A DNA stretch of 64,000 nt from Methanosphaera sp. BMS (GTDB lineage Archaea; Methanobacteriota; Methanobacteria; Methanobacteriales; Methanobacteriaceae), in assembly GCF_003268005.1 (NCBI RefSeq), contig NZ_CP014213.1:806001-870000 (forward strand), read 5' to 3'. Every line of letters starts with the position of its first letter. Position 1 is the stretch's first letter. Of this stretch, positions 1 to 64,000 are shown piece by piece. The notes beneath the pieces were generated by a model that was not told where the DNA came from, did no database searches, and saw only the letters and a list, made by a program, of their open reading frames with translations. The translations under genes and the position numbers were made by a program.

Positions 1-64
1 TACACATCTTTATATTAAAAAAATAAGAATTTTAATAGATTTTTTTAAAAATTCCATTAAAATA

Positions 65-81
65 AAGCGAATCTTTATATA
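65..81 (+). promoter_or_regulatory. Archaeal BRE/TATA promoter of the histone gene
   Basis: A purine-rich BRE-like stretch (AAGCGAATC, 65-73) is followed directly by a TATA box (TTTATATA, 74-81). The start codon is at 120, so transcription would begin about 15-20 bases before the ribosome binding site AAGGAG (104-109). This is the clearest basal archaeal promoter in the window. The assignment is from sequence pattern only. Confidence 0.7.
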
Positions 82-119
82 ATAGAAGTTTAATATTAAT
101 ATTAAGGAGTTGATAAAAA

Positions 120-326
120 ATGACAGAAATACCAAAAGCACCAATTACAAGAATTGTAAAAAATGCAGGTGCAGAAAGAATTAGTAAAGATGCAGAAGAA
201 AAATTTGTTGAAGCAGTAGAAGCTTACACAGCCAAATTAGCTGAAGCAGCAATCGATTTAGCAAAACACGCAGATCGTAAAACTATTCAACCAGATGATG
301 TAGAATTAGCATTAAAACATTTCTAA
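120..326 (+). CDS. Archaeal histone (HMf/HTA family)
   Basis: This 68-residue protein is a single histone fold, the usual length of methanogen histones. The N-terminus (IPKAPITRIVKNAGAERIS), the central helix with FVEAVEAYTAKLAEAA and the C-terminal RKTIQPDDVELALKHF are all diagnostic of the HMfB family. It forms dimers that assemble into extended chromatin fibres on DNA. The gene is monocistronic, with a BRE/TATA box at 65-81 and an AAGGAG site ten bases before the ATG. A T-rich stretch after the stop could end transcription. The assignment is firm; which paralog of the genome it is cannot be told from this window. Confidence 0.97.
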   Translation: MTEIPKAPITRIVKNAGAERISKDAEEKFVEAVEAYTAKLAEAAIDLAKHADRKTIQPDDVELALKHF

Positions 327-728
327 ACACATCTTTTATCTAGATTTAAATAATTATATTTAATTTCTAGATTAACCCTTTTATTAACTAATTTTTTAAA
401 AATTATATTTCTTGATTACCTATTGTGAATCAGTCATCATATCCCACTATAAAATAATTCGCTTATTATCGTAATTTATCAGAATATATTACATTTATTT
501 TTAAGCTCATTAAATATATATTTTATGCTGACGATTCAATTTCACATTGTTTATTGATTGAAGACTTTGTTTATAAAAATACTGATTTTAAAAGCTTTGA
601 TAGAAAAAGTATTAAGATACGACCTTATTTTAAGAAAAAGTAATAAATACTTATAAATACTTATTAAATAATAATATTATATAAAGTAGTATTAACTTTA
701 AAAAATCATTAAGCACATGGGTGATTGT
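327..728. other. Intergenic region with a possible gene remnant (458-643)
   Basis: No complete gene is visible. On the + strand, 458-643 is open for about 61 codons without a usable start codon. It reads as a protein-like segment (FAYYRNLSEYITF... ending RPYFKKK). This could be the decayed end of a gene of unknown type, or chance in AT-rich DNA. I could not assign a family. Confidence 0.25.
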
Positions 729-944
729 ATGATTAATGAAGAAATAATATATAATTATGTAAAAAACTATAAAAACATCAAAGAAGAGGACATCATAAAT
801 ATAATATACTTCGATAGTCCAGTATCAATAACAAAACAACAAATAAAAAACATATTAACTCACTTGGTAAGCCAAAAACGATTGACCATCAAAGAAAACA
901 ATGGAAAGATAAACTATTGTGTAAACACCACACAAATAACATAA
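729..944 (+). CDS. Small winged-helix-like protein, 71 aa
   Basis: This is a small charged protein without cysteines or membrane segments. Alternating short helices and the segment KQQIKNILTHLVSQKRLTIK followed by NGKINYCV look like a compact winged helix-turn-helix, where a recognition helix is followed by a beta wing. DNA binding is therefore possible but not shown. An ATG lies twelve bases upstream at 717. The start at 729 was chosen because GGGTGATTGT immediately precedes it, matching the GGTGAT-type sites used elsewhere in this window. It stands alone between AT-rich spacers and has no clear partner. Confidence 0.6.
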   Translation: MINEEIIYNYVKNYKNIKEEDIINIIYFDSPVSITKQQIKNILTHLVSQKRLTIKENNGKINYCVNTTQIT

Positions 945-1008
945 CCTCCCCATTTTCATTTTAAAAATAAAAAAAATGGATAAAAGAAAAAAAGTTTTAC
1001 CAAGTTAA

Positions 1009-1656
1009 TTATGCAGTTATATGACTTGGTGCATCCTTGCTTGTCCAGTCAACCAGCATGGCTATAAACGGTTGAGCAACACTTATCCATATCACGCTTA
1101 TAATAAATGTACTGAATATGATAATTATCATGTCAAACCATGGGACAAGTCCGAAATAACATCCGACAACCATTATCGTATCATCTACAAGTTCACTGAA
1201 TGCTACAACCAACCAATTTTTCACCCTAAGATATGATTTGCCCCTGTTGACTATTGTCGTTAATCTTGCATTGGTCAGATTACCGATAAGATAACTGATA
1301 TAAGCAAAGATCAATATTCTAGGGGTTTGTGTAAATACAAATGCCAAGCTGGAGTCACCCGTATAATATGATGGTGACGGCAGGAATATCTGTAAAACTG
1401 TCATTGCAACAAATAATATATCAGCTGCAAGTCCTAACATAATTGTTTTTTGTGCTATTTTTTCACCATATACTTCTGCAATGACGTTGGTTAAAACATA
1501 TACCAGTGGATATATAAGTACTCCTGCAGGAGCCTCCATATGTACGTAGGGTATTTCCATGATTTTAACCGTTGTCAAATTAGCTATAATAAAAGCTACA
1601 CAGAAGAATACTGTTAGTATTACTCTTTTTTCTGTATAATCAAATTCGAAATTCAT
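1009..1656 (-). CDS. Queuosine-precursor transporter family (VUT/YhhQ-type) membrane protein
   Basis: The 215-residue protein has about six hydrophobic segments. It resembles the VUT family (COG1738), whose YhhQ members import precursors of queuosine. Typical family features are the early ANLTTVKI segment, the PLVYVLTNVIAEVYG motif and the late ELVDD segment. In archaea the ligand may be a precursor for archaeosine rather than queuosine, but no deazaguanine genes are nearby to support this. The start is preceded by GGTAGAT. It is transcribed alone. The family call is good; the substrate is inferred. Confidence 0.75.
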   Translation of the reverse strand: MNFEFDYTEKRVILTVFFCVAFIIANLTTVKIMEIPYVHMEAPAGVLIYPLVYVLTNVIAEVYGEKIAQKTIMLGLAADILFVAMTVLQIFLPSPSYYTGDSSLAFVFTQTPRILIFAYISYLIGNLTNARLTTIVNRGKSYLRVKNWLVVAFSELVDDTIMVVGCYFGLVPWFDMIIIIFSTFIISVIWISVAQPFIAMLVDWTSKDAPSHITA

Positions 1657-1849
1657 AATATCTACCGATTAGATTTTTTTTACAAATAAAAATATGTTTT
1701 ACGAGTATATAAATATAAGAAGCCATTTTTAAAGCATTATTTAAGAATAGTCAAGAAATTAAATGGAATTTGATTTGCACATTTGAAGAAAAGATTATTT
1801 AACAACATCGGTATAAACCTATATGTAATAACAAATGAAGGATAAGCAA

Positions 1850-2590
1850 ATGATTGAGCAAGTAAGAATAGGTAACAATGAAGATTTGATATATGGATTA
1901 TTATACCTGCCTGATAACATGAAAGACAATAAGTATCCTCTGGTAATATTATCCCATGGATTGTCATTGAATCATACGTTCATGAAGCCATATGCAGAAA
2001 AACTGCAAAAAGAGGATATCATAGCATTCATATATGATTTTCGTGGTGGCGGCTACGGTTCAAAAAGCGGTGGCAAAATAAGTGACATGACAATTGACGG
2101 TGAAAAGGAAGACCTGATAAAGGTACTTGATTACGTAAAAAGATTAGAATGCATAGACAACAATAGAATATACCTGGCAGGCCACAGTCAGGGAGCACTG
2201 GTATCAAGTCTTGTGGCAGTTGACGTTGAAGGCCAAATCGGTGGATTATTCCTGTTTGCACCTGCATATGTCATACCCGATGATATGAATGAGGTTGTAA
2301 GACGAGAGAAAAATGTTCTTAACCTTATGCCTGAACACTTGGGAAGCAAGTACATGGAAAGTGCCAGAAAAATAAACCTATACGATGACATCAAGGACTT
2401 TAATAAAGACGTTTACATATTCCATGGAAAGAAGGATGAACGCGTACCCGTAAGATATGCAATGGAGGCCGACCGGGCCTATCCAAATTCCCGACTGATA
2501 ATATATCCCAAGGAGGAACATAGATTTAGTGATGATACAAAGAATGATGTTGTACGAATAATCAAAGAGAAAATCAGTCAAACAAATTGA
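1850..2590 (+). CDS. Alpha/beta hydrolase (serine hydrolase of the S33/dienelactone type)
   Basis: The 246-residue protein has the alpha/beta-hydrolase layout: an oxyanion-region strand with LSHGLSLNH, a FRGGG turn, and the nucleophile elbow GHSQG in LAGHSQGAL. Near the C-terminus come FHGKKDERVP, carrying the likely acid, and EEHRF, carrying the likely catalytic histidine. No signal peptide is seen, so it should be cytoplasmic and could be an esterase or peptidase. An in-frame ATG lies at 1835, but only the ATG at 1850 has an AAGGAT site at proper distance. Substrate unknown; no functional neighbours. Confidence 0.8.
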   Translation: MIEQVRIGNNEDLIYGLLYLPDNMKDNKYPLVILSHGLSLNHTFMKPYAEKLQKEDIIAFIYDFRGGGYGSKSGGKISDMTIDGEKEDLIKVLDYVKRLECIDNNRIYLAGHSQGALVSSLVAVDVEGQIGGLFLFAPAYVIPDDMNEVVRREKNVLNLMPEHLGSKYMESARKINLYDDIKDFNKDVYIFHGKKDERVPVRYAMEADRAYPNSRLIIYPKEEHRFSDDTKNDVVRIIKEKISQTN

Positions 2591-2718
2591 ACGATTAATC
2601 CCCGCCACTTTTTGACTACTTATAAGGCCAAATAAAATAAATAACTTAAATAATAAATATATTAGTAGAACATTAGATAGCTATTTGAAAGAGGTAAATT
2701 TTTTTAGGAGAAATATTT

Positions 2719-3522
2719 ATGGTTAATCCAAATAAAAGAATTAAAAGGCCTGACGGTTTAGGCGAATTGTTTAAATACCACATGGATGAGGATGAGAATA
2801 TCCATACCATACCGATAAAAAAGTCGATCAAGGACAACTACGTATACATTTACCGGGCCATCAATGATGAGGACTATTACATATCTGATGATGAGACATG
2901 CTTCTTCTTTAAGGAAATAGTATATGACAATGAGGTGGTGGGATTTTCAGCATATCGTTCAAGCAGTATCGACGAGCAATCGCTGGTCATGCAGCACATC
3001 TACATCCTGCCGGAGTTCAGGGGAAACAGCTTACTTGAGGAGGAACTTGATGAGGCAACGATGCTTTTTGACAGCAATATCATCATACAGTCACCCAACA
3101 GGTATGTAATCGAATCACTTATAAATCATAAACTGGCAAGGGTATTTGACGACAGGATAGTCATATCACGAATGGCATTCATGATTCCGATGCTGTCACA
3201 GGATGAGGTTGATAAGGGATGTTACCTTGAGGATTATGATATTGAAAAGACCAATGGACTAAGCAAGGTATCATTGATATATGACTTGGATTTATGTGCG
3301 GTTGTTGGATTGGCCCAGCAAACGGATGATGACTCCGATGGGGATGATGAAAGTAACTTCGACAACATGAGCCTGGCACGTAAGGTGGATGATAAGGACT
3401 TTGACTGTCTGGAGAAAAGAAAGAATGATGAATGGTTAAATAGTGGAGAGTACTTTGATAAAGTCCGAAGCGTAGTGGATAAAAACGATGAAGTCATACA
3501 AAACTGGTTAACCTTACTATAA
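2719..3522 (+). CDS. GNAT-like acetyltransferase-domain protein
   Basis: The 267-residue protein has one recognisable block, YILPEFRGNSLLEEEL at about residues 95-110. It matches the acetyl-CoA-binding motif A of GNAT proteins in reduced form. A beta strand precedes it, followed by a segment QSPNRYVIESLINHKLA. The same block order (YVIPEYRGNN, RRPNRAIMNLL) occurs in the protein at 58614-59714, so the two are paralogs. The C-terminal 90 residues are acidic and not recognisable. An AGGAG site precedes the ATG. The acceptor substrate is unknown. It ends 149 bases before the macrodomain gene on the same strand. Confidence 0.55.
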   Translation: MVNPNKRIKRPDGLGELFKYHMDEDENIHTIPIKKSIKDNYVYIYRAINDEDYYISDDETCFFFKEIVYDNEVVGFSAYRSSSIDEQSLVMQHIYILPEFRGNSLLEEELDEATMLFDSNIIIQSPNRYVIESLINHKLARVFDDRIVISRMAFMIPMLSQDEVDKGCYLEDYDIEKTNGLSKVSLIYDLDLCAVVGLAQQTDDDSDGDDESNFDNMSLARKVDDKDFDCLEKRKNDEWLNSGEYFDKVRSVVDKNDEVIQNWLTLL

Positions 3523-3671
3523 ACTCCCACACACTCTTTTTACATTTATATTTTTTTAGTTACTAATCGGTTACTTAAAATGTTAATTAGTATGTTTAAA
3601 ATAAATATACATATCCGAAAGTTGTAAAAATTAGGATAGTTAATTATATTGCTGATTATGGGGAAATTAAC

Positions 3672-4481
3672 ATGGAAAAACTGGATTACCTGATAAAATA
3701 CCTGGCGGATGAGAATACGCGAATTAATGTGGAATCCCATCCGTCAACGACACTTGAAAAACAAAGACTATACCATGCACTTGTAAACGTAAGACCTGCA
3801 AACAAGATAAGCGACAAGTATCTTGAAAGTGAAGATGAATACCTGCAGTATCTGCTTTCAACAAAAGGCGTTACAAAAATGGATGACATACAAACGTTGG
3901 ATGAAACCTATCCAGATACGAAGATTAGAAATTCGGATAAAATGGCCCTATGGAGGGGAGACATTACTACACTGGAAATTGATGCTATAGTTAATGCCGC
4001 CAATTCACAGGGATTGGGATGTTTCATGCCACTGCATAAATGCATAGACAATCAAATTAACACATATGCGGGTATAAGATTAAGACTAGAATGTAATGAA
4101 TATATGAAAACAATCAACTATCATTTGGATACGGGTAAGGCATTTATCACCGGGGCTTATAACCTGCCATCAGATTATGTGATACATACGGTTGGCCCGA
4201 TTATCTCGACTAATGTTACCGATGATGATGAAAAACTGTTATGCGACTGCTATGTTAACTCACTGGAGTTATCTAGAAAGCATGACATAAAAAACTTGGC
4301 ATTCTGCTCTATCTCAACGGGTGAGTTTGGATATCCTAAAACGGATGCATGTAGAAGTGTCCTGAAATGTGTTGATGATTACCTTGATAAACATTATGAT
4401 GACTTTGACAGGATAGTATTTGACGTATTTGACCAGGAGGACGTGATGATATATGAAAGATACATCAGAGAATATAGGTAG
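3672..4481 (+). CDS. Zinc-dependent macrodomain protein (predicted ADP-ribosyl hydrolase)
   Basis: Residues 1-90 form an N-terminal helical region. The macrodomain follows, with DAIVNAANSQGLG as the ADP-ribose-binding loop, GKAFITGAYNLP, HTVGP and SISTGEFGYP. A CFMPLHKC loop gives Cys117, His122 and Cys124, the pattern of the zinc-binding macrodomains that accompany class M sirtuins. The neighbour is exactly such a sirtuin, whose start lies 29 bases inside this gene. By family knowledge, these macrodomains remove ADP-ribose that the sirtuin attaches to a lipoyl-carrier protein. No carrier gene is visible here. The domain call is firm; target protein unknown. Confidence 0.9.
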   Translation: MEKLDYLIKYLADENTRINVESHPSTTLEKQRLYHALVNVRPANKISDKYLESEDEYLQYLLSTKGVTKMDDIQTLDETYPDTKIRNSDKMALWRGDITTLEIDAIVNAANSQGLGCFMPLHKCIDNQINTYAGIRLRLECNEYMKTINYHLDTGKAFITGAYNLPSDYVIHTVGPIISTNVTDDDEKLLCDCYVNSLELSRKHDIKNLAFCSISTGEFGYPKTDACRSVLKCVDDYLDKHYDDFDRIVFDVFDQEDVMIYERYIREYR

Positions 4482-5361
4482 ATTGAAGGAGGTATTTGAC
4501 AATACAGATAATATCCTAATAGGTGCAGGTGCAGGTCTTTCAACTGCAAGCGGCATAGAATATAGTGGGAGGAGATTTGAGGATAACTTCAGGGACTTTA
4601 TTAAAAAGTATGACTTTACCGACATGTACACCTCAGGCTTTTATCCCTTTGAGACCGAGGAGGAAAAATGGGCATACTGGTCAAAGCACATATACCTGAA
4701 TAATGTTGGCATGTCTGCAACCCCTCTTTATGAAAAGATTCATGAATTGGTAAAGGACAAGAACTACTTTGTTATTACCACCAATGTCGATGATCAGTTT
4801 TACAAGGCATCCTTCGATAGTGCCCGTATTTTCAGGATGCAAGGAAGCTACAGGTATATTCAATGTCAGAAGGCATGTCATGATAAGCTTTATGACAACA
4901 CTCAACTTGTCAAAGAGATGATTGACAGCATTGATGATGATTTGAGGATAGCATCAGAGCTGGTTCCTAAGTGTCCCGTATGCGGTGGTCCTATGGATAC
5001 CAATCTTCGCAAGGATAACTATTTTGTAGAGGATGAATATTGGCATGCACAAAAGGATGCATATGTGAATTATCTTAATAGCGTTAAAAATGAGAATACA
5101 TTGCTATTGGAGTTTGGCGTTGGATTTAACACTCCGTCAATCATAAGATTTCCGTTTGAGGAAATGGCTTTCAATAACGATAAATGGACATTGGCCCGTA
5201 TCAACAAGGACCACCTGGAGCTGATGGTTAAGCTCAAGTATAACTATAAGTTGTTGACGGTTGAAGATTTGGATGAAATGGGATTGAAGAGCATTTTTCT
5301 TGACAGGTACATTCCATTGAATGATGATGTTGAACTTGTTATAGATGAATTGTTAAAGTAG
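4453..5361 (+). CDS. Class M sirtuin (SirTM-like), predicted protein ADP-ribosyltransferase
   Basis: The 302-residue protein has sirtuin landmarks: the NAD-binding GAGAGLSTASGI loop, TTNVDDQF with Asn111, and a zinc site with CQKAC and CPVCGG. The canonical catalytic histidine of the HG motif is replaced by glutamine in RMQGSY (Gln130). This is the signature of SirTM enzymes, which ADP-ribosylate rather than deacetylate. It overlaps the macrodomain gene by 29 bases, suggesting translational coupling; AGGAGG (4435-4440) lies 12 bases before the ATG. In bacteria such pairs sit with GcvH-like and lipoate ligase genes, absent here. Peroxidase genes follow instead. Confidence 0.88.
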   Translation: MKDTSENIGRLKEVFDNTDNILIGAGAGLSTASGIEYSGRRFEDNFRDFIKKYDFTDMYTSGFYPFETEEEKWAYWSKHIYLNNVGMSATPLYEKIHELVKDKNYFVITTNVDDQFYKASFDSARIFRMQGSYRYIQCQKACHDKLYDNTQLVKEMIDSIDDDLRIASELVPKCPVCGGPMDTNLRKDNYFVEDEYWHAQKDAYVNYLNSVKNENTLLLEFGVGFNTPSIIRFPFEEMAFNNDKWTLARINKDHLELMVKLKYNYKLLTVEDLDEMGLKSIFLDRYIPLNDDVELVIDELLK

Positions 5362-5447
5362 TTATTGTTTAATTATTCAAGTCATAAGTATAAAAAAAGT
5401 ATATTTATATGATAATATAATAGTATAAAATTATTGAAGTGATAATT

Positions 5448-5987
5448 ATGACAATTTATGATTTTGAAGTTAAGGATGCAGATGGCAACACTGTATCATT
5501 AAGTGAATATAAGGATAAGGTACTGTTAATAGTAAACTCAGCAACCAAATGTGGATTTACCCCACAATATAACCAACTGACAGATATTTACAATGAATTC
5601 AAGGATGACGGATTTGTAATACTTGACTTTCCATGTAACCAATTTGGAAAGCAGGCACCCGGTACGTCAACTGAAATCAAGGAGACCTGCAGGTTAAAGT
5701 TCATGGTGGAATATCCTATCTTTGATAAGATAGACGTTAACGGTGAAAACGAAGATCCGTTATATACATATCTGAAACAGCAACAACCGTTTACTGAAAT
5801 TACAGGTAAGGGTGCTGGTAAGCTTAAGTTGGTTGTCAAGGCAACTGACTGGAATTACAAGAACAACAATGACATCAAATGGAATTTCACCAAGTTTTTG
5901 GTTGACCGTGACGGAAATGTCGTTAGACGCTTTGAACCAACTGAAGACTTGGATGAGGTTAAGGCTGCTGTCAAAGAGTTATTATAG
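5448..5987 (+). CDS. Glutathione-peroxidase-like thiol peroxidase, copy 1
   Basis: The 179-residue protein is a complete cysteine-type member of the glutathione peroxidase family. The peroxidatic Cys35 lies in ATKCGFTPQYNQL. The second motif FPCNQFGKQAPG provides the conserved Gln, and KWNFTKFLV gives the conserved Trp and Asn. A further Cys in KETCRLKF sits where thioredoxin-dependent members carry the resolving cysteine, so thioredoxin is a more likely reductant than glutathione. A GTG codon at 5439 is in frame, but GAAGTGATAATT before the ATG at 5448 sets the start. It is nearly identical at its 5' end to the copy at 6339. Confidence 0.92.
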   Translation: MTIYDFEVKDADGNTVSLSEYKDKVLLIVNSATKCGFTPQYNQLTDIYNEFKDDGFVILDFPCNQFGKQAPGTSTEIKETCRLKFMVEYPIFDKIDVNGENEDPLYTYLKQQQPFTEITGKGAGKLKLVVKATDWNYKNNNDIKWNFTKFLVDRDGNVVRRFEPTEDLDEVKAAVKELL

Positions 5988-6338
5988 CCTGATACTCTTT
6001 GCATATGTAAAAAATCATGTGGATGACATGAACAAAAATGGTTAAAATACTTAAAAAATATTTACCACATGTATATCATTAGATAGGAATAATTAACTTT
6101 GACATGTAAGTTTATTTTAATGATATAAATCAACAATTAAAAGTTATAGTTATTCATTAACATAAATAATAATAAAGGATAAATTCATTTATTATTGTGG
6201 ATAAGTCCACGGCATTAATTGTTCGGATTATACTCACCTCCCCCCATTTTCACATATTTCTTTTTTCCAGAGAATTAAATGATAATGCTTTAATATTTTA
6301 AAAATCAATTTAAATATATAGAATATCGAGGTTAAGAA
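5988..6338. other. Spacer between the two peroxidase genes, with an AT-rich inverted repeat
   Basis: No gene is visible. A 9-bp perfect inverted repeat (AATAATAAA at 6168-6176, TTTATTATT at 6188-6196) lies in the middle, followed by a C-rich and then pyrimidine-rich stretch around 6237-6268. The second gene therefore probably has its own promoter in this spacer. The inverted repeat may be chance given the base composition. Confidence 0.3.
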
Positions 6339-6884
6339 ATGAGCATTTATGATTTTGAAGTTAAGGATGCAGATGGCAACACTGTATCATTAAGCGAATA
6401 TAAAGATAAAGTACTGTTAATAGTAAACTCAGCAACCGAATGTGGATTTACCCCACAATATAACCAACTGACCGAAATTTACAATGAATTCAAGGATGAC
6501 GGATTTGTAATACTTGACTTTCCATGCAACCAATTTGGAAAGCAGGCACCCGGTACAGCTACCGAAATCAAGGAAGCCTGCAGGATAAACTTCCTCGTGG
6601 AATATCCAATCTTCGACAAGATAGACGTAAACGGTGAAAATGAAAATCCGCTATACACATACCTAAAACGTGAGAAGACATTTGAAGGATTCGATGAAGA
6701 TCATGAACTCACCGAAATAATAAAGGATGTTGTTGCCAAGATAGATGCCGACTATGAAAACAACGGCGACATCAAGTGGAACTTCACGAAATTCCTTGTT
6801 GACAGGGATGGAGAAGTTGTTGAAAGATTTGAGCCAACAAAGGATTTGAACATTGTCAGAGAAAAAATTAAAGAGTTATTATAA
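6339..6884 (+). CDS. Glutathione-peroxidase-like thiol peroxidase, copy 2
   Basis: The 181-residue protein is a paralog of the gene at 5448. It keeps peroxidatic Cys35 (ATECGFTPQYNQL), the FPCNQFG motif, the second Cys (KEACRINF) and KWNFTKFLV. The first 110 residues are almost unchanged between the copies. The stretch between the resolving-cysteine region and the Trp motif differs: here KTFEGFDEDHELTEIIKDVV, in copy 1 a shorter Gln-, Gly- and Lys-rich segment. The stop codon overlaps the ATG of the following flavodoxin gene (TAATG), so the two are likely co-translated. Confidence 0.92.
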   Translation: MSIYDFEVKDADGNTVSLSEYKDKVLLIVNSATECGFTPQYNQLTEIYNEFKDDGFVILDFPCNQFGKQAPGTATEIKEACRINFLVEYPIFDKIDVNGENENPLYTYLKREKTFEGFDEDHELTEIIKDVVAKIDADYENNGDIKWNFTKFLVDRDGEVVERFEPTKDLNIVREKIKELL

Positions 6885-7299
6885 TGAAATATGCTATACG
6901 ATACTATACAAAGACTGGCAATACAAAAATTCTGCAGATGCAATATCCGAAGTGCTGAATGTCGAGTCAAATGATTTATCAGTACCTTTAGATGAGAATG
7001 TTGATGTCCTGTTTCTGGGTACCAGCATCTACGGTTCAAGTATTGATCCTGCCGTCATTAAATTCTTTGACAACTTGAATGTAGATGTTAAGAAAATCAT
7101 ATCATTCGGAACGTCCGGTACCATGCAGTCATCATATGGACAAATATCCAATTTATGTCATGTGCATGATATCAAACTTGATGAAAAAGAGTTTCACGCT
7201 CCGGGTGCATTTGTAGGAATGAATGCTGACAGACCAAATAAAGATGACGTCAAAGCCATTAAGGAATTTGTTAAAAAAGTAACTGATAGAGGAAATTGA
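6884..7299 (+). pseudogene. Flavodoxin-family protein, frameshifted near the N-terminus
   Basis: The ATG at 6884 overlaps the peroxidase stop and begins MKYAIRYYTKTGNT, a textbook FMN-phosphate loop of flavodoxins. That frame stops after 24 codons. The rest of the flavodoxin (SADAISEVLNVES, then LFLGTSIYGSSIDP and SFGTSG) continues in the next frame to 7299. One extra A in the A5 run at 6925-6929 restores a single reading frame of about 139 residues. Starting the downstream frame at a TTG (6853) would replace the FMN loop with unrelated residues, so I reject that start. It could be a sequencing indel, a recent mutation or slippage expression. If functional, it would carry electrons, perhaps for the peroxidases. 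Confidence 0.75.
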
Positions 7300-7303
7300 T
7301 GCT

Positions 7304-8143
7304 ATGTGTGAATTGTTTGCATTGAATGCTAGTTGTGATGTTGATATAACCGATTATTTGAAAGTCTTTTATAGCCACTGCGATAAACATCCAAACGGTT
7401 GGGGTTTATCATATCTTAAAAAGGACAATACGGTTTTTCATAAAGAGGCCGTGAAGGCAAGTGAAAGTACATTATTAAATGACATTTTATCCAATAGGAT
7501 AATCACCAATAATCTATTGGCACATATCAGACTTGCAACTATAGGTGATATGACTGTATGTAACTGTCATCCGTTCAAGTTGACCGATAACAACAATAGA
7601 CGATGGACTCTTATTCATAATGGAACAATATTCAACTATCCAGCACTGGATAAGTATGAGGATATTCAAATGGGAAATACCGACTCCGAAAGAATACTCC
7701 ATCACATGGTAGACTGTGTAAATGAGAACGAAAAATATGAAAAACTGGACGATGACGCCTTATGTGAATTGATAAATGACGTCATCTGTCGATTGTCCCG
7801 GGACAACAAGCTTAATCTGATATTATCCAATGGCCAAATGACATTCCTTCACAGCAACTGTGAAAAGTCTCTGTATTATCTTGAAAAGGATGATTACATC
7901 ATCGTATCCACATTGGCCTTAAGCAGTGAATATTGGATTGAAGTAGACCTTAACACGGTCTATGCCATTAGGGATGCACAGATAATCTACAAGGGACAGG
8001 CCCATGAGAACAAATATGTCATCAGTGAGGATGACATCGAGTTTATACTGGATAATCTGAGTGATGATGCCATGTGCAAGCTCCTGGATTCATATGGAAG
8101 TGTTGAAAATATCAAAAGACAGCTATCAAACAAGGACAAATAA
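7304..8143 (+). CDS. Class II glutamine amidotransferase (YafJ-like)
   Basis: The 279-residue protein starts MCELFALNAS, so Cys2 becomes the N-terminal nucleophile after methionine removal, as in Ntn-type glutaminases. Further family motifs are HPNGWGLSY, AHIRLAT, NCHPFKL, LIHNGTIFNY and the GNTDSERILHHM segment that binds glutamine. There is no synthetase domain, so it is a stand-alone amidotransferase of the YafJ/DUG3-like group, whose physiological substrate is usually unknown. It begins four bases after the flavodoxin stop and so belongs to the peroxidase-flavodoxin transcription unit. Confidence 0.85.
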   Translation: MCELFALNASCDVDITDYLKVFYSHCDKHPNGWGLSYLKKDNTVFHKEAVKASESTLLNDILSNRIITNNLLAHIRLATIGDMTVCNCHPFKLTDNNNRRWTLIHNGTIFNYPALDKYEDIQMGNTDSERILHHMVDCVNENEKYEKLDDDALCELINDVICRLSRDNKLNLILSNGQMTFLHSNCEKSLYYLEKDDYIIVSTLALSSEYWIEVDLNTVYAIRDAQIIYKGQAHENKYVISEDDIEFILDNLSDDAMCKLLDSYGSVENIKRQLSNKDK

Positions 8144-8215
8144 GTTATCCGGACAAAATGTGTTATAACTATCGGCAATAAAGAGTAAGATATGAACAGA
8201 TAGGGGATGTATTAA

Positions 8216-9034
8216 ATGTTGGACAGACTATCAGAAAACGATAAATTAGTAATAATAGAATTCAAGAATTTCATTTTATTATTAATGGTAATAATTGATT
8301 TTCTATTTATTGGTATTGTACTGTTTAATCCGGCAAATAGTTATAACACGTCTTTTTTCATAAATTATGACATAGTTGTCTGTTTTTTATTATTCATGAA
8401 TTTAATTTATGAATATTTTACATCCAAAGAGCAGTTACTTCCATTTATCTATCAACATAAGATGGATATACTGGCATTAATACCATTTAATTACATATAT
8501 CTCAGATTCTTTTCAGCATATGGAACATTCAAATTAGTTCAAATTCTCAACATATTTAAAATTGGCAGTGTGAGAGAAAATTATACCGGTTCATTTAAAT
8601 ATTTTGTACATCATAGATTGCTTAAGGTTATATCATTATTATTGATATGCTATTTGTTAATGACATCAATAATATTATATCAAGTTGATCCATCAGTTAC
8701 AACATTATTCAACAGTTTCTGGTATAATATTGCAACAATATCCAGTGTTGGCTATGGAGATATAACACCCATTAGCATAACCGGAAAAATCATTGGCATA
8801 TTTACAATTATTATGGGAATAATGTTTGTTAGTGTATTTACCGCTGCCATGTCTTCAATTTATATGGAAAAGAATGAAGATGAAACTTTTAGAAAAATTA
8901 AAGAAGAGGTTGACGGAATAGAAAGTCAAATGGATGACTTATCAGTTAAGGTTAATAAATTGGAAGATGACATTAGCCTATTGAATGATAAGATGGATAT
9001 CTTAATAGATAAAATGGATGATAAAGAGGAATGA
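8216..9034 (+). CDS. Potassium channel protein with C-terminal coiled coil
   Basis: The 272-residue membrane protein has several hydrophobic segments (about residues 15-35, 48-65, 80-100, 135-155) before the pore. The pore carries the selectivity filter SSVGYGDITP (Gly179-Asp182), followed by a final membrane helix around residues 190-215. The last 50 residues (about 220-272) are a charged heptad-like helix, probably a cytoplasmic coiled coil that sets the tetramer. The second segment region has few arginines, so strong voltage sensing is doubtful. It overlaps the next gene by four bases, and a TrkH-type K+ transporter follows on the other strand. Confidence 0.9.
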   Translation: MLDRLSENDKLVIIEFKNFILLLMVIIDFLFIGIVLFNPANSYNTSFFINYDIVVCFLLFMNLIYEYFTSKEQLLPFIYQHKMDILALIPFNYIYLRFFSAYGTFKLVQILNIFKIGSVRENYTGSFKYFVHHRLLKVISLLLICYLLMTSIILYQVDPSVTTLFNSFWYNIATISSVGYGDITPISITGKIIGIFTIIMGIMFVSVFTAAMSSIYMEKNEDETFRKIKEEVDGIESQMDDLSVKVNKLEDDISLLNDKMDILIDKMDDKEE

Positions 9035-9036
9035 TT

Positions 9037-9549
9037 ATGAAACCCGAAGAAGTTATTAGAATGGAACAGGAAGATGATGATGAGGAATTTGTGGGATTGA
9101 ATGTTGACAGTGAACTCTTGGAGTTGGTTCCCAAATTATTCAAGACCGAACCGGAAGTTGAAGTGTTTTATGATGGATTTCTGGAAAGAATTCAAACGGA
9201 CAAGAAGTTAAGAAAACATCAGGATAATCGTAAACGTATGAACAAGGCATTTCTGGATGAATTGCTTAAATATTTTGATTTGGATACGATTAATGACGTT
9301 TTAAACAACAAGTCAAAAAATGATGATGTGGAACTGGCAAGCGGTGCCGATGAGAAGGAAGTTGACAGAATTCTTAGAAAAACCTTCAAAAACAAGATGG
9401 AATTCAGGATGTTTATAACATACATCAGCCAGTTTATGATGGAAAATAATGATACGCCAGTCGAGGCAGCAGCCAAGAGTATGCGTAGACTTGGCAAAAG
9501 TGATAATGATACGCTGGCCATTACCAGCATTATCGATAAGATTTTTTAA
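9037..9549 (+). CDS. Hypothetical protein co-transcribed with the K+ channel, 170 aa
   Basis: I do not recognise this family. The protein is soluble, acidic at the N-terminus and helix-rich, without cysteines. A VFYDGFLERIQTDKKLRKH segment and a C-terminal ISQFMMENNDTPVEAA segment look like helical bundles. An ATG at 9031 overlaps the channel stop (ATGA). The ATG at 9037 has AGAGGA at better distance and was preferred. Tight coupling to the channel gene suggests a cytoplasmic accessory role, which is inference only. Confidence 0.65.
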   Translation: MKPEEVIRMEQEDDDEEFVGLNVDSELLELVPKLFKTEPEVEVFYDGFLERIQTDKKLRKHQDNRKRMNKAFLDELLKYFDLDTINDVLNNKSKNDDVELASGADEKEVDRILRKTFKNKMEFRMFITYISQFMMENNDTPVEAAAKSMRRLGKSDNDTLAITSIIDKIF

Positions 9550-9577
9550 AAAAAAAAAGAAGTTTAATGAATAGTTA
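9548..9577. terminator. Shared A/T-rich terminator between convergent genes
   Basis: The 28 bases between the convergent stops of the 9037 and 9578 genes start with TTTTTT followed by an unbroken run of eleven A residues. The T tract serves the + strand and the A run reads as a U tract on the - strand, matching archaeal T-tract termination in both directions. Confidence 0.45.
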
Positions 9578-11080
9578 TTATTCATTTTTACTTTCCACTT
9601 TACTTTGTAGCATGTAAAACATGTATACGATTGAAAGTAACAATGGCCATACGCCAATCCTGCCCGCCCAGAAATCTATAATCAGTACTATTTTTACCAC
9701 CAACGGAAGTGATGGTGATATGAATGACGGTCCTACACCGGTATTTCCAATTGATGCGGCCACTATAGTAAATGATATCTCCAAATTCTTACAGAACATC
9801 AAGACTATCAGCGTACTTACTATAAATAATAGTACATATGCTATTATGTATACAAGTATTGTTCTTATGGTATCCTTTGATATTTCACGTTTTTTCTGGT
9901 CATGATATATTTTTCTTTTTATAACCGTATTTGTCGGTAGAAACATCTGCTGTGTTTCCCACCATATCGCCTTGAACATGACCACTACATTATATATCTT
10001 TATTCCACCTGCAGTGGAACATACGGCTCCTCCACATAGCATCAACAGTACAAGTATGTAATAGCTAAATGGTGTCCATATATTTATGTCGGTTGACAGA
10101 AATCCGGTGGACGTCAGAATTGACACTACCTGGAATAGTGAGTGTCTGAATATCAGTATGGCATCCTGACCATATAAACCGTTGATGTATAGACTTATGA
10201 ATATGAGTGCCGTTGCTATTATGATAATGGCAAACATTGCCCTTATTTCAACATCCTTGTGTAGCTTTCTCCAGTTTCCCTTCATAATTCTATAGTGTAC
10301 TATGAAGTTTGTAGCACCCATTATCATTACCACGATCGTGATTAGTTGGATTACTGGATTTGTGAAGTTGTTTATGTGTTCGGGATGAATCGAATAACCG
10401 CCGGTAGCTATACCTACAAATGAGTAGCATATGGAATCGAAGATATCCAATCCTCCAAGTATGTACATGCTTATTGCAAGTGCGGTTAATATTAGATATA
10501 CCTTGATAAATATTGTGGATGTATGTTTGATGTTTGGCGTCATCTGTTCTGTTTTACCCTCTGCAAAGTACAGTCGTTTAAGGCTTACGGATGATGGCAC
10601 TATAACCAAGAGCAGGAATATGATTCCCAAACCGCCAAACCATTGTATTAGACATCTCCATATAGATATTGAATATGGGAAGGTGTATACGTCATACATC
10701 GAAAAGCCTGTAGTTGTAATACCGCTCATGCCTTCAAAAAATGCGTCAATAAATGATAAGTCGCCTGATATGAAATATGGCAGTGATGCAAACAGGGAGG
10801 TAAAACCCCAAATGCTCATAACAAATATTAATGATCCCTTGAGTGATAGATTTGTAATGCTTTTTGTATTGAAAAAGACATATAAAACTAGACCTACCGC
10901 TATATTAATGATGGCAGATAATATGAATGAATGGAAATATATGTCCGGATCATTATATATGTAGGCACATATAATAGGAATTATCATCAATAAACCCAGC
11001 ACTATTGAAACATAACCGGTATAATGACCGATAGTTTTTAGTTCGGCCGGTTTTATCTTATTTATTGTAAAAGTATTCAT
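9578..11080 (-). CDS. TrkH/KtrB-type potassium uptake subunit
   Basis: The 500-residue protein has the fourfold membrane-pore-membrane layout of TrkH/KtrB. The first pore loop is EGMSGITTTGFSMYD, followed by WFGGLGIIFLLL. Later loops include GIATGGYSIHPEH, LTSTGFLSTDIN and ASIGNTGVGPSF, each with the conserved glycine. It should form the K+ pathway of a Trk/Ktr system. The regulatory TrkA/KtrA subunit is not in this window. An ATG 15 bases upstream (11095) is possible; the ATG at 11080 has a GGGAT element ahead of it. It is convergent with the channel operon, sharing an A/T-rich terminator region. Confidence 0.93.
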   Translation of the reverse strand: MNTFTINKIKPAELKTIGHYTGYVSIVLGLLMIIPIICAYIYNDPDIYFHSFILSAIINIAVGLVLYVFFNTKSITNLSLKGSLIFVMSIWGFTSLFASLPYFISGDLSFIDAFFEGMSGITTTGFSMYDVYTFPYSISIWRCLIQWFGGLGIIFLLLVIVPSSVSLKRLYFAEGKTEQMTPNIKHTSTIFIKVYLILTALAISMYILGGLDIFDSICYSFVGIATGGYSIHPEHINNFTNPVIQLITIVVMIMGATNFIVHYRIMKGNWRKLHKDVEIRAMFAIIIIATALIFISLYINGLYGQDAILIFRHSLFQVVSILTSTGFLSTDINIWTPFSYYILVLLMLCGGAVCSTAGGIKIYNVVVMFKAIWWETQQMFLPTNTVIKRKIYHDQKKREISKDTIRTILVYIIAYVLLFIVSTLIVLMFCKNLEISFTIVAASIGNTGVGPSFISPSLPLVVKIVLIIDFWAGRIGVWPLLLSIVYMFYMLQSKVESKNE

Positions 11081-11312
11081 GTGCAAAAATCCCATTATTA
11101 TACACTAATATTCTATATTAACTTATATATATATAAATTTTAATATTTTTTCCATTTAATATTTAAGGAATGTATGAATAATATTAGCACGGTTTTGTGA
11201 AAATTCGTTAAAGTTATGAAAAAACAGGATATTAATTGTATTTTTTATTGAATCTGGAGGATAGGTTATGATTATTTTAAAAATAAAAAATATAAAAAAA
11301 TAGGTGGTTGGA

Positions 11313-11741
11313 TTATTTATCTGTGTTTTCCTTTTTTATTACAGAGAATATGTCCCTAAATGTAGATCCTATACTTCCACCAATGCTTCCAAGTATCAAA
11401 CCGCCGAATAGTATTATTGTAACCATCAATAGTATTGATAGGCTGGTTGCCATGTCTCCGGTAGTTAGGATTGAATTGAACTTTGGAATGTAATAGAATA
11501 AGAACATTACGCCAAAGAATATTGTAAACAGTATGCTTGCTGCTATGGCACGTAATGTCTTATGATTAACAGAACGTTTTTTTGATGGATTGTATATGAA
11601 TGCTGCTATCATTGAGGAGAATAATACTGCTATTATCGTACCTGTTATTGGATAGCCTATGAATCTACATACTAATAGGATTAGACTAGCTACAAATAAT
11701 CCAATCGATATAGATGTTAAATAGTCAAATTCTAAATTCAT
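11313..11741 (-). CDS. Four-helix small membrane protein, 142 aa
   Basis: Four hydrophobic segments are visible, at about residues 10-28, 33-50, 65-88 and 98-122. The last is glycine-rich (LFGGLILGSIGGSIGS). Short basic loops (PSKKRSVNHK) and a charged tail separate or follow them. The pattern resembles small four-helix membrane proteins common in Methanobacteriales (DUF5518-like), but I cannot confirm the family. No enzyme motif is present. It is transcribed alone between the TrkH gene and another hypothetical gene. Confidence 0.65.
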   Translation of the reverse strand: MNLEFDYLTSISIGLFVASLILLVCRFIGYPITGTIIAVLFSSMIAAFIYNPSKKRSVNHKTLRAIAASILFTIFFGVMFLFYYIPKFNSILTTGDMATSLSILLMVTIILFGGLILGSIGGSIGSTFRDIFSVIKKENTDK

Positions 11742-11796
11742 ATAAATCTATAAATAGATATATTCATTTAAATATAAATAATTTTTTTTAAAAAGT

Positions 11797-12240
11797 CTAA
11801 ATGCTATCTTGGGTAATTTTTGTGTATATCCCATTATCCATGATTTTTAATGATTCATTTTCCGTTGTGATGTATACTTCATTTTTCAATTGATCTTCTA
11901 CATAGTATATCTTGTTAAATATTTTTAGAATTATGGTATGTTTTGAAATCATTTGTTCCAGGATATCGGTAGGTAGTTTGATTTTATCGTCTATTATCAT
12001 TAAATCAACTTCGGGGATAAATGATAGAAGAGTTTTTTCATCCGTGTTACTGTTATTGTCCATCATTACTAACTCGTTCTCGGTATTTCTGGTTATTAGA
12101 AAACTGTCATCAAATACTTTATCCAGGTTTATAAGATTATCTTTAATATCATCCATGTAAATATATTCTATAGATTCTTTATTGTCCATTTTATCTATTT
12201 GTTTGAATATTGGGTCCATATTTTTATCACTTTTTTCCAT
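11797..12240 (-). CDS. Hypothetical acidic protein, 147 aa
   Basis: I do not recognise this protein. It is soluble, rich in Asp, Ile and Lys, without cysteines, signal peptide or membrane segment. Alternating beta-like stretches (DDSFLITRNTENELVMMD, VDLMIIDDKIKLP, IYYVEDQLKNEVYITT) suggest a small alpha/beta fold. The AGGAG site eight bases before the ATG supports it as a real gene. It lies upstream of the small membrane protein on the same strand and could share its transcript. Confidence 0.6.
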   Translation of the reverse strand: MEKSDKNMDPIFKQIDKMDNKESIEYIYMDDIKDNLINLDKVFDDSFLITRNTENELVMMDNNSNTDEKTLLSFIPEVDLMIIDDKIKLPTDILEQMISKHTIILKIFNKIYYVEDQLKNEVYITTENESLKIMDNGIYTKITQDSI

Positions 12241-12554
12241 ATTTTCATCTCCTAAAATATTTTAATAAAAAAATGCAGGTAAAATATTTTTTTAATTAAT
12301 TAACCTACAATTAAATATATTATTAATACTTCTATATAAATTTTTATTTTCAATTAAATTTGATAAATGATACATAAAAATATATTTAAAGCTATTAAAA
12401 CAAAATTTTTATATATGGATGATTATGCAAATAATAATAATTAATATAAATGTATTACTTATGAGTGGTTTTATTAAACTATAAAACAGAAAATAGAAAA
12501 GGTCAAATGAAAATAGAACAATTAAATATCAAAAAAATAAAGAAAAAAAGGAAA
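12241..12554. other. AT-rich intergenic stretch without a visible gene
   Basis: This lies between the start of the 11797 gene and the end of the P-type ATPase gene. Only AT-rich sequence with T-runs is seen, including an A-rich terminator-like stretch just after the ATPase stop. No ORF with a ribosome binding site and no convincing structured element was found. Confidence 0.4.
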
Positions 12555-14666
12555 TTAGGATGAATCCACTTTAGGAATATCAATGTAGTTCTTACTGGAT
12601 GAACTATCATAACTAAGCAACATCGTACTACCGTTATGCAATACGGATGTTAAGGATGGAGGAATAATACCTATTATACCTAACGCCATGAATAGAGTGT
12701 TAAGAACAACAATATACCGATAGTTTCTGTTTATTAAATCCAACATTCTCTGACTTAATAACCTGATAGTTACCAAATCTTCCAAAGTAGGTCTAAGTAA
12801 TGTGATATCGGCAACCTCTCTTGCCAAGTCGGATGAATCCTTCATGGCAACCGATACGTCAGCGGCAGATAATGCAGGTGAATCATTGATTCCATCTCCA
12901 ACCATGATAACCTTCTTACCTGATGCCTTGATTTCCTCTACCACACTGGCCTTATCTTCAGGAAGAACCTGTGACCTGTAGTGATCAATACCCAATTCAT
13001 TTGCAATGGTCTTGGCCGCATTTTCGGAATCTCCTGTAAGCATGATGATATCTTTGATACCTAATGATTTAAGTTCTTTGAGAACATCCTTAGCTTCCTC
13101 TCTTGGAGGGTCATCAATACATATGATACCTTCAAGGTTACCGTCTATTGCAAAGTAGATTACGGAGTATTTATCCATACTTTCCTGGATTAACTGTTTG
13201 TGCTCATCAGATATGGTAACTCCTTCATCTTCAATTACAAAGTGTCTGCTACCTAGAACAGTACGTTTACCGAATAATGTTGTTGCAATACCATGAGCTA
13301 CAATATATTCTACTTCTGAGTGTAACTCTTCAGTGTGTGTAAGGTTTAATTCTTTAGCCTTATTCACAATAGCAGTAGCTACACTGTGAGGGAAGTGTTC
13401 TTCAAGACATGCTGCCTGACGTAATACCTCATCATCAGATAATTGGCCTAATGATACGTATTTGGCCACATGAGGTGAAGACTTGGTCAAGGTACCTGTC
13501 TTATCGAAGATTATCGTGTCAGCAGTTGCAAATGCTTCAAGATATCTTCCACCTTTAACTACAATTTCCCGTTCAGATGCTTCACGCATAGTTGATATTA
13601 CCGTAACCGGCGTAGCCAACTTAATGGCACATGAATAATCCACAGTCAATGCAGCGGTTGCCTTAATAGGATCCCTTGTTAAAAGATAAGTAAGTGCCGT
13701 TACTCCGAAGTTCCATGGTACAATTGAGTCAGCCAATGATTCGGCCTTACTTTGTACACCTGCCTTTACCTCTTCGGATGATTCAATTAAATCTATGATT
13801 TGATTGATTCTGGTATCTTCATTTAATGCATCGACATTGATTGTTATATTACCGTCTTCAACAATCGTACCTGCAAATACTGCATTTCCTTCTTTTTTAT
13901 TAACTGCTAAAGATTCACCGGTCATTGTAGCTTCATTTATTTCAGCCATTCCCTTGATTATGGTTCCATCAGCTGGAATGATAGTACCGGTACGTACAAT
14001 TACATGATCGTTTTCTTTTAAATCTGTAAATGGTATTTGTATTTCTTCACCAGTTTCTGTTTCAACCCATACCTTGTTAATGTTTAGCATTAAACTTTTT
14101 TCAAGTGAATGTTTTGTCTTTTCTATTGTGTATTCTTCTAATATTTCGGATAATCCTAAGAGGAATACAATAGAACCTGCCGGTCCATACATACCCTGCG
14201 TTAATGTAACAAATATTGATGATGCATCCAATAAATCAACATCTAATCTTAAATGTCTTAAGCTATCCAATCCACTAGCCAAATAAGGGGCTGCTTCATA
14301 TAAAATTCTTACTACACGAATTGGTAACGGCATGAAGAATTTGAAGAAGTACCTGGTAGCTATTTTTCTAAGAATCTTATTGATGTATCTGTTGTTTGTT
14401 TCATTAACCAGTTCATCATTTGTAGGTTCTGCTTCTTTAATATCTCTACGAGTTATATCAGCTAATGTTTTAAGTATGCATTTTTTATTACCAGTATATT
14501 TAATGTATATACTACCATTTATAGATGAAACTTTAACAGTTTGGATATTATCCTTTTTTGATAAAAATTGGCTTAAACCATAGCTTTGTTCCTTGGAAAT
14601 GACATTTTTTCCTAGACGAACACGCAATGTATCCAAGTTATTATCATAAACTATTTTAAATTTCAT
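12555..14666 (-). CDS. P1B-type heavy-metal-translocating ATPase
   Basis: The 703-residue protein has the P-type ATPase core. TGES is in the actuator domain (ATMTGES), DKTGTLT carries the phosphorylated Asp388, and MLTGDSENAAKTIA and MVGDGINDSPAL follow. The membrane motif before the phosphorylation domain is YSCAIKLATP rather than the CPC of Cu/Zn pumps. The last helix region carries LHNGSTMLLS. The N-terminal about 80 residues resemble a heavy-metal domain without CxxC. The metal is therefore not assignable from sequence; it is not a typical Cu(I) pump. A small helical protein is encoded just upstream on the same strand. Confidence 0.88.
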   Translation of the reverse strand: MKFKIVYDNNLDTLRVRLGKNVISKEQSYGLSQFLSKKDNIQTVKVSSINGSIYIKYTGNKKCILKTLADITRRDIKEAEPTNDELVNETNNRYINKILRKIATRYFFKFFMPLPIRVVRILYEAAPYLASGLDSLRHLRLDVDLLDASSIFVTLTQGMYGPAGSIVFLLGLSEILEEYTIEKTKHSLEKSLMLNINKVWVETETGEEIQIPFTDLKENDHVIVRTGTIIPADGTIIKGMAEINEATMTGESLAVNKKEGNAVFAGTIVEDGNITINVDALNEDTRINQIIDLIESSEEVKAGVQSKAESLADSIVPWNFGVTALTYLLTRDPIKATAALTVDYSCAIKLATPVTVISTMREASEREIVVKGGRYLEAFATADTIIFDKTGTLTKSSPHVAKYVSLGQLSDDEVLRQAACLEEHFPHSVATAIVNKAKELNLTHTEELHSEVEYIVAHGIATTLFGKRTVLGSRHFVIEDEGVTISDEHKQLIQESMDKYSVIYFAIDGNLEGIICIDDPPREEAKDVLKELKSLGIKDIIMLTGDSENAAKTIANELGIDHYRSQVLPEDKASVVEEIKASGKKVIMVGDGINDSPALSAADVSVAMKDSSDLAREVADITLLRPTLEDLVTIRLLSQRMLDLINRNYRYIVVLNTLFMALGIIGIIPPSLTSVLHNGSTMLLSYDSSSSKNYIDIPKVDSS

Positions 14667-14721
14667 TTTTTTAATTCCATCTTTTTTTTTAAAAAAAAAT
14701 ATAAAGAAATATATTATAAAA

Positions 14722-15063
14722 TTAATCTTTTACGAATTCTACATCATATTCTTCGTCTAATTCATCTTCATCTATTAAGTCTTCAGGACCGAATACTTCA
14801 ATTTGCTGTTTTTCCTGAGCTTCAGCATGGATATCTTCAGCATCTTCTTTGATGTTTTCAATTGATTCCTCAATTGTATCTTTAAGATCTATCAATCCTG
14901 CTGTAGCGTTAACTGCAAAGTCATGTGCAGCATCCGTTTCTGAGATTTTTTTGATAGCGTAAGCAGCTACCATTCCACCAATGAAGTATTTTACTTCTGT
15001 TCTTCCTAAGAAACCTGTTATTCTACCTGTTATGTTACTTTCTGAGTCGTTATTAAATACCAT
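14722..15063 (-). CDS. Small membrane-associated protein upstream of the metal ATPase (DUF6110-like)
   Basis: The 113-residue protein has one glycine-rich hydrophobic segment (KYFIGGMVAAYAIKKI, about residues 24-40). An amphipathic acidic helix rich in Glu, Asp and Ala follows, with a very acidic tail. This resembles small proteins (DUF6110-like) found beside P1B-type ATPases, an assignment from memory of the family. The acidic tail could bind metal ions or dock on the pump, which is inference. Several in-frame ATGs lie upstream, but GGTGATAAAT directly before the ATG at 15063 decides the start. It precedes the ATPase gene by 55 bases and is probably co-transcribed. Confidence 0.65.
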   Translation of the reverse strand: MVFNNDSESNITGRITGFLGRTEVKYFIGGMVAAYAIKKISETDAAHDFAVNATAGLIDLKDTIEESIENIKEDAEDIHAEAQEKQQIEVFGPEDLIDEDELDEEYDVEFVKD

Positions 15064-15413
15064 ATTTATCACCATATTAATGTTAATTTGATTCAATTAT
15101 TTTTTATTAGAATATTTATTTCATTCTATAATATCAAATAAGTTTATTATACTATATAAATATGTTTCTTTTTAGGTATATGTAATAAATTTTTATGTAA
15201 ACTTAAAAATAATTTAGGTTAAAATAAAAATAATCCCATATTCAACTATTTGTCCTTAATTTTTAAATTAAAGCCAGATAATTGAATATTTTTTTGAGAT
15301 TTTTCCATACCTAATTAATAATATGTCATTGCTGGTTAATAAATTTAGGCATGACTAATTTCTTAAATTATTAAAATTATAAAATACAGAGTATAATCAT
15401 AGAGGTATTAAAA
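15064..15413. other. Divergent intergenic region without a visible gene
   Basis: This holds the promoters of two divergent genes. A TATA-like ATTATAAAA stands about 45 bases before the + strand gene at 15414, and AT-rich sequence flanks the GGTGAT site of the - strand gene. No ORF or strong inverted repeat is seen. Confidence 0.35.
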
Positions 15414-15794
15414 ATGAGCAAATGGAATTATGAAAGACTGGAAGAAATGACAAATACCGATAATGAATACATAAACATCAAATTGAACTATACATATATA
15501 GCAGATAATTATGAGGATATGCTGATAAAAACCTACACAGACGGTAACCTGACACCAACATTGTTTGATGATGTTGAATTGGCATATGACGGAAAAATAT
15601 TAAAGGACATTCAATTGCCACAGATAAATGATGATGTAAAAAAGACAATAGATGAAAAGAAAAAAGCACGAAAAGTAGTGGAATTGAAACATTTTTCAAG
15701 AGATATGACGCACCAAGACTGGTTTAAACACCTTGAAGATGAAGTATGTGAGTTTCTGGAAAAATACCCCGAATTTGGTGACGTGATTATTTAA
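15414..15794 (+). CDS. Hypothetical protein, 126 aa
   Basis: I do not recognise this protein. It is soluble and charged, with one cysteine and no membrane segment. The N-terminal half alternates polar strands (NEYINIKLNYTYIADNY). The C-terminal half has a Lys-rich helix and HFSRDMTHQDWFKHLEDEV. An AGAGGT site is at good distance before the ATG. Its last eight bases overlap the 3' end of the convergent zinc-ribbon gene, so antisense interference between the two transcripts is possible. Confidence 0.6.
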   Translation: MSKWNYERLEEMTNTDNEYINIKLNYTYIADNYEDMLIKTYTDGNLTPTLFDDVELAYDGKILKDIQLPQINDDVKKTIDEKKKARKVVELKHFSRDMTHQDWFKHLEDEVCEFLEKYPEFGDVII

Positions 15795-16338
15795 GATTGA
15801 TAAAGCCCAGGAAAAATGGGATTTCCCGATTGGTATTGATTGCCTTAATGCACCTGTAGGTATCATATATTACATATATCTCCCATATCAATGCCATGTA
15901 GAGGATGTATGAGTTAAAGTCCACCAGGAAATCAGGAGTAATGGGTATAAACGAATTTATGACTAATGAAAGGATAAATTCCACTATCCCCCTTTTGGTC
16001 AAACCTGCATAGACATTGCCAATTCCAGTAATAAAGAAGGATAATAAGCATCCCAACAGAACACTCTTTTTTGATTGATTATTCAAGTTATCCTCTTCAA
16101 AGACACTTTGTACATTATCCAACAGATAATATCCCTCATCATAGGCATATGTGTTTTTTGGGATATCTTCTCTTTTTTCAACCGGATTATCATATCCGAT
16201 ATACATGCTATCATCATTATCTGGAGTATTTATATAATCGGCATCATTTTCATGAGATTGCCTTATCATATAATGACATCTTTTGCAGATACATGCATCC
16301 TCATCATTCTCAAATCCACAATTGTCACACTTTGACAT
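15787..16338 (-). CDS. Zinc-ribbon membrane protein, 183 aa
   Basis: The N-terminus is a compact zinc ribbon with two knuckles, CDNCG and CKRC, at residues 4-21. A polar, Asp/Tyr-rich linker of about 60 residues follows. The C-terminal 90 residues hold two to three hydrophobic segments, including LLGCLLSFFITGIGNVYAG and a GIVEFILSLVINSF stretch, resembling TM2-like small membrane domains. The ribbon would face the cytoplasm. Function unknown; such ribbon plus membrane proteins are frequent in this genome segment (see 47012 and 48134). Confidence 0.7.
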   Translation of the reverse strand: MSKCDNCGFENDEDACICKRCHYMIRQSHENDADYINTPDNDDSMYIGYDNPVEKREDIPKNTYAYDEGYYLLDNVQSVFEEDNLNNQSKKSVLLGCLLSFFITGIGNVYAGLTKRGIVEFILSLVINSFIPITPDFLVDFNSYILYMALIWEIYVIYDTYRCIKAINTNREIPFFLGFINLK

Positions 16339-16537
16339 TCAAACCACATTCTTTATAGATATTTATATTATGTTTAAAGTTTTTAATATCTTTTTAAAAT
16401 TGAATATATTTGGTATTGGAAATTGATATGGATATCTGCATTTTTGAATTTGATTAAAAAGAGTGTGTATTCAAACATGCCAAAGTTGATTCGGATAAAA
16501 AAAAGAGTTAAGATAGAAAAAGTGTGTTGTATTGGGT

Positions 16538-16669
16538 TTAGTATATGTTATAGTATTCTTTTATAGAATTTTTATCGTTAACTCTGAATAAGGATACATT
16601 GTTTTCTTTTGTCTTATTCTTGATATTTTCTTTTATGCTGATTTTAATTATTCTGTTAGTGAACTCCAT
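16538..16669 (-). CDS. Predicted 43-residue basic microprotein
   Basis: This short ORF starts MEFTNRIIKISIKENIKNK and is Lys/Asn-rich without a membrane segment. The case for a real gene is its ribosome binding site: AGGTGATAAAG directly before the ATG, the same arrangement as the strongest genes in the window. Nothing else indicates function. Its upstream region holds the 23-nt repeat block at 16960-17188. Chance occurrence in AT-rich DNA remains possible. Confidence 0.45.
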   Translation of the reverse strand: MEFTNRIIKISIKENIKNKTKENNVSLFRVNDKNSIKEYYNIY

Positions 16670-17363
16670 CTTTATCACCTAGTTTAAATTGATTATTTCA
16701 TCATGAATATTTCCCTTGATATCAGCGTATGGTCGGTATTGAAACCAAGGCAAATACCGTTAATGGATTTTAATCTGATAGTGTTTCGTTATTGTTTATT
16801 AGTTTTTTTTATGTTCTAAACGTGGTACCTTCTTTTAATATTTTATGTTAAACATTTAATCACCTTATTAACATAGTCGATATATTAAGTCATGTTTCCT
16901 ACTACTTCTTATGTATCCTTTTTAATATAAAGGGATTTGAAGGGCTCGTGAGAAGTATTGGGGGATATTGATAAGTAATCCAGGGGGTAATGATAAGTAA
17001 TCCATGGGGTATTGATAAGTATTGTGTGGGGGGTCATGATAAGTACTCATTTTTTTAAATATAATTAATAATAACACCGCTGAGACATAATAATTTATGA
17101 TGTTTTTGAAAATAAATCACAACATTTTCACTGGGAAAACAAGGGGGTTATGATAAGTAATATGTAGGGGGTCATGATAACTACCCCCATTTTTAATAAA
17201 AATAAGTGTAATTAGTAATAAAAGTGATTTTTAGAAAAAAATGAGAAAAAAATAGCAAAAAATAAATAATTTTTAAAATACGTAAAATACGAAACAAGAA
17301 GCCCTATAGCCATAAAAATAGCTAAATAATTTTTAAAAAATTTTAAAAAATAAAAGAGGGGAT
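16670..17363. other. Long intergenic region between the 43-aa ORF and the adhesin-like gene
   Basis: No protein gene is seen. It holds the 23-nt repeat block at 16960-17188 and a small inverted repeat (CGGTATT at 16734-16740, AATACCG at 16753-16759). The last 150 bases before the adhesin stop are A-rich. The region could carry a small RNA or protein-binding array. Confidence 0.4.
16960..17188. repeat. Six imperfect 23-nt repeats with core GGGGGTNATGATAAGTA
   Basis: Four units run head to tail at 16960-17050 and two more at 17143-17188. Each begins with four to six G residues, followed by TATTGATAAGTA or TCATGATAAGTA and a variable AT-rich end. The unit length of 22-24 is not a multiple of three, and the + strand reads TGATAA stops, so it is not coding. 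The phase of about two helical turns suggests a protein-binding array. No CRISPR-like spacers are present. Confidence 0.7.
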
Positions 17364-20044
17364 TTAATAATTTTTTACATTCACGGTTAAACGACTGTCA
17401 GTATAAGCATTACGTTGTCCGGTTACAAATTCCAGTTTATACTCGTTCTTTTTAAGAGTAAACAGTAACGTATAGTCAATATCTATAACTCCATTAGAAA
17501 CTACAAATACTTGTGGCTTGTTGTTTTCGTTTTTAAGGGTGAGCGAATTGATTTTTATAACAATCGTATTGACACCGGATACATAATGACCGTAACTATC
17601 CACCAACTTACCTTTAACACGTAAGCTATTTGTTGTTAACTTAACGCTTGAAATGTTAAATTTAGGTGTTGTCTTTGTAATGTTGAAATATGTATCGTTT
17701 TCCAGTCTGTCAAAGTTCTTATTGGAATATACTGCTGTTACCTTAACCGGCTTAGCACTCCAACCATCAGGGATTGTAAATGTTACTGTAGCAGTATTGT
17801 CAGTGACATTAACGACAATTGCCTTATTGTTCTTGTCCTTTAGAGTTACACCATTGACCTTAAAGATCATGACTCCCTCATTGATTTTGTAATCTGAATT
17901 TATTCGTGCGGTAAACTTGACCTTTTCATCCATTTTAGCAGTTTTTTTATCACATGAAACTGTCAGGACAGATGATGTTTTGACTATGGTAAACTTCGTG
18001 GAGTTTCTACTTACGTTATAGTTATTCGGATTACCGCTATAGATAACTTCCAATGTATAGTCTTTTATGTTGAAATTCTTCGGCAACTGATAGTCCAATG
18101 TTACCGTTTTATTTCTTATATTGGATTTTATCAATCCGTTAGCATCAGTTAATGTTATTCCATTGATTTTATATATCACATAACCCTTATCAACAATTTT
18201 CTTATCCAAATCAGTTACATTGACATTGATCTTCAATATATCCCTATACTTAACTGTTTTATCCGTCTTGATTGATATCATCGTATTCTTGTATACAGAT
18301 ACGTTGCATGTTTTTACTTGTGAATTGAAACTTTTATCATTATCATTATATGATATTTTTATCTTGTTTTCATTAAGCAGCTGGGCTGAGTTCAGTTGTA
18401 TGTTTGAAGCATTGTTTTTTATGGAAAACTTATAATCTTTACCGTTAACGTTCAATAATACATTACCTGTGTTTACTGTTGTATTGTATCTGTCACTTGC
18501 TTTGACATTTAATATAGTGTTAACTTCATCGACATAAGATAAGTTTTCCAGACTGCTGATGTTTAAGTCCAGGTAATTGCCATTGTATGTGTTATTGGAT
18601 ATTTTTGTTGTGGCATTGTTGAATATCAGCATGTCACGTTTATAGTCAGTATTGTTTATGAACTTGTTGTTTCTTATTTCCATCTTATGTTCAGCGTCAT
18701 CATTTATCAAATCCTCATCTGATTTGATTACATATGCATCATTAGCCGTTACCCTATTTGATGTTACGTTATTGTTGTTGAATATGCATTCACCGGAGTT
18801 GTATATGACCGCACCGTCATCTGCGGTGTTGTTGTCGAAGTTGTTATTCATGACTTCAATTGTACATTCAGCACTGTTATATATACATCCACCTATACCT
18901 GCATTATTTTCTGTGAAGTTGTTGTCTTTTAAATTAATTTGTGCCCAATTAAATATTACTCCACCATAGTCGGCGGTATTATTATGGAAGTTGTTTTCAG
19001 TTATGTTAACATCAGCTAGTGATACAACCACCGCTCCCCATTGTGCCCTGCTGTTGGATATGTTATTTCGGGATATATTACAAATTGATGCTCCGTGATT
19101 TAACAGTACCCCTCCATATATTCGAGCCGTAGAGCATGTGATATTATTATTAACTACCGACAGATTACCTGTTCCATAGTTAAATATGCTGCCTGCAAAA
19201 TTTGCACTGCTGCCGGTTATGGTGTTGTTTTCTATGGTGGTATTCGTATTACCATACAGATATAATGAACCTCCGTTAGTGGCTGTGCTGTTTTTTAACC
19301 GTGAATTTGTTATCCTTAATGTCCTGTGACTGGATATAACCCCCCACGACTTCCACCATTATTGTTTTCAAACGTACAATTGTCAATAGTTAAACTCTTA
19401 TAATTATATATTACCCCACCTTCAGTCGCCGTATTGTTGATAAATGATGAGTTTACAATGGTTAAAAAGGCCCTGTTATATATTACAGCACCTAAACTGT
19501 CATTACAATTGATAACTTGAATATTGGATATGTTTATCCTGGAGAATTCATTCTGTGTTTTAATGAATGAATATTTATGAACGCCGTCAATTATCCTGTT
19601 ATTTGCATTTATATTTAAAGTTCGTATATTATAATCAATATCTATTCTCTCGGTTATGGTGTATTTTTTATCTCCCTGTAATTCTATTGTTAAGTTGGAA
19701 TAGCTATCATCCGTTAAAGCCGCGTGTAACTCACCATAATTATTTACTTTAATCGTCTTAGATTCTGTTTTAATATTCTTATCTTTCTTTGTTATATTGC
19801 TTGAAATATCCTTATCAATTATTTTATTAGCATCCGTATCAATACCATTGTCAGTATTACTATTATAATTAACACCCTTTTGAACATCAGAAATGTCACT
19901 GATTGAATTACCAGATTGCAAAATATCGGACATTGCTAAGTCATTAGCATTAAATTCAGTATCATTGCTAGCTGAAATAGCATTTAAGCTAATTAGAATC
20001 AATATTAATATTACAAGAAATATATTAATCTTCTTCTGATTCAT
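17364..20044 (-). pseudogene. Adhesin-like surface protein, interrupted at a G6 tract
   Basis: A signal peptide starts the gene (MNQKKINIFLVILILILIS, then NAISAS). A beta-helix region follows with repeated NNTA..GG-IYN motifs, then Ig-like segments, ending with a C-terminal domain shared with the 26614 gene. The 5' frame (20044-19316, 242 codons) stops just after a run of six G on the - strand (19340-19345). Reading continues without stops in the next frame into the downstream 555-codon frame ending at 17364. One extra G joins them into a protein of about 890 residues. Cell-surface location follows from the signal peptide. The indel could be phase variation, mutation or assembly error. Confidence 0.8.
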
Positions 20045-20152
20045 CTTAATTCAACTTGAATATTTTATTATATATTATAATATATTGATTATTCAATTTA
20101 TAAGTTATAATAAAAAAAATATTATAAAAAAAGAGTGTTTTGGGGTTAATTT

Positions 20153-20893
20153 TTAATCCTTAAATAGTTTCATGAATTCCTCGGCTGTTTTTTCACCCGT
20201 GTAATCGGCACTTTCATTGTGATTTCCCATATCGCTACTGGTACATATACCGACAATGTCATTGTCAATCATGTATTGGCCAGGATTATCAAGGCCGGGA
20301 CCTGTTTCACTGCCAGGTACATATTCATATGCACTGCCTTCAGCACTAACCGGATCTGCCGAGTCATAAAACCATGCCAGTACCACATCATTACCGTTAC
20401 TGCGTACAATTTTGCCCATATTATCATCACCATCGGATGCCAGTTCCCTTATTGTGGATGGATCCACACCATTGAATAGGTGAAATACAACTGCATTTGT
20501 TATATTATTCTCATATAGCTCATGGGTGTTCTGGCTCATTTCATTAGGTCCAATTTCAGCTTTAACCACGTTGAATCCATTTTTTCTTAGTTTGTTTACA
20601 ATGGTATCTCTTATCTTTTCATCATCGGCATTGGCATGATCCATTGCAAAGTATATTGGCCTTGATTTATCCCATAGCTGACTGTCATTTGTGTCATTTC
20701 GATTGTTTTTCAATAGCTCTTCGATTGTTGTATTGTTGAAGTTTGTAGCCATGGTAATGTTGTTTTCATATAATGCCGTCATATTGGTAAATTCCTTATC
20801 ATCATATGTGTATCCATCAGTATCCGTAGCCATTACAGTAGTTGAGGACACTATCATTATCACCAATAGCAATAACGTATTTTTCTTATTCAT
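20153..20893 (-). CDS. Secreted protein of unknown function, 246 aa
   Basis: A clear signal peptide opens the protein (MNKKNTLLLLVIMIVSSTT, then VMATDTD). The mature part holds a region rich in Asn-Thr sequons, then an alpha/beta domain starting IYFAMDHANADDEKIRDT, with a KLRKNGFNVVKAEIGP segment and a DVVLAWFYDSADP strand. I do not recognise the domain. The start at 20893 is preferred over an upstream in-frame codon because AGAGG precedes it. Located beside an adhesin-like gene, it is likely an extracytoplasmic protein of the pseudomurein wall region. Confidence 0.65.
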   Translation of the reverse strand: MNKKNTLLLLVIMIVSSTTVMATDTDGYTYDDKEFTNMTALYENNITMATNFNNTTIEELLKNNRNDTNDSQLWDKSRPIYFAMDHANADDEKIRDTIVNKLRKNGFNVVKAEIGPNEMSQNTHELYENNITNAVVFHLFNGVDPSTIRELASDGDDNMGKIVRSNGNDVVLAWFYDSADPVSAEGSAYEYVPGSETGPGLDNPGQYMIDNDIVGICTSSDMGNHNESADYTGEKTAEEFMKLFKD

Positions 20894-21009
20894 AACATAA
20901 CCTCTATTATTAATAATCTTTATTGACAAAGATTAAAATAATTTATGATTATGATAGGTATTTTAGTTAAGATTGATAGATATAAATATAATACTTGGGG
21001 ATTACAGCC

Positions 21010-21324
21010 ATGGGATATAATGATATTATTAAAAATGAGAAGTTTTTGTTTCTTAAAAAATTATGGTTTATAATACTATTAATACTATTTTTTATCGTAT
21101 TGTATGTTAATGACATAAACAGCATGTATCACGTTAACTTGAGTATTTTAACTGTTATACTTCCATATTTGACAGTACTGTCAATAGCATATTTGATATT
21201 GGAGATAGTATTAATATATTATAGTAAATCAAAAAGCGATGAGATAGTTAGTTTGAATCTTGATAATGAAAAATTTATAATTGAATGTTTCTTTATTTTA
21301 ACATACTACCTGTTTTTCATGTAA
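21010..21324 (+). CDS. Small membrane protein, 104 aa
   Basis: Two or three hydrophobic segments are visible: LWFIILLILFFIVLYV at about residues 20-36, SILTVILPYLTVLSIAYLILEIVLIYY at about 47-73, and a C-terminal hydrophobic stretch ECFFILTYYLFF. The loops are short and charged. No family is recognised. The ATG at 21010 was chosen; an upstream TTG at 20995 is in frame but lacks a binding site. It ends three bases before the convergent acetyltransferase gene. Confidence 0.5.
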   Translation: MGYNDIIKNEKFLFLKKLWFIILLILFFIVLYVNDINSMYHVNLSILTVILPYLTVLSIAYLILEIVLIYYSKSKSDEIVSLNLDNEKFIIECFFILTYYLFFM

Positions 21325-21327
21325 TTT

Positions 21328-21936
21328 TTAGATTTTTAAATGATTATCCCTTACTTCTTTTGTTTTTGGCGGGAAGTTCTCATCGAAATTGTCCAACTTT
21401 TCTTCATCCACCTTAAATATTGGATTATCAATGTACTTTGCATTTTCAAAGTTTATGGATTTATCATCAAATACGTTAATCATGAAAAATGGCGTGTCTT
21501 CTTCAATATCATTGAATTTGATATTGTATTTTGATGCATCTTCAAATCCAAATCTTTGATAATAGTTTTCATCACCAATTACAAATAGATATTTGATGCC
21601 CAACTCCTTGGCCTTATCAAGGGTGTAGCGTATTATCTTACTGCCATAGCCTTTTTTCTGGTAATCCGGATCAATGGCGACCGGTCCAAGTGTTACAACT
21701 TCAATGCTATTGTCATCATCCGCAATCAACTCATTTTTAGAATATGCTATGTGACCTATTATTTTATCATCCACTTCCAGCACATAATCAAGTTGTCTGA
21801 CAAAGGATGAGTCAAATCTAAGATTATGTACTATGTAGTGTTCATGGCAGCCCGGACGGTATACATTCCAGAAAGCCTCCCTTATTAGATATTCAACTTC
21901 TTTAAAATCCGTTCTTTCTTCTGGCCTGATATTCAT
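21328..21936 (-). CDS. GNAT-family N-acetyltransferase (YhbS-like)
   Basis: The 202-residue protein begins MNIRPEERTDFKEVEYLIRE. It holds the GNAT acetyl-CoA-binding motif in LGPVAIDPDYQKKGYGSKII (about residues 72-92), followed by GDENYYQRFGFE, the hallmark motif B of the YhbS/COG3153 group. GGGGGAATAAAG immediately before the ATG at 21936 fixes the start; an upstream in-frame start lacks such a site. The acceptor is unknown. The C-terminal 40 residues are acidic and extend beyond the usual fold. Confidence 0.88.
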   Translation of the reverse strand: MNIRPEERTDFKEVEYLIREAFWNVYRPGCHEHYIVHNLRFDSSFVRQLDYVLEVDDKIIGHIAYSKNELIADDDNSIEVVTLGPVAIDPDYQKKGYGSKIIRYTLDKAKELGIKYLFVIGDENYYQRFGFEDASKYNIKFNDIEEDTPFFMINVFDDKSINFENAKYIDNPIFKVDEEKLDNFDENFPPKTKEVRDNHLKI

Positions 21937-21995
21937 CTTTATTCCCCCGATAATCAAATAGTTTCAATAAAAAAAGGATTTAGAGGTGGGGAGTG

Positions 21996-22274
21996 TTATT
22001 CTTTTTTCCAGCGTTTAAGTTCTGGAATAACCTTATTTAACATTATCGTGACACTTTGTTCATCCATATCAGAGTGTTCAACTGTTAATGGTATGCACAT
22101 TTCAATCATTTCTTCCATTGTACAATCGGATGTAAATTCACCATCCTGATAGCAGTATTTGCAGTATTCATCATTTAGGCTTCCGTCTTTATTTGTACCG
22201 TATAGCTCCTCTGTAATTGGCATTGCACATGATTGACAAAACTTCATATTTTCCATATTTTCCATATTTTCCAT
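21996..22274 (-). CDS. Putative zinc-ribbon protein (PF12674-like), 92 aa
   Basis: The protein carries FCQSCAMPI near the N-terminus and YCKYCYQDGEF about 20 residues later, the pattern of the short zinc-ribbon domain PF12674. A helical region with EEMIEMCIPL follows. The start at 22274 is set by AGGTGATAATT. The first ten codons are three exact copies of ATGGAAAAT followed by ATGAAG, giving four possible start codons in one frame. Function unknown; often encoded near small redox or regulatory genes. Confidence 0.75.
   Translation of the reverse strand: MENMENMENMKFCQSCAMPITEELYGTNKDGSLNDEYCKYCYQDGEFTSDCTMEEMIEMCIPLTVEHSDMDEQSVTIMLNKVIPELKRWKKE
22248..22274 (-). repeat. Three tandem 9-bp repeats (ATGGAAAAT) at a start codon
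   Basis: Directly after the GGTGATAATT ribosome binding site the sequence reads ATGGAAAAT three times and then ATGAAG. Each unit supplies an in-frame ATG, so gain or loss of units by slippage would change the distance from the binding site to the conserved domain without breaking the frame. Confidence 0.85.
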
Positions 22275-22546
22275 AATTATCACCTTAATATAGTATATAT
22301 CATAATTATATAATAATATTAACTATGCATTAAATTGATACCGGATACTGCTTTTTGTCAGGTAGCAATTGTTACACAGCCAAAACTTTATATTCATTTT
22401 GTTATTTTTTATTTATCCATTCCAGTAGTAGATTATGCTTAGCAATAAAATGAGCAAATCATTGATAATCAATCCAAATAATCATCATTAAATAATTGAT
22501 TAACCTATTACTTTATAATCACGAAAACTACTAATATATCATAGTA

Positions 22547-23317
22547 CTAGTCAAACTCGGTTATGTTTGGATTAGTATATTGTCCATTGACCTTTGTCTT
22601 GTTTTTATATTCGATTGAAAATGTTGGACATCTATGTAAACATCTAAAGCATAGCAGACATTTATCTTTAACCCATACAACCTTTTTATCCTTGATTTCT
22701 ATAGCATCAACGGGACAATCCTTTGAGCACAAACCGCACAATGTACATGAGTCATCCACGGTAAAATAGGATGTTTTTCTATCCAGATTATATGCAAACT
22801 GTGCAAATTTACTAAATAGTTTAGGTTTGGTTTTCTCGGTTAAATCCTCATTTTTAGCACTTGAAATGCTATCAATAATCATGTTTAACTTATTATCGGT
22901 ATCCCGGGTAAATTCGGCTATGTTCTCCTCTTTTGTTAAATCAAACATCACCGTCCATGTATCCACCATCATTAATGTATACTTGGAGCTTAATCTAAAT
23001 CCTTTATCTTTCAATAGATCATCGATTATGGCAATGGATGCTCCGGGACTTGTTCCATAAGTACTTACCGCATAGATAAAGAGATTATCATTGTCCGTTT
23101 TTATGTTCATGTTTGAAAGGTATTGCCTGACAAGTACCGGTAGTCCCCAGAAGTATGTTGGAGTTATAATACCCAATGATTCATCCTTTTTAAGTTCCAA
23201 TGTATACTCCTTGTTCTTGTTTAAAGCTATCAGTGAGTGGATATTATCACCAGTTTCTTCGGATATTCTTTTTGCCACATATTTACAGTTACCCGTTGCA
23301 GAAAAGTATATAATCAT
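22547..23317 (-). CDS. EFR1-type flavodoxin-ferredoxin fusion protein
   Basis: The N-terminal half is a flavodoxin-like domain with the FMN loop MIIYFSATGNCKYVAKRI and an LGIITPTYFWGLP segment. The C-terminal half holds two [4Fe-4S] motifs of the bacterial ferredoxin type, CTLCGLCSKDCPVDAI and CLLCFRCLHRCPTFSI. This is the EFR1 family layout, a soluble electron-transfer protein. The 256-residue length is normal. GTGTGATATAA precedes the ATG. Electron partners cannot be inferred from the neighbours, though another flavodoxin-like protein is encoded at 23990. Confidence 0.9.
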   Translation of the reverse strand: MIIYFSATGNCKYVAKRISEETGDNIHSLIALNKNKEYTLELKKDESLGIITPTYFWGLPVLVRQYLSNMNIKTDNDNLFIYAVSTYGTSPGASIAIIDDLLKDKGFRLSSKYTLMMVDTWTVMFDLTKEENIAEFTRDTDNKLNMIIDSISSAKNEDLTEKTKPKLFSKFAQFAYNLDRKTSYFTVDDSCTLCGLCSKDCPVDAIEIKDKKVVWVKDKCLLCFRCLHRCPTFSIEYKNKTKVNGQYTNPNITEFD

Positions 23318-23362
23318 TTATATCACACCATTGTTTATTTCATTAACGTTATTTAATGTTAA

Positions 23363-23848
23363 TTATGCATCTTCAACTACAAGCATTTGATTGATTAATT
23401 CTTCATTGGGAGCAGTTATGGATACTGCCTTATTATCATATGCATAGGCAAACTGAGCAAAATCTTCTCCCCTGTTAATATATCCAGAGTAGCCCATCAA
23501 CGTTTTCTCATCGGCACCCTCACATATCTTATGAAGCATCTTTGCATCCACGTCAAAATCATCATAATCAACTACGGATATTACTATTTCTTCACCAATT
23601 ACATTCACATAGGTTTGCTGATTTAAAACATATCCCTTATCTCCCGTATTGTTTGATTGGTTTATAATTGTTTTAGAGTCATTTTTCATGTATCCATCGG
23701 GAATATTGAATTCTATCGATTCAATGGAAATACCCCTTTCAGGATCAGCACCACCCGTATAACCAATGTTTGATGCACTTACCAATCCAAGCAGGATAAC
23801 CGTTAAAACAGTAAATATTGAAATAATTGATATTTTTTTAGAATCCAT
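23363..23848 (-). CDS. Small exported protein, 161 aa
   Basis: A signal peptide or anchor (residues 6-25, ISIISIFTVLTVILLGLVSA) precedes a small domain with FNIPDGYMKN. The order of a hydrophobic N-terminus, then a short Asn/Ser linker, then IPxGY and alternating strands is shared with the protein at 33923. Both may belong to one family of small exported proteins of methanogens. GGAGTGATGATAA precedes the ATG. Function unknown. Confidence 0.65.
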   Translation of the reverse strand: MDSKKISIISIFTVLTVILLGLVSASNIGYTGGADPERGISIESIEFNIPDGYMKNDSKTIINQSNNTGDKGYVLNQQTYVNVIGEEIVISVVDYDDFDVDAKMLHKICEGADEKTLMGYSGYINRGEDFAQFAYAYDNKAVSITAPNEELINQMLVVEDA

Positions 23849-23989
23849 TTATCATCACTCCTTTAGTGAGAGCATTACTTTTTCTAGAATTTTAGATGTG
23901 CACATGTAACTGCACATTAAAGAATACTATTAGTATATTATTATTTCTTATATAAACTTTTATAATTTAAACATAGAAATTAATATAAA

Positions 23990-24532
23990 TTAATCATAGG
24001 AACATCCTTTGATTTCATCAATTATAGGATTTAAAGAATTAAAATCTATGAAACTAACCTTTTTACCATAAGTTTCAATCATGGCTTTTACTTCTGCAGT
24101 TTTTTGATTCTCATTTAATCTTTTTGCCTTTCGGTATAATAATGCCATCATCGTCTTGTGTTTTAGTCCAAGACGGGAATAGTCTATTGCCCCCCTTAAA
24201 AAATATATATGAGCCTGATTATACACATCATCAGACAACTGTCCTTTTATATTCTTTCTTATTGTATGGGTATTGTTTTTATCACTCACATCTGCCAAGC
24301 CTACCGTTGCAATGATTATCCTTTTAGCAGAAACATCACTTATTTTACTGAATGTCTTTTTCATACCAAGTATGCCACCGGCATATAAGCCACCAAGATA
24401 TATTATAGTATTATATGAATTTATATCATCTAATTTTTGATAGTCAACTGCCCTGATACCTGTTTTTTCAGATAATTCCATTGCATATTGCTTTGTTGAA
24501 CCGTATTCTGATGCGTAAATTATTATCTTCAT
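23990..24532 (-). CDS. Flavodoxin-domain protein (HemG-like)
   Basis: The 180-residue protein starts MKIIIYASEYGSTKQYAMEL, the FMN-binding loop of the flavodoxin-5 group. IIYLGGLYAGGILGMKKTF and ATVGLADVSDKNN follow as second and third flavin contacts. The HemG group contains protoporphyrinogen oxidases, but no haem pathway genes are near, so only FMN binding is claimed. Two in-frame ATGs exist; the one at 24532 lies at the better distance from GGAGT. It is transcribed upstream of the small exported protein gene. Confidence 0.8.
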   Translation of the reverse strand: MKIIIYASEYGSTKQYAMELSEKTGIRAVDYQKLDDINSYNTIIYLGGLYAGGILGMKKTFSKISDVSAKRIIIATVGLADVSDKNNTHTIRKNIKGQLSDDVYNQAHIYFLRGAIDYSRLGLKHKTMMALLYRKAKRLNENQKTAEVKAMIETYGKKVSFIDFNSLNPIIDEIKGCSYD

Positions 24533-24788
24533 GAACATTTACTCCAAATGATTCATATATCACATTAAAAAACATGTTTTCACACGTGATAACGCTTCCA
24601 ATAACTTTTTTAAAAATTATTACTGTTTTTTTATAGTAATAATTCTTTAATTCACAAATTATATAACTTTCCCATTCCATAACTATTAATTAATAAAGAA
24701 TAATAATACATGTATGAATAATAGTAGATTCTGATTATTTAACACTTTTTTAATTTACAATCAACTATGAAGTTATGGATGGGATAAT

Positions 24789-26192
24789 GTGAAAAAGACA
24801 AAAATCATTTGTAGTATCGGACCGGCATCCGATTGCGTTGAGGTTATGAGCAAAATGGTAAACAACGGGATGGACTGTGCACGTATAAATCTTAGTCATG
24901 CCACACAAGAGAATATGCTTAAAACAATCGAAGTAATAAGACAGGTACGTGAAGAATGCAATGTACCCATAGCCATCATGTATGATACCAAGGGTCCCGA
25001 GTTTAGAACCTTGAAATTCAAGGACGGATGTGTCAACCTTAAAAAAGGTGACACAATTAAAATGAGCAAAAGTTGCATAATTGGAGATGAATATGAATTT
25101 GGAGTCAATCACTCAGAAGCAATCGACTTTATAGAAGTAGGTGACAAGGTACTTATAGACAATGCACTCTTTGAACTGGAAGTCATCAACAAAAAAGAGG
25201 ATTATATAGTACTGGAAGCCTTGGCTGATGGAAAAATACAAAACAACAAGACAATCAACGTACCCGGAGTTGATTTGAAGCTTGAATTTATGAGCATAAA
25301 AGATAAAGAAGACATTACCTTTGCTGCTAAACATGCATGTGACTACCTGGCATTATCCTTTGTAAATACAAAAGAGGATGTAATTGAGGCTCGTGAAATC
25401 ATTAAAGAGGCAGGAGGAGATGCCCTGATAATTTCAAAGATTGAAAGTAAAAAGGGTATTGAAAATATTGATGAAATCATCAATGAATCCGATGGAGTTA
25501 TGGTGGCAAGGGGAGACTTGGGAGTAAATGTTCCAATGGAAGAACTACCGATACTTCAAAAGAGCATTATTAGAAAATGTCGGCAAAAAGGTAAATTTGC
25601 CATTGTAGCCACTGAAATGCTGGCATCAATGTATGAAAATCAACGACCGACACGGGCAGAAGTATCGGATGTGGCAAATGCCATTTTAGATGGAACAGAT
25701 TGTGTGATGCTCTCCGGTGAGACTACTGTTGGATTATATCCTGTTGAATCTGTTTCAATTATGAGTGATATATGTAAATATGTGGAGTCAACCATCGACT
25801 ATACAAAACACATATCATACATAGGCTCAATAGGCACTAGCGATACGATTGCCAGATTGGTTGTGGATGCCGTTGAATACACAAATATCAAAGCGATAGT
25901 GACAACTACCATGACAGGTTTTACTGCCCGTAAAATCAGTAATCTAAGACCAAACACTACAATCCTTGCTTGTTGTCCATCCAATCATATAGCTGAGAAG
26001 GTTCTGTTGAACTTTGGCGTTAAGCCCGTTGTGACCAAGATATATGAAAGTACTGATAAAATGGTTGCAAACTGTAAGAAAGTAGCACAAAAGGAATTTA
26101 ATCTGAAAAAAGGTGATTTGATAATAATTACCGGAGGTTTTCCAATAGGCAAGTCAAGAAAAACCAACTATTTGAGAATCATGGAGATATAA
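24789..26192 (+). CDS. pyk: Pyruvate kinase
   Basis: The 467-residue protein is a full-length pyruvate kinase. The N-terminal KKTKIICSIGPASD, then MDCARINLSHA, DTKGPEFR, the Mg/K-binding region and the diagnostic IISKIESKKGIENIDEI and MVARGDLGVN, are present. CVMLSGETTVGLYP and TEMLASM.....PTRAE complete the A domain. The C-terminal regulatory domain follows (about 345-467). It converts phosphoenolpyruvate and ADP to pyruvate and ATP. The start is GTG at 24789, preceded by GGATGGGATAAT. It is monocistronic. Confidence 0.96.
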   Translation: MKKTKIICSIGPASDCVEVMSKMVNNGMDCARINLSHATQENMLKTIEVIRQVREECNVPIAIMYDTKGPEFRTLKFKDGCVNLKKGDTIKMSKSCIIGDEYEFGVNHSEAIDFIEVGDKVLIDNALFELEVINKKEDYIVLEALADGKIQNNKTINVPGVDLKLEFMSIKDKEDITFAAKHACDYLALSFVNTKEDVIEAREIIKEAGGDALIISKIESKKGIENIDEIINESDGVMVARGDLGVNVPMEELPILQKSIIRKCRQKGKFAIVATEMLASMYENQRPTRAEVSDVANAILDGTDCVMLSGETTVGLYPVESVSIMSDICKYVESTIDYTKHISYIGSIGTSDTIARLVVDAVEYTNIKAIVTTTMTGFTARKISNLRPNTTILACCPSNHIAEKVLLNFGVKPVVTKIYESTDKMVANCKKVAQKEFNLKKGDLIIITGGFPIGKSRKTNYLRIMEI

Positions 26193-26613
26193 AAATATTA
26201 TCACATAATTAACTATAATAGAGGCAAAGACATCAAAAAGATTTTAAACCCATAATATAACTATTCATCACTGTTATATGTGATTAATCAAGCATAGTTT
26301 TATTAGTAATATAATAAAAATTCCACTTGGATATAATCAACCTTCTCTTTATAATCATTTTTTTTAGAGTATTAATTTTAATAATTCCTGATTATCCATT
26401 ATTTTTTTTATAATTAATTTACCAAAATCTAATTTATCGTTAAAATGGGATTATTATTTAATTCCATTGTAATTTGATAGTTTAACAAATAGAATCAATG
26501 GGAAATTATGAAATTTTCTAAAAGATAATGGTACCTGTTACCAATAAATTATAGACTTTCGAAAAACAATAAATAAAAGGTTAAAAAAAATAAAGGAGGT
26601 TAAGGGTAATCTT
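26193..26613. other. AT-rich intergenic stretch without a visible gene
   Basis: This lies between the convergent pyruvate kinase and adhesin-like genes. Only AT-rich sequence with T-runs around 26360-26410 is seen. An A-rich run just after the adhesin stop would act as its terminator. No coding potential was found. Confidence 0.4.
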
Positions 26614-29600
26614 TTAGTTCAATACATTAATTGTTGTTGTCATGTTTCTCTGACTCTTATATGCTAGTCTGTCCTGTGTTACTATTTCAATTGTCTTGTA
26701 GTTATTGTATGCTGGAATTGTAATATCCTTCAGTTCAAGTATTCCATTGTTGGAATAGAAGTATAATGGCTGGTTTCCATTTTTCAGGCTTAAACCGTTT
26801 ACCTTTATCACACACTTATTAGGACCAGATACTACGTTACCAAGATAGTCCCTGATGGTTGCTTGCAGTGATAATTTATGTGTCTTGTTGTTAACAGTAG
26901 CGTTAGCTATGTTTATGGTGATGTTGGATCTTTCCACCTGGAATGTTGGCGTCTTAGTCATGATATTCTGGTAATTCTTATTGTACAATCCTACCTGTAT
27001 GGTATGATTCTTCACGGTCATGGTCTGTGTATCTGTTACACAGGAGATACCTAATGGTATTGTATAGTTTACCGTTGCTGTGCCGTTAACTATCTTGACT
27101 TTAAGCATGTTACCATCTGCATCCTTGAGTGTTATACCGTTTATCTTGAAGTAGACGTATTCATCCTGATACTTTGTAATATTATTAGTTTTTTTGCCGT
27201 TTGTTGTGTCATAGATCTTAGCGGTTATAGTGAGTACCCGTCCCTGTTTGATTATCTTCTTGTTAATGCTTACTTCTATAGTAGCATTACGTTTGGATAT
27301 GTTAATATTTGAAGGACTGCTTATGGATGCATTGTATATTGTTGTGCCGATGTAGGAGGCGGTGATGTTCTTAGCATTGGTCATATTGATGTCAGGTATG
27401 ATAGTAGCCGTAGCGACACCGTTTACCACTTTTACTTTTAATGGCTTGTCACTACCTGTTAGCTTACCGTTATCCTTTATTGTCACACCGTTTACTTTGA
27501 AGATGAGATTTCCTTCGTTTACATTATTGCCGTTTGTATCGGTTACTGTTGCCTTGATTGTTAACTTTTCTCCTATGACTCCACTTACAGGGGTGACTGT
27601 GGTCTTGGTATTTATCTTGTTTTTCACGGCTATCTTCATGCTTTTTGTCGAATTGTTGTACATGCTGTTTCCATTATATGTGGCCGTGATTGTCTGGGAT
27701 TCTACCACCGTAGGAGTGTAAGCCTTAGTAACGCTACCGTTACTATCTGTTTTTACCGTGTATTTTTTGCCGTTGATGTTTAGGATTATGTTCTGTCCTG
27801 CTAGTTTGTTACCACTTGCATCTGTGAGTGTAGCTGTTATGTTTATTGGGGTGTTGTTTATTGGTGTCGTGTTGGATGCTTGTAGGGTTATCTTGGTATT
27901 GATCTTCTTGACGGTAAGGTCTGTTGTTGCCGTGCTGTTGATATATTTACTATCACCTTTATATGATGCGGTTATTGTCTGTTTTCCTAGGGTTGTTGGC
28001 GTGTATGCTTTTGTTGCTACCCCATTAGCGTCTGTTTTTACCGTGTATGTTTTACCGGCTACTGTTATTGTTATGTTCGCTCCAGCTAATTTGTCCCCAT
28101 TTGTATCAGTTAGTGTTGCTGTTATGTTTACTTGTGTATTGTTAATAGATGTCGTATTGGATACTTTAACTACCAATTTTGTATTGATTTTCTTGATGGT
28201 TATGTTGGCTGTTGCAGTACTGTTTACATATTTGCTATCACCATTATAGGTAGCTGTGATTGTTTGGGTTTCTACCCGGGTTGGCGTGTAGTTTTGTGTT
28301 GCTATTCCATTATTATCAGTTTTAACATTGTATGTTTTACCGTTAACATTTATTGTAATCGTTTCACCGGATAATTTGTTACCGTTAGCGTCGGTTAATG
28401 TAGCAGTGATATTTATTGGAGTACTGTTAATAGGGGACTTGTCGGATGCTTGTAGTGTTAGTTTTGTGTCTATTTTTATAACATTTATTTCTACTGATTT
28501 AGTCGTGCTATTATAATATTGGCTGTCTCCATTGTACTGGGCGGTTATTGTTTGTTTTCCCAGTGTTGTCGGCGTGTATTCTTTTATTGCTACTCCGTTA
28601 GCATTTGTTTTTATTGTGTGGTTTTCACCGTTAATATTTAGTGTTATATCCTGGTTTGCTAGTGTATTAGTATCACCGGTTAGTGTCATGGTTATGTTTA
28701 TTGGAGTACTATTAACTGGTGTATTGCTGGATACCATTAGTGTTAGTTTCGTGTCTATTTTATACACGGTTATATCCGTTGTGGAGGTATTAGCGTTGTA
28801 CATGTTGTTTCCATTGTACTTGGCCGTGATTGTCTGTGTTCCTAGTTGTTTTGTCGTGTAGTTTCTTGTTGCTACTCCACCGCTTGTTTGGACTATAAAT
28901 GTTTCATCACCGATTGTAATTGTGATGTCTTCTCCATCTAGTGGGTTGTCGTCTATGTCTGTAAGGTTTACTGTTATTGTTATTTCTGTACTGTTTACTA
29001 TTGTCGTGTTGGACACGTTAAGGGTTAGTTTTGTGTCGGTCTTGGTTGCGGTGATTTTTGCAGTGTTGTTGGTTGATGATTTGTATGCACTTGTTTCAGG
29101 GAATAGTGCTGTTATATTGTATTCTCCACTCTCATATAATGTGAAGTTTGTGTTGAACTGTCCAAGGTCATTGGTGATTGCAGGTTTTGTTGAGCCATTA
29201 ACGGTTATCTTTACGGTTGCACCTGGTACGGGGTTACCATCCTCCAGTAGCTTCCCTGTTATGTTGAATGCTTTTCCTACCTTTGTATCCACGTCATCTA
29301 AGAGGACTTGTGTGTCTAGCTTCTGGGCTGTAATGTTTAATGTCGTGGTGTTTGTACTATATTTGTTGTTACCGGGGTATGTTGCAGTAACTAGTGTGTC
29401 ATTGCTTTTTACTGTGTATTCCATCGTTGCTATTCCCTCAGTGTTTGTTGTTATGTTGTTTGTCTGGTCTATGGTGATGGTGATGTTTTCTTGGGCTATT
29501 AGTTCATCAAACATGTCCTTTAATGTGAATGTTAATTTTATCGTATCACCAACGGTGGGATTTGTGTTATTTGTGGTTATATTGATGTTGGTATTGTATT

Positions 29601-31764
29601 TATCATAGAACTTATTGTTTTTTATTGTCACAGTAAGATCTGATTTTGTGTATATTGTCCCATTATACTGGGTGGTCGTATCACCTTCATTGTTTTCTAT
29701 TGTAGCGGTTCCCTCATTTATTATAGCGTTTCCAGTCATAGGTGCAGTATTTGCTATGAAGTAATTTTCTTGGATAAAAGAGTAGCTATTATTGTTGTAG
29801 ATTGCTCCACCACTTGTTGCATTATTGTATTCAAGTATTGAATTATTGATTGTTAAATTACTTGTATTGTTATTACATATTGCACCACCAATGGTTGCGT
29901 TGTTGTCCGTGAATTGTGTCTCGGTCACGGTTAAATTACTATACAAGTAATTGTAGATTGCACCACCACTGGTTGCGTTGTTGCCAGTGAATTGTGTCTC
30001 GGTCACGGTTAAATTACTATACCAGCCATTGTAGATTGCACCACCACCGGTTGCGTTGTTTCCCGTGAATTGTGTACCAGTCACGGTTAAAGTACTGTGA
30101 CCGTAATTGTAGATTGCTCCACCCCAACTTGCGTGGTTGCTCGTGAATTGTGTCTGGGTCACAGTTAAAGTACCATAGTTTCTTATTGCCCCACCACGTG
30201 TTGCCGTGTAGTTTGTTATTGTAATGTTTTCTAGTTTTAAGTTGTGTCCCGCTGCTATAGTGATAAATTGGCAGGTGTCTAGTCCCTTGAGTGTTACCCC
30301 GTTACCGTTTATGGTGATATTACGTGTAGCTGAGTTACTCCAGTCTATACTGGCGGTTGCATCGTAGTTTCCTTCTGGCTGTAGGTTTATTATAACGTTG
30401 ACGTACTGGATTTTTTTAGCGGCTTCTATTGCATCTATTAACTTCTGATAACCTGTCACGTTTATTGTATCTGATATTATGTATTCATTGTTGATTGTAT
30501 TTGTACCGTTTATAATTATTTTAACAAGATGCCCCTCCGGAATTGTATAAGTATTTAACTGTTCTGGTTCTGCATTAGTTAATACTTCTTCACCATCTAC
30601 TATTAGGGTGACTTTACTCAAGGTGATGTAGTTATCGTCATTTAGTAGTTGTATGTTTCCTGTCGTTTGGTTTATTATGAAGTTTGCTGGGGTATTATTG
30701 TAGAATATCGTGTTATTTATTTTTTTAATGGTACTGTCATAGTTGTAAATTGCTCCACCACTAGAACCTGCATGGTTGCCCGTGAATTGTGTGTTGTTCA
30801 CGGTTAAAGTACCATCATTGTAATTGTAGATTGCTCCACCATAATATTCTGCACTGTTATCTGTAAATTGTGTGCCAGTCACAGTTAAATTACTATTCTT
30901 ATTATTGTTGATTGCTCCCCCAGTAGAAGCGTTGTTGTTAATGAATTGGGTGTTGGTCACATTTAAATTACTATAGTTGTAATTGATGATTGCTCCACCA
31001 GTATAGATTGCAGTGTTATTTGTGAATGTACTGTTTTTTATGGTTAAATTAGCATGTTCATTGTAGATTGCACCAGCACTTGCTGCGGTATTGTATGTAA
31101 ATTGTGTGTCATTCACGGTTAAATAACCGTAATTAGTGATTGCTCCTCCACTACCATACCATCCTTTAGCCTGGTTTTCTGTGAGTGTAGAATGCTTTAT
31201 TGTTAGGTTACCCTTATTAGTGATTGCTCCTCCATTATAATCACCGACAGTGTTTTGATTGATTGTACAGTTGGTAATGGTGAGGTTGTTGATGGTAACC
31301 TTCTGGCCAGTACCAATATCTAAGAAGTGGTATTGGTCATCCCCGTTTATCTTCTTTGCTTCTCCATTGATGGTAACATTGACTATATTTGAATCAATGG
31401 ACAAGTTACCCTCAAGTTTTATGTTATCTTTGATATTTATTGTTATATTATTATTTGTTCCATCCCATGTTAATGAATTATTTAATTCTTCATAATTATT
31501 AACATTATATTCATGGGAGGCTGTTTTGAGAGTTTTTTCTTCTCTTGTTATTTTATCTTTTTTATTTACTACATTTACCTGTACATCCATTGTGGGTGTA
31601 CTTTTTTCTTGTACTGTTACTTCTTCCACTGCTGGTGTATCCATACATGCACTTTCAGGTGAATCTGCACCTATTGTAACATCTGAAACATCAGATGCAC
31701 TTGCTATGCCTACCAGCAGTACCAATAGTGTGATTAATAGCAATATGCTTTTAATTCTCTTCAT
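26614..31764 (-). CDS. Large adhesin-like surface protein, 1716 aa
   Basis: Residues 1-24 are a signal peptide ending GIASASD. A parallel beta-helix region with repeated TQFTxNxA..GGAIYNY motifs occupies about 115-370 and 500-720. Six Ig-like repeats of about 95 residues follow (about 780-1390). The C-terminal 110 residues (VIKVNGLSLKNGNQPL, then TQDRLAYKSQ) match the end of the protein at 17364-20044. There is no LPxTG motif or hydrophobic tail, so attachment to the pseudomurein wall is probably through the C-terminal domain. Such proteins are proposed to mediate adhesion in gut methanogens; this one's ligand is unknown. Confidence 0.93.
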   Translation of the reverse strand: MKRIKSILLLITLLVLLVGIASASDVSDVTIGADSPESACMDTPAVEEVTVQEKSTPTMDVQVNVVNKKDKITREEKTLKTASHEYNVNNYEELNNSLTWDGTNNNITINIKDNIKLEGNLSIDSNIVNVTINGEAKKINGDDQYHFLDIGTGQKVTINNLTITNCTINQNTVGDYNGGAITNKGNLTIKHSTLTENQAKGWYGSGGAITNYGYLTVNDTQFTYNTAASAGAIYNEHANLTIKNSTFTNNTAIYTGGAIINYNYSNLNVTNTQFINNNASTGGAINNNKNSNLTVTGTQFTDNSAEYYGGAIYNYNDGTLTVNNTQFTGNHAGSSGGAIYNYDSTIKKINNTIFYNNTPANFIINQTTGNIQLLNDDNYITLSKVTLIVDGEEVLTNAEPEQLNTYTIPEGHLVKIIINGTNTINNEYIISDTINVTGYQKLIDAIEAAKKIQYVNVIINLQPEGNYDATASIDWSNSATRNITINGNGVTLKGLDTCQFITIAAGHNLKLENITITNYTATRGGAIRNYGTLTVTQTQFTSNHASWGGAIYNYGHSTLTVTGTQFTGNNATGGGAIYNGWYSNLTVTETQFTGNNATSGGAIYNYLYSNLTVTETQFTDNNATIGGAICNNNTSNLTINNSILEYNNATSGGAIYNNNSYSFIQENYFIANTAPMTGNAIINEGTATIENNEGDTTTQYNGTIYTKSDLTVTIKNNKFYDKYNTNINITTNNTNPTVGDTIKLTFTLKDMFDELIAQENITITIDQTNNITTNTEGIATMEYTVKSNDTLVTATYPGNNKYSTNTTTLNITAQKLDTQVLLDDVDTKVGKAFNITGKLLEDGNPVPGATVKITVNGSTKPAITNDLGQFNTNFTLYESGEYNITALFPETSAYKSSTNNTAKITATKTDTKLTLNVSNTTIVNSTEITITVNLTDIDDNPLDGEDITITIGDETFIVQTSGGVATRNYTTKQLGTQTITAKYNGNNMYNANTSTTDITVYKIDTKLTLMVSSNTPVNSTPINITMTLTGDTNTLANQDITLNINGENHTIKTNANGVAIKEYTPTTLGKQTITAQYNGDSQYYNSTTKSVEINVIKIDTKLTLQASDKSPINSTPINITATLTDANGNKLSGETITINVNGKTYNVKTDNNGIATQNYTPTRVETQTITATYNGDSKYVNSTATANITIKKINTKLVVKVSNTTSINNTQVNITATLTDTNGDKLAGANITITVAGKTYTVKTDANGVATKAYTPTTLGKQTITASYKGDSKYINSTATTDLTVKKINTKITLQASNTTPINNTPINITATLTDASGNKLAGQNIILNINGKKYTVKTDSNGSVTKAYTPTVVESQTITATYNGNSMYNNSTKSMKIAVKNKINTKTTVTPVSGVIGEKLTIKATVTDTNGNNVNEGNLIFKVNGVTIKDNGKLTGSDKPLKVKVVNGVATATIIPDINMTNAKNITASYIGTTIYNASISSPSNINISKRNATIEVSINKKIIKQGRVLTITAKIYDTTNGKKTNNITKYQDEYVYFKINGITLKDADGNMLKVKIVNGTATVNYTIPLGISCVTDTQTMTVKNHTIQVGLYNKNYQNIMTKTPTFQVERSNITINIANATVNNKTHKLSLQATIRDYLGNVVSGPNKCVIKVNGLSLKNGNQPLYFYSNNGILELKDITIPAYNNYKTIEIVTQDRLAYKSQRNMTTTINVLN
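27618..29320 (-). repeat. Six tandem Ig-like coding repeats of about 285 bp
   Basis: Within the 1716-residue adhesin gene, units begin at about 27618, 27895, 28180, 28468, 28755 and 29030, giving a period of about 280-288 bp. Each encodes KxTKLTL..SNTTxxNxTxVNITATLTD, a GxxITI.VNGKTYTVKTDxNG hairpin and QTITAxYNGDSKYxNST. The units differ by substitutions rather than indels, as in old domain duplications. Confidence 0.8.
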
Positions 31765-32456
31765 TTTTCATTCATCTCTCTTATTAACTAGTTTTAATAA
31801 GTAATAATTATAACTAGTTTCATGTTTTTCAGGGATACTAATCATAATAATTATTATTACTAATAATTATTGTTCTTATTTATATTAAAATATGCGTTAT
31901 TTTTGCTTACTTTCACGTATATTATCTGGTATATTATAATTTTTTTATATACCTCTATTCCATATTTCTTGCTGTTTTGTTTAAGGCATTATTGTTAATT
32001 GCTTTTTCTTTTTGCTTTATTATTCTATTGTTTTCATATGTTGTTGTATAATATTATGAATAGGAGTTACTCTTTTGTTTACACGCGTATCATCTATTTT
32101 CCATATTTTATCGTATATTGTACTTTTTATGCAATAAAAAATATTATATCTGAAAACAAATAATTAAAACCATTACTTGGATGGAATCCATCATCATGAA
32201 AACCACAAAAAAACAGTAAAACAAATACTCTGAAGGAATAAGCAACCAAATAGAAGAAAAACATCCGGTTATCCTTATACAAGTTCCTAAGCTACACAGA
32301 AACAAGTGGAGATCACTAATGTAAACATGGAAAACATTAACATTGTAATCCACGACACGAAGCATAGCTGAAAGAAAACTACAATACAACAACCCAGTTA
32401 TATACCTATCTAAAAGAAGATGAAATGGTGGTGAGGTTTAAAAGTGTCCAGGTAAT
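31765..32456. other. Intergenic region with a possible gene remnant
   Basis: This region lies upstream of the adhesin-like gene and holds its promoter. On the + strand around 32220-32320 a short protein-like segment with several stops is seen (NQIEEKHPVILIQVPKLHR), suggesting a decayed gene of unknown family. No intact gene with a ribosome binding site is visible. Confidence 0.25.
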
Positions 32457-33275
32457 CTAATTGTTTTCAAAAAGCTTGCATTGCTCGTTATAAAATTTTT
32501 CCTTTTGAGAATTACCAATTCTTCTATATTCCACGCCAAGATTACTTGCTTTATCCGCTAATTCTTGTTTATTCTCTTCATCTTCCTTATTCAAGATAAT
32601 GTACTCGTTTCTTTTGTCCTGATAATCCTTTTCCTTTAGGAGTATATCCTTTAGTGATATGATTCTTTCATCATTACTTCCTATCCTTCCTAATGCTTCT
32701 CGGCGGACATCCAAGTACTTGGCGTTCAAGGCTATATCAATGAGTGTTTCATCATCATCTATCTGATTGATTGCCCATAATCGTTTAACCTTACTGTCAT
32801 CATCACATGCATTTTTGAGTTTGGTCTTATCAAGATCCTCGAATTTTTCATTCAATCTTTCCACTGCTAAGTTTACTACTTCATCATCATAGTCAGCATT
32901 GGAGATATTAATTAGAATCTCATCATCATTTACCTGTCGAAGTGCTGCCATTACAACATTCAGGTCATATTTTGTCTTAGATGAGTCGTCATAGTAATTG
33001 TTTATTACTTCAACTAGTGTTTGGTTATCTGTTATCTGGTTTACTGCAACTTCACGTATGTCAAAGACAGTCTTGTTGTACGTGGTATCTGACGTGTCAA
33101 ATATGATTTCCTTTAACAAGCCACTATCTGTTATCTGTTTTGCTGCAAGTTCTCTGACTGCAAAGAGGTTTTCATCATTTTTTACTATTTCCAATAGTTT
33201 TTCTTCATCATTTAATGTTTTAACTGTTTCTTCGATTAATTCATCTTTTATATGTTTTGCTAGTAATAATCCCAT
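32457..33275 (-). CDS. HEAT-like repeat protein, 272 aa
   Basis: The protein is entirely helical and acidic, with repeated blocks such as FAVRELAAKQITDSGLLKEI, DIREVAVNQITDNQTLVEVI and DVRREALGRIGSNDERI. These have the helix-turn-helix spacing of HEAT or variant leucine-rich repeats. The C-terminal 60 residues are charged helices with an EYRRIGNSQKEKFY end. No catalytic motif is present, so a scaffold or protein-binding role is likely. GGGTGATAAT directly before the ATG at 33275 sets the start, discarding an upstream GTG. It stands alone. Confidence 0.75.
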   Translation of the reverse strand: MGLLLAKHIKDELIEETVKTLNDEEKLLEIVKNDENLFAVRELAAKQITDSGLLKEIIFDTSDTTYNKTVFDIREVAVNQITDNQTLVEVINNYYDDSSKTKYDLNVVMAALRQVNDDEILINISNADYDDEVVNLAVERLNEKFEDLDKTKLKNACDDDSKVKRLWAINQIDDDETLIDIALNAKYLDVRREALGRIGSNDERIISLKDILLKEKDYQDKRNEYIILNKEDEENKQELADKASNLGVEYRRIGNSQKEKFYNEQCKLFENN

Positions 33276-33922
33276 ATTATCACCCACGGGTTATAGATTC
33301 TCTTTAATATATAATTATAGTCTAATTTTTTTTATATATCTTTTGATTCATTAACTTAAAGTATTGATTTATTCATACTTTCACCATAATATTAATATTA
33401 GTCTTGGATAAATCCACATGATATTATCATAATCCTAGAAAAATAAATATAAGCAGGTTAAAACAGTTAATTCTTAAAATTCAGTAGGATATCCCTACTC
33501 CATTGACACAAATATTGTTAAAGATCTCCTATTATTCCATCATACACCCACATCTACCTTAATAATCGATAGAATTGAAATGAAGTCATGTTGTTCAATC
33601 CAACATTTGATATTGAAAACGCTATTGAAAGCACGATGAATATCAGTATCAATTACATAACTCCACTTTTGTAAATTTAAAGAGGATAATACAGGATTAA
33701 CCATAATTATGAAAATTTCACATATAAATGGAGTATGAAGCTATTAGACATCTTTATTATTGCGAAGAAAAAATAACTCGAAAAACATGATTATTTTATA
33801 TTAGAATATAATTAATCTAATCAGATTTCGTTAAATAACAGGATAATCCCCCATAATTTTACCTATAAGTGAAAGCATATTTAAATATAGGATAAAATAA
33901 AATAATAATTAAGTGGTATCAT
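33276..33922. other. AT-rich intergenic region without a visible gene
   Basis: This separates divergent genes at 32457 and 33923. I looked for small ORFs with a GGTGAT-type site, inverted repeats and tRNA-like arms and found none that stand out. A TATA-like TATTTAAATATAGG lies about 35 bases before the start of the 33923 gene. Confidence 0.35.
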
Positions 33923-34387
33923 ATGAACACAAAACTAGCAAAAATAATACTGGTAATACTATTAATTATTCTTTGTACAATCATATACACCACCTATCCG
34001 GACATAGCACCCAACAATAATTGTTCAACTGTCGCTGTCGGATCTTCTACTGTAGATATCCCGGAGGGTTATGATATTCAAAAAATAAGTTATAATGGAG
34101 TTCTTTTTTCCAGTCTAAGAACGAATATAGGAATTTATGAAGTTCAAAAAGGAGGTTCCTTTGACAAGAAAGTCAATCAAATGAAAAGCAAATATGGAAA
34201 CAATTCCGTCTCAACTTATTCATATACCCTAAATGATACCGAACTAAAGATTGCAATAGCTGAAAATCCAAAAGTAAAAATTAAGGAAACCTACTTTGAA
34301 AAAAATGGATTCAAATACCATATCTATGAAAAGGGTTCTGAAGACGAGACCGCATTCAAAACATTATTTGATACAATAAGCAGATGA
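33923..34387 (+). CDS. Small exported protein related to the 23363 gene product, 154 aa
   Basis: The N-terminus is a hydrophobic signal or anchor (residues 5-25, LAKIILVILLIILCTIIYTT). The mature part begins with STVAVGSSTVDIPEGYDI and continues with short alternating strands and a Lys-rich KVNQMKSKYGNNSVSTYSYT stretch. The IPxGY motif after the anchor is shared with the 161-residue protein at 23363. Function unknown. GTGGTATCAT precedes the ATG. Confidence 0.65.
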   Translation: MNTKLAKIILVILLIILCTIIYTTYPDIAPNNNCSTVAVGSSTVDIPEGYDIQKISYNGVLFSSLRTNIGIYEVQKGGSFDKKVNQMKSKYGNNSVSTYSYTLNDTELKIAIAENPKVKIKETYFEKNGFKYHIYEKGSEDETAFKTLFDTISR

Positions 34388-34493
34388 CATTCATTAAAAA
34401 TATATGCAATACTTCAATAATTTTTTTAAATCATTTCAGGCTTTTATTTGGAATATTCTAGTATATTGCTAAAAGTTTATCTTAAATTATATT

Positions 34494-35672
34494 TTATAAT
34501 GGATATTGACCTTCTGTTTCCTTTTTATGTTTTAACCATGTTACTAACATCATATCATTAATCATATACATATTATCATTGGAATACCCGAGTATTGCCT
34601 TATTATTTAACGAATCAATATATTTTGTTAATGTAGATTTTGAATATCCTGTTTTTTCTAGAAGAGTATTCCATGTTAACTGCTTTTCATCAACCAATAT
34701 TTTTATTATGGTTTTTTCGTAATCGTTAAGGTTTCCCCAGATATATAACCACATGATTACTATCTGATCCATTTTCATCATGAAACTTTCTTTAATCATT
34801 TCTTCATCATATATTTTACCTGAATCTAAAACATTACAAAACGTATTAATGTATGCAGGTATTCCTCTGGTACATTTATAAAATCTATCAAATCCATCAT
34901 CCGTAAATTTTATATCTCCTGCTTTTTCATTAAGATACTTGTATGTTTCCTCTTTAGTAAATGCTTCTATATCTATTTGAATCATACGACCGGCAAATGC
35001 TCCTCTTTGACCATTAATATCCTCTATTATATCGGCACTTTTACTTACTGAACCAGTGAAAATATAGCATACATTTGATTGATCTTGAATATAACTTCTA
35101 AAAAGCCAGAAAAATGCTTCGGGATTTTCAACATGTTTTATAAATTGGAATTCATCAAATACTAGTATAAATGCATCTATTTCATCTGACGTGTCAATTA
35201 TTTTCTGTGGAAGTTCCATTACAAATTTACTTAAAGCCTTGTAATTCTCTTTAATTTTTGGAATAGGAATATCAAATATACTTGCAGCATCAGTAAATTC
35301 ATAATCATGTAATTTAATATTCATAATGATATTTTTCAGGTTGTCCTCGAAGTTCTTAAAAACAGATTGTTTTTGTCTTAATGATTCATATATACTCGAT
35401 AACATCTCTTTTAATATCTCTTCTTCTGTAACTTTTTTGTTTGTTGAATATATCTTTGATATATCAATATATGCTGTTAATGTTTTCTTATCCGTATCAT
35501 GTAGGATTTTCTTTAAAAGGAATGTTTTTCCCACACCCCTATTTCCAGTTATCAACAATTGATTTGGTAAATCTTCATATATACTGCTTATTTGCAGGTT
35601 TATCTTCTTAATATCTTTTGTTCTATTGAAAAAGTATTTATCAATGTTTTTTGGCACAGTAGTAGGCATCAT
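34494..35672 (-). CDS. Archaeal AAA ATPase (Arch_ATPase family) with C-terminal winged helix
   Basis: The 392-residue protein has Walker A GNRGVGKT (residues 43-50) and Walker B ILVFDEFQF (about 167-176). A sensor-like YIFTGSVSKSA follows. An ARGxxP-like CTRGIPAYINTFC motif lies in the lid region. The last 90 residues form a winged helix (TWNTLLEKTGYSKSTLTKYIDSL). This is the PF01637-type archaeal ATPase group, common in mobile or defence-linked loci, of unknown target. It lacks the C-terminal nuclease domain found in relatives. Three repeat units spaced 64 bp apart lie directly upstream (35724-35877), suggesting autoregulation. Confidence 0.87.
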   Translation of the reverse strand: MMPTTVPKNIDKYFFNRTKDIKKINLQISSIYEDLPNQLLITGNRGVGKTFLLKKILHDTDKKTLTAYIDISKIYSTNKKVTEEEILKEMLSSIYESLRQKQSVFKNFEDNLKNIIMNIKLHDYEFTDAASIFDIPIPKIKENYKALSKFVMELPQKIIDTSDEIDAFILVFDEFQFIKHVENPEAFFWLFRSYIQDQSNVCYIFTGSVSKSADIIEDINGQRGAFAGRMIQIDIEAFTKEETYKYLNEKAGDIKFTDDGFDRFYKCTRGIPAYINTFCNVLDSGKIYDEEMIKESFMMKMDQIVIMWLYIWGNLNDYEKTIIKILVDEKQLTWNTLLEKTGYSKSTLTKYIDSLNNKAILGYSNDNMYMINDMMLVTWLKHKKETEGQYPL

Positions 35673-36022
35673 ATTTAATAACTCCTTATAATATTAGTTA
35701 TGTTTAATATATTATTTATATATACCAGTTCGCATAAAAAAACTAGTGCAACATAATTTATAAAATAAAAATAGAAAAAATAAAAAAACTAGTTTGTATA
35801 AAAAAACTAGTTCGCCATAATTAAAAAAGATGAACTTTAAAAATAAGACAAACTAGTTCAAATAAAAAAAACCAGTTTGATTATAAATACCGTATTGGAT
35901 ATTAAAAATCAAAAAATGGATAAAAACACTATCAAAAGCCGTTAAATATGAAGAAACATCATTCAATTAGTTAATCTTTTTTATTGTAATTCTGATTACT
36001 GGCTTAAAATCTATGGACATGA
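35673..36022. other. Upstream region of the AAA ATPase gene
   Basis: No gene is visible apart from fragments. The first 205 bases carry the ACTAGTT repeat array. Between 35880 and 36022 the - strand has short open stretches with stops, possibly the remains of a small gene that began just after the repeat copy at 36025. Confidence 0.35.
35724..35877. repeat. Three operator-like units (paired ACYAGTT motifs) spaced exactly 64 bp
   Basis: Each unit holds two ACTAGT/ACCAGT motifs 18-19 bases apart, separated by an ATAAAAAAA tract: 35724 and 35742, 35788 and 35806, 35852 and 35871. The units start 64 bp apart twice, about six helical turns, placing them on one face of the DNA. They lie 50-205 bp upstream of the AAA ATPase start, so a repressor or activator array is the natural reading. 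Confidence 0.75.
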
Positions 36023-36024
36023 GT

Positions 36025-36058
36025 TAACCTTTCTTTGTAATTTTATAGTTTAATGAAC
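36025..36058 (-). repeat. 37-bp repeat, copy A (diverged)
   Basis: This copy matches the other two over a 34-base core, with two T/C changes (TTTG for TTCG, AATG for AACG) and differences at the outer end. Read on the - strand, the core contains the TATA-like AAACTATAAAATTAC. It lies 12 bases downstream of the frameshifted gene at 36071-36419. Confidence 0.75.
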
Positions 36059-36070
36059 ATAAATTCATAT

Positions 36071-36419
36071 TCAACCCATACTTATATATAATTGTCCCAA
36101 ATCAATAATCTGTTGTAGCGTTAGACTACAACGACACTCATCTACATTTCCTTCCATTAAATCGACAAATTCATCCCATGCTGTACCCATATCCACGAGG
36201 ATAGCTAATTTTTCAACAAAGTGAGTGCTTAATTCAATCATTCTATCTATTTCATGTCGGTACTTCCTGTACCAATCTAATCTTTCAATAGGATAACCGC
36301 CAAACTTTGCATAGTTTATAATTTACAAGAGTATATTTACAACCATCTGCTTTCAGGGAGGAAGATAGTTTGTCATGTAATTGTTTGTATTCAGTTATTT
36401 CTTCAAGGAGTGTTCTCAT
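36071..36419 (-). pseudogene. Hypothetical protein, about 115 aa, frameshifted
   Basis: The start is well supported: GAGGTGATAATT precedes an ATG at 36419, 12 bases after repeat copy B. The first frame (MRTLLEEITEYKQLHDKLSS...) stops after 44 codons. Removing one T from TTT at 36315-36317 (+ strand) restores a continuous protein continuing YAKFGGYPIERLDWYRKYRH and ending LGQLYISMG at 36071. It is helical, with two Cys in ECRCSL, and not recognised. It is probably a cargo gene of the repeat-flanked island. Sequencing error is not excluded. Confidence 0.55.
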
Positions 36420-36431
36420 AATTATCACCTC

Positions 36432-36468
36432 GTCTAACCTTTCTTCGTAATTTTATAGTTTAACGAAC
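36432..36468 (-). repeat. 37-bp repeat, copy B
   Basis: This is identical over 37 bases to copy C at 37297-37333. On the - strand it starts GTTCGTTAAAC, contains CTATAAAATTACGAAG and ends AAGGTTAGAC, with an internal inverted match TTCGT/ACGAA. It ends just before the ribosome binding site of the 36071-36419 gene, so it may act there as a promoter or leader. Confidence 0.85.
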
Positions 36469-36502
36469 AAAACTTTGAAAAAAAAAGAGGGGGGAGAATA
36501 AA

Positions 36503-36872
36503 TCAACCATCACGCTTCTCTAATGCCTTACGACACACACGAATACGACGACGAATCATCCGAAGATACAACCAATCCCAATCATCAGGACGCTGAGGAT
36601 TATCAGCCTTAAACCGTTCAATCAACTCACCACAAATAACAAAAGTCAACTCCTCCGCCTCCTCATAACACTTAAGGGTTTCCTCATAATGTCCATCATC
36701 TTCCAGTAGTTTTCCTTCACCTACCAATTCTATGATTATTTTTTTCTTGTGGTCTTGGCATGCCATCAACGTGTAGTTGGAATATTTTGGCTCCAACTTC
36801 TAAGGGTGTTGGCTTAGCCTCTGGGGTTGGTTTTGGTTTTTTGTCTTGTTTCTTTTTTAGGAATCCGAACAT
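36503..36872 (-). pseudogene. TPR-like protein with Lys/Pro-rich N-terminus, about 122 aa, frameshifted
   Basis: The start MFGFLKKKQDKKPKPTPEAK at 36872 has GGAGTG at good distance and follows the AbrB-like gene by seven bases. This frame continues VGAKIFQLHVDGMPRPQEK and then stops. Removing one A from the A7 run (T7 on the + strand, 36739-36745) joins it to the downstream frame: IIIELVGEGKLLEDDGHYEE, a tetratricopeptide-like pair of helices, ending CRKALEKRDG. The role is unknown; pairing with an AbrB-like gene suggests a two-gene module. Indel error cannot be excluded. Confidence 0.6.
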
Positions 36873-36879
36873 ATTGTAT

Positions 36880-37050
36880 TCACTCCTCATCTGTGTCTTC
36901 TTTTTGTATGGTGACTTTTCCTTCATCTGTTAGTTTCCAGATAAGGGGTGTCCCTTTTTTTATATCCATTATTTCAGATATCGTCTGGGGTATGCTCGTT
37001 GTGAGTACCCCTTTGCCTTTTTGTACTTTAGTATTTCTTTCAATTTTCAT
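36880..37050 (-). CDS. AbrB/MazE-like DNA-binding protein, 56 aa
   Basis: The translated ORF begins MKIERNTKVQKGKGVLTTSI. It continues PQTISEIMDIKKGTPLIWKL and ends in a hydrophilic tail TDEGKVTIQKEDTDEE. The order of strand, PxxI helix, GxPLxW strand and GKVTI strand is that of the swapped-hairpin AbrB fold used by transition regulators and type II antitoxins. GGTGAGAATTT precedes the ATG. The downstream TPR-like gene starts seven bases after its stop, so the two form one unit. An antitoxin role is inference; no toxin motif is recognised. Confidence 0.75.
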   Translation of the reverse strand: MKIERNTKVQKGKGVLTTSIPQTISEIMDIKKGTPLIWKLTDEGKVTIQKEDTDEE

Positions 37051-37296
37051 AAATTCTCACCTTTACTATATTGCACTACTCTATAATATGTCTTTATAGT
37101 ATAAGTGTCTTTCGGTAACAAAAACCCAAAAAAAGAGGTGGGGGTTAATAATACATTTTTTTCGGTGATGCATTTATCATTTTTTCTCTATCGTAAAAAA
37201 ACAAACAACTTCCCATTATAACATCCATTCTGTATATTATAGCATGGCACACTTACCATTCGTCCTTCATTACCAAACCGGAATCCGTATCCTTCA
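37051..37296. other. Spacer after repeat copy C with a short open segment
   Basis: Directly after copy C on the - strand a stop-free stretch of about 36 codons (TEGYGFRFGNEGRMVSVP..) without a start is less AT-rich than its surroundings. It may be the truncated end of a lost gene. The remainder is the promoter region of the AbrB-like gene. It is not a phased spacer of a CRISPR array, because no second repeat follows at 30-40 bases. Confidence 0.3.
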
Positions 37297-37333
37297 GTCT
37301 AACCTTTCTTCGTAATTTTATAGTTTAACGAAC
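37297..37333 (-). repeat. 37-bp repeat, copy C, downstream of cas1
   Basis: This is identical to copy B. It lies 111 bases after the cas1 stop in the direction of transcription, behind a very AT-rich stretch resembling a CRISPR leader. A repeat of 37 bases at this position is what a first CRISPR repeat would look like, but no second repeat follows nearby. Confidence 0.8.
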
Positions 37334-37444
37334 TCTTTATATTTTTATTTATTTTAAGTATTTAAATAGTTTTTTATCCTTTTTTTAAAAGTATTATTAG
37401 GAAGGATATTTATTATTACTTTTTTTGCTGTGCTTTCCTAATTT

Positions 37445-38448
37445 TTACCATTGTAAGTAAAATCCCCTATATTCTCTTTCATTCATTATGCTATCTTTTA
37501 ATTTTCTGCTTTGTTCCTGCATTATTTCCTGATATGTCATTAAGTTATCATTATATGTTATTTGACTATTTATTTTATCCAATATTTTTTGTGCTAATAC
37601 TTTTCTTGCTTCTATTTTTAATCTATTGGATCTTTTATCGATATCATCAATTTTTATCTGTCTATTGTTTATCAAGGATAATACGCTTTTATCTGTTATT
37701 TGTTGTCTGAATTCTTCTATTAAGTCATATGTTAAGCTTGTTCTACCTTTCAAATCAGAATGTAATAATCCACAGTATGGATCTAATTTTTCTTGTAGTA
37801 TTATTCTTGTTATTTCTGAGGCAAGTATTGAATAACCATAGTTTAGCATAGCATTTAACAAGTCATTTCTGGGTTTTTGATTTCTGTTTTGAAAGTTTAT
37901 TTCTTTTGGTGTTAATTCTTTTATGCAAGCCCAGTATATTTTTGATGTTTCTCCTTCAATGCCTCTGATTATGTTTTTCATGTAATTAATATTTTTGTTT
38001 TCTCTTATTTCAAGTTTATCCATTTTTTTATGTTTTCTTTTATTTGTTTTTGTTTTTCTTGTACGTTACTGTATTTTTTAGTCTTGTTTAGAGTTTTAAT
38101 TGTTGAATATTGGTTTTTTATTTTTGATTTTATTATTTCTTTTGATATTTTAACTCCGTTGTAGTTTTCACTTGTTTTGTATTGTTGTTTTCTTAGCATT
38201 ATGTCATCAAAGTGTGGATTAGTGAGTATGTATTCTATTTGTCCATATTTGTTTATTGAGATTAGCGGAATGTTATGCTTTGATATTAATGTTAATGCAT
38301 CGAATGTTACATATCCTTTTGCAAGTAATGTTATGTCAGTTACTTTTCTTGGAGTTATTTTGTATATTTCATCTTCTTTTTCTTTTATTTGTAGCAATTC
38401 ACTTTTTTTATGTATAGATTTATTGTATCCTTCGATTATTATTTTCAT
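37445..38448 (-). pseudogene. cas1: CRISPR-associated integrase Cas1, one frameshift
   Basis: The 5' frame (38448-38005) encodes the N-terminal beta domain (MKIIIEGYNKSIHKKS, then TLLAKGYVTFDALTLI and ISINKYGQ). The downstream frame (to 37445) encodes the catalytic helical domain with GIEGETSKIYW, QKPRNDLLNAMLNYGYSIL, LDPYCGLLHSD and LTYDLIEEFRQ, so the metal-binding Glu, His and Glu are all kept. The frames join if one A is added to the A7 run (T7 on the + strand at 38023-38029), giving 334 residues, the usual Cas1 length. Cas2 lies four bases upstream. No interference genes are in the window. It could be a split Cas1, a dead gene or an indel error. Confidence 0.87.
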
Positions 38449-38452
38449 GGTA

Positions 38453-38727
38453 TCATATTATTTTGTATTTTTCTTCTTCTAGTTTTATTTTTTGTCCTAT
38501 TTGTGTTATGTTTTTGTAGGTATTAGGTTTTAATGGTATTATTATTATCGTGTCTTGTAGATTGTTTTGTTTTGTCATCTTTTCTTCTAGTATTTTTGTT
38601 CTTCTTTTTTGATTTCACCGATAAATGTGTTTTCTGTAATTTCTCGAAATGCAAATATTTGTAATTTGTTTTTAATTTTTTCTTTATCTTTTTTGTATTT
38701 GATTTTTGTTATTATTATCATTTTCAT
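38453..38727 (-). pseudogene. cas2: CRISPR-associated protein Cas2, one frameshift
   Basis: The 5' frame gives MKMIIITKIKYKKDKEKI and NTFIGEIKKEEQK, the first strand and the NTFIGEI strand typical of Cas2, then stops. Adding one A to the A5 run (T5 on the + strand at 38593-38597) continues with ILEEKMTKQNN and QDTIIIIPLKP, the last Cas2 strand, and ends KYKII. This gives 91 residues, the normal Cas2 size. Its stop is four bases before the cas1 ATG. No clear ribosome binding site precedes the start. The usual strand-1 aspartate is not present, so nuclease activity is doubtful even if expressed. Confidence 0.75.
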
Positions 38728-39352
38728 ATTTTTATTTTTATATTTTTTGTCTTTTATACTCCTATTTTTTCCAAGACACTTAAGATTGATAGAAGTAGTA
38801 AATATAATTAAGTACATGTATACGCTGTATATAAAAAATAGTATTTTTTAGGAGTTGAATTTTTCCACATTAAAATTGTGTATCATTTTGAAGATACTCT
38901 AATATTTTTTTATTATCCATATTTTTTTCAATGATGAAATTATTTCCCATAGATTTTTTTTAAGATTAATTTTCATGAGCAAGTGTATTACTTTTTTAAA
39001 ATATTCATCATACTTCTTAGCCACATATTTTTTCAAAGACTTTTTCGTTTCATTTTTTTAGGGAAAATTTTACTTCGTTATACAGCGGTATAGCGAAGTA
39101 AAAAAATAGGCCAATTTTAAAGTGGTTTAAAAATACAAAAATAAGTCATTTGATATACATGTAATGATACTATTTTTACATTTTCGAGAAGTTGGATTTT
39201 TTGCCAAAAAATAGCATTATACATATGCAATTGTTATATTTCAAGTGTATATTGATTTTAAAAATTACGATGCGAAAAAAATTATAAAAAAGTAGAAAGA
39301 ATTAAATATATCATGATTTTTATTATACATTTTATCATCAAGTAACTCGTTA
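38728..39352. other. Region upstream of cas2 with decayed coding traces
   Basis: On the - strand an ATG at 39053 opens MKRKSL and stops. After a one-base shift a lysine-rich, helix-like segment (KKYVAKKYDEYFKKVIHLLM) continues to a stop at 38899. This could be a decayed small gene of the cas locus, but the family is not recognisable. The long palindrome at 39068-39103 lies 15 bases before this ATG. Confidence 0.3.
39068..39103. repeat. 16-bp-stem palindrome with AGCG loop
   Basis: TTTTACTTCGTTATAC (39068-39083) pairs with GTATAGCGAAGTAAAA (39088-39103), leaving a four-base loop; the only imperfect pair is a G-T. It is the strongest inverted repeat found in the window and is clearly less AT-rich than its surroundings. 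It could be an operator, an RNA hairpin or a mobile-element end. Confidence 0.75.
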
Positions 39353-39535
39353 CTACATGAATGCAAAAATTTCTGGAGGAATATAAATAATATCTCCTTT
39401 TTGAACTATTTCAGAGGTAGTATTTGATATAATGATTCCATGTGATGATTTATAACGAGACATAGCATCATTTATCTGACTTTTATCCGTTTTAACATTA
39501 ACTAAGGCAATTTTATTGACTACAAAGTTTAACAA
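39353..39535 (-). pseudogene. Remnant of the C-terminal domain of an archaeal AAA ATPase
   Basis: The open segment (NFVVNKIALVNVKTDKSQI, then HGIIISNTTSEIVQKGDII and YIPPEIFAFM) resembles the C-terminal nuclease-like domain of archaeal ATPases of the DUF4143 kind, where a DFVV strand, an ALVxV strand, an IIIS strand and a final IxxIPxxxF strand follow each other. The ATPase part is missing and no ribosome binding site precedes the first ATG. It is therefore probably the tail of a deleted gene. The resemblance is from pattern memory and is weak. Confidence 0.35.
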
Positions 39536-39905
39536 TAAATGAGAAATGAAAGAATTTACATCCCCTTTTTTAAAGTTTACTTATGCTAAATCTCTAATTT
39601 ATGATTTAAGTTAGCCTGATAATAGAAAATTATTTATTAATAATTAAATATATATTATTATTATATTATTATAATTAAATATATAATATACATGAAGTAG
39701 AAGGAGGAGGATTTGTTGTTGACATGAAATCTTAAAATATAATAAAATGAGTTTTAATCTTATATTAAAATTAAAACTATTATTATTAATCGAATAAATT
39801 AATATAACTTGAAGTGAACACTTTTAAATGATTAACTGAGAATACATAGTAAAAAATACTCTTTGATTTGAAAATAAAAAGAATAAACCTATTTCAGGTG
39901 ATTTA
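39536..39905. other. Upstream region of the 2369-residue adhesin-like gene
   Basis: This is an AT-rich leader of about 370 bases. It includes TATA-like stretches around 39640-39690, a purine-rich AAGGAGGAGGATTTG at 39702-39716 not followed by a usable ORF, and the AGGTGATTTA ribosome binding site directly before the ATG at 39906. A long untranslated leader is possible. Confidence 0.4.
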
Positions 39906-42900
39906 ATGAATAATAAATTTTTAATAGTGAGTATAATAGTGTTTTTATTATCTTTATCGGTTGTATGTGCTTCAGATGTCAATGAATCTCAATCTGAAAA
40001 AACACAAACACTTGAAGTGGATAATGATGATATTAACTCAAATGTAAATGATTATAATATTGTTTCTGAAAATATTGGAAAAAAAAATGAAAGTGATTCG
40101 GAGAAGATAAACAGGGAATATAAAAATAAAACAGTAAAAAGGGATGATGAATCATCAGATATCTCATTAATTGTTTCAGCTACTGATATCAAATATGGTG
40201 ATACTGCCAGTATATTTGGAACACTTAATAATAATACTGTTCCCTTAATGCAGGAAGAAATAACATTGCTGTTAAATGATGAGGAGTACACGACAACAAC
40301 TGATGTGAATGGAGAATACAATTTCAGCATAACTGATTATGATATAGGCTTAAATGAGGTGGTGGTATTTTATGATGGTGAAACAGACTTCGTATACAAT
40401 ATCACTTCATTTACTGTACGGAAATTAAATACAACGACGATAATAACTAATGCTATTGGAGTAGTATATCATAATGTAATTGAATGTGCTATCGTTACAG
40501 ATGAATGTAATTATGTTGTGAATGAAGGTTTTGTAACATTTATTCTAAGAAATCAAGTTATTGGGACAGCGGATGTTATAAATGGGCTGGCAATTCTGAA
40601 TTTCGTGTATAATATCAGTGTAAATGATACTATACAGGCGATATATAGTGGTAGTGACATTTATAATCCGTCCAATAGCAGTCAGGTTATTGTAATTCGC
40701 AAGCAATATGCAAATATAATAATATCTCCGGTATTCTGTTATGTGAAGGATACTGTGACATTTACTGCTTGGATACTCGATGAGGATCATAATAATGTTT
40801 CATCAGGAAAGTGTGTGATGAAAATTAATGGTAAAACGGTCAAGGATGAAAATGGCAAGGTAATCTATGCTAAGGTAAACAATGGAATATCCTCATTTAA
40901 TGTTACATTGCCGGCTACACTTGAGGGTATACATAATTATACTATAGTATATTCTGGAAGTAGTGCGTATAATGGTAGTCGTACAACAAATACGTTGGTT
41001 GTATATAAGCGAAATTATACGGTTAACTTAAATGTAACGCCGAATCCGACAAAAAGGGGAGGTACTGTTAACTTAACAACGACCATAAACAGTTCCAATC
41101 TTAATATAAATGGTGGAGAAGTAATCTTTAAGTTAAATGGAAAGACCCTTAAATATGATAATGGAACGGTAATCCAAGTAGGTGTACTGAATAATGAAGC
41201 AGAACTATCATATATAATACCTGAGTCACTTAGCATAGGTGATAAGACAATGAAAGCTGTTTATATAGATGAATTGTATGATAGGTACGAAACAGAATCC
41301 ACATTCACCATCGCAAAACAGGATATTTATATCGTGTTAGAAGAAATCGATTATTATGCCAATAAACTTGTAATCAAAGCAGATGTTTTCAATGAATTTA
41401 ACCAAACAATCAACAGAAATATCACATATGCAGTAAAACTAAACGGAGTAACCCAATTAATATCTAATACGAATGGCAGTACAATTAATGCTCAAATGTA
41501 CAACAGATACAATCCAAACAATTATACATTATCTATTGTAATTGGTGAAAGTACTGGATATACTTCCTATATATATACAAATAATATCACATTACATAAT
41601 CCAAAGATAAGCATTGAAAATGATGAGATATATCGCTGTAGTTACAATGTATTTACAATTTTCATACCATCTGAATACATCAGTCAAAACAATACTTTAC
41701 TGTTATACTTGGATGAATTATTGTTATTAAATACAACAATTATCACAGATAATTTCACAGTAGATTATTACACGCCAATATTTTATGAAGGAAACTATAC
41801 CTTACATGCAATAATAATGAATGAAAATAATCAAAACTTAAAACAAGAAGACAAAAATATCACCATTTTATCAGATTATATCTATGTCAACTCAAATGGG
41901 GACATAAACAGTAATGGAGATACGATAAACAATCCCACCACATTAGAAACAGCAGTTAATATAGCAAATGATAATCAGATAATACTATTATCCACATTAA
42001 CAGATACGGACACTTATCTTATGACAAATTTAACTATAAACTCTACTTCACACAACATTAAAATCATGGCTCAAGCAAATAAAACAATAATATTTGATGG
42101 AAACAATACCAATAATTGCATGAATATTTCAAATGATTATGATGTTACATTCAGTAATATACGATTTATCAACGGATATAACAATGATTGTGGGGGATTA
42201 TTTGTAAATACTGGAAATTTGACAATAATTAACTACACAATAGAAAATAATCATGCATTTTCAATGGCGGGTGCGATATTTAATAGGGGCAATATCACAC
42301 TTCTAAACAACAATATCTCTGATAATTCCGTGATAAACAACTCTTACTCCCTAAATAATGATACATTGAACCATAAGGGTGGAATAATCAAGAGTCTTGA
42401 AGGCAACATATTTTTAATAAACAACAGTATACATAATAACTCTGCTACTTTTGGTGGCGTAATTTCAACTAATAATAGTAGTGTATACTTATTAAATAAT
42501 ACCTTTTCAAATAATGCCGGAAATATAGGTGGTGTGTTAGATTTATCGGACACATTATCAATACAATACAACAATATATTCACAGGTAACTATGCAAAAA
42601 AGGCGTCAGTACAAAGATCCATATCTTCATTAGACTTTATCAACAATAACATTTATATAAACAATAACGCAACAGAAAAAGGACTATTATTAATTGATGA
42701 TTCCACTACCACAGTCGATAATTGTACATTTAACTATAATCATGCTAGATATGCATCTTCCATTTACTCTACAACAAGCAACTTGAATATCAACAATTCA
42801 GTATTCAATTATAACAATGCTTCAGTTCAGGGCGGAAGCATAATCAGTAAATATTCCATTGTCGTGATAAATAACACATTATTTAATGAAAATAATGTTC

Positions 42901-45900
42901 TTAATGGTGTAGGTGGAGGGATATATTCTGAAAATAGTAATTTATACATTGACAATTCAACATTCACCAACAATACCGCTAAATACGGTGGAGCCATCTG
43001 CGTAATTGGAGAAAATGAAAACATTATAGAAAACAGTCATTTCCTATCAAATAATGTATCAATCGATGGTGGTGCAATATACTCATCCAAAAGCCTGTTA
43101 TACCTCAACAATAATACATACACCTCAAACAATGCACAGAACAATGGTGGTGCAATCTCAGCAACAATGTTAAACACCCTAGAAGTAACAAACTCCACCT
43201 TCCAAGACAACAATGCAAACAATTACACAAACATACACACAATAGAAACAGTAACTCTTATCAATAATAACTCATTCGACTTAAATACGATGAAAACATC
43301 CGTTATCACAAATGAACTAACAGGAAATATAAATGACAATTACTGGGGAACCAATACACCGGATTTTATGACAATAACAAACAACAACTCTCCGCAAACA
43401 TGGAAAATAATAGAAAACAATGAATACATGACAATAAACAACACCAACACCACAGAAATACAAACAGGACTCAAAACATTATCCATAACAAACAATCATA
43501 ACAACCAAGTAAACACATTAATACCTAAAAAAGATATAAACCTAATAACAGATGACATATTAACCACAACAGATACCAACATCACAATAAACATAACATT
43601 TGATGAAAAAATAACTGCAACCATTCAAATAATTTTCCCTGATGAAACAATCATACAACAATATTTAAGTAACACCAACCAAACAAGCATAACATATAAA
43701 ACAGGCATTCATGATGGTTTAGAACAGATACATATAAATTTAATCGAATCGGGTAGTTATGTTGCTAAAAGCAAGTTATTAAATATATTTGTACAAGATG
43801 ATTTATCATCATTTAATTTAAATGATTACAACATGGTTACATCAGTTAAAAATCAAGGCTCATCTAATGCGTGTTGGGCATTTGCAAGTCTTGGCACACT
43901 AGAATCAGCTATACTCAAATCATTTAATCAGACAACAGATTTCTCTGAAAATCATCTGAAAAACATTATCAACAAATACAACATCAACGGAACAGATGCA
44001 GATGCTAATACAGGTAGTTCACTACTTAGACCAATTAATTACCTGTTAAGCTGGACAGACCCAGTAAATGATTTGGATGATATATTCTTTGAAGAAAGCA
44101 TATTGTCTGATGATATTCCATCAACATTCCATATTCAGGACGTGGTATTTCTTGAAAATTACAACAGTTTAAATCCACAGGATATAAAAAATGCAATATT
44201 AAAATATGGTGCATTATTTACAGATTTAAGTGTTAACGGAAGTTGTGATCATACAAATAAGACAATAGAAGATAATCTAATAATATCCACTACAGTAAAT
44301 TATTATAATCCTACAATAACAAGTCCTAATCACGCAGTATCCATTATAGGATGGGACGATACATATAGCAGATATAACTTCAATAACAATGGAAGTATTC
44401 CTGTGGGTGATGGTGCTTTTATAATCAAAAATAGTTGGGGAACCGATAATGGAATCAGTGGATTCAACTATGTATCATATTATGATAAAAGCCTCGGAAC
44501 AGACGGATTCATAGCATTCCTATTAGATAATAGATGTAATTATTCCAATATTTATCAATATGAAACATGTAGTGTATACACATTTGACAGTAACAGTACT
44601 GAATTTACTATTGCAAACAATTACCATTCACGAAGTGCAGAACAAATACAAGCCGTAGGAACATTCTTTGATAAAGAATCCAACTATACGCTTGTAATCT
44701 ATAAAAATGGTGTAGAGCAGTATACTCAAGATGGTAATATCAACCATGCAGGTTATCAGACAATAAAATTAAAACAATACATACCATTAAATACTGGAGA
44801 TGATTTCACGGCAATGTTAACAATTAAAAATAGTCACGTGAAGATATTTGTTCAAAACATCTTAACTGTAACTACTGAAAATATCACGGATGAATCATTC
44901 ATATTTAATAGCACAACATTGTATAATTTAAGAAAATACCATTTAACAGCATGTTTAAAAGTATATACCGGATATGACAATCAAACAACACAAAACACCA
45001 ACATCACAACCGGACAAATAAACATATACATACCACATAATGAACCTTCACAAATACCAGATATAATAAATAACCAGACAAATATCAGTTCAAATAATTC
45101 ACTATACACAATAAAAATACCAATAATATGGTATAGCCCAACAGGTACGGAAATATCATATGATAAATCCTTTGATATTGTCATTGCTAACGAAAGTCAT
45201 TATTTCGAATCTGAACAATTAGTCAGGACTTATCTATCATTAAATGGAACTGCCATAATGAATTATGAAAATAAAGAGGGACAAGGATTATACATCAGTA
45301 AAGAGGATGATGGTTCATTTATTAATATAGAATTAGTATATGATTTTACCGAAAATACCAACTTTTTAAGTATAATATTCAATAATACCGATGGTTCTTT
45401 GGATAATAAGGCCAGTATCATAATAAATAATAATGTACTTTGCAATATAACTATTTATCCAGGATACAATTCTACTCTTGACTGGTATAGTATACAAGAG
45501 GATTTCATTACAATATTCTCTTATAACAACCAACAGATTCAACGAGTTGAACCTATATACTACTACAATAAATATAATATCAATGTTACTCAAACATACT
45601 TCATTACAAAGACAAAAATAAACACGACAGACTTCTTAAACACTAGCAATACTATTGTTAACCATTTAATTTATACTGCCGGTAAAGTGTTCTATTCAAA
45701 TGATCTGCTTGCTGATACAATTGCAGAAGCATTAAATGTATCAAATCATAGAGAAAATTATACCGTAATCTTATGCGGATATAATGGCAGAGTGTATATT
45801 AGTGCATTGGATCCCAATATGGGCATGATGATAAATGGGGCTAATGATAACAAGATAATGTTCAGATTCATCACATCCTACATGTTATCAATCTTAGAAG

Positions 45901-47015
45901 AAAAAGCGTTGGATTCATCCCATCCAGTTAATTCAGCCTTAAATAATATATTGGATGCTTTTGATACAAATTCATATAATGTCTTTGAGGATGAAAATTA
46001 TCTTTACTTGGTTTTAAATGATAACATGAATACGACGTTGACTATGGATAAAAATACTGGTTTGATTGTTGATTACATCCAGTATGGAGATAATGTAATC
46101 CATGGAGTTCAAAGTGATGATGATTATACATTTACCGGATTTGAGATTGGCTCTCCAGAAGCTGAATTACAAAGAACCGTTGGATCAATATTAATGTCAG
46201 CTGCACCATACTGTGTGGGAATACCAGCTGTTGGTCCATTTTTAGTTCCAGTTGTTTATGTTGCTGGAGCACTCATATGTGCTGATGCTTGTGGTCTTTT
46301 AAACTTAAATCAATTAGATAATACAACTAGATTGATTAATTTTGGTTGGGATGTTGCAACATCATTTCCAGTTGATCACATGATAGGATTCATAGCAGAT
46401 AGTAAAAAGATAGCCAGTATCTTTAAAAACAGTGAAATGATTGAACAATCAGCTAAAAGTGTGGAAAATACATTAAAATCCACCATTAAAAGTAGTAGTA
46501 ATTACATTAAAGTAAAATGCATGGAAATATTACAGGATACATACTTCACTTTAGATGAAATAACACGTCTATCAAAGGTTACCGAGAATATAGTTAAAGG
46601 ATTTTTAAAAGTATTAAACCTGCCAGTACCCAAGACAGTTTATGATGAATTCTCCAAGGATTTGAATTTACTGTTTAAATTGGATACAGAACCACTAGCA
46701 GAACATTCCATATTAAACAAGGCAACTTATGAAATCTTTTGTTCCAGATTAGGTCAGGAAAAAAGCAATATAATGGGAATATGTTATTTCTATTATGGAT
46801 TCTCTAAAGAAGCTGTTGAAAACTTTTATCATGACTATAGTGAAAAGGTAATTATGAACATAACTTTAAGCATGGAAAACGAAATATTAGAACTATTCCA
46901 TGAACAATATAAAATTATTTCACTACTTAATTTAAATAAATCCCTGATTATTAATGATTATGAACACTATTATGTAGCAGAAGATTATTATGATACAATG
47001 AGCGTGGTATTATGA
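39906..47015 (+). CDS. Giant adhesin-like surface protein with papain-like C1 peptidase domain, 2369 aa
   Basis: Residues 1-23 are a signal peptide ending VVCAS. Ig-like beta domains occupy about 85-565. A beta-helix region with repeated NNxA..GGAI motifs occupies about 650-1130. A papain-like C1 peptidase follows: VKNQGSSNACWAF with Gln1317 and Cys1323, His1476 in NHAVSIIGWDD, and Asn1509 in KNSWG, so the catalytic set is complete. Beyond it lie a beta-rich part, a hydrophobic stretch (about 2092-2130) and a helical C-terminal domain. AGGTGATTTA precedes the ATG. The stop overlaps the next gene by four bases. Proteolysis of host, microbial or own surface proteins is inferred. Confidence 0.93.
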   Translation: MNNKFLIVSIIVFLLSLSVVCASDVNESQSEKTQTLEVDNDDINSNVNDYNIVSENIGKKNESDSEKINREYKNKTVKRDDESSDISLIVSATDIKYGDTASIFGTLNNNTVPLMQEEITLLLNDEEYTTTTDVNGEYNFSITDYDIGLNEVVVFYDGETDFVYNITSFTVRKLNTTTIITNAIGVVYHNVIECAIVTDECNYVVNEGFVTFILRNQVIGTADVINGLAILNFVYNISVNDTIQAIYSGSDIYNPSNSSQVIVIRKQYANIIISPVFCYVKDTVTFTAWILDEDHNNVSSGKCVMKINGKTVKDENGKVIYAKVNNGISSFNVTLPATLEGIHNYTIVYSGSSAYNGSRTTNTLVVYKRNYTVNLNVTPNPTKRGGTVNLTTTINSSNLNINGGEVIFKLNGKTLKYDNGTVIQVGVLNNEAELSYIIPESLSIGDKTMKAVYIDELYDRYETESTFTIAKQDIYIVLEEIDYYANKLVIKADVFNEFNQTINRNITYAVKLNGVTQLISNTNGSTINAQMYNRYNPNNYTLSIVIGESTGYTSYIYTNNITLHNPKISIENDEIYRCSYNVFTIFIPSEYISQNNTLLLYLDELLLLNTTIITDNFTVDYYTPIFYEGNYTLHAIIMNENNQNLKQEDKNITILSDYIYVNSNGDINSNGDTINNPTTLETAVNIANDNQIILLSTLTDTDTYLMTNLTINSTSHNIKIMAQANKTIIFDGNNTNNCMNISNDYDVTFSNIRFINGYNNDCGGLFVNTGNLTIINYTIENNHAFSMAGAIFNRGNITLLNNNISDNSVINNSYSLNNDTLNHKGGIIKSLEGNIFLINNSIHNNSATFGGVISTNNSSVYLLNNTFSNNAGNIGGVLDLSDTLSIQYNNIFTGNYAKKASVQRSISSLDFINNNIYINNNATEKGLLLIDDSTTTVDNCTFNYNHARYASSIYSTTSNLNINNSVFNYNNASVQGGSIISKYSIVVINNTLFNENNVLNGVGGGIYSENSNLYIDNSTFTNNTAKYGGAICVIGENENIIENSHFLSNNVSIDGGAIYSSKSLLYLNNNTYTSNNAQNNGGAISATMLNTLEVTNSTFQDNNANNYTNIHTIETVTLINNNSFDLNTMKTSVITNELTGNINDNYWGTNTPDFMTITNNNSPQTWKIIENNEYMTINNTNTTEIQTGLKTLSITNNHNNQVNTLIPKKDINLITDDILTTTDTNITINITFDEKITATIQIIFPDETIIQQYLSNTNQTSITYKTGIHDGLEQIHINLIESGSYVAKSKLLNIFVQDDLSSFNLNDYNMVTSVKNQGSSNACWAFASLGTLESAILKSFNQTTDFSENHLKNIINKYNINGTDADANTGSSLLRPINYLLSWTDPVNDLDDIFFEESILSDDIPSTFHIQDVVFLENYNSLNPQDIKNAILKYGALFTDLSVNGSCDHTNKTIEDNLIISTTVNYYNPTITSPNHAVSIIGWDDTYSRYNFNNNGSIPVGDGAFIIKNSWGTDNGISGFNYVSYYDKSLGTDGFIAFLLDNRCNYSNIYQYETCSVYTFDSNSTEFTIANNYHSRSAEQIQAVGTFFDKESNYTLVIYKNGVEQYTQDGNINHAGYQTIKLKQYIPLNTGDDFTAMLTIKNSHVKIFVQNILTVTTENITDESFIFNSTTLYNLRKYHLTACLKVYTGYDNQTTQNTNITTGQINIYIPHNEPSQIPDIINNQTNISSNNSLYTIKIPIIWYSPTGTEISYDKSFDIVIANESHYFESEQLVRTYLSLNGTAIMNYENKEGQGLYISKEDDGSFINIELVYDFTENTNFLSIIFNNTDGSLDNKASIIINNNVLCNITIYPGYNSTLDWYSIQEDFITIFSYNNQQIQRVEPIYYYNKYNINVTQTYFITKTKINTTDFLNTSNTIVNHLIYTAGKVFYSNDLLADTIAEALNVSNHRENYTVILCGYNGRVYISALDPNMGMMINGANDNKIMFRFITSYMLSILEEKALDSSHPVNSALNNILDAFDTNSYNVFEDENYLYLVLNDNMNTTLTMDKNTGLIVDYIQYGDNVIHGVQSDDDYTFTGFEIGSPEAELQRTVGSILMSAAPYCVGIPAVGPFLVPVVYVAGALICADACGLLNLNQLDNTTRLINFGWDVATSFPVDHMIGFIADSKKIASIFKNSEMIEQSAKSVENTLKSTIKSSSNYIKVKCMEILQDTYFTLDEITRLSKVTENIVKGFLKVLNLPVPKTVYDEFSKDLNLLFKLDTEPLAEHSILNKATYEIFCSRLGQEKSNIMGICYFYYGFSKEAVENFYHDYSEKVIMNITLSMENEILELFHEQYKIISLLNLNKSLIINDYEHYYVAEDYYDTMSVVL

Positions 47016-47890
47016 AGTATTGTGAGAATTGTAATGCAGAAAACCTTAACGAGCAGATATTCTGCCGTAAATGCAACCATCAATTTGAGGATTTTGACTG
47101 GAATACAGTTGAAAGAGAAAATGTCTACGCGGATTCTTTGAATGACCAGTTCAGACAGACCGAACAGGATCTTCATGAAAAACACTTCAACGTTTCATTA
47201 AAAAAGGATGGGATAAAATTCATCATATGGACAGTAATATGTATTTACGGAATGTATTATGGAATACAGCATTCATGGCTATGCTATTATATTTCACTTC
47301 TTACTTATGGGTTACTTTTTATCTTCAAGTATTATAAGTTGTTTTTTAAACTCTTTAATGTTAGACTTCAGGAGAAAATCGGAAACAAAACATTCAATAA
47401 TTACCGCTTAGAAAGCAAAGGTTTAATTGTAGGTGGAATAAATACATGGATGTTCTTTTATCCTTTAATTCCTATTATGGGTAATGAGTCTGGATTTATT
47501 GCATATTCAATGGCATTTCCTATCGGATTACTCTATGTTATTTTTGGTTTGGTTTTTTTCATAAGATCAGATGTATTCAATCAGTATAACGATAATTATT
47601 ATGTTATAACCATTTATTTAATGTTTATGATGCCAGCTACTGCCTTATTCGGATTAGCAAGTGTGGCTTTATATTATTTATTAGATAATATATTTTTGAA
47701 TATTTCATTAATAATATTATATTATCTGATATTGTTTCCGGTATTGTTTTTGGATAAAGTAAATCAGCATACAAAACATGATATAAGAGGACCATTACAT
47801 TGGTTTTTATTTTATGCAATTGGAGCACCATTTATTCCAGCTATATTATGTTTTATATTCATGTTTTCATCAGGTTTAATGGTTAGTTGA
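47012..47890 (+). CDS. Zinc-ribbon multi-span membrane protein, copy 1
   Basis: The N-terminus is a zinc ribbon with CENCN and CRKCN (residues 4-21). A charged linker with DDLxEKHF-like character follows, then about seven hydrophobic segments from residue 72 to the end (for example FIIWTVICIYGMYYGI). The ATG overlaps the stop of the giant adhesin gene (ATGA), so both are translated from one message, and a role in export, folding or anchoring of that adhesin is a reasonable inference. The N-terminal 130 residues are almost identical to the copy at 48134. No catalytic motif is recognised. Confidence 0.75.
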   Translation: MKYCENCNAENLNEQIFCRKCNHQFEDFDWNTVERENVYADSLNDQFRQTEQDLHEKHFNVSLKKDGIKFIIWTVICIYGMYYGIQHSWLCYYISLLTYGLLFIFKYYKLFFKLFNVRLQEKIGNKTFNNYRLESKGLIVGGINTWMFFYPLIPIMGNESGFIAYSMAFPIGLLYVIFGLVFFIRSDVFNQYNDNYYVITIYLMFMMPATALFGLASVALYYLLDNIFLNISLIILYYLILFPVLFLDKVNQHTKHDIRGPLHWFLFYAIGAPFIPAILCFIFMFSSGLMVS

Positions 47891-48133
47891 ACATACTTTA
47901 TTTCTTTATTTTTTTGGATATTGATTCTTTAAAATAGGAATAATTAATCATGCTAATATTTGTTCTAGATTTTATTATAGAATGTAAGTCTCATTTTTTT
48001 TAAATTAGTACATCATTTAGTAGTTTTGAGGAGGATTGTATATAATTAATAGTAATTTATTTATTAATAATTTGATATACAGTATTAATATATATGTCTC
48101 AACAAATGTAATAAATGTGATAGGAGGGATATT

Positions 48134-49024
48134 ATGAAGTATTGTGAGAATTGTAATGCAGAAAACCTTAACGAACAGATATTCTGCCGTAAATGCAACC
48201 ATCAATTCGAGGACTTTGACTGGAATACAGTTGAAAGAGAAAACGTCTACGCGGATTCATTAAATGACCAGTTCAGACAGACCGAACAGGATCTTCATGA
48301 AAAACACTTCAACGTTTCATTGAAAAAAGATGGGATAAAATTCATCATATGGACAGTAATATGTATTTACGGAATGTATTATGGAATACAGCATTCATGG
48401 CTATGCTATTATATTTCCATTTTCATTTATGGGTTACTTTTTATCTTCAAGTATTATAAGTTGTTTTTTAAACTGTTTAATGTTAGACTTCAGGAGAAAA
48501 TCGGAAATAAAACATTCAATAATTACCGTTTAGAAAGTAAGGGTGTAATTAGTGGAGGAATATTCCTATGGATGTTTTTTTATCCTTTAATTTATTTTTT
48601 TGATGATTATGCTAGATTAGTTCTCTTTTCAGGTGTAATTCTTGGTGGATTAGTATATATCCTTTTTGGTTTGGATTTGTTCATTAGACCACATGTATTC
48701 AATCAGTATAATGATAATTATTATGTTATAACAGTTTATTTAATGTTTATAATGCCAGCAGGAGTTTTTTTGGGATTTTTATTAGGTGCAACGTATTATT
48801 CTACCCATAATGATTTAATGGCAGTTTTTTTATTGGGTTTATATATAATAACTATAATTCCGGTTTTATTCTTGGATAAAGTTAATAAACATACAAAACA
48901 TGATATAAGAGTACCAGGATCATGGTTTCTCTTTTATTCAATTGGAGCACCCCTTATTCCAAGTGTTTTATTGTTTATATATGTAGTATTAGGTTTATAT
49001 AAATACATCCCCATCTTTTTATAG
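48134..49024 (+). CDS. Zinc-ribbon multi-span membrane protein, copy 2
   Basis: This is a tandem paralog of the 47012 gene. The first 130 codons are almost the same at the DNA level; the remaining membrane part diverges (for example GVILGGLVYILFGLDLF against a different segment in copy 1). It keeps CENCN/CRKCN and the same number of hydrophobic segments. Unlike copy 1 it has its own ribosome binding site (AGGAGGGATATT) after a 240-base spacer. The pattern fits a recent duplication with either gene conversion at the 5' part or selection on the N-terminus. Confidence 0.75.
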   Translation: MKYCENCNAENLNEQIFCRKCNHQFEDFDWNTVERENVYADSLNDQFRQTEQDLHEKHFNVSLKKDGIKFIIWTVICIYGMYYGIQHSWLCYYISIFIYGLLFIFKYYKLFFKLFNVRLQEKIGNKTFNNYRLESKGVISGGIFLWMFFYPLIYFFDDYARLVLFSGVILGGLVYILFGLDLFIRPHVFNQYNDNYYVITVYLMFIMPAGVFLGFLLGATYYSTHNDLMAVFLLGLYIITIIPVLFLDKVNKHTKHDIRVPGSWFLFYSIGAPLIPSVLLFIYVVLGLYKYIPIFL

Positions 49025-49091
49025 ATGAGTATCTAAATTAAGATATATTAAATTTCATAAAGGGTTAAAAACCATATATGAATGGTGATCA

Positions 49092-49434
49092 AAATAGGAT
49101 TCATAGCAGATAGTAAAAAGATAGCCGGCATCTTTAAAAATAGTGAAGTGATTGAACAATCAGCTAAAACAGTAGAAAACACCTTGAAATCCACCCATAA
49201 AAAGTAGCGATAATTACATAAAAACAAAATGCATGGAAATAATACAGGATACAATATATTTTGCTGGATGAAATAACACATCTATCTAACCAAAAAACGG
49301 AAGTGATTAAGTTTTCAGTTGACAGTCATGATGAAGATGAAGCCTGGGATGTATATAATGGAATACTGGATATTGAGGATTGTGATGATCCGGTTGCGGT
49401 ACAAAATATATTGGAAAGTGAAATAGATCCCTGA
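49092..49434 (+). pseudogene. Decayed copy of the adhesin C-terminal segment
   Basis: Bases 49094-49285 closely match 46385-46575 inside the giant adhesin gene (GFIADSKKIA..IFKNSE.IEQSAK). They carry several small indels and stop codons, for example after KSTHKK. The remaining open stretch to 49434 (VIKFSVDSHDEDEAWDVYNG...) is not from the same part of the gene. Together with the two zinc-ribbon genes this shows that a segment spanning the adhesin end and the ribbon gene was duplicated and then decayed. Confidence 0.75.
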
Positions 49435-50550
49435 TATGATTCGAGTTATTTTCATTATACTGATTATAATCCAAATAAGAATAGAGAAAATAAAAAAGAT
49501 ATTTGTAATACATGGACATGCTGTCTGCTGCTTATTATCCTATTTATCCTCTATCTAACAATTATTTAAAGATTTAAGAGGGTTATTACTCCTTCCCCCA
49601 TTTTTAACTATATCAACTTATTCTTTTTAATGACAATCATTCACAGAATATCTAAATCCCAATATGTATTTACATAGAAAGAGTTGGTGAGTATTTAAGA
49701 TTTGATTAAGGCAGAATCAGATTAATCTTCAAGTTTTCATCAGCATTACTATAATCCAAATTATAATCCAAATTAATGAAGGATGAAAAAAAGGGTAGTA
49801 TTAAGAAGAGAATGCTGATGCTACTTTTTATAATATACATCATTTATTTAACTATGCCTACATTAATCTGATGAATTATTATTTTTTTATCCGGAGCTTC
49901 CTTCTGTAATTTAACAAGAAAGTACACCCTTACTTATTATATTTAAAAAGGAAAGAGATAAACCATTGGATTAATAAGAAAAACAAAATTTTAAAAAAAA
50001 ATAAATAATATCCTTCAAGAAAGATAAATATTAGATGTCACAAAAAAATAAAATAGAGAGGAAAGTTAATATTCCTTTTCCCTATTAAGGAAAATTAATT
50101 ATTCCTTTTCCTTATTAATATTAAAGCAAGTACAATCGCAGTTACAAATACTACCGCAAATAGTATTGTAACATTGATGGTAATGCTAAAAATAATTAAT
50201 ATTAACTATAATATTAATATTATAACCTCCAATAAATATATGGAAGGAGATCCCAATCTCTTTCCAACATTTCTTGAAGCCCTTAAACAATTTTTACCCT
50301 ATAACCCATATTATTTATTAATTTTTCATGATTAAATCAGGTTAATTACTTAATAGATTTCCGGAGTTTCCTCATGAAGTTCTGTTGGCATATTATTCTC
50401 ATAACCGTCGTTTAACCATCTCATTTTTAGATATCTGCAACGTCAATTCATCAACGCAAGTAAAAATCAATTAATAAAAAAACCGGGCATTAAAAAAATA
50501 TTTAAATCATGAAGATTAAATATAATACTATAAATTTAGGATAAACTAAA
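49435..50550. other. Long intergenic region, mostly without genes
   Basis: About 1.1 kb of AT-rich sequence. On the - strand 50095-50205 is open for 36 codons and encodes a membrane-helix-like tail (VTILFAVVFVTAIVLALILI then RKRNN) but has no start codon, so it looks like the end of a lost membrane protein. A 17-base direct repeat (ATTCCTTTTCCYTATTA) occurs at 50071 and 50101. Nothing else is supportable. Confidence 0.35.
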
Positions 50551-51174
50551 ATGATGATAAAATTTACCAAAGATGAAATAAGAAACATACTCATATCCAT
50601 AATAGTAATAAGCATACTCTTTACAATCAATACGACACAGAAAATCGGATGGACAAACAAAGAGATAATAAACATACTTATCATAACACTAATACTCTTT
50701 AGCATCTCACTTATAGCAAAGATCTACTCACAGAAATACCTGGCAAGAAAATATCACTATCACATCGAATATAAGATATGGGGATATGGAATAATATTTG
50801 CAGTAGTAACTATGCTTTTAAACATATTCATAATTACACCCGGATACTTCAAATACGGATTATACGACAGAATAGCAACAGATGAGGAAAAAGCAAAAAT
50901 CGCCGTGACAGGATCTGCAATAAATATAATTCTAGCAGTAATATTTTTGATGGCATTGATTATCCTAAAATACAGCATTATGACAGCGAGCATAATCAAA
51001 TTAGCAATGCTTATCGGATTCTACATAAATACATACATGGCAGTATTTAACTTAATACCATTCATGACATTGGATGGAATGAAAATAGTTGAATATGACA
51101 TGAAAATGTGGATAGCACCAATGACCATATCTGCAATTCTTTTAGTAATAACATTTACAAGTTATATAATATAA
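50551..51174 (+). CDS. M50-like (site-2 protease fold) membrane protein lacking the zinc motif
   Basis: The 207-residue protein has five to six hydrophobic segments. The late motif FNLIPFMTLDGMKIV matches the NxxPxxxLDG element of M50 site-2 protease relatives, including the Asp zinc ligand. Where the family carries HExxH, this protein reads SLIAKIYSQKYLARKYH: the surrounding ARKYH part fits the family but the His and Glu are lost. It is thus probably a non-catalytic relative, or uses the fold for another purpose. AGGATAAACTAAA precedes the ATG. It stands alone. Confidence 0.65.
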   Translation: MMIKFTKDEIRNILISIIVISILFTINTTQKIGWTNKEIINILIITLILFSISLIAKIYSQKYLARKYHYHIEYKIWGYGIIFAVVTMLLNIFIITPGYFKYGLYDRIATDEEKAKIAVTGSAINIILAVIFLMALIILKYSIMTASIIKLAMLIGFYINTYMAVFNLIPFMTLDGMKIVEYDMKMWIAPMTISAILLVITFTSYII

Positions 51175-51392
51175 ACTAATTTCCCCTACTTTTTTTTCAA
51201 AAAATTCATCCATTATTCAATTTTACATACATTAAATCAAATGGATCAATACCACTTCACGATTAGATAGTAAAATGCAGCGTGAAATGAGAATATCCAA
51301 GAATTCACATCAATTTATTTAAGTGTTTTTGAACAACATATAAATATTTGAATTGTCAAACTAAGAATAGAACAAATGTTATTGTTGTGAAA

Positions 51393-51917
51393 ATGATGAG
51401 ATTAAAAAAAGGTTTTAAAAATACTATTGGCATACTGAAATTAGCATCATTATATCTGATGGCAAGTGACGACGACGATAATAATGCATATGATGAAATG
51501 ATGGAAAGATGGCGTGAGATAGACCAGGATCCACGTTATGATATTTATCGGGACAATCCAAGATATAATGACGTTTTTACTCCACCAAATTACTGGGAAG
51601 CATATCCGGATGACCCTCGAAATCCATATAGGGATGACAATACCTACTATGACCAGGAATATGATGAAAATAACACCATAACTGTAAACAATGAAAATAC
51701 CGAAAAGACGGAAAACAACAATACTCCTGCCACAACAACGGATGAAAATTCAAAAGAAAAAGTATACACCGGCAGTACAACCTCATCAAGTGATGATAAT
51801 AGTGGTTCATTATTAATATTCTGTATAGGTATCGTTTTAATAATCGGTATACTAATGGTCGCTCCTTGGCTGCTTATAATAGTTATACCATTAATAATAT
51901 GTGCATTAATGAAGTAA
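51393..51917 (+). CDS. Tail-anchored hydrophilic protein, 174 aa
   Basis: After a basic N-terminus (MMRLKKGFKNTIGILKLA) comes a very acidic, Asp/Tyr/Arg/Pro-rich stretch, then an Asn/Thr/Ser-rich linker. A C-terminal hydrophobic segment closes the protein (SLLIFCIGIVLIIGILMVAP and following LLIIVIPLIICALMK). It is therefore anchored by its C-terminus with one or two helices. It has no recognised domain. The start is uncertain: ATG at 51393 or 51396; the upstream in-frame TTG at 51348 has no binding site. No clear partner. Confidence 0.5.
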   Translation: MMRLKKGFKNTIGILKLASLYLMASDDDDNNAYDEMMERWREIDQDPRYDIYRDNPRYNDVFTPPNYWEAYPDDPRNPYRDDNTYYDQEYDENNTITVNNENTEKTENNNTPATTTDENSKEKVYTGSTTSSSDDNSGSLLIFCIGIVLIIGILMVAPWLLIIVIPLIICALMK

Positions 51918-51967
51918 AAAAAGTATTTAATAGTAAATCATTACTATTATTTAATCATATGGGAAAA

Positions 51968-52861
51968 TTATAGATGCTGTTTTATTCTTTCATCTATTAT
52001 TTCCAATATTTTATCGTCAGCCCCTAACGGTTCTGTAAATATTATATTGCCATCGTATTCCACGATGTCCTCTGTTGATACATTTGGTTTCGGATAGTTT
52101 TCAACAGGATCCGGATTTAATCCAAGTGCTGTAGGTATGTCAAGCATGGTGTGTATTCCATGAGCCAGGAATACAGGTACTGCTATTACAGTTTCCATAT
52201 GTTTAATCTTATCAAATGCTTCCGGTATGGATGGATGGGATATGTTCATAAATCCTAACTCTACGATATAATCTGATTTTTCATTGAATTTTGCTGCAAT
52301 TTCTTCCAATACCTGATTGTTGTACGGCAGTGAACTTCCATGACCTACAAGCAGTATTCCCGTATTTTCTGTATTGGCATCTGGTAATTTATCTAATTCA
52401 TCATTGATTCTTTTTTCCACTATTTCCACTATCTTATCATCTGCTCCTAACGGTTCTAGGTATATTATTTCACCATCAAATTCTACCGGCTCTGATTTTG
52501 CTTCCCTGTGATGATGATGGTGGTGGTGTCCATGTTCATGTGAATGACTGTGTGAATGACTGTGTGAGTGTGTGTGTTCTACTTCCATAGGTTCAAGTGT
52601 TAATATGGTTGGTATATCCACTTTGGTATGCATTCCATGGGCTAAAAATACAGGATTTACGATGATTCTTTCCACGCCTGTTTTTTTAAGTGTGTTGAAT
52701 GCCGTTGGAATGTTTGGTTCTACCAGTTCCATGAATCCTGCTTCTATGTTATAATCCGGCATTAATGCCTGATATTTATCCTTTAATGTGGTTACTACTT
52801 CCTTGTTATATGGTTGTCTACTTCCATGACCTACCAATAATATTCCTGTTTTATTACTCAT
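51968..52861 (-). CDS. Two-domain CbiX-type chelatase (sirohydrochlorin chelatase family) with His-rich linker
   Basis: The protein contains two copies of the short CbiX fold. Copy one has GILLVGHGSRQPYN, FMELVEPNIP and VFLAHGMHTKVDIP. Copy two has GILLVGHGSSLPYN, FMNISHPSIP and VFLAHGIHTMLDIP. The metal-binding His pairs (GHGS and HGxHxxxDIP) are present in both. Between them a linker carries about 16 His residues with Ser, Glu and Gly. In methanogens the single-domain member CfbA inserts Ni or Co into sirohydrochlorin on the route to coenzyme F430; this fused form could do the same, with the His-rich linker as a metal store. GAGGTTTAAAT precedes the ATG. Confidence 0.85.
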   Translation of the reverse strand: MSNKTGILLVGHGSRQPYNKEVVTTLKDKYQALMPDYNIEAGFMELVEPNIPTAFNTLKKTGVERIIVNPVFLAHGMHTKVDIPTILTLEPMEVEHTHSHSHSHSHSHEHGHHHHHHHREAKSEPVEFDGEIIYLEPLGADDKIVEIVEKRINDELDKLPDANTENTGILLVGHGSSLPYNNQVLEEIAAKFNEKSDYIVELGFMNISHPSIPEAFDKIKHMETVIAVPVFLAHGIHTMLDIPTALGLNPDPVENYPKPNVSTEDIVEYDGNIIFTEPLGADDKILEIIDERIKQHL

Positions 52862-53422
52862 ATTTAAACCTCATAATAATAAGTATTACTTTTTATGTCT
52901 TCATTTATTAATGTTATATAAACCATATTATTTAAAGCTATTTAATACTTTTTTAAGGTTTTCAGGGGTTTTTGTAATACTTTTTTAATGAAAATAAACA
53001 ATAACAAACATCATTTTGAATACTGTTGTTTTTAAAGCATTTACTAAAATAAACTTTAAATGATGAATAATAAATTTATTAGGTGATGGCAATTGTCAAA
53101 AAAAGTGTACTTAACAAGACTACAATAATCAAAAAAAATAAATAATGATACCAATTATTGAGATTGCTAAAAGATAGTACATCTTTAAGAGGATTATTAA
53201 CAAACACAATACATAAAATACTATTGATAGATCTTTTCAGAAAAGACAATTTGATATCCACTATCAAATTAACTTTAATTTTAGCTTATTTTATTAAGTA
53301 AAGCTTAACCATAATTACATTTTTGATTAGATTTCTTATTAAGTACATATTAAAGTATATACCTTAAATTATATAATATTTTCTAAAATAAAATAAAAAT
53401 AGAAAAAATAATATCTAAAACA
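52862..53422. other. Intergenic region without a supported gene
   Basis: About 560 bases of AT-rich sequence between the starts and ends of two - strand genes. A short - strand ORF at 53079-53267 has no ribosome binding site and low-complexity hydrophobic composition. An A-rich run at 53388-53412 after the helicase stop resembles a terminator. Nothing else is supportable. Confidence 0.35.
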
Positions 53423-55921
53423 TTAACCTTCTATTAACCGGATTAATTTTTTACATTTATGCATAACGTTACCCATTCCAAAGACATTGGCAATTCTTTC
53501 TATAGCCTCAAGGTAGCGGATTACCTGATCAAGATAATTATAAATATCCCCACTGTATATGAGGATTGAATATTTTTGTCTGAATTCCATGCTGATTTCA
53601 GATGGAGTTAAAGAGTCAATACGCCTCCGGATAATATACTTTGAGATATTTTTTTCAAGACAGTCACAGTACACGTCATCACAATCTCCTTTAAAATCCA
53701 TCATTAATTTAACCAACATCTTTTTTTCTTTCTCGGGAAGACCATGTATAATATATGGAGTATTAATTAACTCCTTGGTACTGTCAGCAAACAATCTGGC
53801 ACTTACATAATAAATATTCTCCCTGAATACCTTAATATATGAATCGGTTAAGTATACATTTGATAAGTATTCCAAATTGGTTACTATATCCAATAGATCG
53901 GATGTAATGTTTTTTCTGATTAATTCTGCCTCATGTAAATTTAAGAATGACTTGCTTACTGCCCGGCCATAAGGTGTAATGGAATAAATTTTATTTGAAG
54001 AATCATAGCATGCCATATTCAAATGAAGCAGCTTATCAACCACATCGCCGAATAACAGTTCACTATCCATTTTATAGTATCTTTTCTTCAAAACATTCTT
54101 TTTCACATCACCATATGAGGAAATATCGGCAAGTAATTGTTCATAGATATCATTTGTGCTATATTTAACCTTGATGTCACTGACACTGGATTCAAGTAGC
54201 TTGTATGCCATTTCTTCTTCTGAGGTATGTCTGTAATAGTTTTCATCATTGAAAAATATGTATGCCTTTCCCTTATCCTGATAAGTTGGTCGTCCAGCCC
54301 TGCCTGTCATCTGATGAAACTCATTTGCAGTTAACCAATCTCGTCCCATACGTAATGAATCAAATATGACCATACTAGCTGGAAAATCAACGCCGGCAGC
54401 TAGTGCCGCTGTAGTTACAACTGTAGATATCTCCTGATTAGCATATTGCAATTCAATATCAACCTTTTTCTGATATGTTAATCCTGCATGATAACTATGG
54501 GCATTTACATTCTTTTTTCTTAATTGATTTGCTATTTGACTTGTTTTTCTACGTGAATCGGTAAAGATTATGCTTTGGCCCCTATAACCCAATGGTGATA
54601 TATTATTAAATTCATTTTCACATAATTTTACAATCATATCCATTTTTTGCCTGTTGTCTTCTGTTCCAATCACATGTCTTTCTAGTAAAACAGGCCTTTT
54701 ATCATATTCAACCAGTTTCATGTTGAAGTTTTGTGTCAATTCGTGGGGATTGTTTATTGTAGCGGATAATCCTATTAACTGTGATTGTGGATATAAACTC
54801 ATCAATCGATTTATCAGCCCGTTTAATCTGCTTCCCCGTTCTGAATCATCAAGCATATGTATTTCATCGATTACAACAACGCCCAAATCATTTAATGAAT
54901 CGTATTTGCCGCTTCGGAGTATGAAGTCCAGTCCTTCGTATGTTGCAACGATTATATCGGCATCATGAACGGGTTTTTCTATTATTTTCAATTCATCCGG
55001 TGCGTTTATCTTGTTTTTTCCTACTTTTATTACTACATTTAATCCCAATGATGAGTAGGAATCCTTGAAGTACCTGTATTTCTGATTGGCTAGTGCCACA
55101 AGTGGGGATAGATATATGAATTTCTTGTTTTGTAATGCTTTGGTTATACCCGCTAGTTCTGCTATTAATGTTTTGCCGGATGCCGTCTGTGATACTACCA
55201 GCATGTTTTTGTTATCGAGTAATCCCTCATTTAATGCCAGTACCTGTACAGGTAATAGATATTCTATTCTACGTTTTAGTATGGTCTTGAATATGTTTGG
55301 TATATCTACTTCATCTATTGATACTTTTGCAAATTCCGTTTCATTGGAGCAAATAGTGTCATAGAGGGTGATTTTCTTGTCTAATGGATCTATACCATTA
55401 TATTTTAAGTCATATACCTTGGATAAGTCCTTCGTATTATGAAGAACATCCATAAATCGTTTGCAAGCAGAATAACTGTGATGATATTCACATACATTAT
55501 ATTTCACTTCATCTTCAGCACAATAAGAGCATATCAGGTTATTGCCAAGTTTATATGATGATTCGTCTGTTATTGGCCTTATCCTGCCCATTTTCAGGCA
55601 TCTTTTACATATCTTTATGAATGAGTATTTTATATCATGTTGTTTTAGGAAGTTTTCGAAATATTCGTCTTTGTTTGTCAGGTATAGCTCCTCTTTTTTA
55701 AGTATTTTTATGAATTCCTCCAGGCTTATTTGATGAAATTTTTTTGATATTCGCTGTTTGATATTGGTTATTTGAATTTGGTTATTGTTATTGTATATTG
55801 AGAATGTAATTTCCACTCGTAGGTTGGATAGAATATTATCCATTAGTGGTGAGTATATTTTTGATTTTCTATTTTTGTTTATTCTGATAATTAGCATCTT
55901 ATTAATCATCCCGATATCCAT
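53423..55921 (-). CDS. Archaeal Ski2-like superfamily II helicase (ASH-Ski2, COG1202)
   Basis: The 832-residue protein has an N-terminal about 200-residue region with a zinc site CKRC...CSYC (about 103-135). The helicase core carries SQTASGKT (Walker A, Lys about 249), YLSPLVALANQKY (motif Ia), VIDEIHML (DEIH, about 350), LSATINN (motif III) and QMTGRAGRPTYQD (motif VI). A winged-helix and helical C-terminal region follow. This is the archaea-specific Ski2-type group with DNA/RNA-remodelling activity, thought to act in genome maintenance. It ends in a helical segment (YLEAIERIANVFGMGNV) usual for the family. The length is normal. Confidence 0.93.
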   Translation of the reverse strand: MDIGMINKMLIIRINKNRKSKIYSPLMDNILSNLRVEITFSIYNNNNQIQITNIKQRISKKFHQISLEEFIKILKKEELYLTNKDEYFENFLKQHDIKYSFIKICKRCLKMGRIRPITDESSYKLGNNLICSYCAEDEVKYNVCEYHHSYSACKRFMDVLHNTKDLSKVYDLKYNGIDPLDKKITLYDTICSNETEFAKVSIDEVDIPNIFKTILKRRIEYLLPVQVLALNEGLLDNKNMLVVSQTASGKTLIAELAGITKALQNKKFIYLSPLVALANQKYRYFKDSYSSLGLNVVIKVGKNKINAPDELKIIEKPVHDADIIVATYEGLDFILRSGKYDSLNDLGVVVIDEIHMLDDSERGSRLNGLINRLMSLYPQSQLIGLSATINNPHELTQNFNMKLVEYDKRPVLLERHVIGTEDNRQKMDMIVKLCENEFNNISPLGYRGQSIIFTDSRRKTSQIANQLRKKNVNAHSYHAGLTYQKKVDIELQYANQEISTVVTTAALAAGVDFPASMVIFDSLRMGRDWLTANEFHQMTGRAGRPTYQDKGKAYIFFNDENYYRHTSEEEMAYKLLESSVSDIKVKYSTNDIYEQLLADISSYGDVKKNVLKKRYYKMDSELLFGDVVDKLLHLNMACYDSSNKIYSITPYGRAVSKSFLNLHEAELIRKNITSDLLDIVTNLEYLSNVYLTDSYIKVFRENIYYVSARLFADSTKELINTPYIIHGLPEKEKKMLVKLMMDFKGDCDDVYCDCLEKNISKYIIRRRIDSLTPSEISMEFRQKYSILIYSGDIYNYLDQVIRYLEAIERIANVFGMGNVMHKCKKLIRLIEG

Positions 55922-56123
55922 TTATTCAGTACTTATTAATTGTTTATTATTTTTAAGTTATTCATAAATATTATTAATATATTTGTTATTATTAATAAAT
56001 ATTGTTTATTCCCATTATAAAAATATATACATATATAAAACTCATCATAGTGATTTTCATTATCAAGTAAAATATTTAATATTAAACTATTATAATTTAT
56101 ATTATTTAATTAGTTGTTAATAT

Positions 56124-56567
56124 ATGTTAAAAAGATATTTTAGAATAGAAAAACAATATAATAATAGAGTTATTGAGGGTGATATCATTACATATAAAAA
56201 TATGAAAGTTAGTGAAATATTAGCTGACGAAGAGTATCCACATCAAAAATCATTGCAGAATCTATTAAAAAGAATAAGGTCCCTTAACCAATACATCGTT
56301 GAGGAAGTAACTGATGATAAAATACTGTTTAAAACACGGGACATGGTATTCATATATGTCGAACCGTTGGATGATTGTGTGAAGGTAAGTACTGATTTTT
56401 ATGCCGATAGAATTATTGATCTTGCCAACAAATATGAAGTAATACCTAAGACGACAATGGACGGTACGGATACAATCTCATACAGTATAAAAAATCCAAT
56501 GTTTGTACAATACGGCGTTAGTCTTGCCCAACAGGCATTTACAAGATTTAAAAGATTAAAAATATAA
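56124..56567 (+). CDS. Hypothetical protein, 147 aa
   Basis: This protein is not recognised. It is basic at the N-terminus (MLKRYFRIEKQYNNR) with a helical segment SLQNLLKRIRSLNQYIVEEV and several strand-like stretches (DKILFKTRDMVFIYVEP). It has one cysteine (EPLDDCVKV) and no membrane segment, so it is probably cytoplasmic. No clear ribosome binding site is seen before the ATG, lowering confidence in the start. It is divergent from the helicase gene upstream. Confidence 0.6.
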   Translation: MLKRYFRIEKQYNNRVIEGDIITYKNMKVSEILADEEYPHQKSLQNLLKRIRSLNQYIVEEVTDDKILFKTRDMVFIYVEPLDDCVKVSTDFYADRIIDLANKYEVIPKTTMDGTDTISYSIKNPMFVQYGVSLAQQAFTRFKRLKI

Positions 56568-56692
56568 AATCCAATTCTTTTTTTATCCCTTTTTAATGTG
56601 ATATTCACATTGCACTATTTTTAAGTAATAAACAAAATTAGATTAAGTTAGATGTGAAAAAAAGCTTAAAAAAGGTTTATGAAGGGGGTTAT

Positions 56693-56911
56693 TTATTCAA
56701 TAGCGTTAATCTGTTGAACTTTTCTGTCAGCATCAATTAATGCGTATAACCAAAGTACAAATGAACCAATTGATGCAATTGGATTATGGAATAAGCCTAA
56801 AAAGACACATACCAAGAATATTCCTATTGCAAAAAGATAGTTTTTACTGAATAAATATCCTAGACCTGGTAAAATAAATCCTACTATAAATGTTGCTAAT
56901 CTACTTGCCAT
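56693..56911 (-). CDS. TM2-like small membrane protein, 72 aa
   Basis: Two hydrophobic segments are visible: ATFIVGFILPGLGYLFSK and YLFAIGIFLVCVFLGLF, with a third weaker WLYALIDADRK. The GLGYLF motif and the final ALIDA motif are typical of TM2 domain proteins. A strong GGGAGG site stands before the ATG. Function unknown. Confidence 0.7.
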   Translation of the reverse strand: MASRLATFIVGFILPGLGYLFSKNYLFAIGIFLVCVFLGLFHNPIASIGSFVLWLYALIDADRKVQQINAIE

Positions 56912-57017
56912 ACTATTTTCCTCCCATTCGATATTAATATATTTATACTTTATACTTTATATTATTTCTATTAAACAAATTAAAAAAATCCACATATACA
57001 ACGAGTAACTACTCATC

Positions 57018-57353
57018 TTATTTCCATTTTTTCATGTTTCTTGTTGATTTTCTTGTTAGATAGTAGTATAATGTTATATGTTTACCATTTACTTTAATGT
57101 ATAACTCGGTTATAAAAACATAATCGTAAGTTAAACCTTTTGATGTATCCTCAAGAATAGGTGATACATCAGCATTTTCATCCTCAATACCCGTTACAAA
57201 TCTGTTATATATATCCAGGAAGGCATACTTATCCACTTTACATATCTCATCCAAAATCTGTAAAGGTAACTCTTCCTGTTGTTCTGTAAATTTTAAATTA
57301 GGAAACTTTCTACTGATAGCTTTAAGTAATTGTTTTGATGGTCTTTCATCCAT
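57018..57353 (-). CDS. Hypothetical protein, 111 aa
   Basis: The protein is not recognised. It starts MDERPSKQLLKAISRKFPNL and has a helical N-terminal half followed by strand-like stretches (YDYVFITELYIKVNGKHITL) and a basic C-terminus (YLTRKSTRNMKKWK). It has no membrane segment and one cysteine. AGGTGAAATT immediately before the ATG supports the gene. No functional neighbours. Confidence 0.6.
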   Translation of the reverse strand: MDERPSKQLLKAISRKFPNLKFTEQQEELPLQILDEICKVDKYAFLDIYNRFVTGIEDENADVSPILEDTSKGLTYDYVFITELYIKVNGKHITLYYYLTRKSTRNMKKWK

Positions 57354-57511
57354 AATTTCACCTGTTAATATATGTAAATTTTTTACACTTAATTAATTAT
57401 ATGTTTTTAATTATTTAAAATAGTTTAGTATAAAATTTAATATCAAAAAATAAAATATTTATAACATTAAGAATATATTTAAATAAGAAACAGTTACTGG
57501 GAAGATTTTAG

Positions 57512-57826
57512 ATGAAAAAGGTTAGAATTACCGTGATGAAGAAAGCAAGATACGATGATTTGATTGAAAAATATGAAAATCCATTGGAACATGAATGTGA
57601 CGTGGAATTAAACCAGGTATTTATAGCCAATGGATGGGAAAGACCTGAAAATCTCTGTGTAAGTGCATGGGAGACTATGAGTCCATTCGTATTAGCATTA
57701 AGCTCAGGTGGAGAGGACTTCTATGATGGGTGGATGAAGAATAAAAAATCGGCCATGATATCCTGCAATGACGGTTTTAGACCTGTGAGTTTTCTATTGG
57801 AAACACTTGATGATGATGCTGATTGA
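57512..57826 (+). CDS. TIGR04076-family protein, 104 aa
   Basis: The small protein begins MKKVRITVMKKARYDDLIEK. It carries the family's conserved elements LCVSAWETMSPFVLALSSGG and MISCNDGFRPVSFLLE: the two cysteines, the AW.T and DGxRPV blocks. TIGR04076 proteins are of unknown function and found in anaerobes and archaea. The length fits. No neighbours suggest a pathway. Confidence 0.8.
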   Translation: MKKVRITVMKKARYDDLIEKYENPLEHECDVELNQVFIANGWERPENLCVSAWETMSPFVLALSSGGEDFYDGWMKNKKSAMISCNDGFRPVSFLLETLDDDAD

Positions 57827-57927
57827 TAAAATAATATAAAAATATAAATTACCTGGAAACATATTATTAATTATAAAAAAACCATAAACATATTTTATAT
57901 TAAATTAATATGATTGGAGGAATATTC

Positions 57928-58125
57928 ATGATGGATCCAAATGCACTGCTTGGGATGCTTGGTGATAAGGGAAGACTGTCATCAAAACAAATATCTGATA
58001 TGGTATCACAAAAAAGTCCCATACCAGTTCCATCAGCCGTAATTGATGGATTGCTTAATACCCTGGTTCAACAGGGAAAAATAAAGAAAACTGAAGAAAA
58101 TGGTGAAGTATTTTATCACTTATGA
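57928..58125 (+). CDS. Small winged-helix protein (FeoC-like fold), 65 aa
   Basis: The protein starts MMDPNALLGMLGDKGRLSSK, with a first helix pair and recognition-helix-like VIDGLLNTLVQQGKI, and a wing KKTEENGEVFYHL. This is a compact winged helix of the size of FeoC, but without the cysteines typical of that group. GGAGG at 57916-57920 precedes the ATG at 57928, so the upstream in-frame ATG at 57910 is rejected. It is a possible transcription regulator; target unknown. Confidence 0.65.
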   Translation: MMDPNALLGMLGDKGRLSSKQISDMVSQKSPIPVPSAVIDGLLNTLVQQGKIKKTEENGEVFYHL

Positions 58126-58375
58126 TATTCACCATTCTACCTTTTTTTAAAATATAAACTTACCCCTTTTTGAACTTAAATATACATTATTTTATTAGCC
58201 TATTGTCTGAATAATATATTCCAAATAAGCTATGAAGATAATTAATGAGGATTGTTTATTTTTTGATGATTTAATAATTGTTAAATAATTATTCATTTAA
58301 CTTTCATAGTTACAAAGGTATATATAATTACTTAAATAATATAATAATATATTAATAAATAATAGGTGATTTAAT

Positions 58376-58591
58376 ATGGCACAAATAATATTAGAAAGAG
58401 ACGAATGTACAATGTGTGGACATTGTGTTGAACTGGACGAATCATTATTCACATTTGATGATGATGACAGAGCTACATTAGTAGGATCAGAAAGAGACGA
58501 CAATGTAGATGAATTAGAAGTAGAAGATACTGCAATATATGAAGAAGCAGAAGAAAACTGTACAGGTGAATGTATAGAAGTTTATGATTAA
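58376..58591 (+). CDS. Small [4Fe-4S] ferredoxin, 71 aa
   Basis: The protein has one cluster motif: CTMCGHC at residues 11-17 and the partner ENCTGECIEV near the C-terminus, giving one 3Fe-4S or 4Fe-4S cluster. The middle is strongly acidic (DDDDRATLVGSERDDN). This is the size of monocluster ferredoxins of archaea. It may pass electrons to hydrogenase or reductases; no partner is adjacent. The AGGTGATTTAAT site precedes the ATG. The convergent GNAT gene ends 22 bases downstream. Confidence 0.85.
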   Translation: MAQIILERDECTMCGHCVELDESLFTFDDDDRATLVGSERDDNVDELEVEDTAIYEEAEENCTGECIEVYD

Positions 58592-58613
58592 AAACTTCCA
58601 TAACCTCTTTTTT

Positions 58614-59714
58614 TTAGAATATATTTATATTATAACCGCAATTTTCACAGGTTACATTATATTCCGCATTTTCATGATGACACTCAGGACATATGATTAC
58701 CTTTAGATTATCCACCTCGTAATAGCTGATATCATCCTTTTGTTTAAGTTCCACATCACTTGGCAATTCAAATTCATTGTTATCGGCTTTGAACGTTCTT
58801 ACCCGGTAATTGAAGTAGTCAGGTATGGTGAAGTTTGATATTTTATCATCATCCAATTTATCAATCACATCATCAAGTATTAGATTAGCATCCGATTGAC
58901 TGATGTTGTACTCATTCAACAGGTATTGGGCTGATTTGGTGAAATTGTCATGAACTCCTATGACGTTTTCAACAGAGTAAACTTCCTCCAATTCTTTTTG
59001 TGTAGTGTTTATGAAGTCCTGAATTCTATCATTGGATTCAACCAGTTTAAGTGCGTTTTTGTCCATGCTTCTTTCTGTTACCTTCTTAAGGTTGTTTCTG
59101 AGTTTATATCTGACCATGTCATATTCACGTGGCTTTGCAACACATAATGTGTAACTGTTTTTGGCCAGTGTCGAACTCAAGTCAAAGAATGTTACTGATT
59201 CAAGGTGACTGTTATAGTAGTATGTGGAGAATATTTCATCGGATGAATCCTCCCCGACATTATTGTATAGCTTTTTAATGTTCTTGTTTACATATACCTC
59301 ATCCAATGAGGCGTCCAATTCTATGAAACTGATTATTATGTTTCTATCCAGGCTGAATGCAAGGTTGTATTTAAATAGCAAGTTCATTATGGCCCTATTC
59401 GGTCTTCTGAAACTGAAATCATAATTTGTCTTGGTGATATTTGTTAGAATAAAATCAAAGAGAATATTATTTCCCCTGTATTCGGGTATCACATAACATT
59501 CACATACGGAATATTTCGGTTTGTCGGCCATTATCAAGTCAACCAATGCAAATCCCACTACCTTATCATTATATTTTAGTTCTTTGAAGATTACATGCTT
59601 ATTTTCAGTGTATTCAAGTATATATCTTTCATCCATTATGGATTTGTAAATATCTTCATAGTTTTCTTTAAGAAAGTCATTCAAATTATCAAAATTTACT
59701 TTGTCAACACTCAT
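58614..59714 (-). CDS. GNAT-like protein with C-terminal zinc ribbon, paralog of the 2719 gene product
   Basis: The N-terminal 150 residues hold the same blocks as the protein at 2719-3522: a strand KELKYNDKVVGFALVDL, the motif YVIPEYRGNNILFDF and RRPNRAIMNLLFKYNLAF, i.e. a reduced GNAT fold. Unlike its paralog it ends in a zinc ribbon CPECHHENAEYNVTCENCG and has a helical middle. GTGATAAA precedes the ATG. The substrate is unknown. It is convergent with the ferredoxin gene. Confidence 0.7.
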   Translation of the reverse strand: MSVDKVNFDNLNDFLKENYEDIYKSIMDERYILEYTENKHVIFKELKYNDKVVGFALVDLIMADKPKYSVCECYVIPEYRGNNILFDFILTNITKTNYDFSFRRPNRAIMNLLFKYNLAFSLDRNIIISFIELDASLDEVYVNKNIKKLYNNVGEDSSDEIFSTYYYNSHLESVTFFDLSSTLAKNSYTLCVAKPREYDMVRYKLRNNLKKVTERSMDKNALKLVESNDRIQDFINTTQKELEEVYSVENVIGVHDNFTKSAQYLLNEYNISQSDANLILDDVIDKLDDDKISNFTIPDYFNYRVRTFKADNNEFELPSDVELKQKDDISYYEVDNLKVIICPECHHENAEYNVTCENCGYNINIF

Positions 59715-59864
59715 TTTATCACTGCATCATTTATTTTAAATACTATATTATATTTTATTATTCATTTTAATTAAGTCTAACATTTGATTATTCTACTTGT
59801 AAGTATATTAAATATAATCTGTATATATAATTATAGACCAATGCATTTAAAGGAGTTTTTTATA

Positions 59865-60308
59865 TTGAAATTAATAGTTCAGAGAGTCAGCCAGGCCAGT
59901 GTTGAAGTTGATGATGAAATTGTTGGAAAAATCGGCGAAGGTTTTATGGTCTTGGTAGGCTTTGGTGTTAATGATACAGAAAAAGAGGCGGACTTTTTGG
60001 CAAATAAACTGTTGAAGCTACGTATATTTGAGGACGATAATGACAGGATGAACCTGTCGCTTCTTGATACGGATAATGAATTGTTGTTGATTCCACAGTT
60101 TACCTTATATGCCAGCACTAAAAAGCACAGACCGTCATTTCATAAGTCCATGAATCCGGATGATGCGAATTTGCTGTTTGAATACTTCTGTGATAAGTGT
60201 AGTGAAAAGATACATACCGAAAAGGGTGTTTTTGGTGCACATATGAATGTAAGCCTGATTAACAATGGCCCTGTTACGATTTGTTTAGAAAAAGAGTATG
60301 AGGAATAG
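59865..60308 (+). CDS. dtd: D-aminoacyl-tRNA deacylase, bacterial/eukaryotic type (DTD1)
   Basis: The 147-residue protein begins [19 protein letters not shown]. It contains the two family signatures SQASV (residues 9-13) and NNGPVT near the C-terminus, plus PQFTLYAST. This enzyme removes D-amino acids from mischarged tRNA. The start is TTG at 59865 with AGGAG nine bases before; an upstream ATG at 59841 would add eight residues not usual for the family. Archaea normally use the unrelated DTD2, so this DTD1 suggests transfer from bacteria, which a phylogeny would test. It ends two bases before the next gene. Confidence 0.88.
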
Positions 60309-60310
60309 AT

Positions 60311-60559
60311 ATGAATAATTATGAATTAGAAAGTAAAGAAAAGATTACTATAGACATCGAAAAGTTGGAAAGAAACCTGAAAGAAGTTGCGGATATAACC
60401 TTTGTTGATAAAGAAAAGGAAGTTTATGATCGTGCGGTTGATTACATGAATGATTCCAAGTATTATCTTGATAAGGGTGATAATAGAACTGCTTTTGGTT
60501 GTATCGAGTATAGTCATGGATTGTTGGATGCACTACGTATGATTCATGGATTAATCTAA
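60311..60559 (+). CDS. DUF357-family protein, 82 aa
   Basis: The small helical protein carries the DUF357 hallmark near its C-terminus: YLDKGDNRTAFGCIEYSHGL followed by LDALRMIHGL. The family is archaeal and of unknown function. It is encoded two bases after the D-aminoacyl-tRNA deacylase gene and is likely co-transcribed. The short length and absence of cysteines other than one fit the family. Confidence 0.85.
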   Translation: MNNYELESKEKITIDIEKLERNLKEVADITFVDKEKEVYDRAVDYMNDSKYYLDKGDNRTAFGCIEYSHGLLDALRMIHGLI

Positions 60560-60649
60560 TTATTTTTTTTATCAAATATTTTAGTAACCTTTATATACTT
60601 TAAGATACAGATGATAATTAGAAATATATTAAATAAGAGGACACAATAA

Positions 60650-61378
60650 ATGAAAGATTATATGCAAAGTAATTATTCAAACCTTGGAAATATAAACATA
60701 AACAACATATTGAACGTCACATACATAATCTCATTCATATTCCAATGGTCATTGCTATCAATGATTATAAACCTATTTACAATGGGAATGATAAGACGGG
60801 AACTATTTGTAATATTCATATTGGATGCCATATCCATGCTAATTATCAAGGAAAAAAGCATCATAAAGCCATCATTTGTACTCACGCAACTATGGAATCT
60901 GATATCATTCATATTCAAAACAGACAAGATAAATACAAACAATCCCCTTGAAATAATTATGATGCTCTCAAATGCCAGAACAAAAATTTCCGATTCATTC
61001 AAGACACTCAAAGATAAAATCACCAATGTAAAACATTCCATCAATAGCGTTGAACGAGAAAACAGAAAATATGAGAAGACAAGAGATTTGAATAAATTCA
61101 GTGATGAAATAGGAAGTAAAGTAACCGTTGAATCAGTATCCAACGGTGAATATGACAAGAAGACATTCAAATACAAGGACAGGACACAAAGCTATGTCCA
61201 CATGCTTGAGGCAAACGGATATAAAAACTACAGACAATATAGTCTAAATCCACAAATCAGTAAATCATACATCATAATAAACAAAAACAAAGACCTGATA
61301 GATATAGAAAACAACAGGATAGACATCAAACATGACCACCCCGACTACAAATTCATAATAGATGGATGGAAAAACTAG
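60650..61378 (+). CDS. Hypothetical membrane protein with C-terminal cytoplasmic domain, 242 aa
   Basis: Two or three hydrophobic segments lie in the N-terminal 110 residues (ILNVTYIISFIFQWSLLSMI and ELFVIFILDAISMLII). A coiled, charged region follows (KISDSFKTLKDKITNVKHSI) and then a C-terminal polar domain with alternating strands. No known domain is recognised. GAGGACACAATAA precedes the ATG. It is transcribed after a 90-base gap from the deacylase/DUF357 pair. Confidence 0.65.
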   Translation: MKDYMQSNYSNLGNININNILNVTYIISFIFQWSLLSMIINLFTMGMIRRELFVIFILDAISMLIIKEKSIIKPSFVLTQLWNLISFIFKTDKINTNNPLEIIMMLSNARTKISDSFKTLKDKITNVKHSINSVERENRKYEKTRDLNKFSDEIGSKVTVESVSNGEYDKKTFKYKDRTQSYVHMLEANGYKNYRQYSLNPQISKSYIIINKNKDLIDIENNRIDIKHDHPDYKFIIDGWKN

Positions 61379-61507
61379 TTACAACCCCCCCTCCATCATC
61401 TCATTTAATTGAATTTTTCCTAATTTAACAGTTGAAGTTATTAAATATATTTATCTACTAAAAAAATCATAAATAGCATTATAGATAATAGTTTAATAGG
61501 TGATTTA

Positions 61508-61885
61508 ATGACAGAAGAAATAGTATTATGTGCATGCAGTGGAATGAATCCACGTGGAGAAGTAGCAAGGGCATCAGTATATGACTTGGCACAGGAAGAG
61601 GATAACTGTTCTGTCTGTTGTATCGTAGCGACAGGTGGAGGAAAACAGAAATACATAGACCTGGCCAGCAGTCATCCAGTAATAGTTGTCAATGGATGTA
61701 AACAGAACTGTACGACAACACTCCTGAAAGAAAAGGGTATTGATGTTGAAAAAGTATTGGTAGTACCTGAAATACTTGAAGAAAATGACATGACCGCTGA
61801 ATGTACAGTTAGAATGAATGAAAACGATGAGAAATGTGTTGACATATTAAAAGAAGTAATTAAAAAAGAAATAAAAGACATGTAA
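61508..61885 (+). CDS. DGC-domain putative zinc-binding protein, 125 aa
   Basis: The protein shows the pattern of the DGC domain (PF08859): an N-terminal VLCACSGMNPRGEVARAS, then CSVCCIVATGGGK, and VNGCKQNCTTTLLKEKG. The many cysteines in CxC/CxxCC pairs suggest zinc or cluster binding. The family is unknown in function and often found in anaerobes. AGGTGATTTA precedes the ATG. The gene stands alone, with an AT-rich terminator after it. Confidence 0.82.
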   Translation: MTEEIVLCACSGMNPRGEVARASVYDLAQEEDNCSVCCIVATGGGKQKYIDLASSHPVIVVNGCKQNCTTTLLKEKGIDVEKVLVVPEILEENDMTAECTVRMNENDEKCVDILKEVIKKEIKDM

Positions 61886-61973
61886 TCATAGACATCCCAG
61901 ATTACATCATACAATAAAAAAAATACAATGATTAACCCATCATTGTATCAACTATTTTTTTTTAATTTTGAAA

Positions 61974-62591
61974 TTAGATTATCCTCGTAATATTGGAGTA
62001 CTGAATGTTGTTGGCATAGAAGTCATCATCCACATTCAAGTTGACTAAAACCTCCTTGATATCCGGATGCATGTTTAAGTAATATTCACACTCACTTTTA
62101 ATGCCGAATGTATTGTTGCTGATTCTTTCCAACTCCATTGTATTCTGATTTGACACACCTAATGCATAATCCTTTGTTATGCTCTTATTTTTATAGCGGT
62201 TATAGTTTTCCATATCCCTAACAAGATAATCAAACGCCTCCTTTTCACTGGTTAATCGTTTGATTTCCAAATTAACGTAATCCTTCAGTGTATCATTACC
62301 TGATTTATCATCAAATGACTGCAGTATAAGTATTTCCTCATTGATATAATTTGTCTTGTTCTTAAATACATCTATACTCTCATCACTTGTTGTAATGCTC
62401 TTGTTATAATACTTTGCAAATTCCATATCGCTGATGTTTTCTATTGAACTTGCCTGGCTGACAGTCCGGTTAAACTCACTTTGACTATTGTTGCTTGATA
62501 TAAGCCCGATATTGATAAAGCCGAGGACAATTATCATCAAAAAGATAATCAGCAAGAGTATTATCTTCGTTTTATCGTTCATATCTATCAT
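61974..62591 (-). CDS. Exported or membrane-anchored protein, 205 aa
   Basis: The N-terminus holds one hydrophobic segment (IILLLIIFLMIIVLGFINIG, about residues 6-26), after which a long polar, helix-rich domain follows with several Asn-Ser/Thr sequons, as expected for an exterior location. It is not recognised. The ATG at 62591 overlaps the stop of the gene upstream (TGATG), so the two are co-translated; the TTG at 62594 is an alternative start. Confidence 0.65.
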   Translation of the reverse strand: MIDMNDKTKIILLLIIFLMIIVLGFINIGLISSNNSQSEFNRTVSQASSIENISDMEFAKYYNKSITTSDESIDVFKNKTNYINEEILILQSFDDKSGNDTLKDYVNLEIKRLTSEKEAFDYLVRDMENYNRYKNKSITKDYALGVSNQNTMELERISNNTFGIKSECEYYLNMHPDIKEVLVNLNVDDDFYANNIQYSNITRII

Positions 62592-63031
62592 CAATTCAAT
62601 GAATCGATCATGTCAAAGAATTGGCTGTACTTATCAAGCATCTCAATTAATTCATCAGACGAAGTTGTTTGTATTTCTATCTGATTTAACTTATCTTCAA
62701 TTCTGAGCTTTATTCTTTCATCATCCAATCCTTCAAAGTTTTGTTTAAATACGTTGACTACTTCCGCATATTTATCCTCCTTAAGGTTATATAATCTTTG
62801 ATTTTTCAGTATGTCCATTGCATGATATATTCCCTTTTCTTCTATGTCACTGCAGAAGGTTAGTGCAAAATGAACATCCATGTAGTATGGCGTGTCAATC
62901 CTATCACTTCTTGCTATGCTTGTTATCTTACACATTACATGATCATCATCAATATTTTCTGCTACAAATCTAAGAAATTTAAAATGTTTTAATGTTACGT
63001 TATTAAATAAGTCCATAAATTTTTGCCCCAT
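62591..63031 (-). CDS. Hypothetical soluble protein, 146 aa
   Basis: The protein has no membrane segment and is rich in charged residues. A first part with FKFLRFVAENIDDDHVMCKI and YYMDVHFALTFCSDIEEKG may form an alpha/beta fold; the C-terminus is a helix (DKLNQIEIQTTSSDELIEML). It is not recognised. Start ATG at 63031 or 63016. The downstream gene for an anchored protein overlaps its stop, so the two may work together at the membrane. Confidence 0.6.
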   Translation of the reverse strand: MGQKFMDLFNNVTLKHFKFLRFVAENIDDDHVMCKITSIARSDRIDTPYYMDVHFALTFCSDIEEKGIYHAMDILKNQRLYNLKEDKYAEVVNVFKQNFEGLDDERIKLRIEDKLNQIEIQTTSSDELIEMLDKYSQFFDMIDSLN

Positions 63032-63234
63032 CTATTATAGTTAATTATATGTTATTACTCATTTAAATTTATTACAAAAAAATAAGCTATTAAAAACATT
63101 TAATACATTTTTTAAATCCATTATAATATTTTCATTATTATCTGTATAAACCTAGAAAAAATATGTTTGGTTTGCCTAAAAAAGATAATTCACATATATA
63201 TACAAATGATATACTAAGTATTAGGAGTGATAGA

Positions 63235-63789
63235 ATGAAAATTATAGGTATAAATACAAGCCCAAGAGAAAATGGAAATGCAAGAATTGCATTGGTTAAA
63301 GCATTGGAAGCTGCTGAAGCAAAAGGTGCTGAAACAGAAATATTTGATACAAATAAAATGAACATCGGTGCATGTCAGGCAGACAACTACTGTAAAGCAC
63401 ATGAAGGAAAATGTCCTGTTGACGATGATATGCAAAAAATTTACCGTGCAATTGAAGAAGCCGATGGTGTAATACTTGCAAGTCCAGTATACTTCTTTGA
63501 TGTATGTGCTCAGGCAAAACTTGTCATTGACAGAATGTATGCATACTTCCAGTCACCATTTGTTGAAACATACGGACAGAAAAAATTCTCCCTTATCGCT
63601 ACCCAGGGTACACCAGACGCTGATGCATTCAAAGACGTATTACAAGTTCAGGCCAATGCATTTGGATTCTTAGGATTTGAAGTATGTGATGTAGCAATAT
63701 TAACCGACAACAATGTTCCTGGAGCTATTGAATCCAAGGATGATCAAATAGATCTTGCCAAAAAAGTCGGTGAAAACATAGCAAATTAG
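63235..63789 (+). CDS. NADPH-dependent FMN reductase / iron-sulfur-flavoprotein-type oxidoreductase
   Basis: The 184-residue protein begins MKIIGINTSPRENGNARIAL, the phosphate-binding loop of the flavodoxin-like NADPH-dependent FMN reductase family. It has ACQADNYCKAHEGKCPVDDD with three Cys in a spacing reminiscent of archaeal iron-sulfur flavoproteins, and ILASPVYFFDVCAQAKLVIDR. It would bind FMN and pass electrons, perhaps to oxygen-stress reductases. AGGAGTGATAGA precedes the ATG at 63235; an upstream in-frame start at 63163 lacks one. Co-regulated genes are not visible. Confidence 0.85.
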   Translation: MKIIGINTSPRENGNARIALVKALEAAEAKGAETEIFDTNKMNIGACQADNYCKAHEGKCPVDDDMQKIYRAIEEADGVILASPVYFFDVCAQAKLVIDRMYAYFQSPFVETYGQKKFSLIATQGTPDADAFKDVLQVQANAFGFLGFEVCDVAILTDNNVPGAIESKDDQIDLAKKVGENIAN

Positions 63790-63924
63790 ATGCAATTTGC
63801 TATTTTATTTTTTTTTTAATCCCCTGAAACTGCTATTTTTTAATTATATAATATTTAAAATCAATTTCTTAAAATAAGTGTAAATAAATAATCAATGGAT
63901 AAAAAAAGAAATGTATTTAAGTAA

Positions 63925-64000
63925 TTAATTGTAATTACTTATTAAACGTTTAATGTAGAATATGGCCCATGTGAAGCTCAATATTCCACCAAGGAATCCT
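63925..64000 (-). CDS. C-terminal end of a membrane protein (truncated by window edge)
   Basis: On the - strand the final frame reads GFLGGILSFTWAIFYIKRLI then SNYN and a stop at 63925-63927. The hydrophobic run with two Gly and a basic end looks like the last helix of a membrane protein. The gene runs off the window edge, so its family is not known. Confidence 0.45.
   Translation of the reverse strand, partial: GFLGGILSFTWAIFYIKRLISNYN

Follow-up and report, generated by a model that had tools for sequence, protein, structure and literature searches.

What does a class M sirtuin (SirTM) modify when no lipoyl carrier is encoded with it? The targets of carrier-free pairs of SirTM and zinc-dependent macrodomain are a question posed by the field (PMC11490716), and we sought to address it for one such pair from Methanosphaera sp. 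BMS, located in a window of 64,000 nucleotides (the whole stretch of DNA that was analysed). Three SirTM arrangements have been described, namely the extended operon, the lone pair and the fusion (Rack et al. 2015, PMC4518038; Ariza et al. 2024, PMC11490716). The lipoyl partners GcvH-L and LplA2 belong only to the extended operon of Lactobacillales and Staphylococcaceae, and minimal pairs that lack them form a recognised class of their own (PMC4518038, PMC11490716). A minimal archaeal pair was reported in 2024 from Methanobrevibacter oralis, whose macrodomain MorMacro was crystallised (8RSI, 8RSJ and 8RSK); MorMacro did not de-modify GcvH-L but removed Glu/Asp-ADP-ribose from PARP1 E988Q, and the authors stated that the SirTM targets outside the extended operon are open (PMC11490716). 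An earlier note on this DNA had treated the lipoyl partners as usual in bacteria, which is correct for the extended operon but not for the minimal pairs, and an archaeal pair without them falls into an existing category, with less novelty than that note supposed. Methanosphaera nevertheless provides a clean setting for the question, since the searches revealed neither lipoyl machinery nor a second SIR2-family gene and a close relative lacks the pair. The pair and its diagnostic codons are located as follows.

3672..4481, + strand: zinc-dependent macrodomain (protein-ADP-ribose hydrolase), 269 aa (Pfam Macro, 4.8e-33)
4020..4043, + strand: zinc-loop codons Cys117-x4-His122-x-Cys124, Cx4HxC (translation, alignment)
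4453..4481, + strand: 29-base overlap of the macrodomain and sirtuin genes (ORF coordinates)
4453..5361, + strand: class M sirtuin (SirTM), 302 aa (phmmer against PDB, AlphaFold, Foldseek)
4840..4842, + strand: Gln130 codon, where other sirtuins have the catalytic His; equivalent to Gln137 of S. pyogenes SirTM (alignment, PMC4518038)
5008..5010, + strand: Arg186 codon, corresponding to Arg192 of S. pyogenes SirTM (alignment)
5116..5136, + strand: GVGFNTP codons, residues 222-228 (alignment)

We first consider whether the sirtuin could be an ordinary deacylase that merely resembles SirTM. No other SIR2-family gene was detected in the genome, which would fit such a role. However, the replacement of the catalytic histidine by Gln130, pointed out in the earlier note, was found at that position and is shared by 105 of the 109 rows of the homologue alignment, so it is not a chance feature. 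The protein also carries Asn111 (class M; Asn118 in S. pyogenes), Arg186 and GVGFNTP, which follows the class pattern GVGx[NT]TP, the class M residues being those described in PMC4518038; the zinc-site cysteines are 138, 142, 174 and 177. At E<1e-3, phmmer against the PDB matched only 5A3A (S. pyogenes SirTM, 3e-52) and 8RSN (Mfs1, a fungal fusion). The AlphaFold model (pLDDT 94.3) was best matched by Foldseek to 5A3A (3.7e-30, TM 0.84), with the top canonical sirtuin at 1.6e-11. Both searches favour SirTM over a canonical deacylase class, and the deacylase reading is extremely improbable; by sequence, profiles and modelled fold, the protein is a SirTM. Throughout the genus Methanosphaera all SIR2 matches were SirTM, and no second SIR2-family gene was found in the host genome.

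The macrodomain was similarly well placed. It scored 302 bits against the curated NCBIfam model PRK04143 (protein-ADP-ribose hydrolase), above the cut-off of 272, and its closest solved structure was 8RSI, MorMacro (1.4e-61), to which it aligned over its full length from residue 2, including the N-terminal 3-alpha extension. The zinc loop, a Cx4HxC motif that defines zinc macrodomains (PMC11490716), lies exactly at residues 117, 122 and 124 as had been claimed, and the C/H/C residues were kept in 95 of 95 macrodomain rows, which argues against chance. NAAN was noted at residues 108-111, and the net charge of the protein is -15. Residues, profiles and fold thus bear out the identification of a SirTM/zinc-macrodomain pair.

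The coordinates of the two open reading frames confirm the 29-base overlap, and comparable overlaps were encountered in most Methanosphaera loci; translational coupling of the two genes is likely. On sequence, the pair is well identified as a member of the minimal (carrier-free) SirTM/zinc-macrodomain class, in a second archaeal lineage. With the M. oralis pair it shares an archaeal host, the lack of a carrier, the same domains, the Cx4HxC loop and the N-terminal extension, and it differs in lineage, as MorMacro is nearest to the Methanobrevibacter-type genus g10 (BLAST 65-68%). With the extended operon of S. aureus and S. pyogenes (PMC4518038) it shares an adjoining macrodomain and sirtuin with the same catalytic residues, whereas GcvH-L, LplA2 and the GcvH-L-contacting arginines of that operon are missing from the host genome.

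The reading that we prefer, and hold to be probable, is that the locus encodes a writer-eraser pair for mono-ADP-ribosylation, of the minimal class, with a non-lipoyl target and a place in the same lineage as the gut Clostridia pairs. What was observed here comprises the identity of the genes, their catalytic residues, the fold, the missing lipoyl machinery, the phylogeny and the neighbourhood. By analogy with the corresponding enzymes of S. pyogenes, S. aureus and M. oralis, SirTM would consume NAD+ and attach its ADP-ribose to an acidic residue in a target protein, a modification that the zinc macrodomain would take off again, while the gene overlap would couple the synthesis of the two proteins. 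Less firmly, we infer that the non-lipoyl target could act in the thiol and peroxide response of the surrounding gene island.

The competing possibility that the target is a lipoylated GcvH-like carrier, as in the S. pyogenes and S. aureus extended operon, draws on the identity of the enzyme classes. We searched the host genome (2.87 Mb, one contig) for the machinery that this would require. No GcvH (PF01597) was found genome-wide, and no match to LplA-B_cat, the lipoate ligase profile, reached the cut-off. The sole gene of the BPL/LplA family (PF03099) encodes a 332-aa BirA-like protein, with a biotin-carboxylase-like open reading frame at the same locus. The sole Biotin_lipoyl domain over the cut-off forms the C-terminal end of a 586-aa open frame and bears EAMKM, the biotin motif, and this protein is read as a putative PycB. 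The absence of a GcvH-like carrier and of a lipoate ligase, which the earlier note had described around the pair, therefore extends by profile search to the whole genome, and a complete GcvH-L/lipoate-ligase set elsewhere, which that note had named as a finding against an unusual target, was not encountered. Because the genome has no lipoylated carrier, the target is not one, and a lipoyl target is scarcely credible; the suggestion that the archaeal target may differ from the bacterial one is a natural inference given the missing partners. Arg175 and Arg176 of SauMacro, part of the patch that contacts GcvH-L, correspond to Ser/Thr in the Methanosphaera macrodomain (IIST), which is consistent with a target other than GcvH-L. 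When 115 SirTM loci were scanned with crude motifs for neighbouring GcvH or LplA genes, only chance-like matches emerged, none of them convincing.

We then assessed the descent and distribution of the pair. SirTM was found in 75 of the 152 Methanobacteriota genomes, within 4 of 20 genera. A phylogeny with archaeal members, as the earlier note had proposed, set the Methanosphaera lineage apart from the Methanobrevibacter branch and nearest to gut Clostridia. In the macrodomain tree, Methanosphaera and Methanobrevibacter RUG020 (L110) formed a clade (100/97) nested in a gut Clostridia group (99/91), while the remaining Methanobrevibacter-type genera formed a separate clade (100/98); a single archaeal clade was rejected (AU test; p = 0.00026). 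In the sirtuin tree, Methanosphaera (97/93) adjoined gut Clostridia with modest support (84/83). A single archaeal sirtuin clade was likewise rejected (p = 0.0046), and a grouping of Methanosphaera with the Methanobrevibacter-type genus g9 alone was not (p = 0.099). The macrodomain of g9 grouped with that of g10 and its sirtuin did not (g9 with g10 rejected, p = 0.003), a discord suggestive of an exchange of partners. Because bacterial sequences were sampled using peptides from the window's own sirtuin, close relatives are over-represented among them, and the direction of any transfer is an inferred one. Judging from these trees, the pair appears to have been gained by gut methanogens at least twice, which corrects the impression of one archaeal branch. 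It was also noted that one contig of a Methanobrevibacter-type bin (L125, G022:C61) is, in the region of the pair, near-identical to a contig of Methanosphaera (G130), a probable case of binning contamination.

The separate Methanosphaera lineage is new here, as are the proximity of DUF1848, a conserved thiol-redox island with a co-varying glutathione-peroxidase paralogue, and a tandem SirTM of Asn type. The nearest relatives outside the archaea, the gut Clostridia pairs (L036-L055), have a sirtuin identity of 55-63% and the same gene order as Methanosphaera, mostly overlapping, and differ in their own neighbours, which include c6 (264 aa, unnamed), DUF1848 and flavin-reductase-like proteins. 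The c6 gene (~264 aa) directly precedes the pair in many gut Clostridia (L038, L039, L043-L046, L048-L050, L052, L066, L071, L074, L079); it has no Pfam or PDB relative, and the host genome holds no copy.

DUF1848 (PF08902), which has a conserved Cys cluster, was found near the pair in L048/L050/L051, L045, L062, L076, L111, L110 and L197, amounting to about seven independent loci in bacteria and one Methanobrevibacter (L110). Its gene overlaps SirTM by 4 nt in L076, follows it by 28 bp in L197 (a Roseburia plasmid) and lies upstream in L110. As a rough guide, with an assumed background of one gene per ~2.5 Mb, chance would place DUF1848 within 5 kb of the pair in ~0.3-0.4 of 80 loci, and at least 6 independent cases would give p ~4e-6. 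In Methanosphaera the gene lies away from the pair, in 14 of 20 genomes including the host (genome positions 1161741-1162523), and it was present in 10/11 SirTM-positive vs 4/9 SirTM-negative genomes (Fisher exact test; 0.05, uncorrected for kinship). These observations allow DUF1848 to be viewed as a Cys-rich third component or target, with a simple relocation of its gene to another part of the genome in Methanosphaera. However, DUF1848 is not nearby in most SirTM loci, occurs in some pair-less genomes and co-occurs with SirTM only weakly, so that this role is rather unlikely, and DUF1848 as a partner of the pair is a lead, not a result. A literature search found no paper mentioning DUF1848. 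An extended scenario, equally doubtful, would join the minimal pairs and the Cys-cluster protein, as the regulated partner, in a redox switch of three parts that has spread among gut Clostridia, Roseburia and gut methanogens; the Methanosphaera pair would have come from the Clostridia pool, been inserted in a thiol-peroxidase island and now control the response of that island, and some Methanobrevibacter would have added a second SirTM with a Gln-to-Asn change and nicotinamide salvage. The short list of candidate partners in Methanosphaera comprises DUF1848 and GPx1, a glutathione-peroxidase-family gene of the island around the pair.

1835..2590, + strand: alpha/beta hydrolase, conserved island neighbour (Pfam)
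2719..3522, + strand: upstream neighbour, weakly GNAT-like (PF00583 at 0.0011 for the L117 homologue, short of the family cut-off)
5448..5987, + strand: glutathione-peroxidase-family gene 1 (GPx1, Cys type; Pfam GSHPx, 8.6e-43)
6339..6884, + strand: glutathione-peroxidase-family gene 2 (GPx2, Cys type; Pfam GSHPx, 1.6e-41)
6883..7299, + strand: flavodoxin-like gene with an apparent frameshift close to its 5' end (relatives have intact homologues, c13)
7304..8143, + strand: class II glutamine amidotransferase, GATase_4, weakly EgtC-like (Pfam GATase_4, 3.3e-33)

The order of this island is largely conserved in Methanosphaera: alpha/beta hydrolase, GNAT-like gene, macrodomain, SirTM, in some loci a cation efflux gene, one or more GPx-family enzymes, flavodoxin, class II amidotransferase and in some loci a glutamate-cysteine-ligase-like gene. 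Every Methanosphaera locus that was read around the pair had the GNAT-like neighbour, which was also present at pair-less sites. The earlier note had placed two thiol peroxidase genes within 100 bases of the sirtuin; this is accurate for the first, 86 bp past the sirtuin, but the second begins ~980 bp past its end, and both are Cys enzymes of the glutathione-peroxidase family (PF00255) rather than Tpx. The flavodoxin open reading frame of 6853-7299 has an unlikely TTG start inside GPx2, while the homologous ATG (6883) is in another frame. The gene looks frameshifted near 6925-6932, which suggests partial decay of the island in the host genome or a sequencing error.

A peroxidase was found in 11/11 SirTM-positive vs 2/9 SirTM-negative Methanosphaera genomes (Fisher exact test; 0.0005, uncorrected for kinship), and G119, whose contig ends inside the macrodomain, is probably pair-positive. 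The GPx1-type clade (95/100) occurred only in SirTM-positive genomes (the host, G117, G120, G128, G130), and GPx2 is an island member with or without the pair. The pair-less island of G116 (L177) lacks the macrodomain, SirTM and GPx1, its remaining peroxidase being the GPx2 counterpart, and the island of G118 (L178) also has no macrodomain/SirTM pair. The left flank of L177 aligns up to the pair and a 391-bp gap aligns to the region upstream of GPx2, so the difference spans the macrodomain, SirTM and GPx1. In part of the genus the GPx1 paralogue and the pair are present or absent together, and the rest of the island is independent of the pair. It was also noted that in G128 SirTM (L035:7932-8906) and the macrodomain (L179:6399-8797) are on different contigs, each near its own GPx-family gene.

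GPx1 could itself be the protein that is ADP-ribosylated, inactivated by the sirtuin and reactivated by the macrodomain, as it is the next gene downstream, its clade is confined to SirTM-positive genomes and it is missing along with the pair in the closest pair-less relative. However, at least five SirTM-positive Methanosphaera genomes (G113, G114, G115, G121, G125) have no GPx1-type gene, no peroxidase stands beside the pair in the Methanobrevibacter-type loci read, with none found in L110, and the 86-bp gap before GPx1 could accommodate a separate promoter. GPx1 as the target is accordingly quite improbable. A scan for sigma-70 promoters is uninformative for an archaeal host, and matches to TTTATATA occurred at chance frequency.

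The link to redox stress that the earlier note had drawn from these neighbours is circumstantial. The pair does sit in a peroxidase/flavodoxin island, and oxidoreductase genes adjoin it in Enterococcus, Treponema and Roseburia loci, but L177 and L178 retain the island although they lack the pair, and no such neighbours were seen in Methanobrevibacter. Scanning ten proteins around the pair gave no OYE (PF00724) and no luciferase-like monooxygenase (PF00296), both of which are neighbours in the extended operon. The proposed writer-eraser pair may plausibly act on a redox-linked target, given the island, the pair-linked peroxidase and the oxidoreductases beside other minimal pairs. With pair-less islands and unrelated Methanobrevibacter neighbours, however, the co-location may be due to nothing more than common descent. 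In the same island of other Methanosphaera, the amidotransferase is followed by a glutamate-cysteine-ligase-like gene (TIGR01436, below cut-off; L116, L117, L120, L123, L125, L178 and L182), which suggests a gamma-glutamylcysteine/peroxidase cluster. A GshA homologue in Methanosphaera was noted earlier (PMC7278568), and the host genome's GshA-like copy is located outside the island.

A further question is whether the pair is a toxin-antitoxin or anti-phage module, with the sirtuin as an NAD+-consuming toxin and the macrodomain as its antitoxin, comparable to DarT/DarG. An overlapping pair with the eraser first, a patchy distribution and the pair-less sites L177 and L178 would fit such a module. 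However, the defence-system models of PADLOC gave no match, one scan of viral contigs found no relative of the macrodomain, the two genes are on separate contigs in G128, a lone macrodomain is present in G124, and deletion of Mfs1 in C. albicans was reported to be viable (PMC4518038). This alternative seems very unlikely, marginally more so than GPx1 as the target. A search for a phage or viral origin gave no DNA match, and the phage tblastn returned two unannotated records of ~5.5 kb each.

Finally, four Methanobrevibacter-type genomes were found to possess a second SirTM in tandem, in which Asn replaces the key Gln (L126:7104-8006, L127:6662-7522, L128:1984-2844, L135:7056-7919); beside a normal copy, this is likely a pseudo- or altered enzyme. 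Thr occupied the Arg186 column in 4 rows of the same sirtuin alignment. A nicotinamide/nicotinate phosphoribosyltransferase (NAMPT_N, 2.4e-43) was noted downstream of the Methanobrevibacter-type pair in L127:4944-6377 and L128:345-1778, and also in L129 and L154, and it could recycle the nicotinamide released by SirTM.
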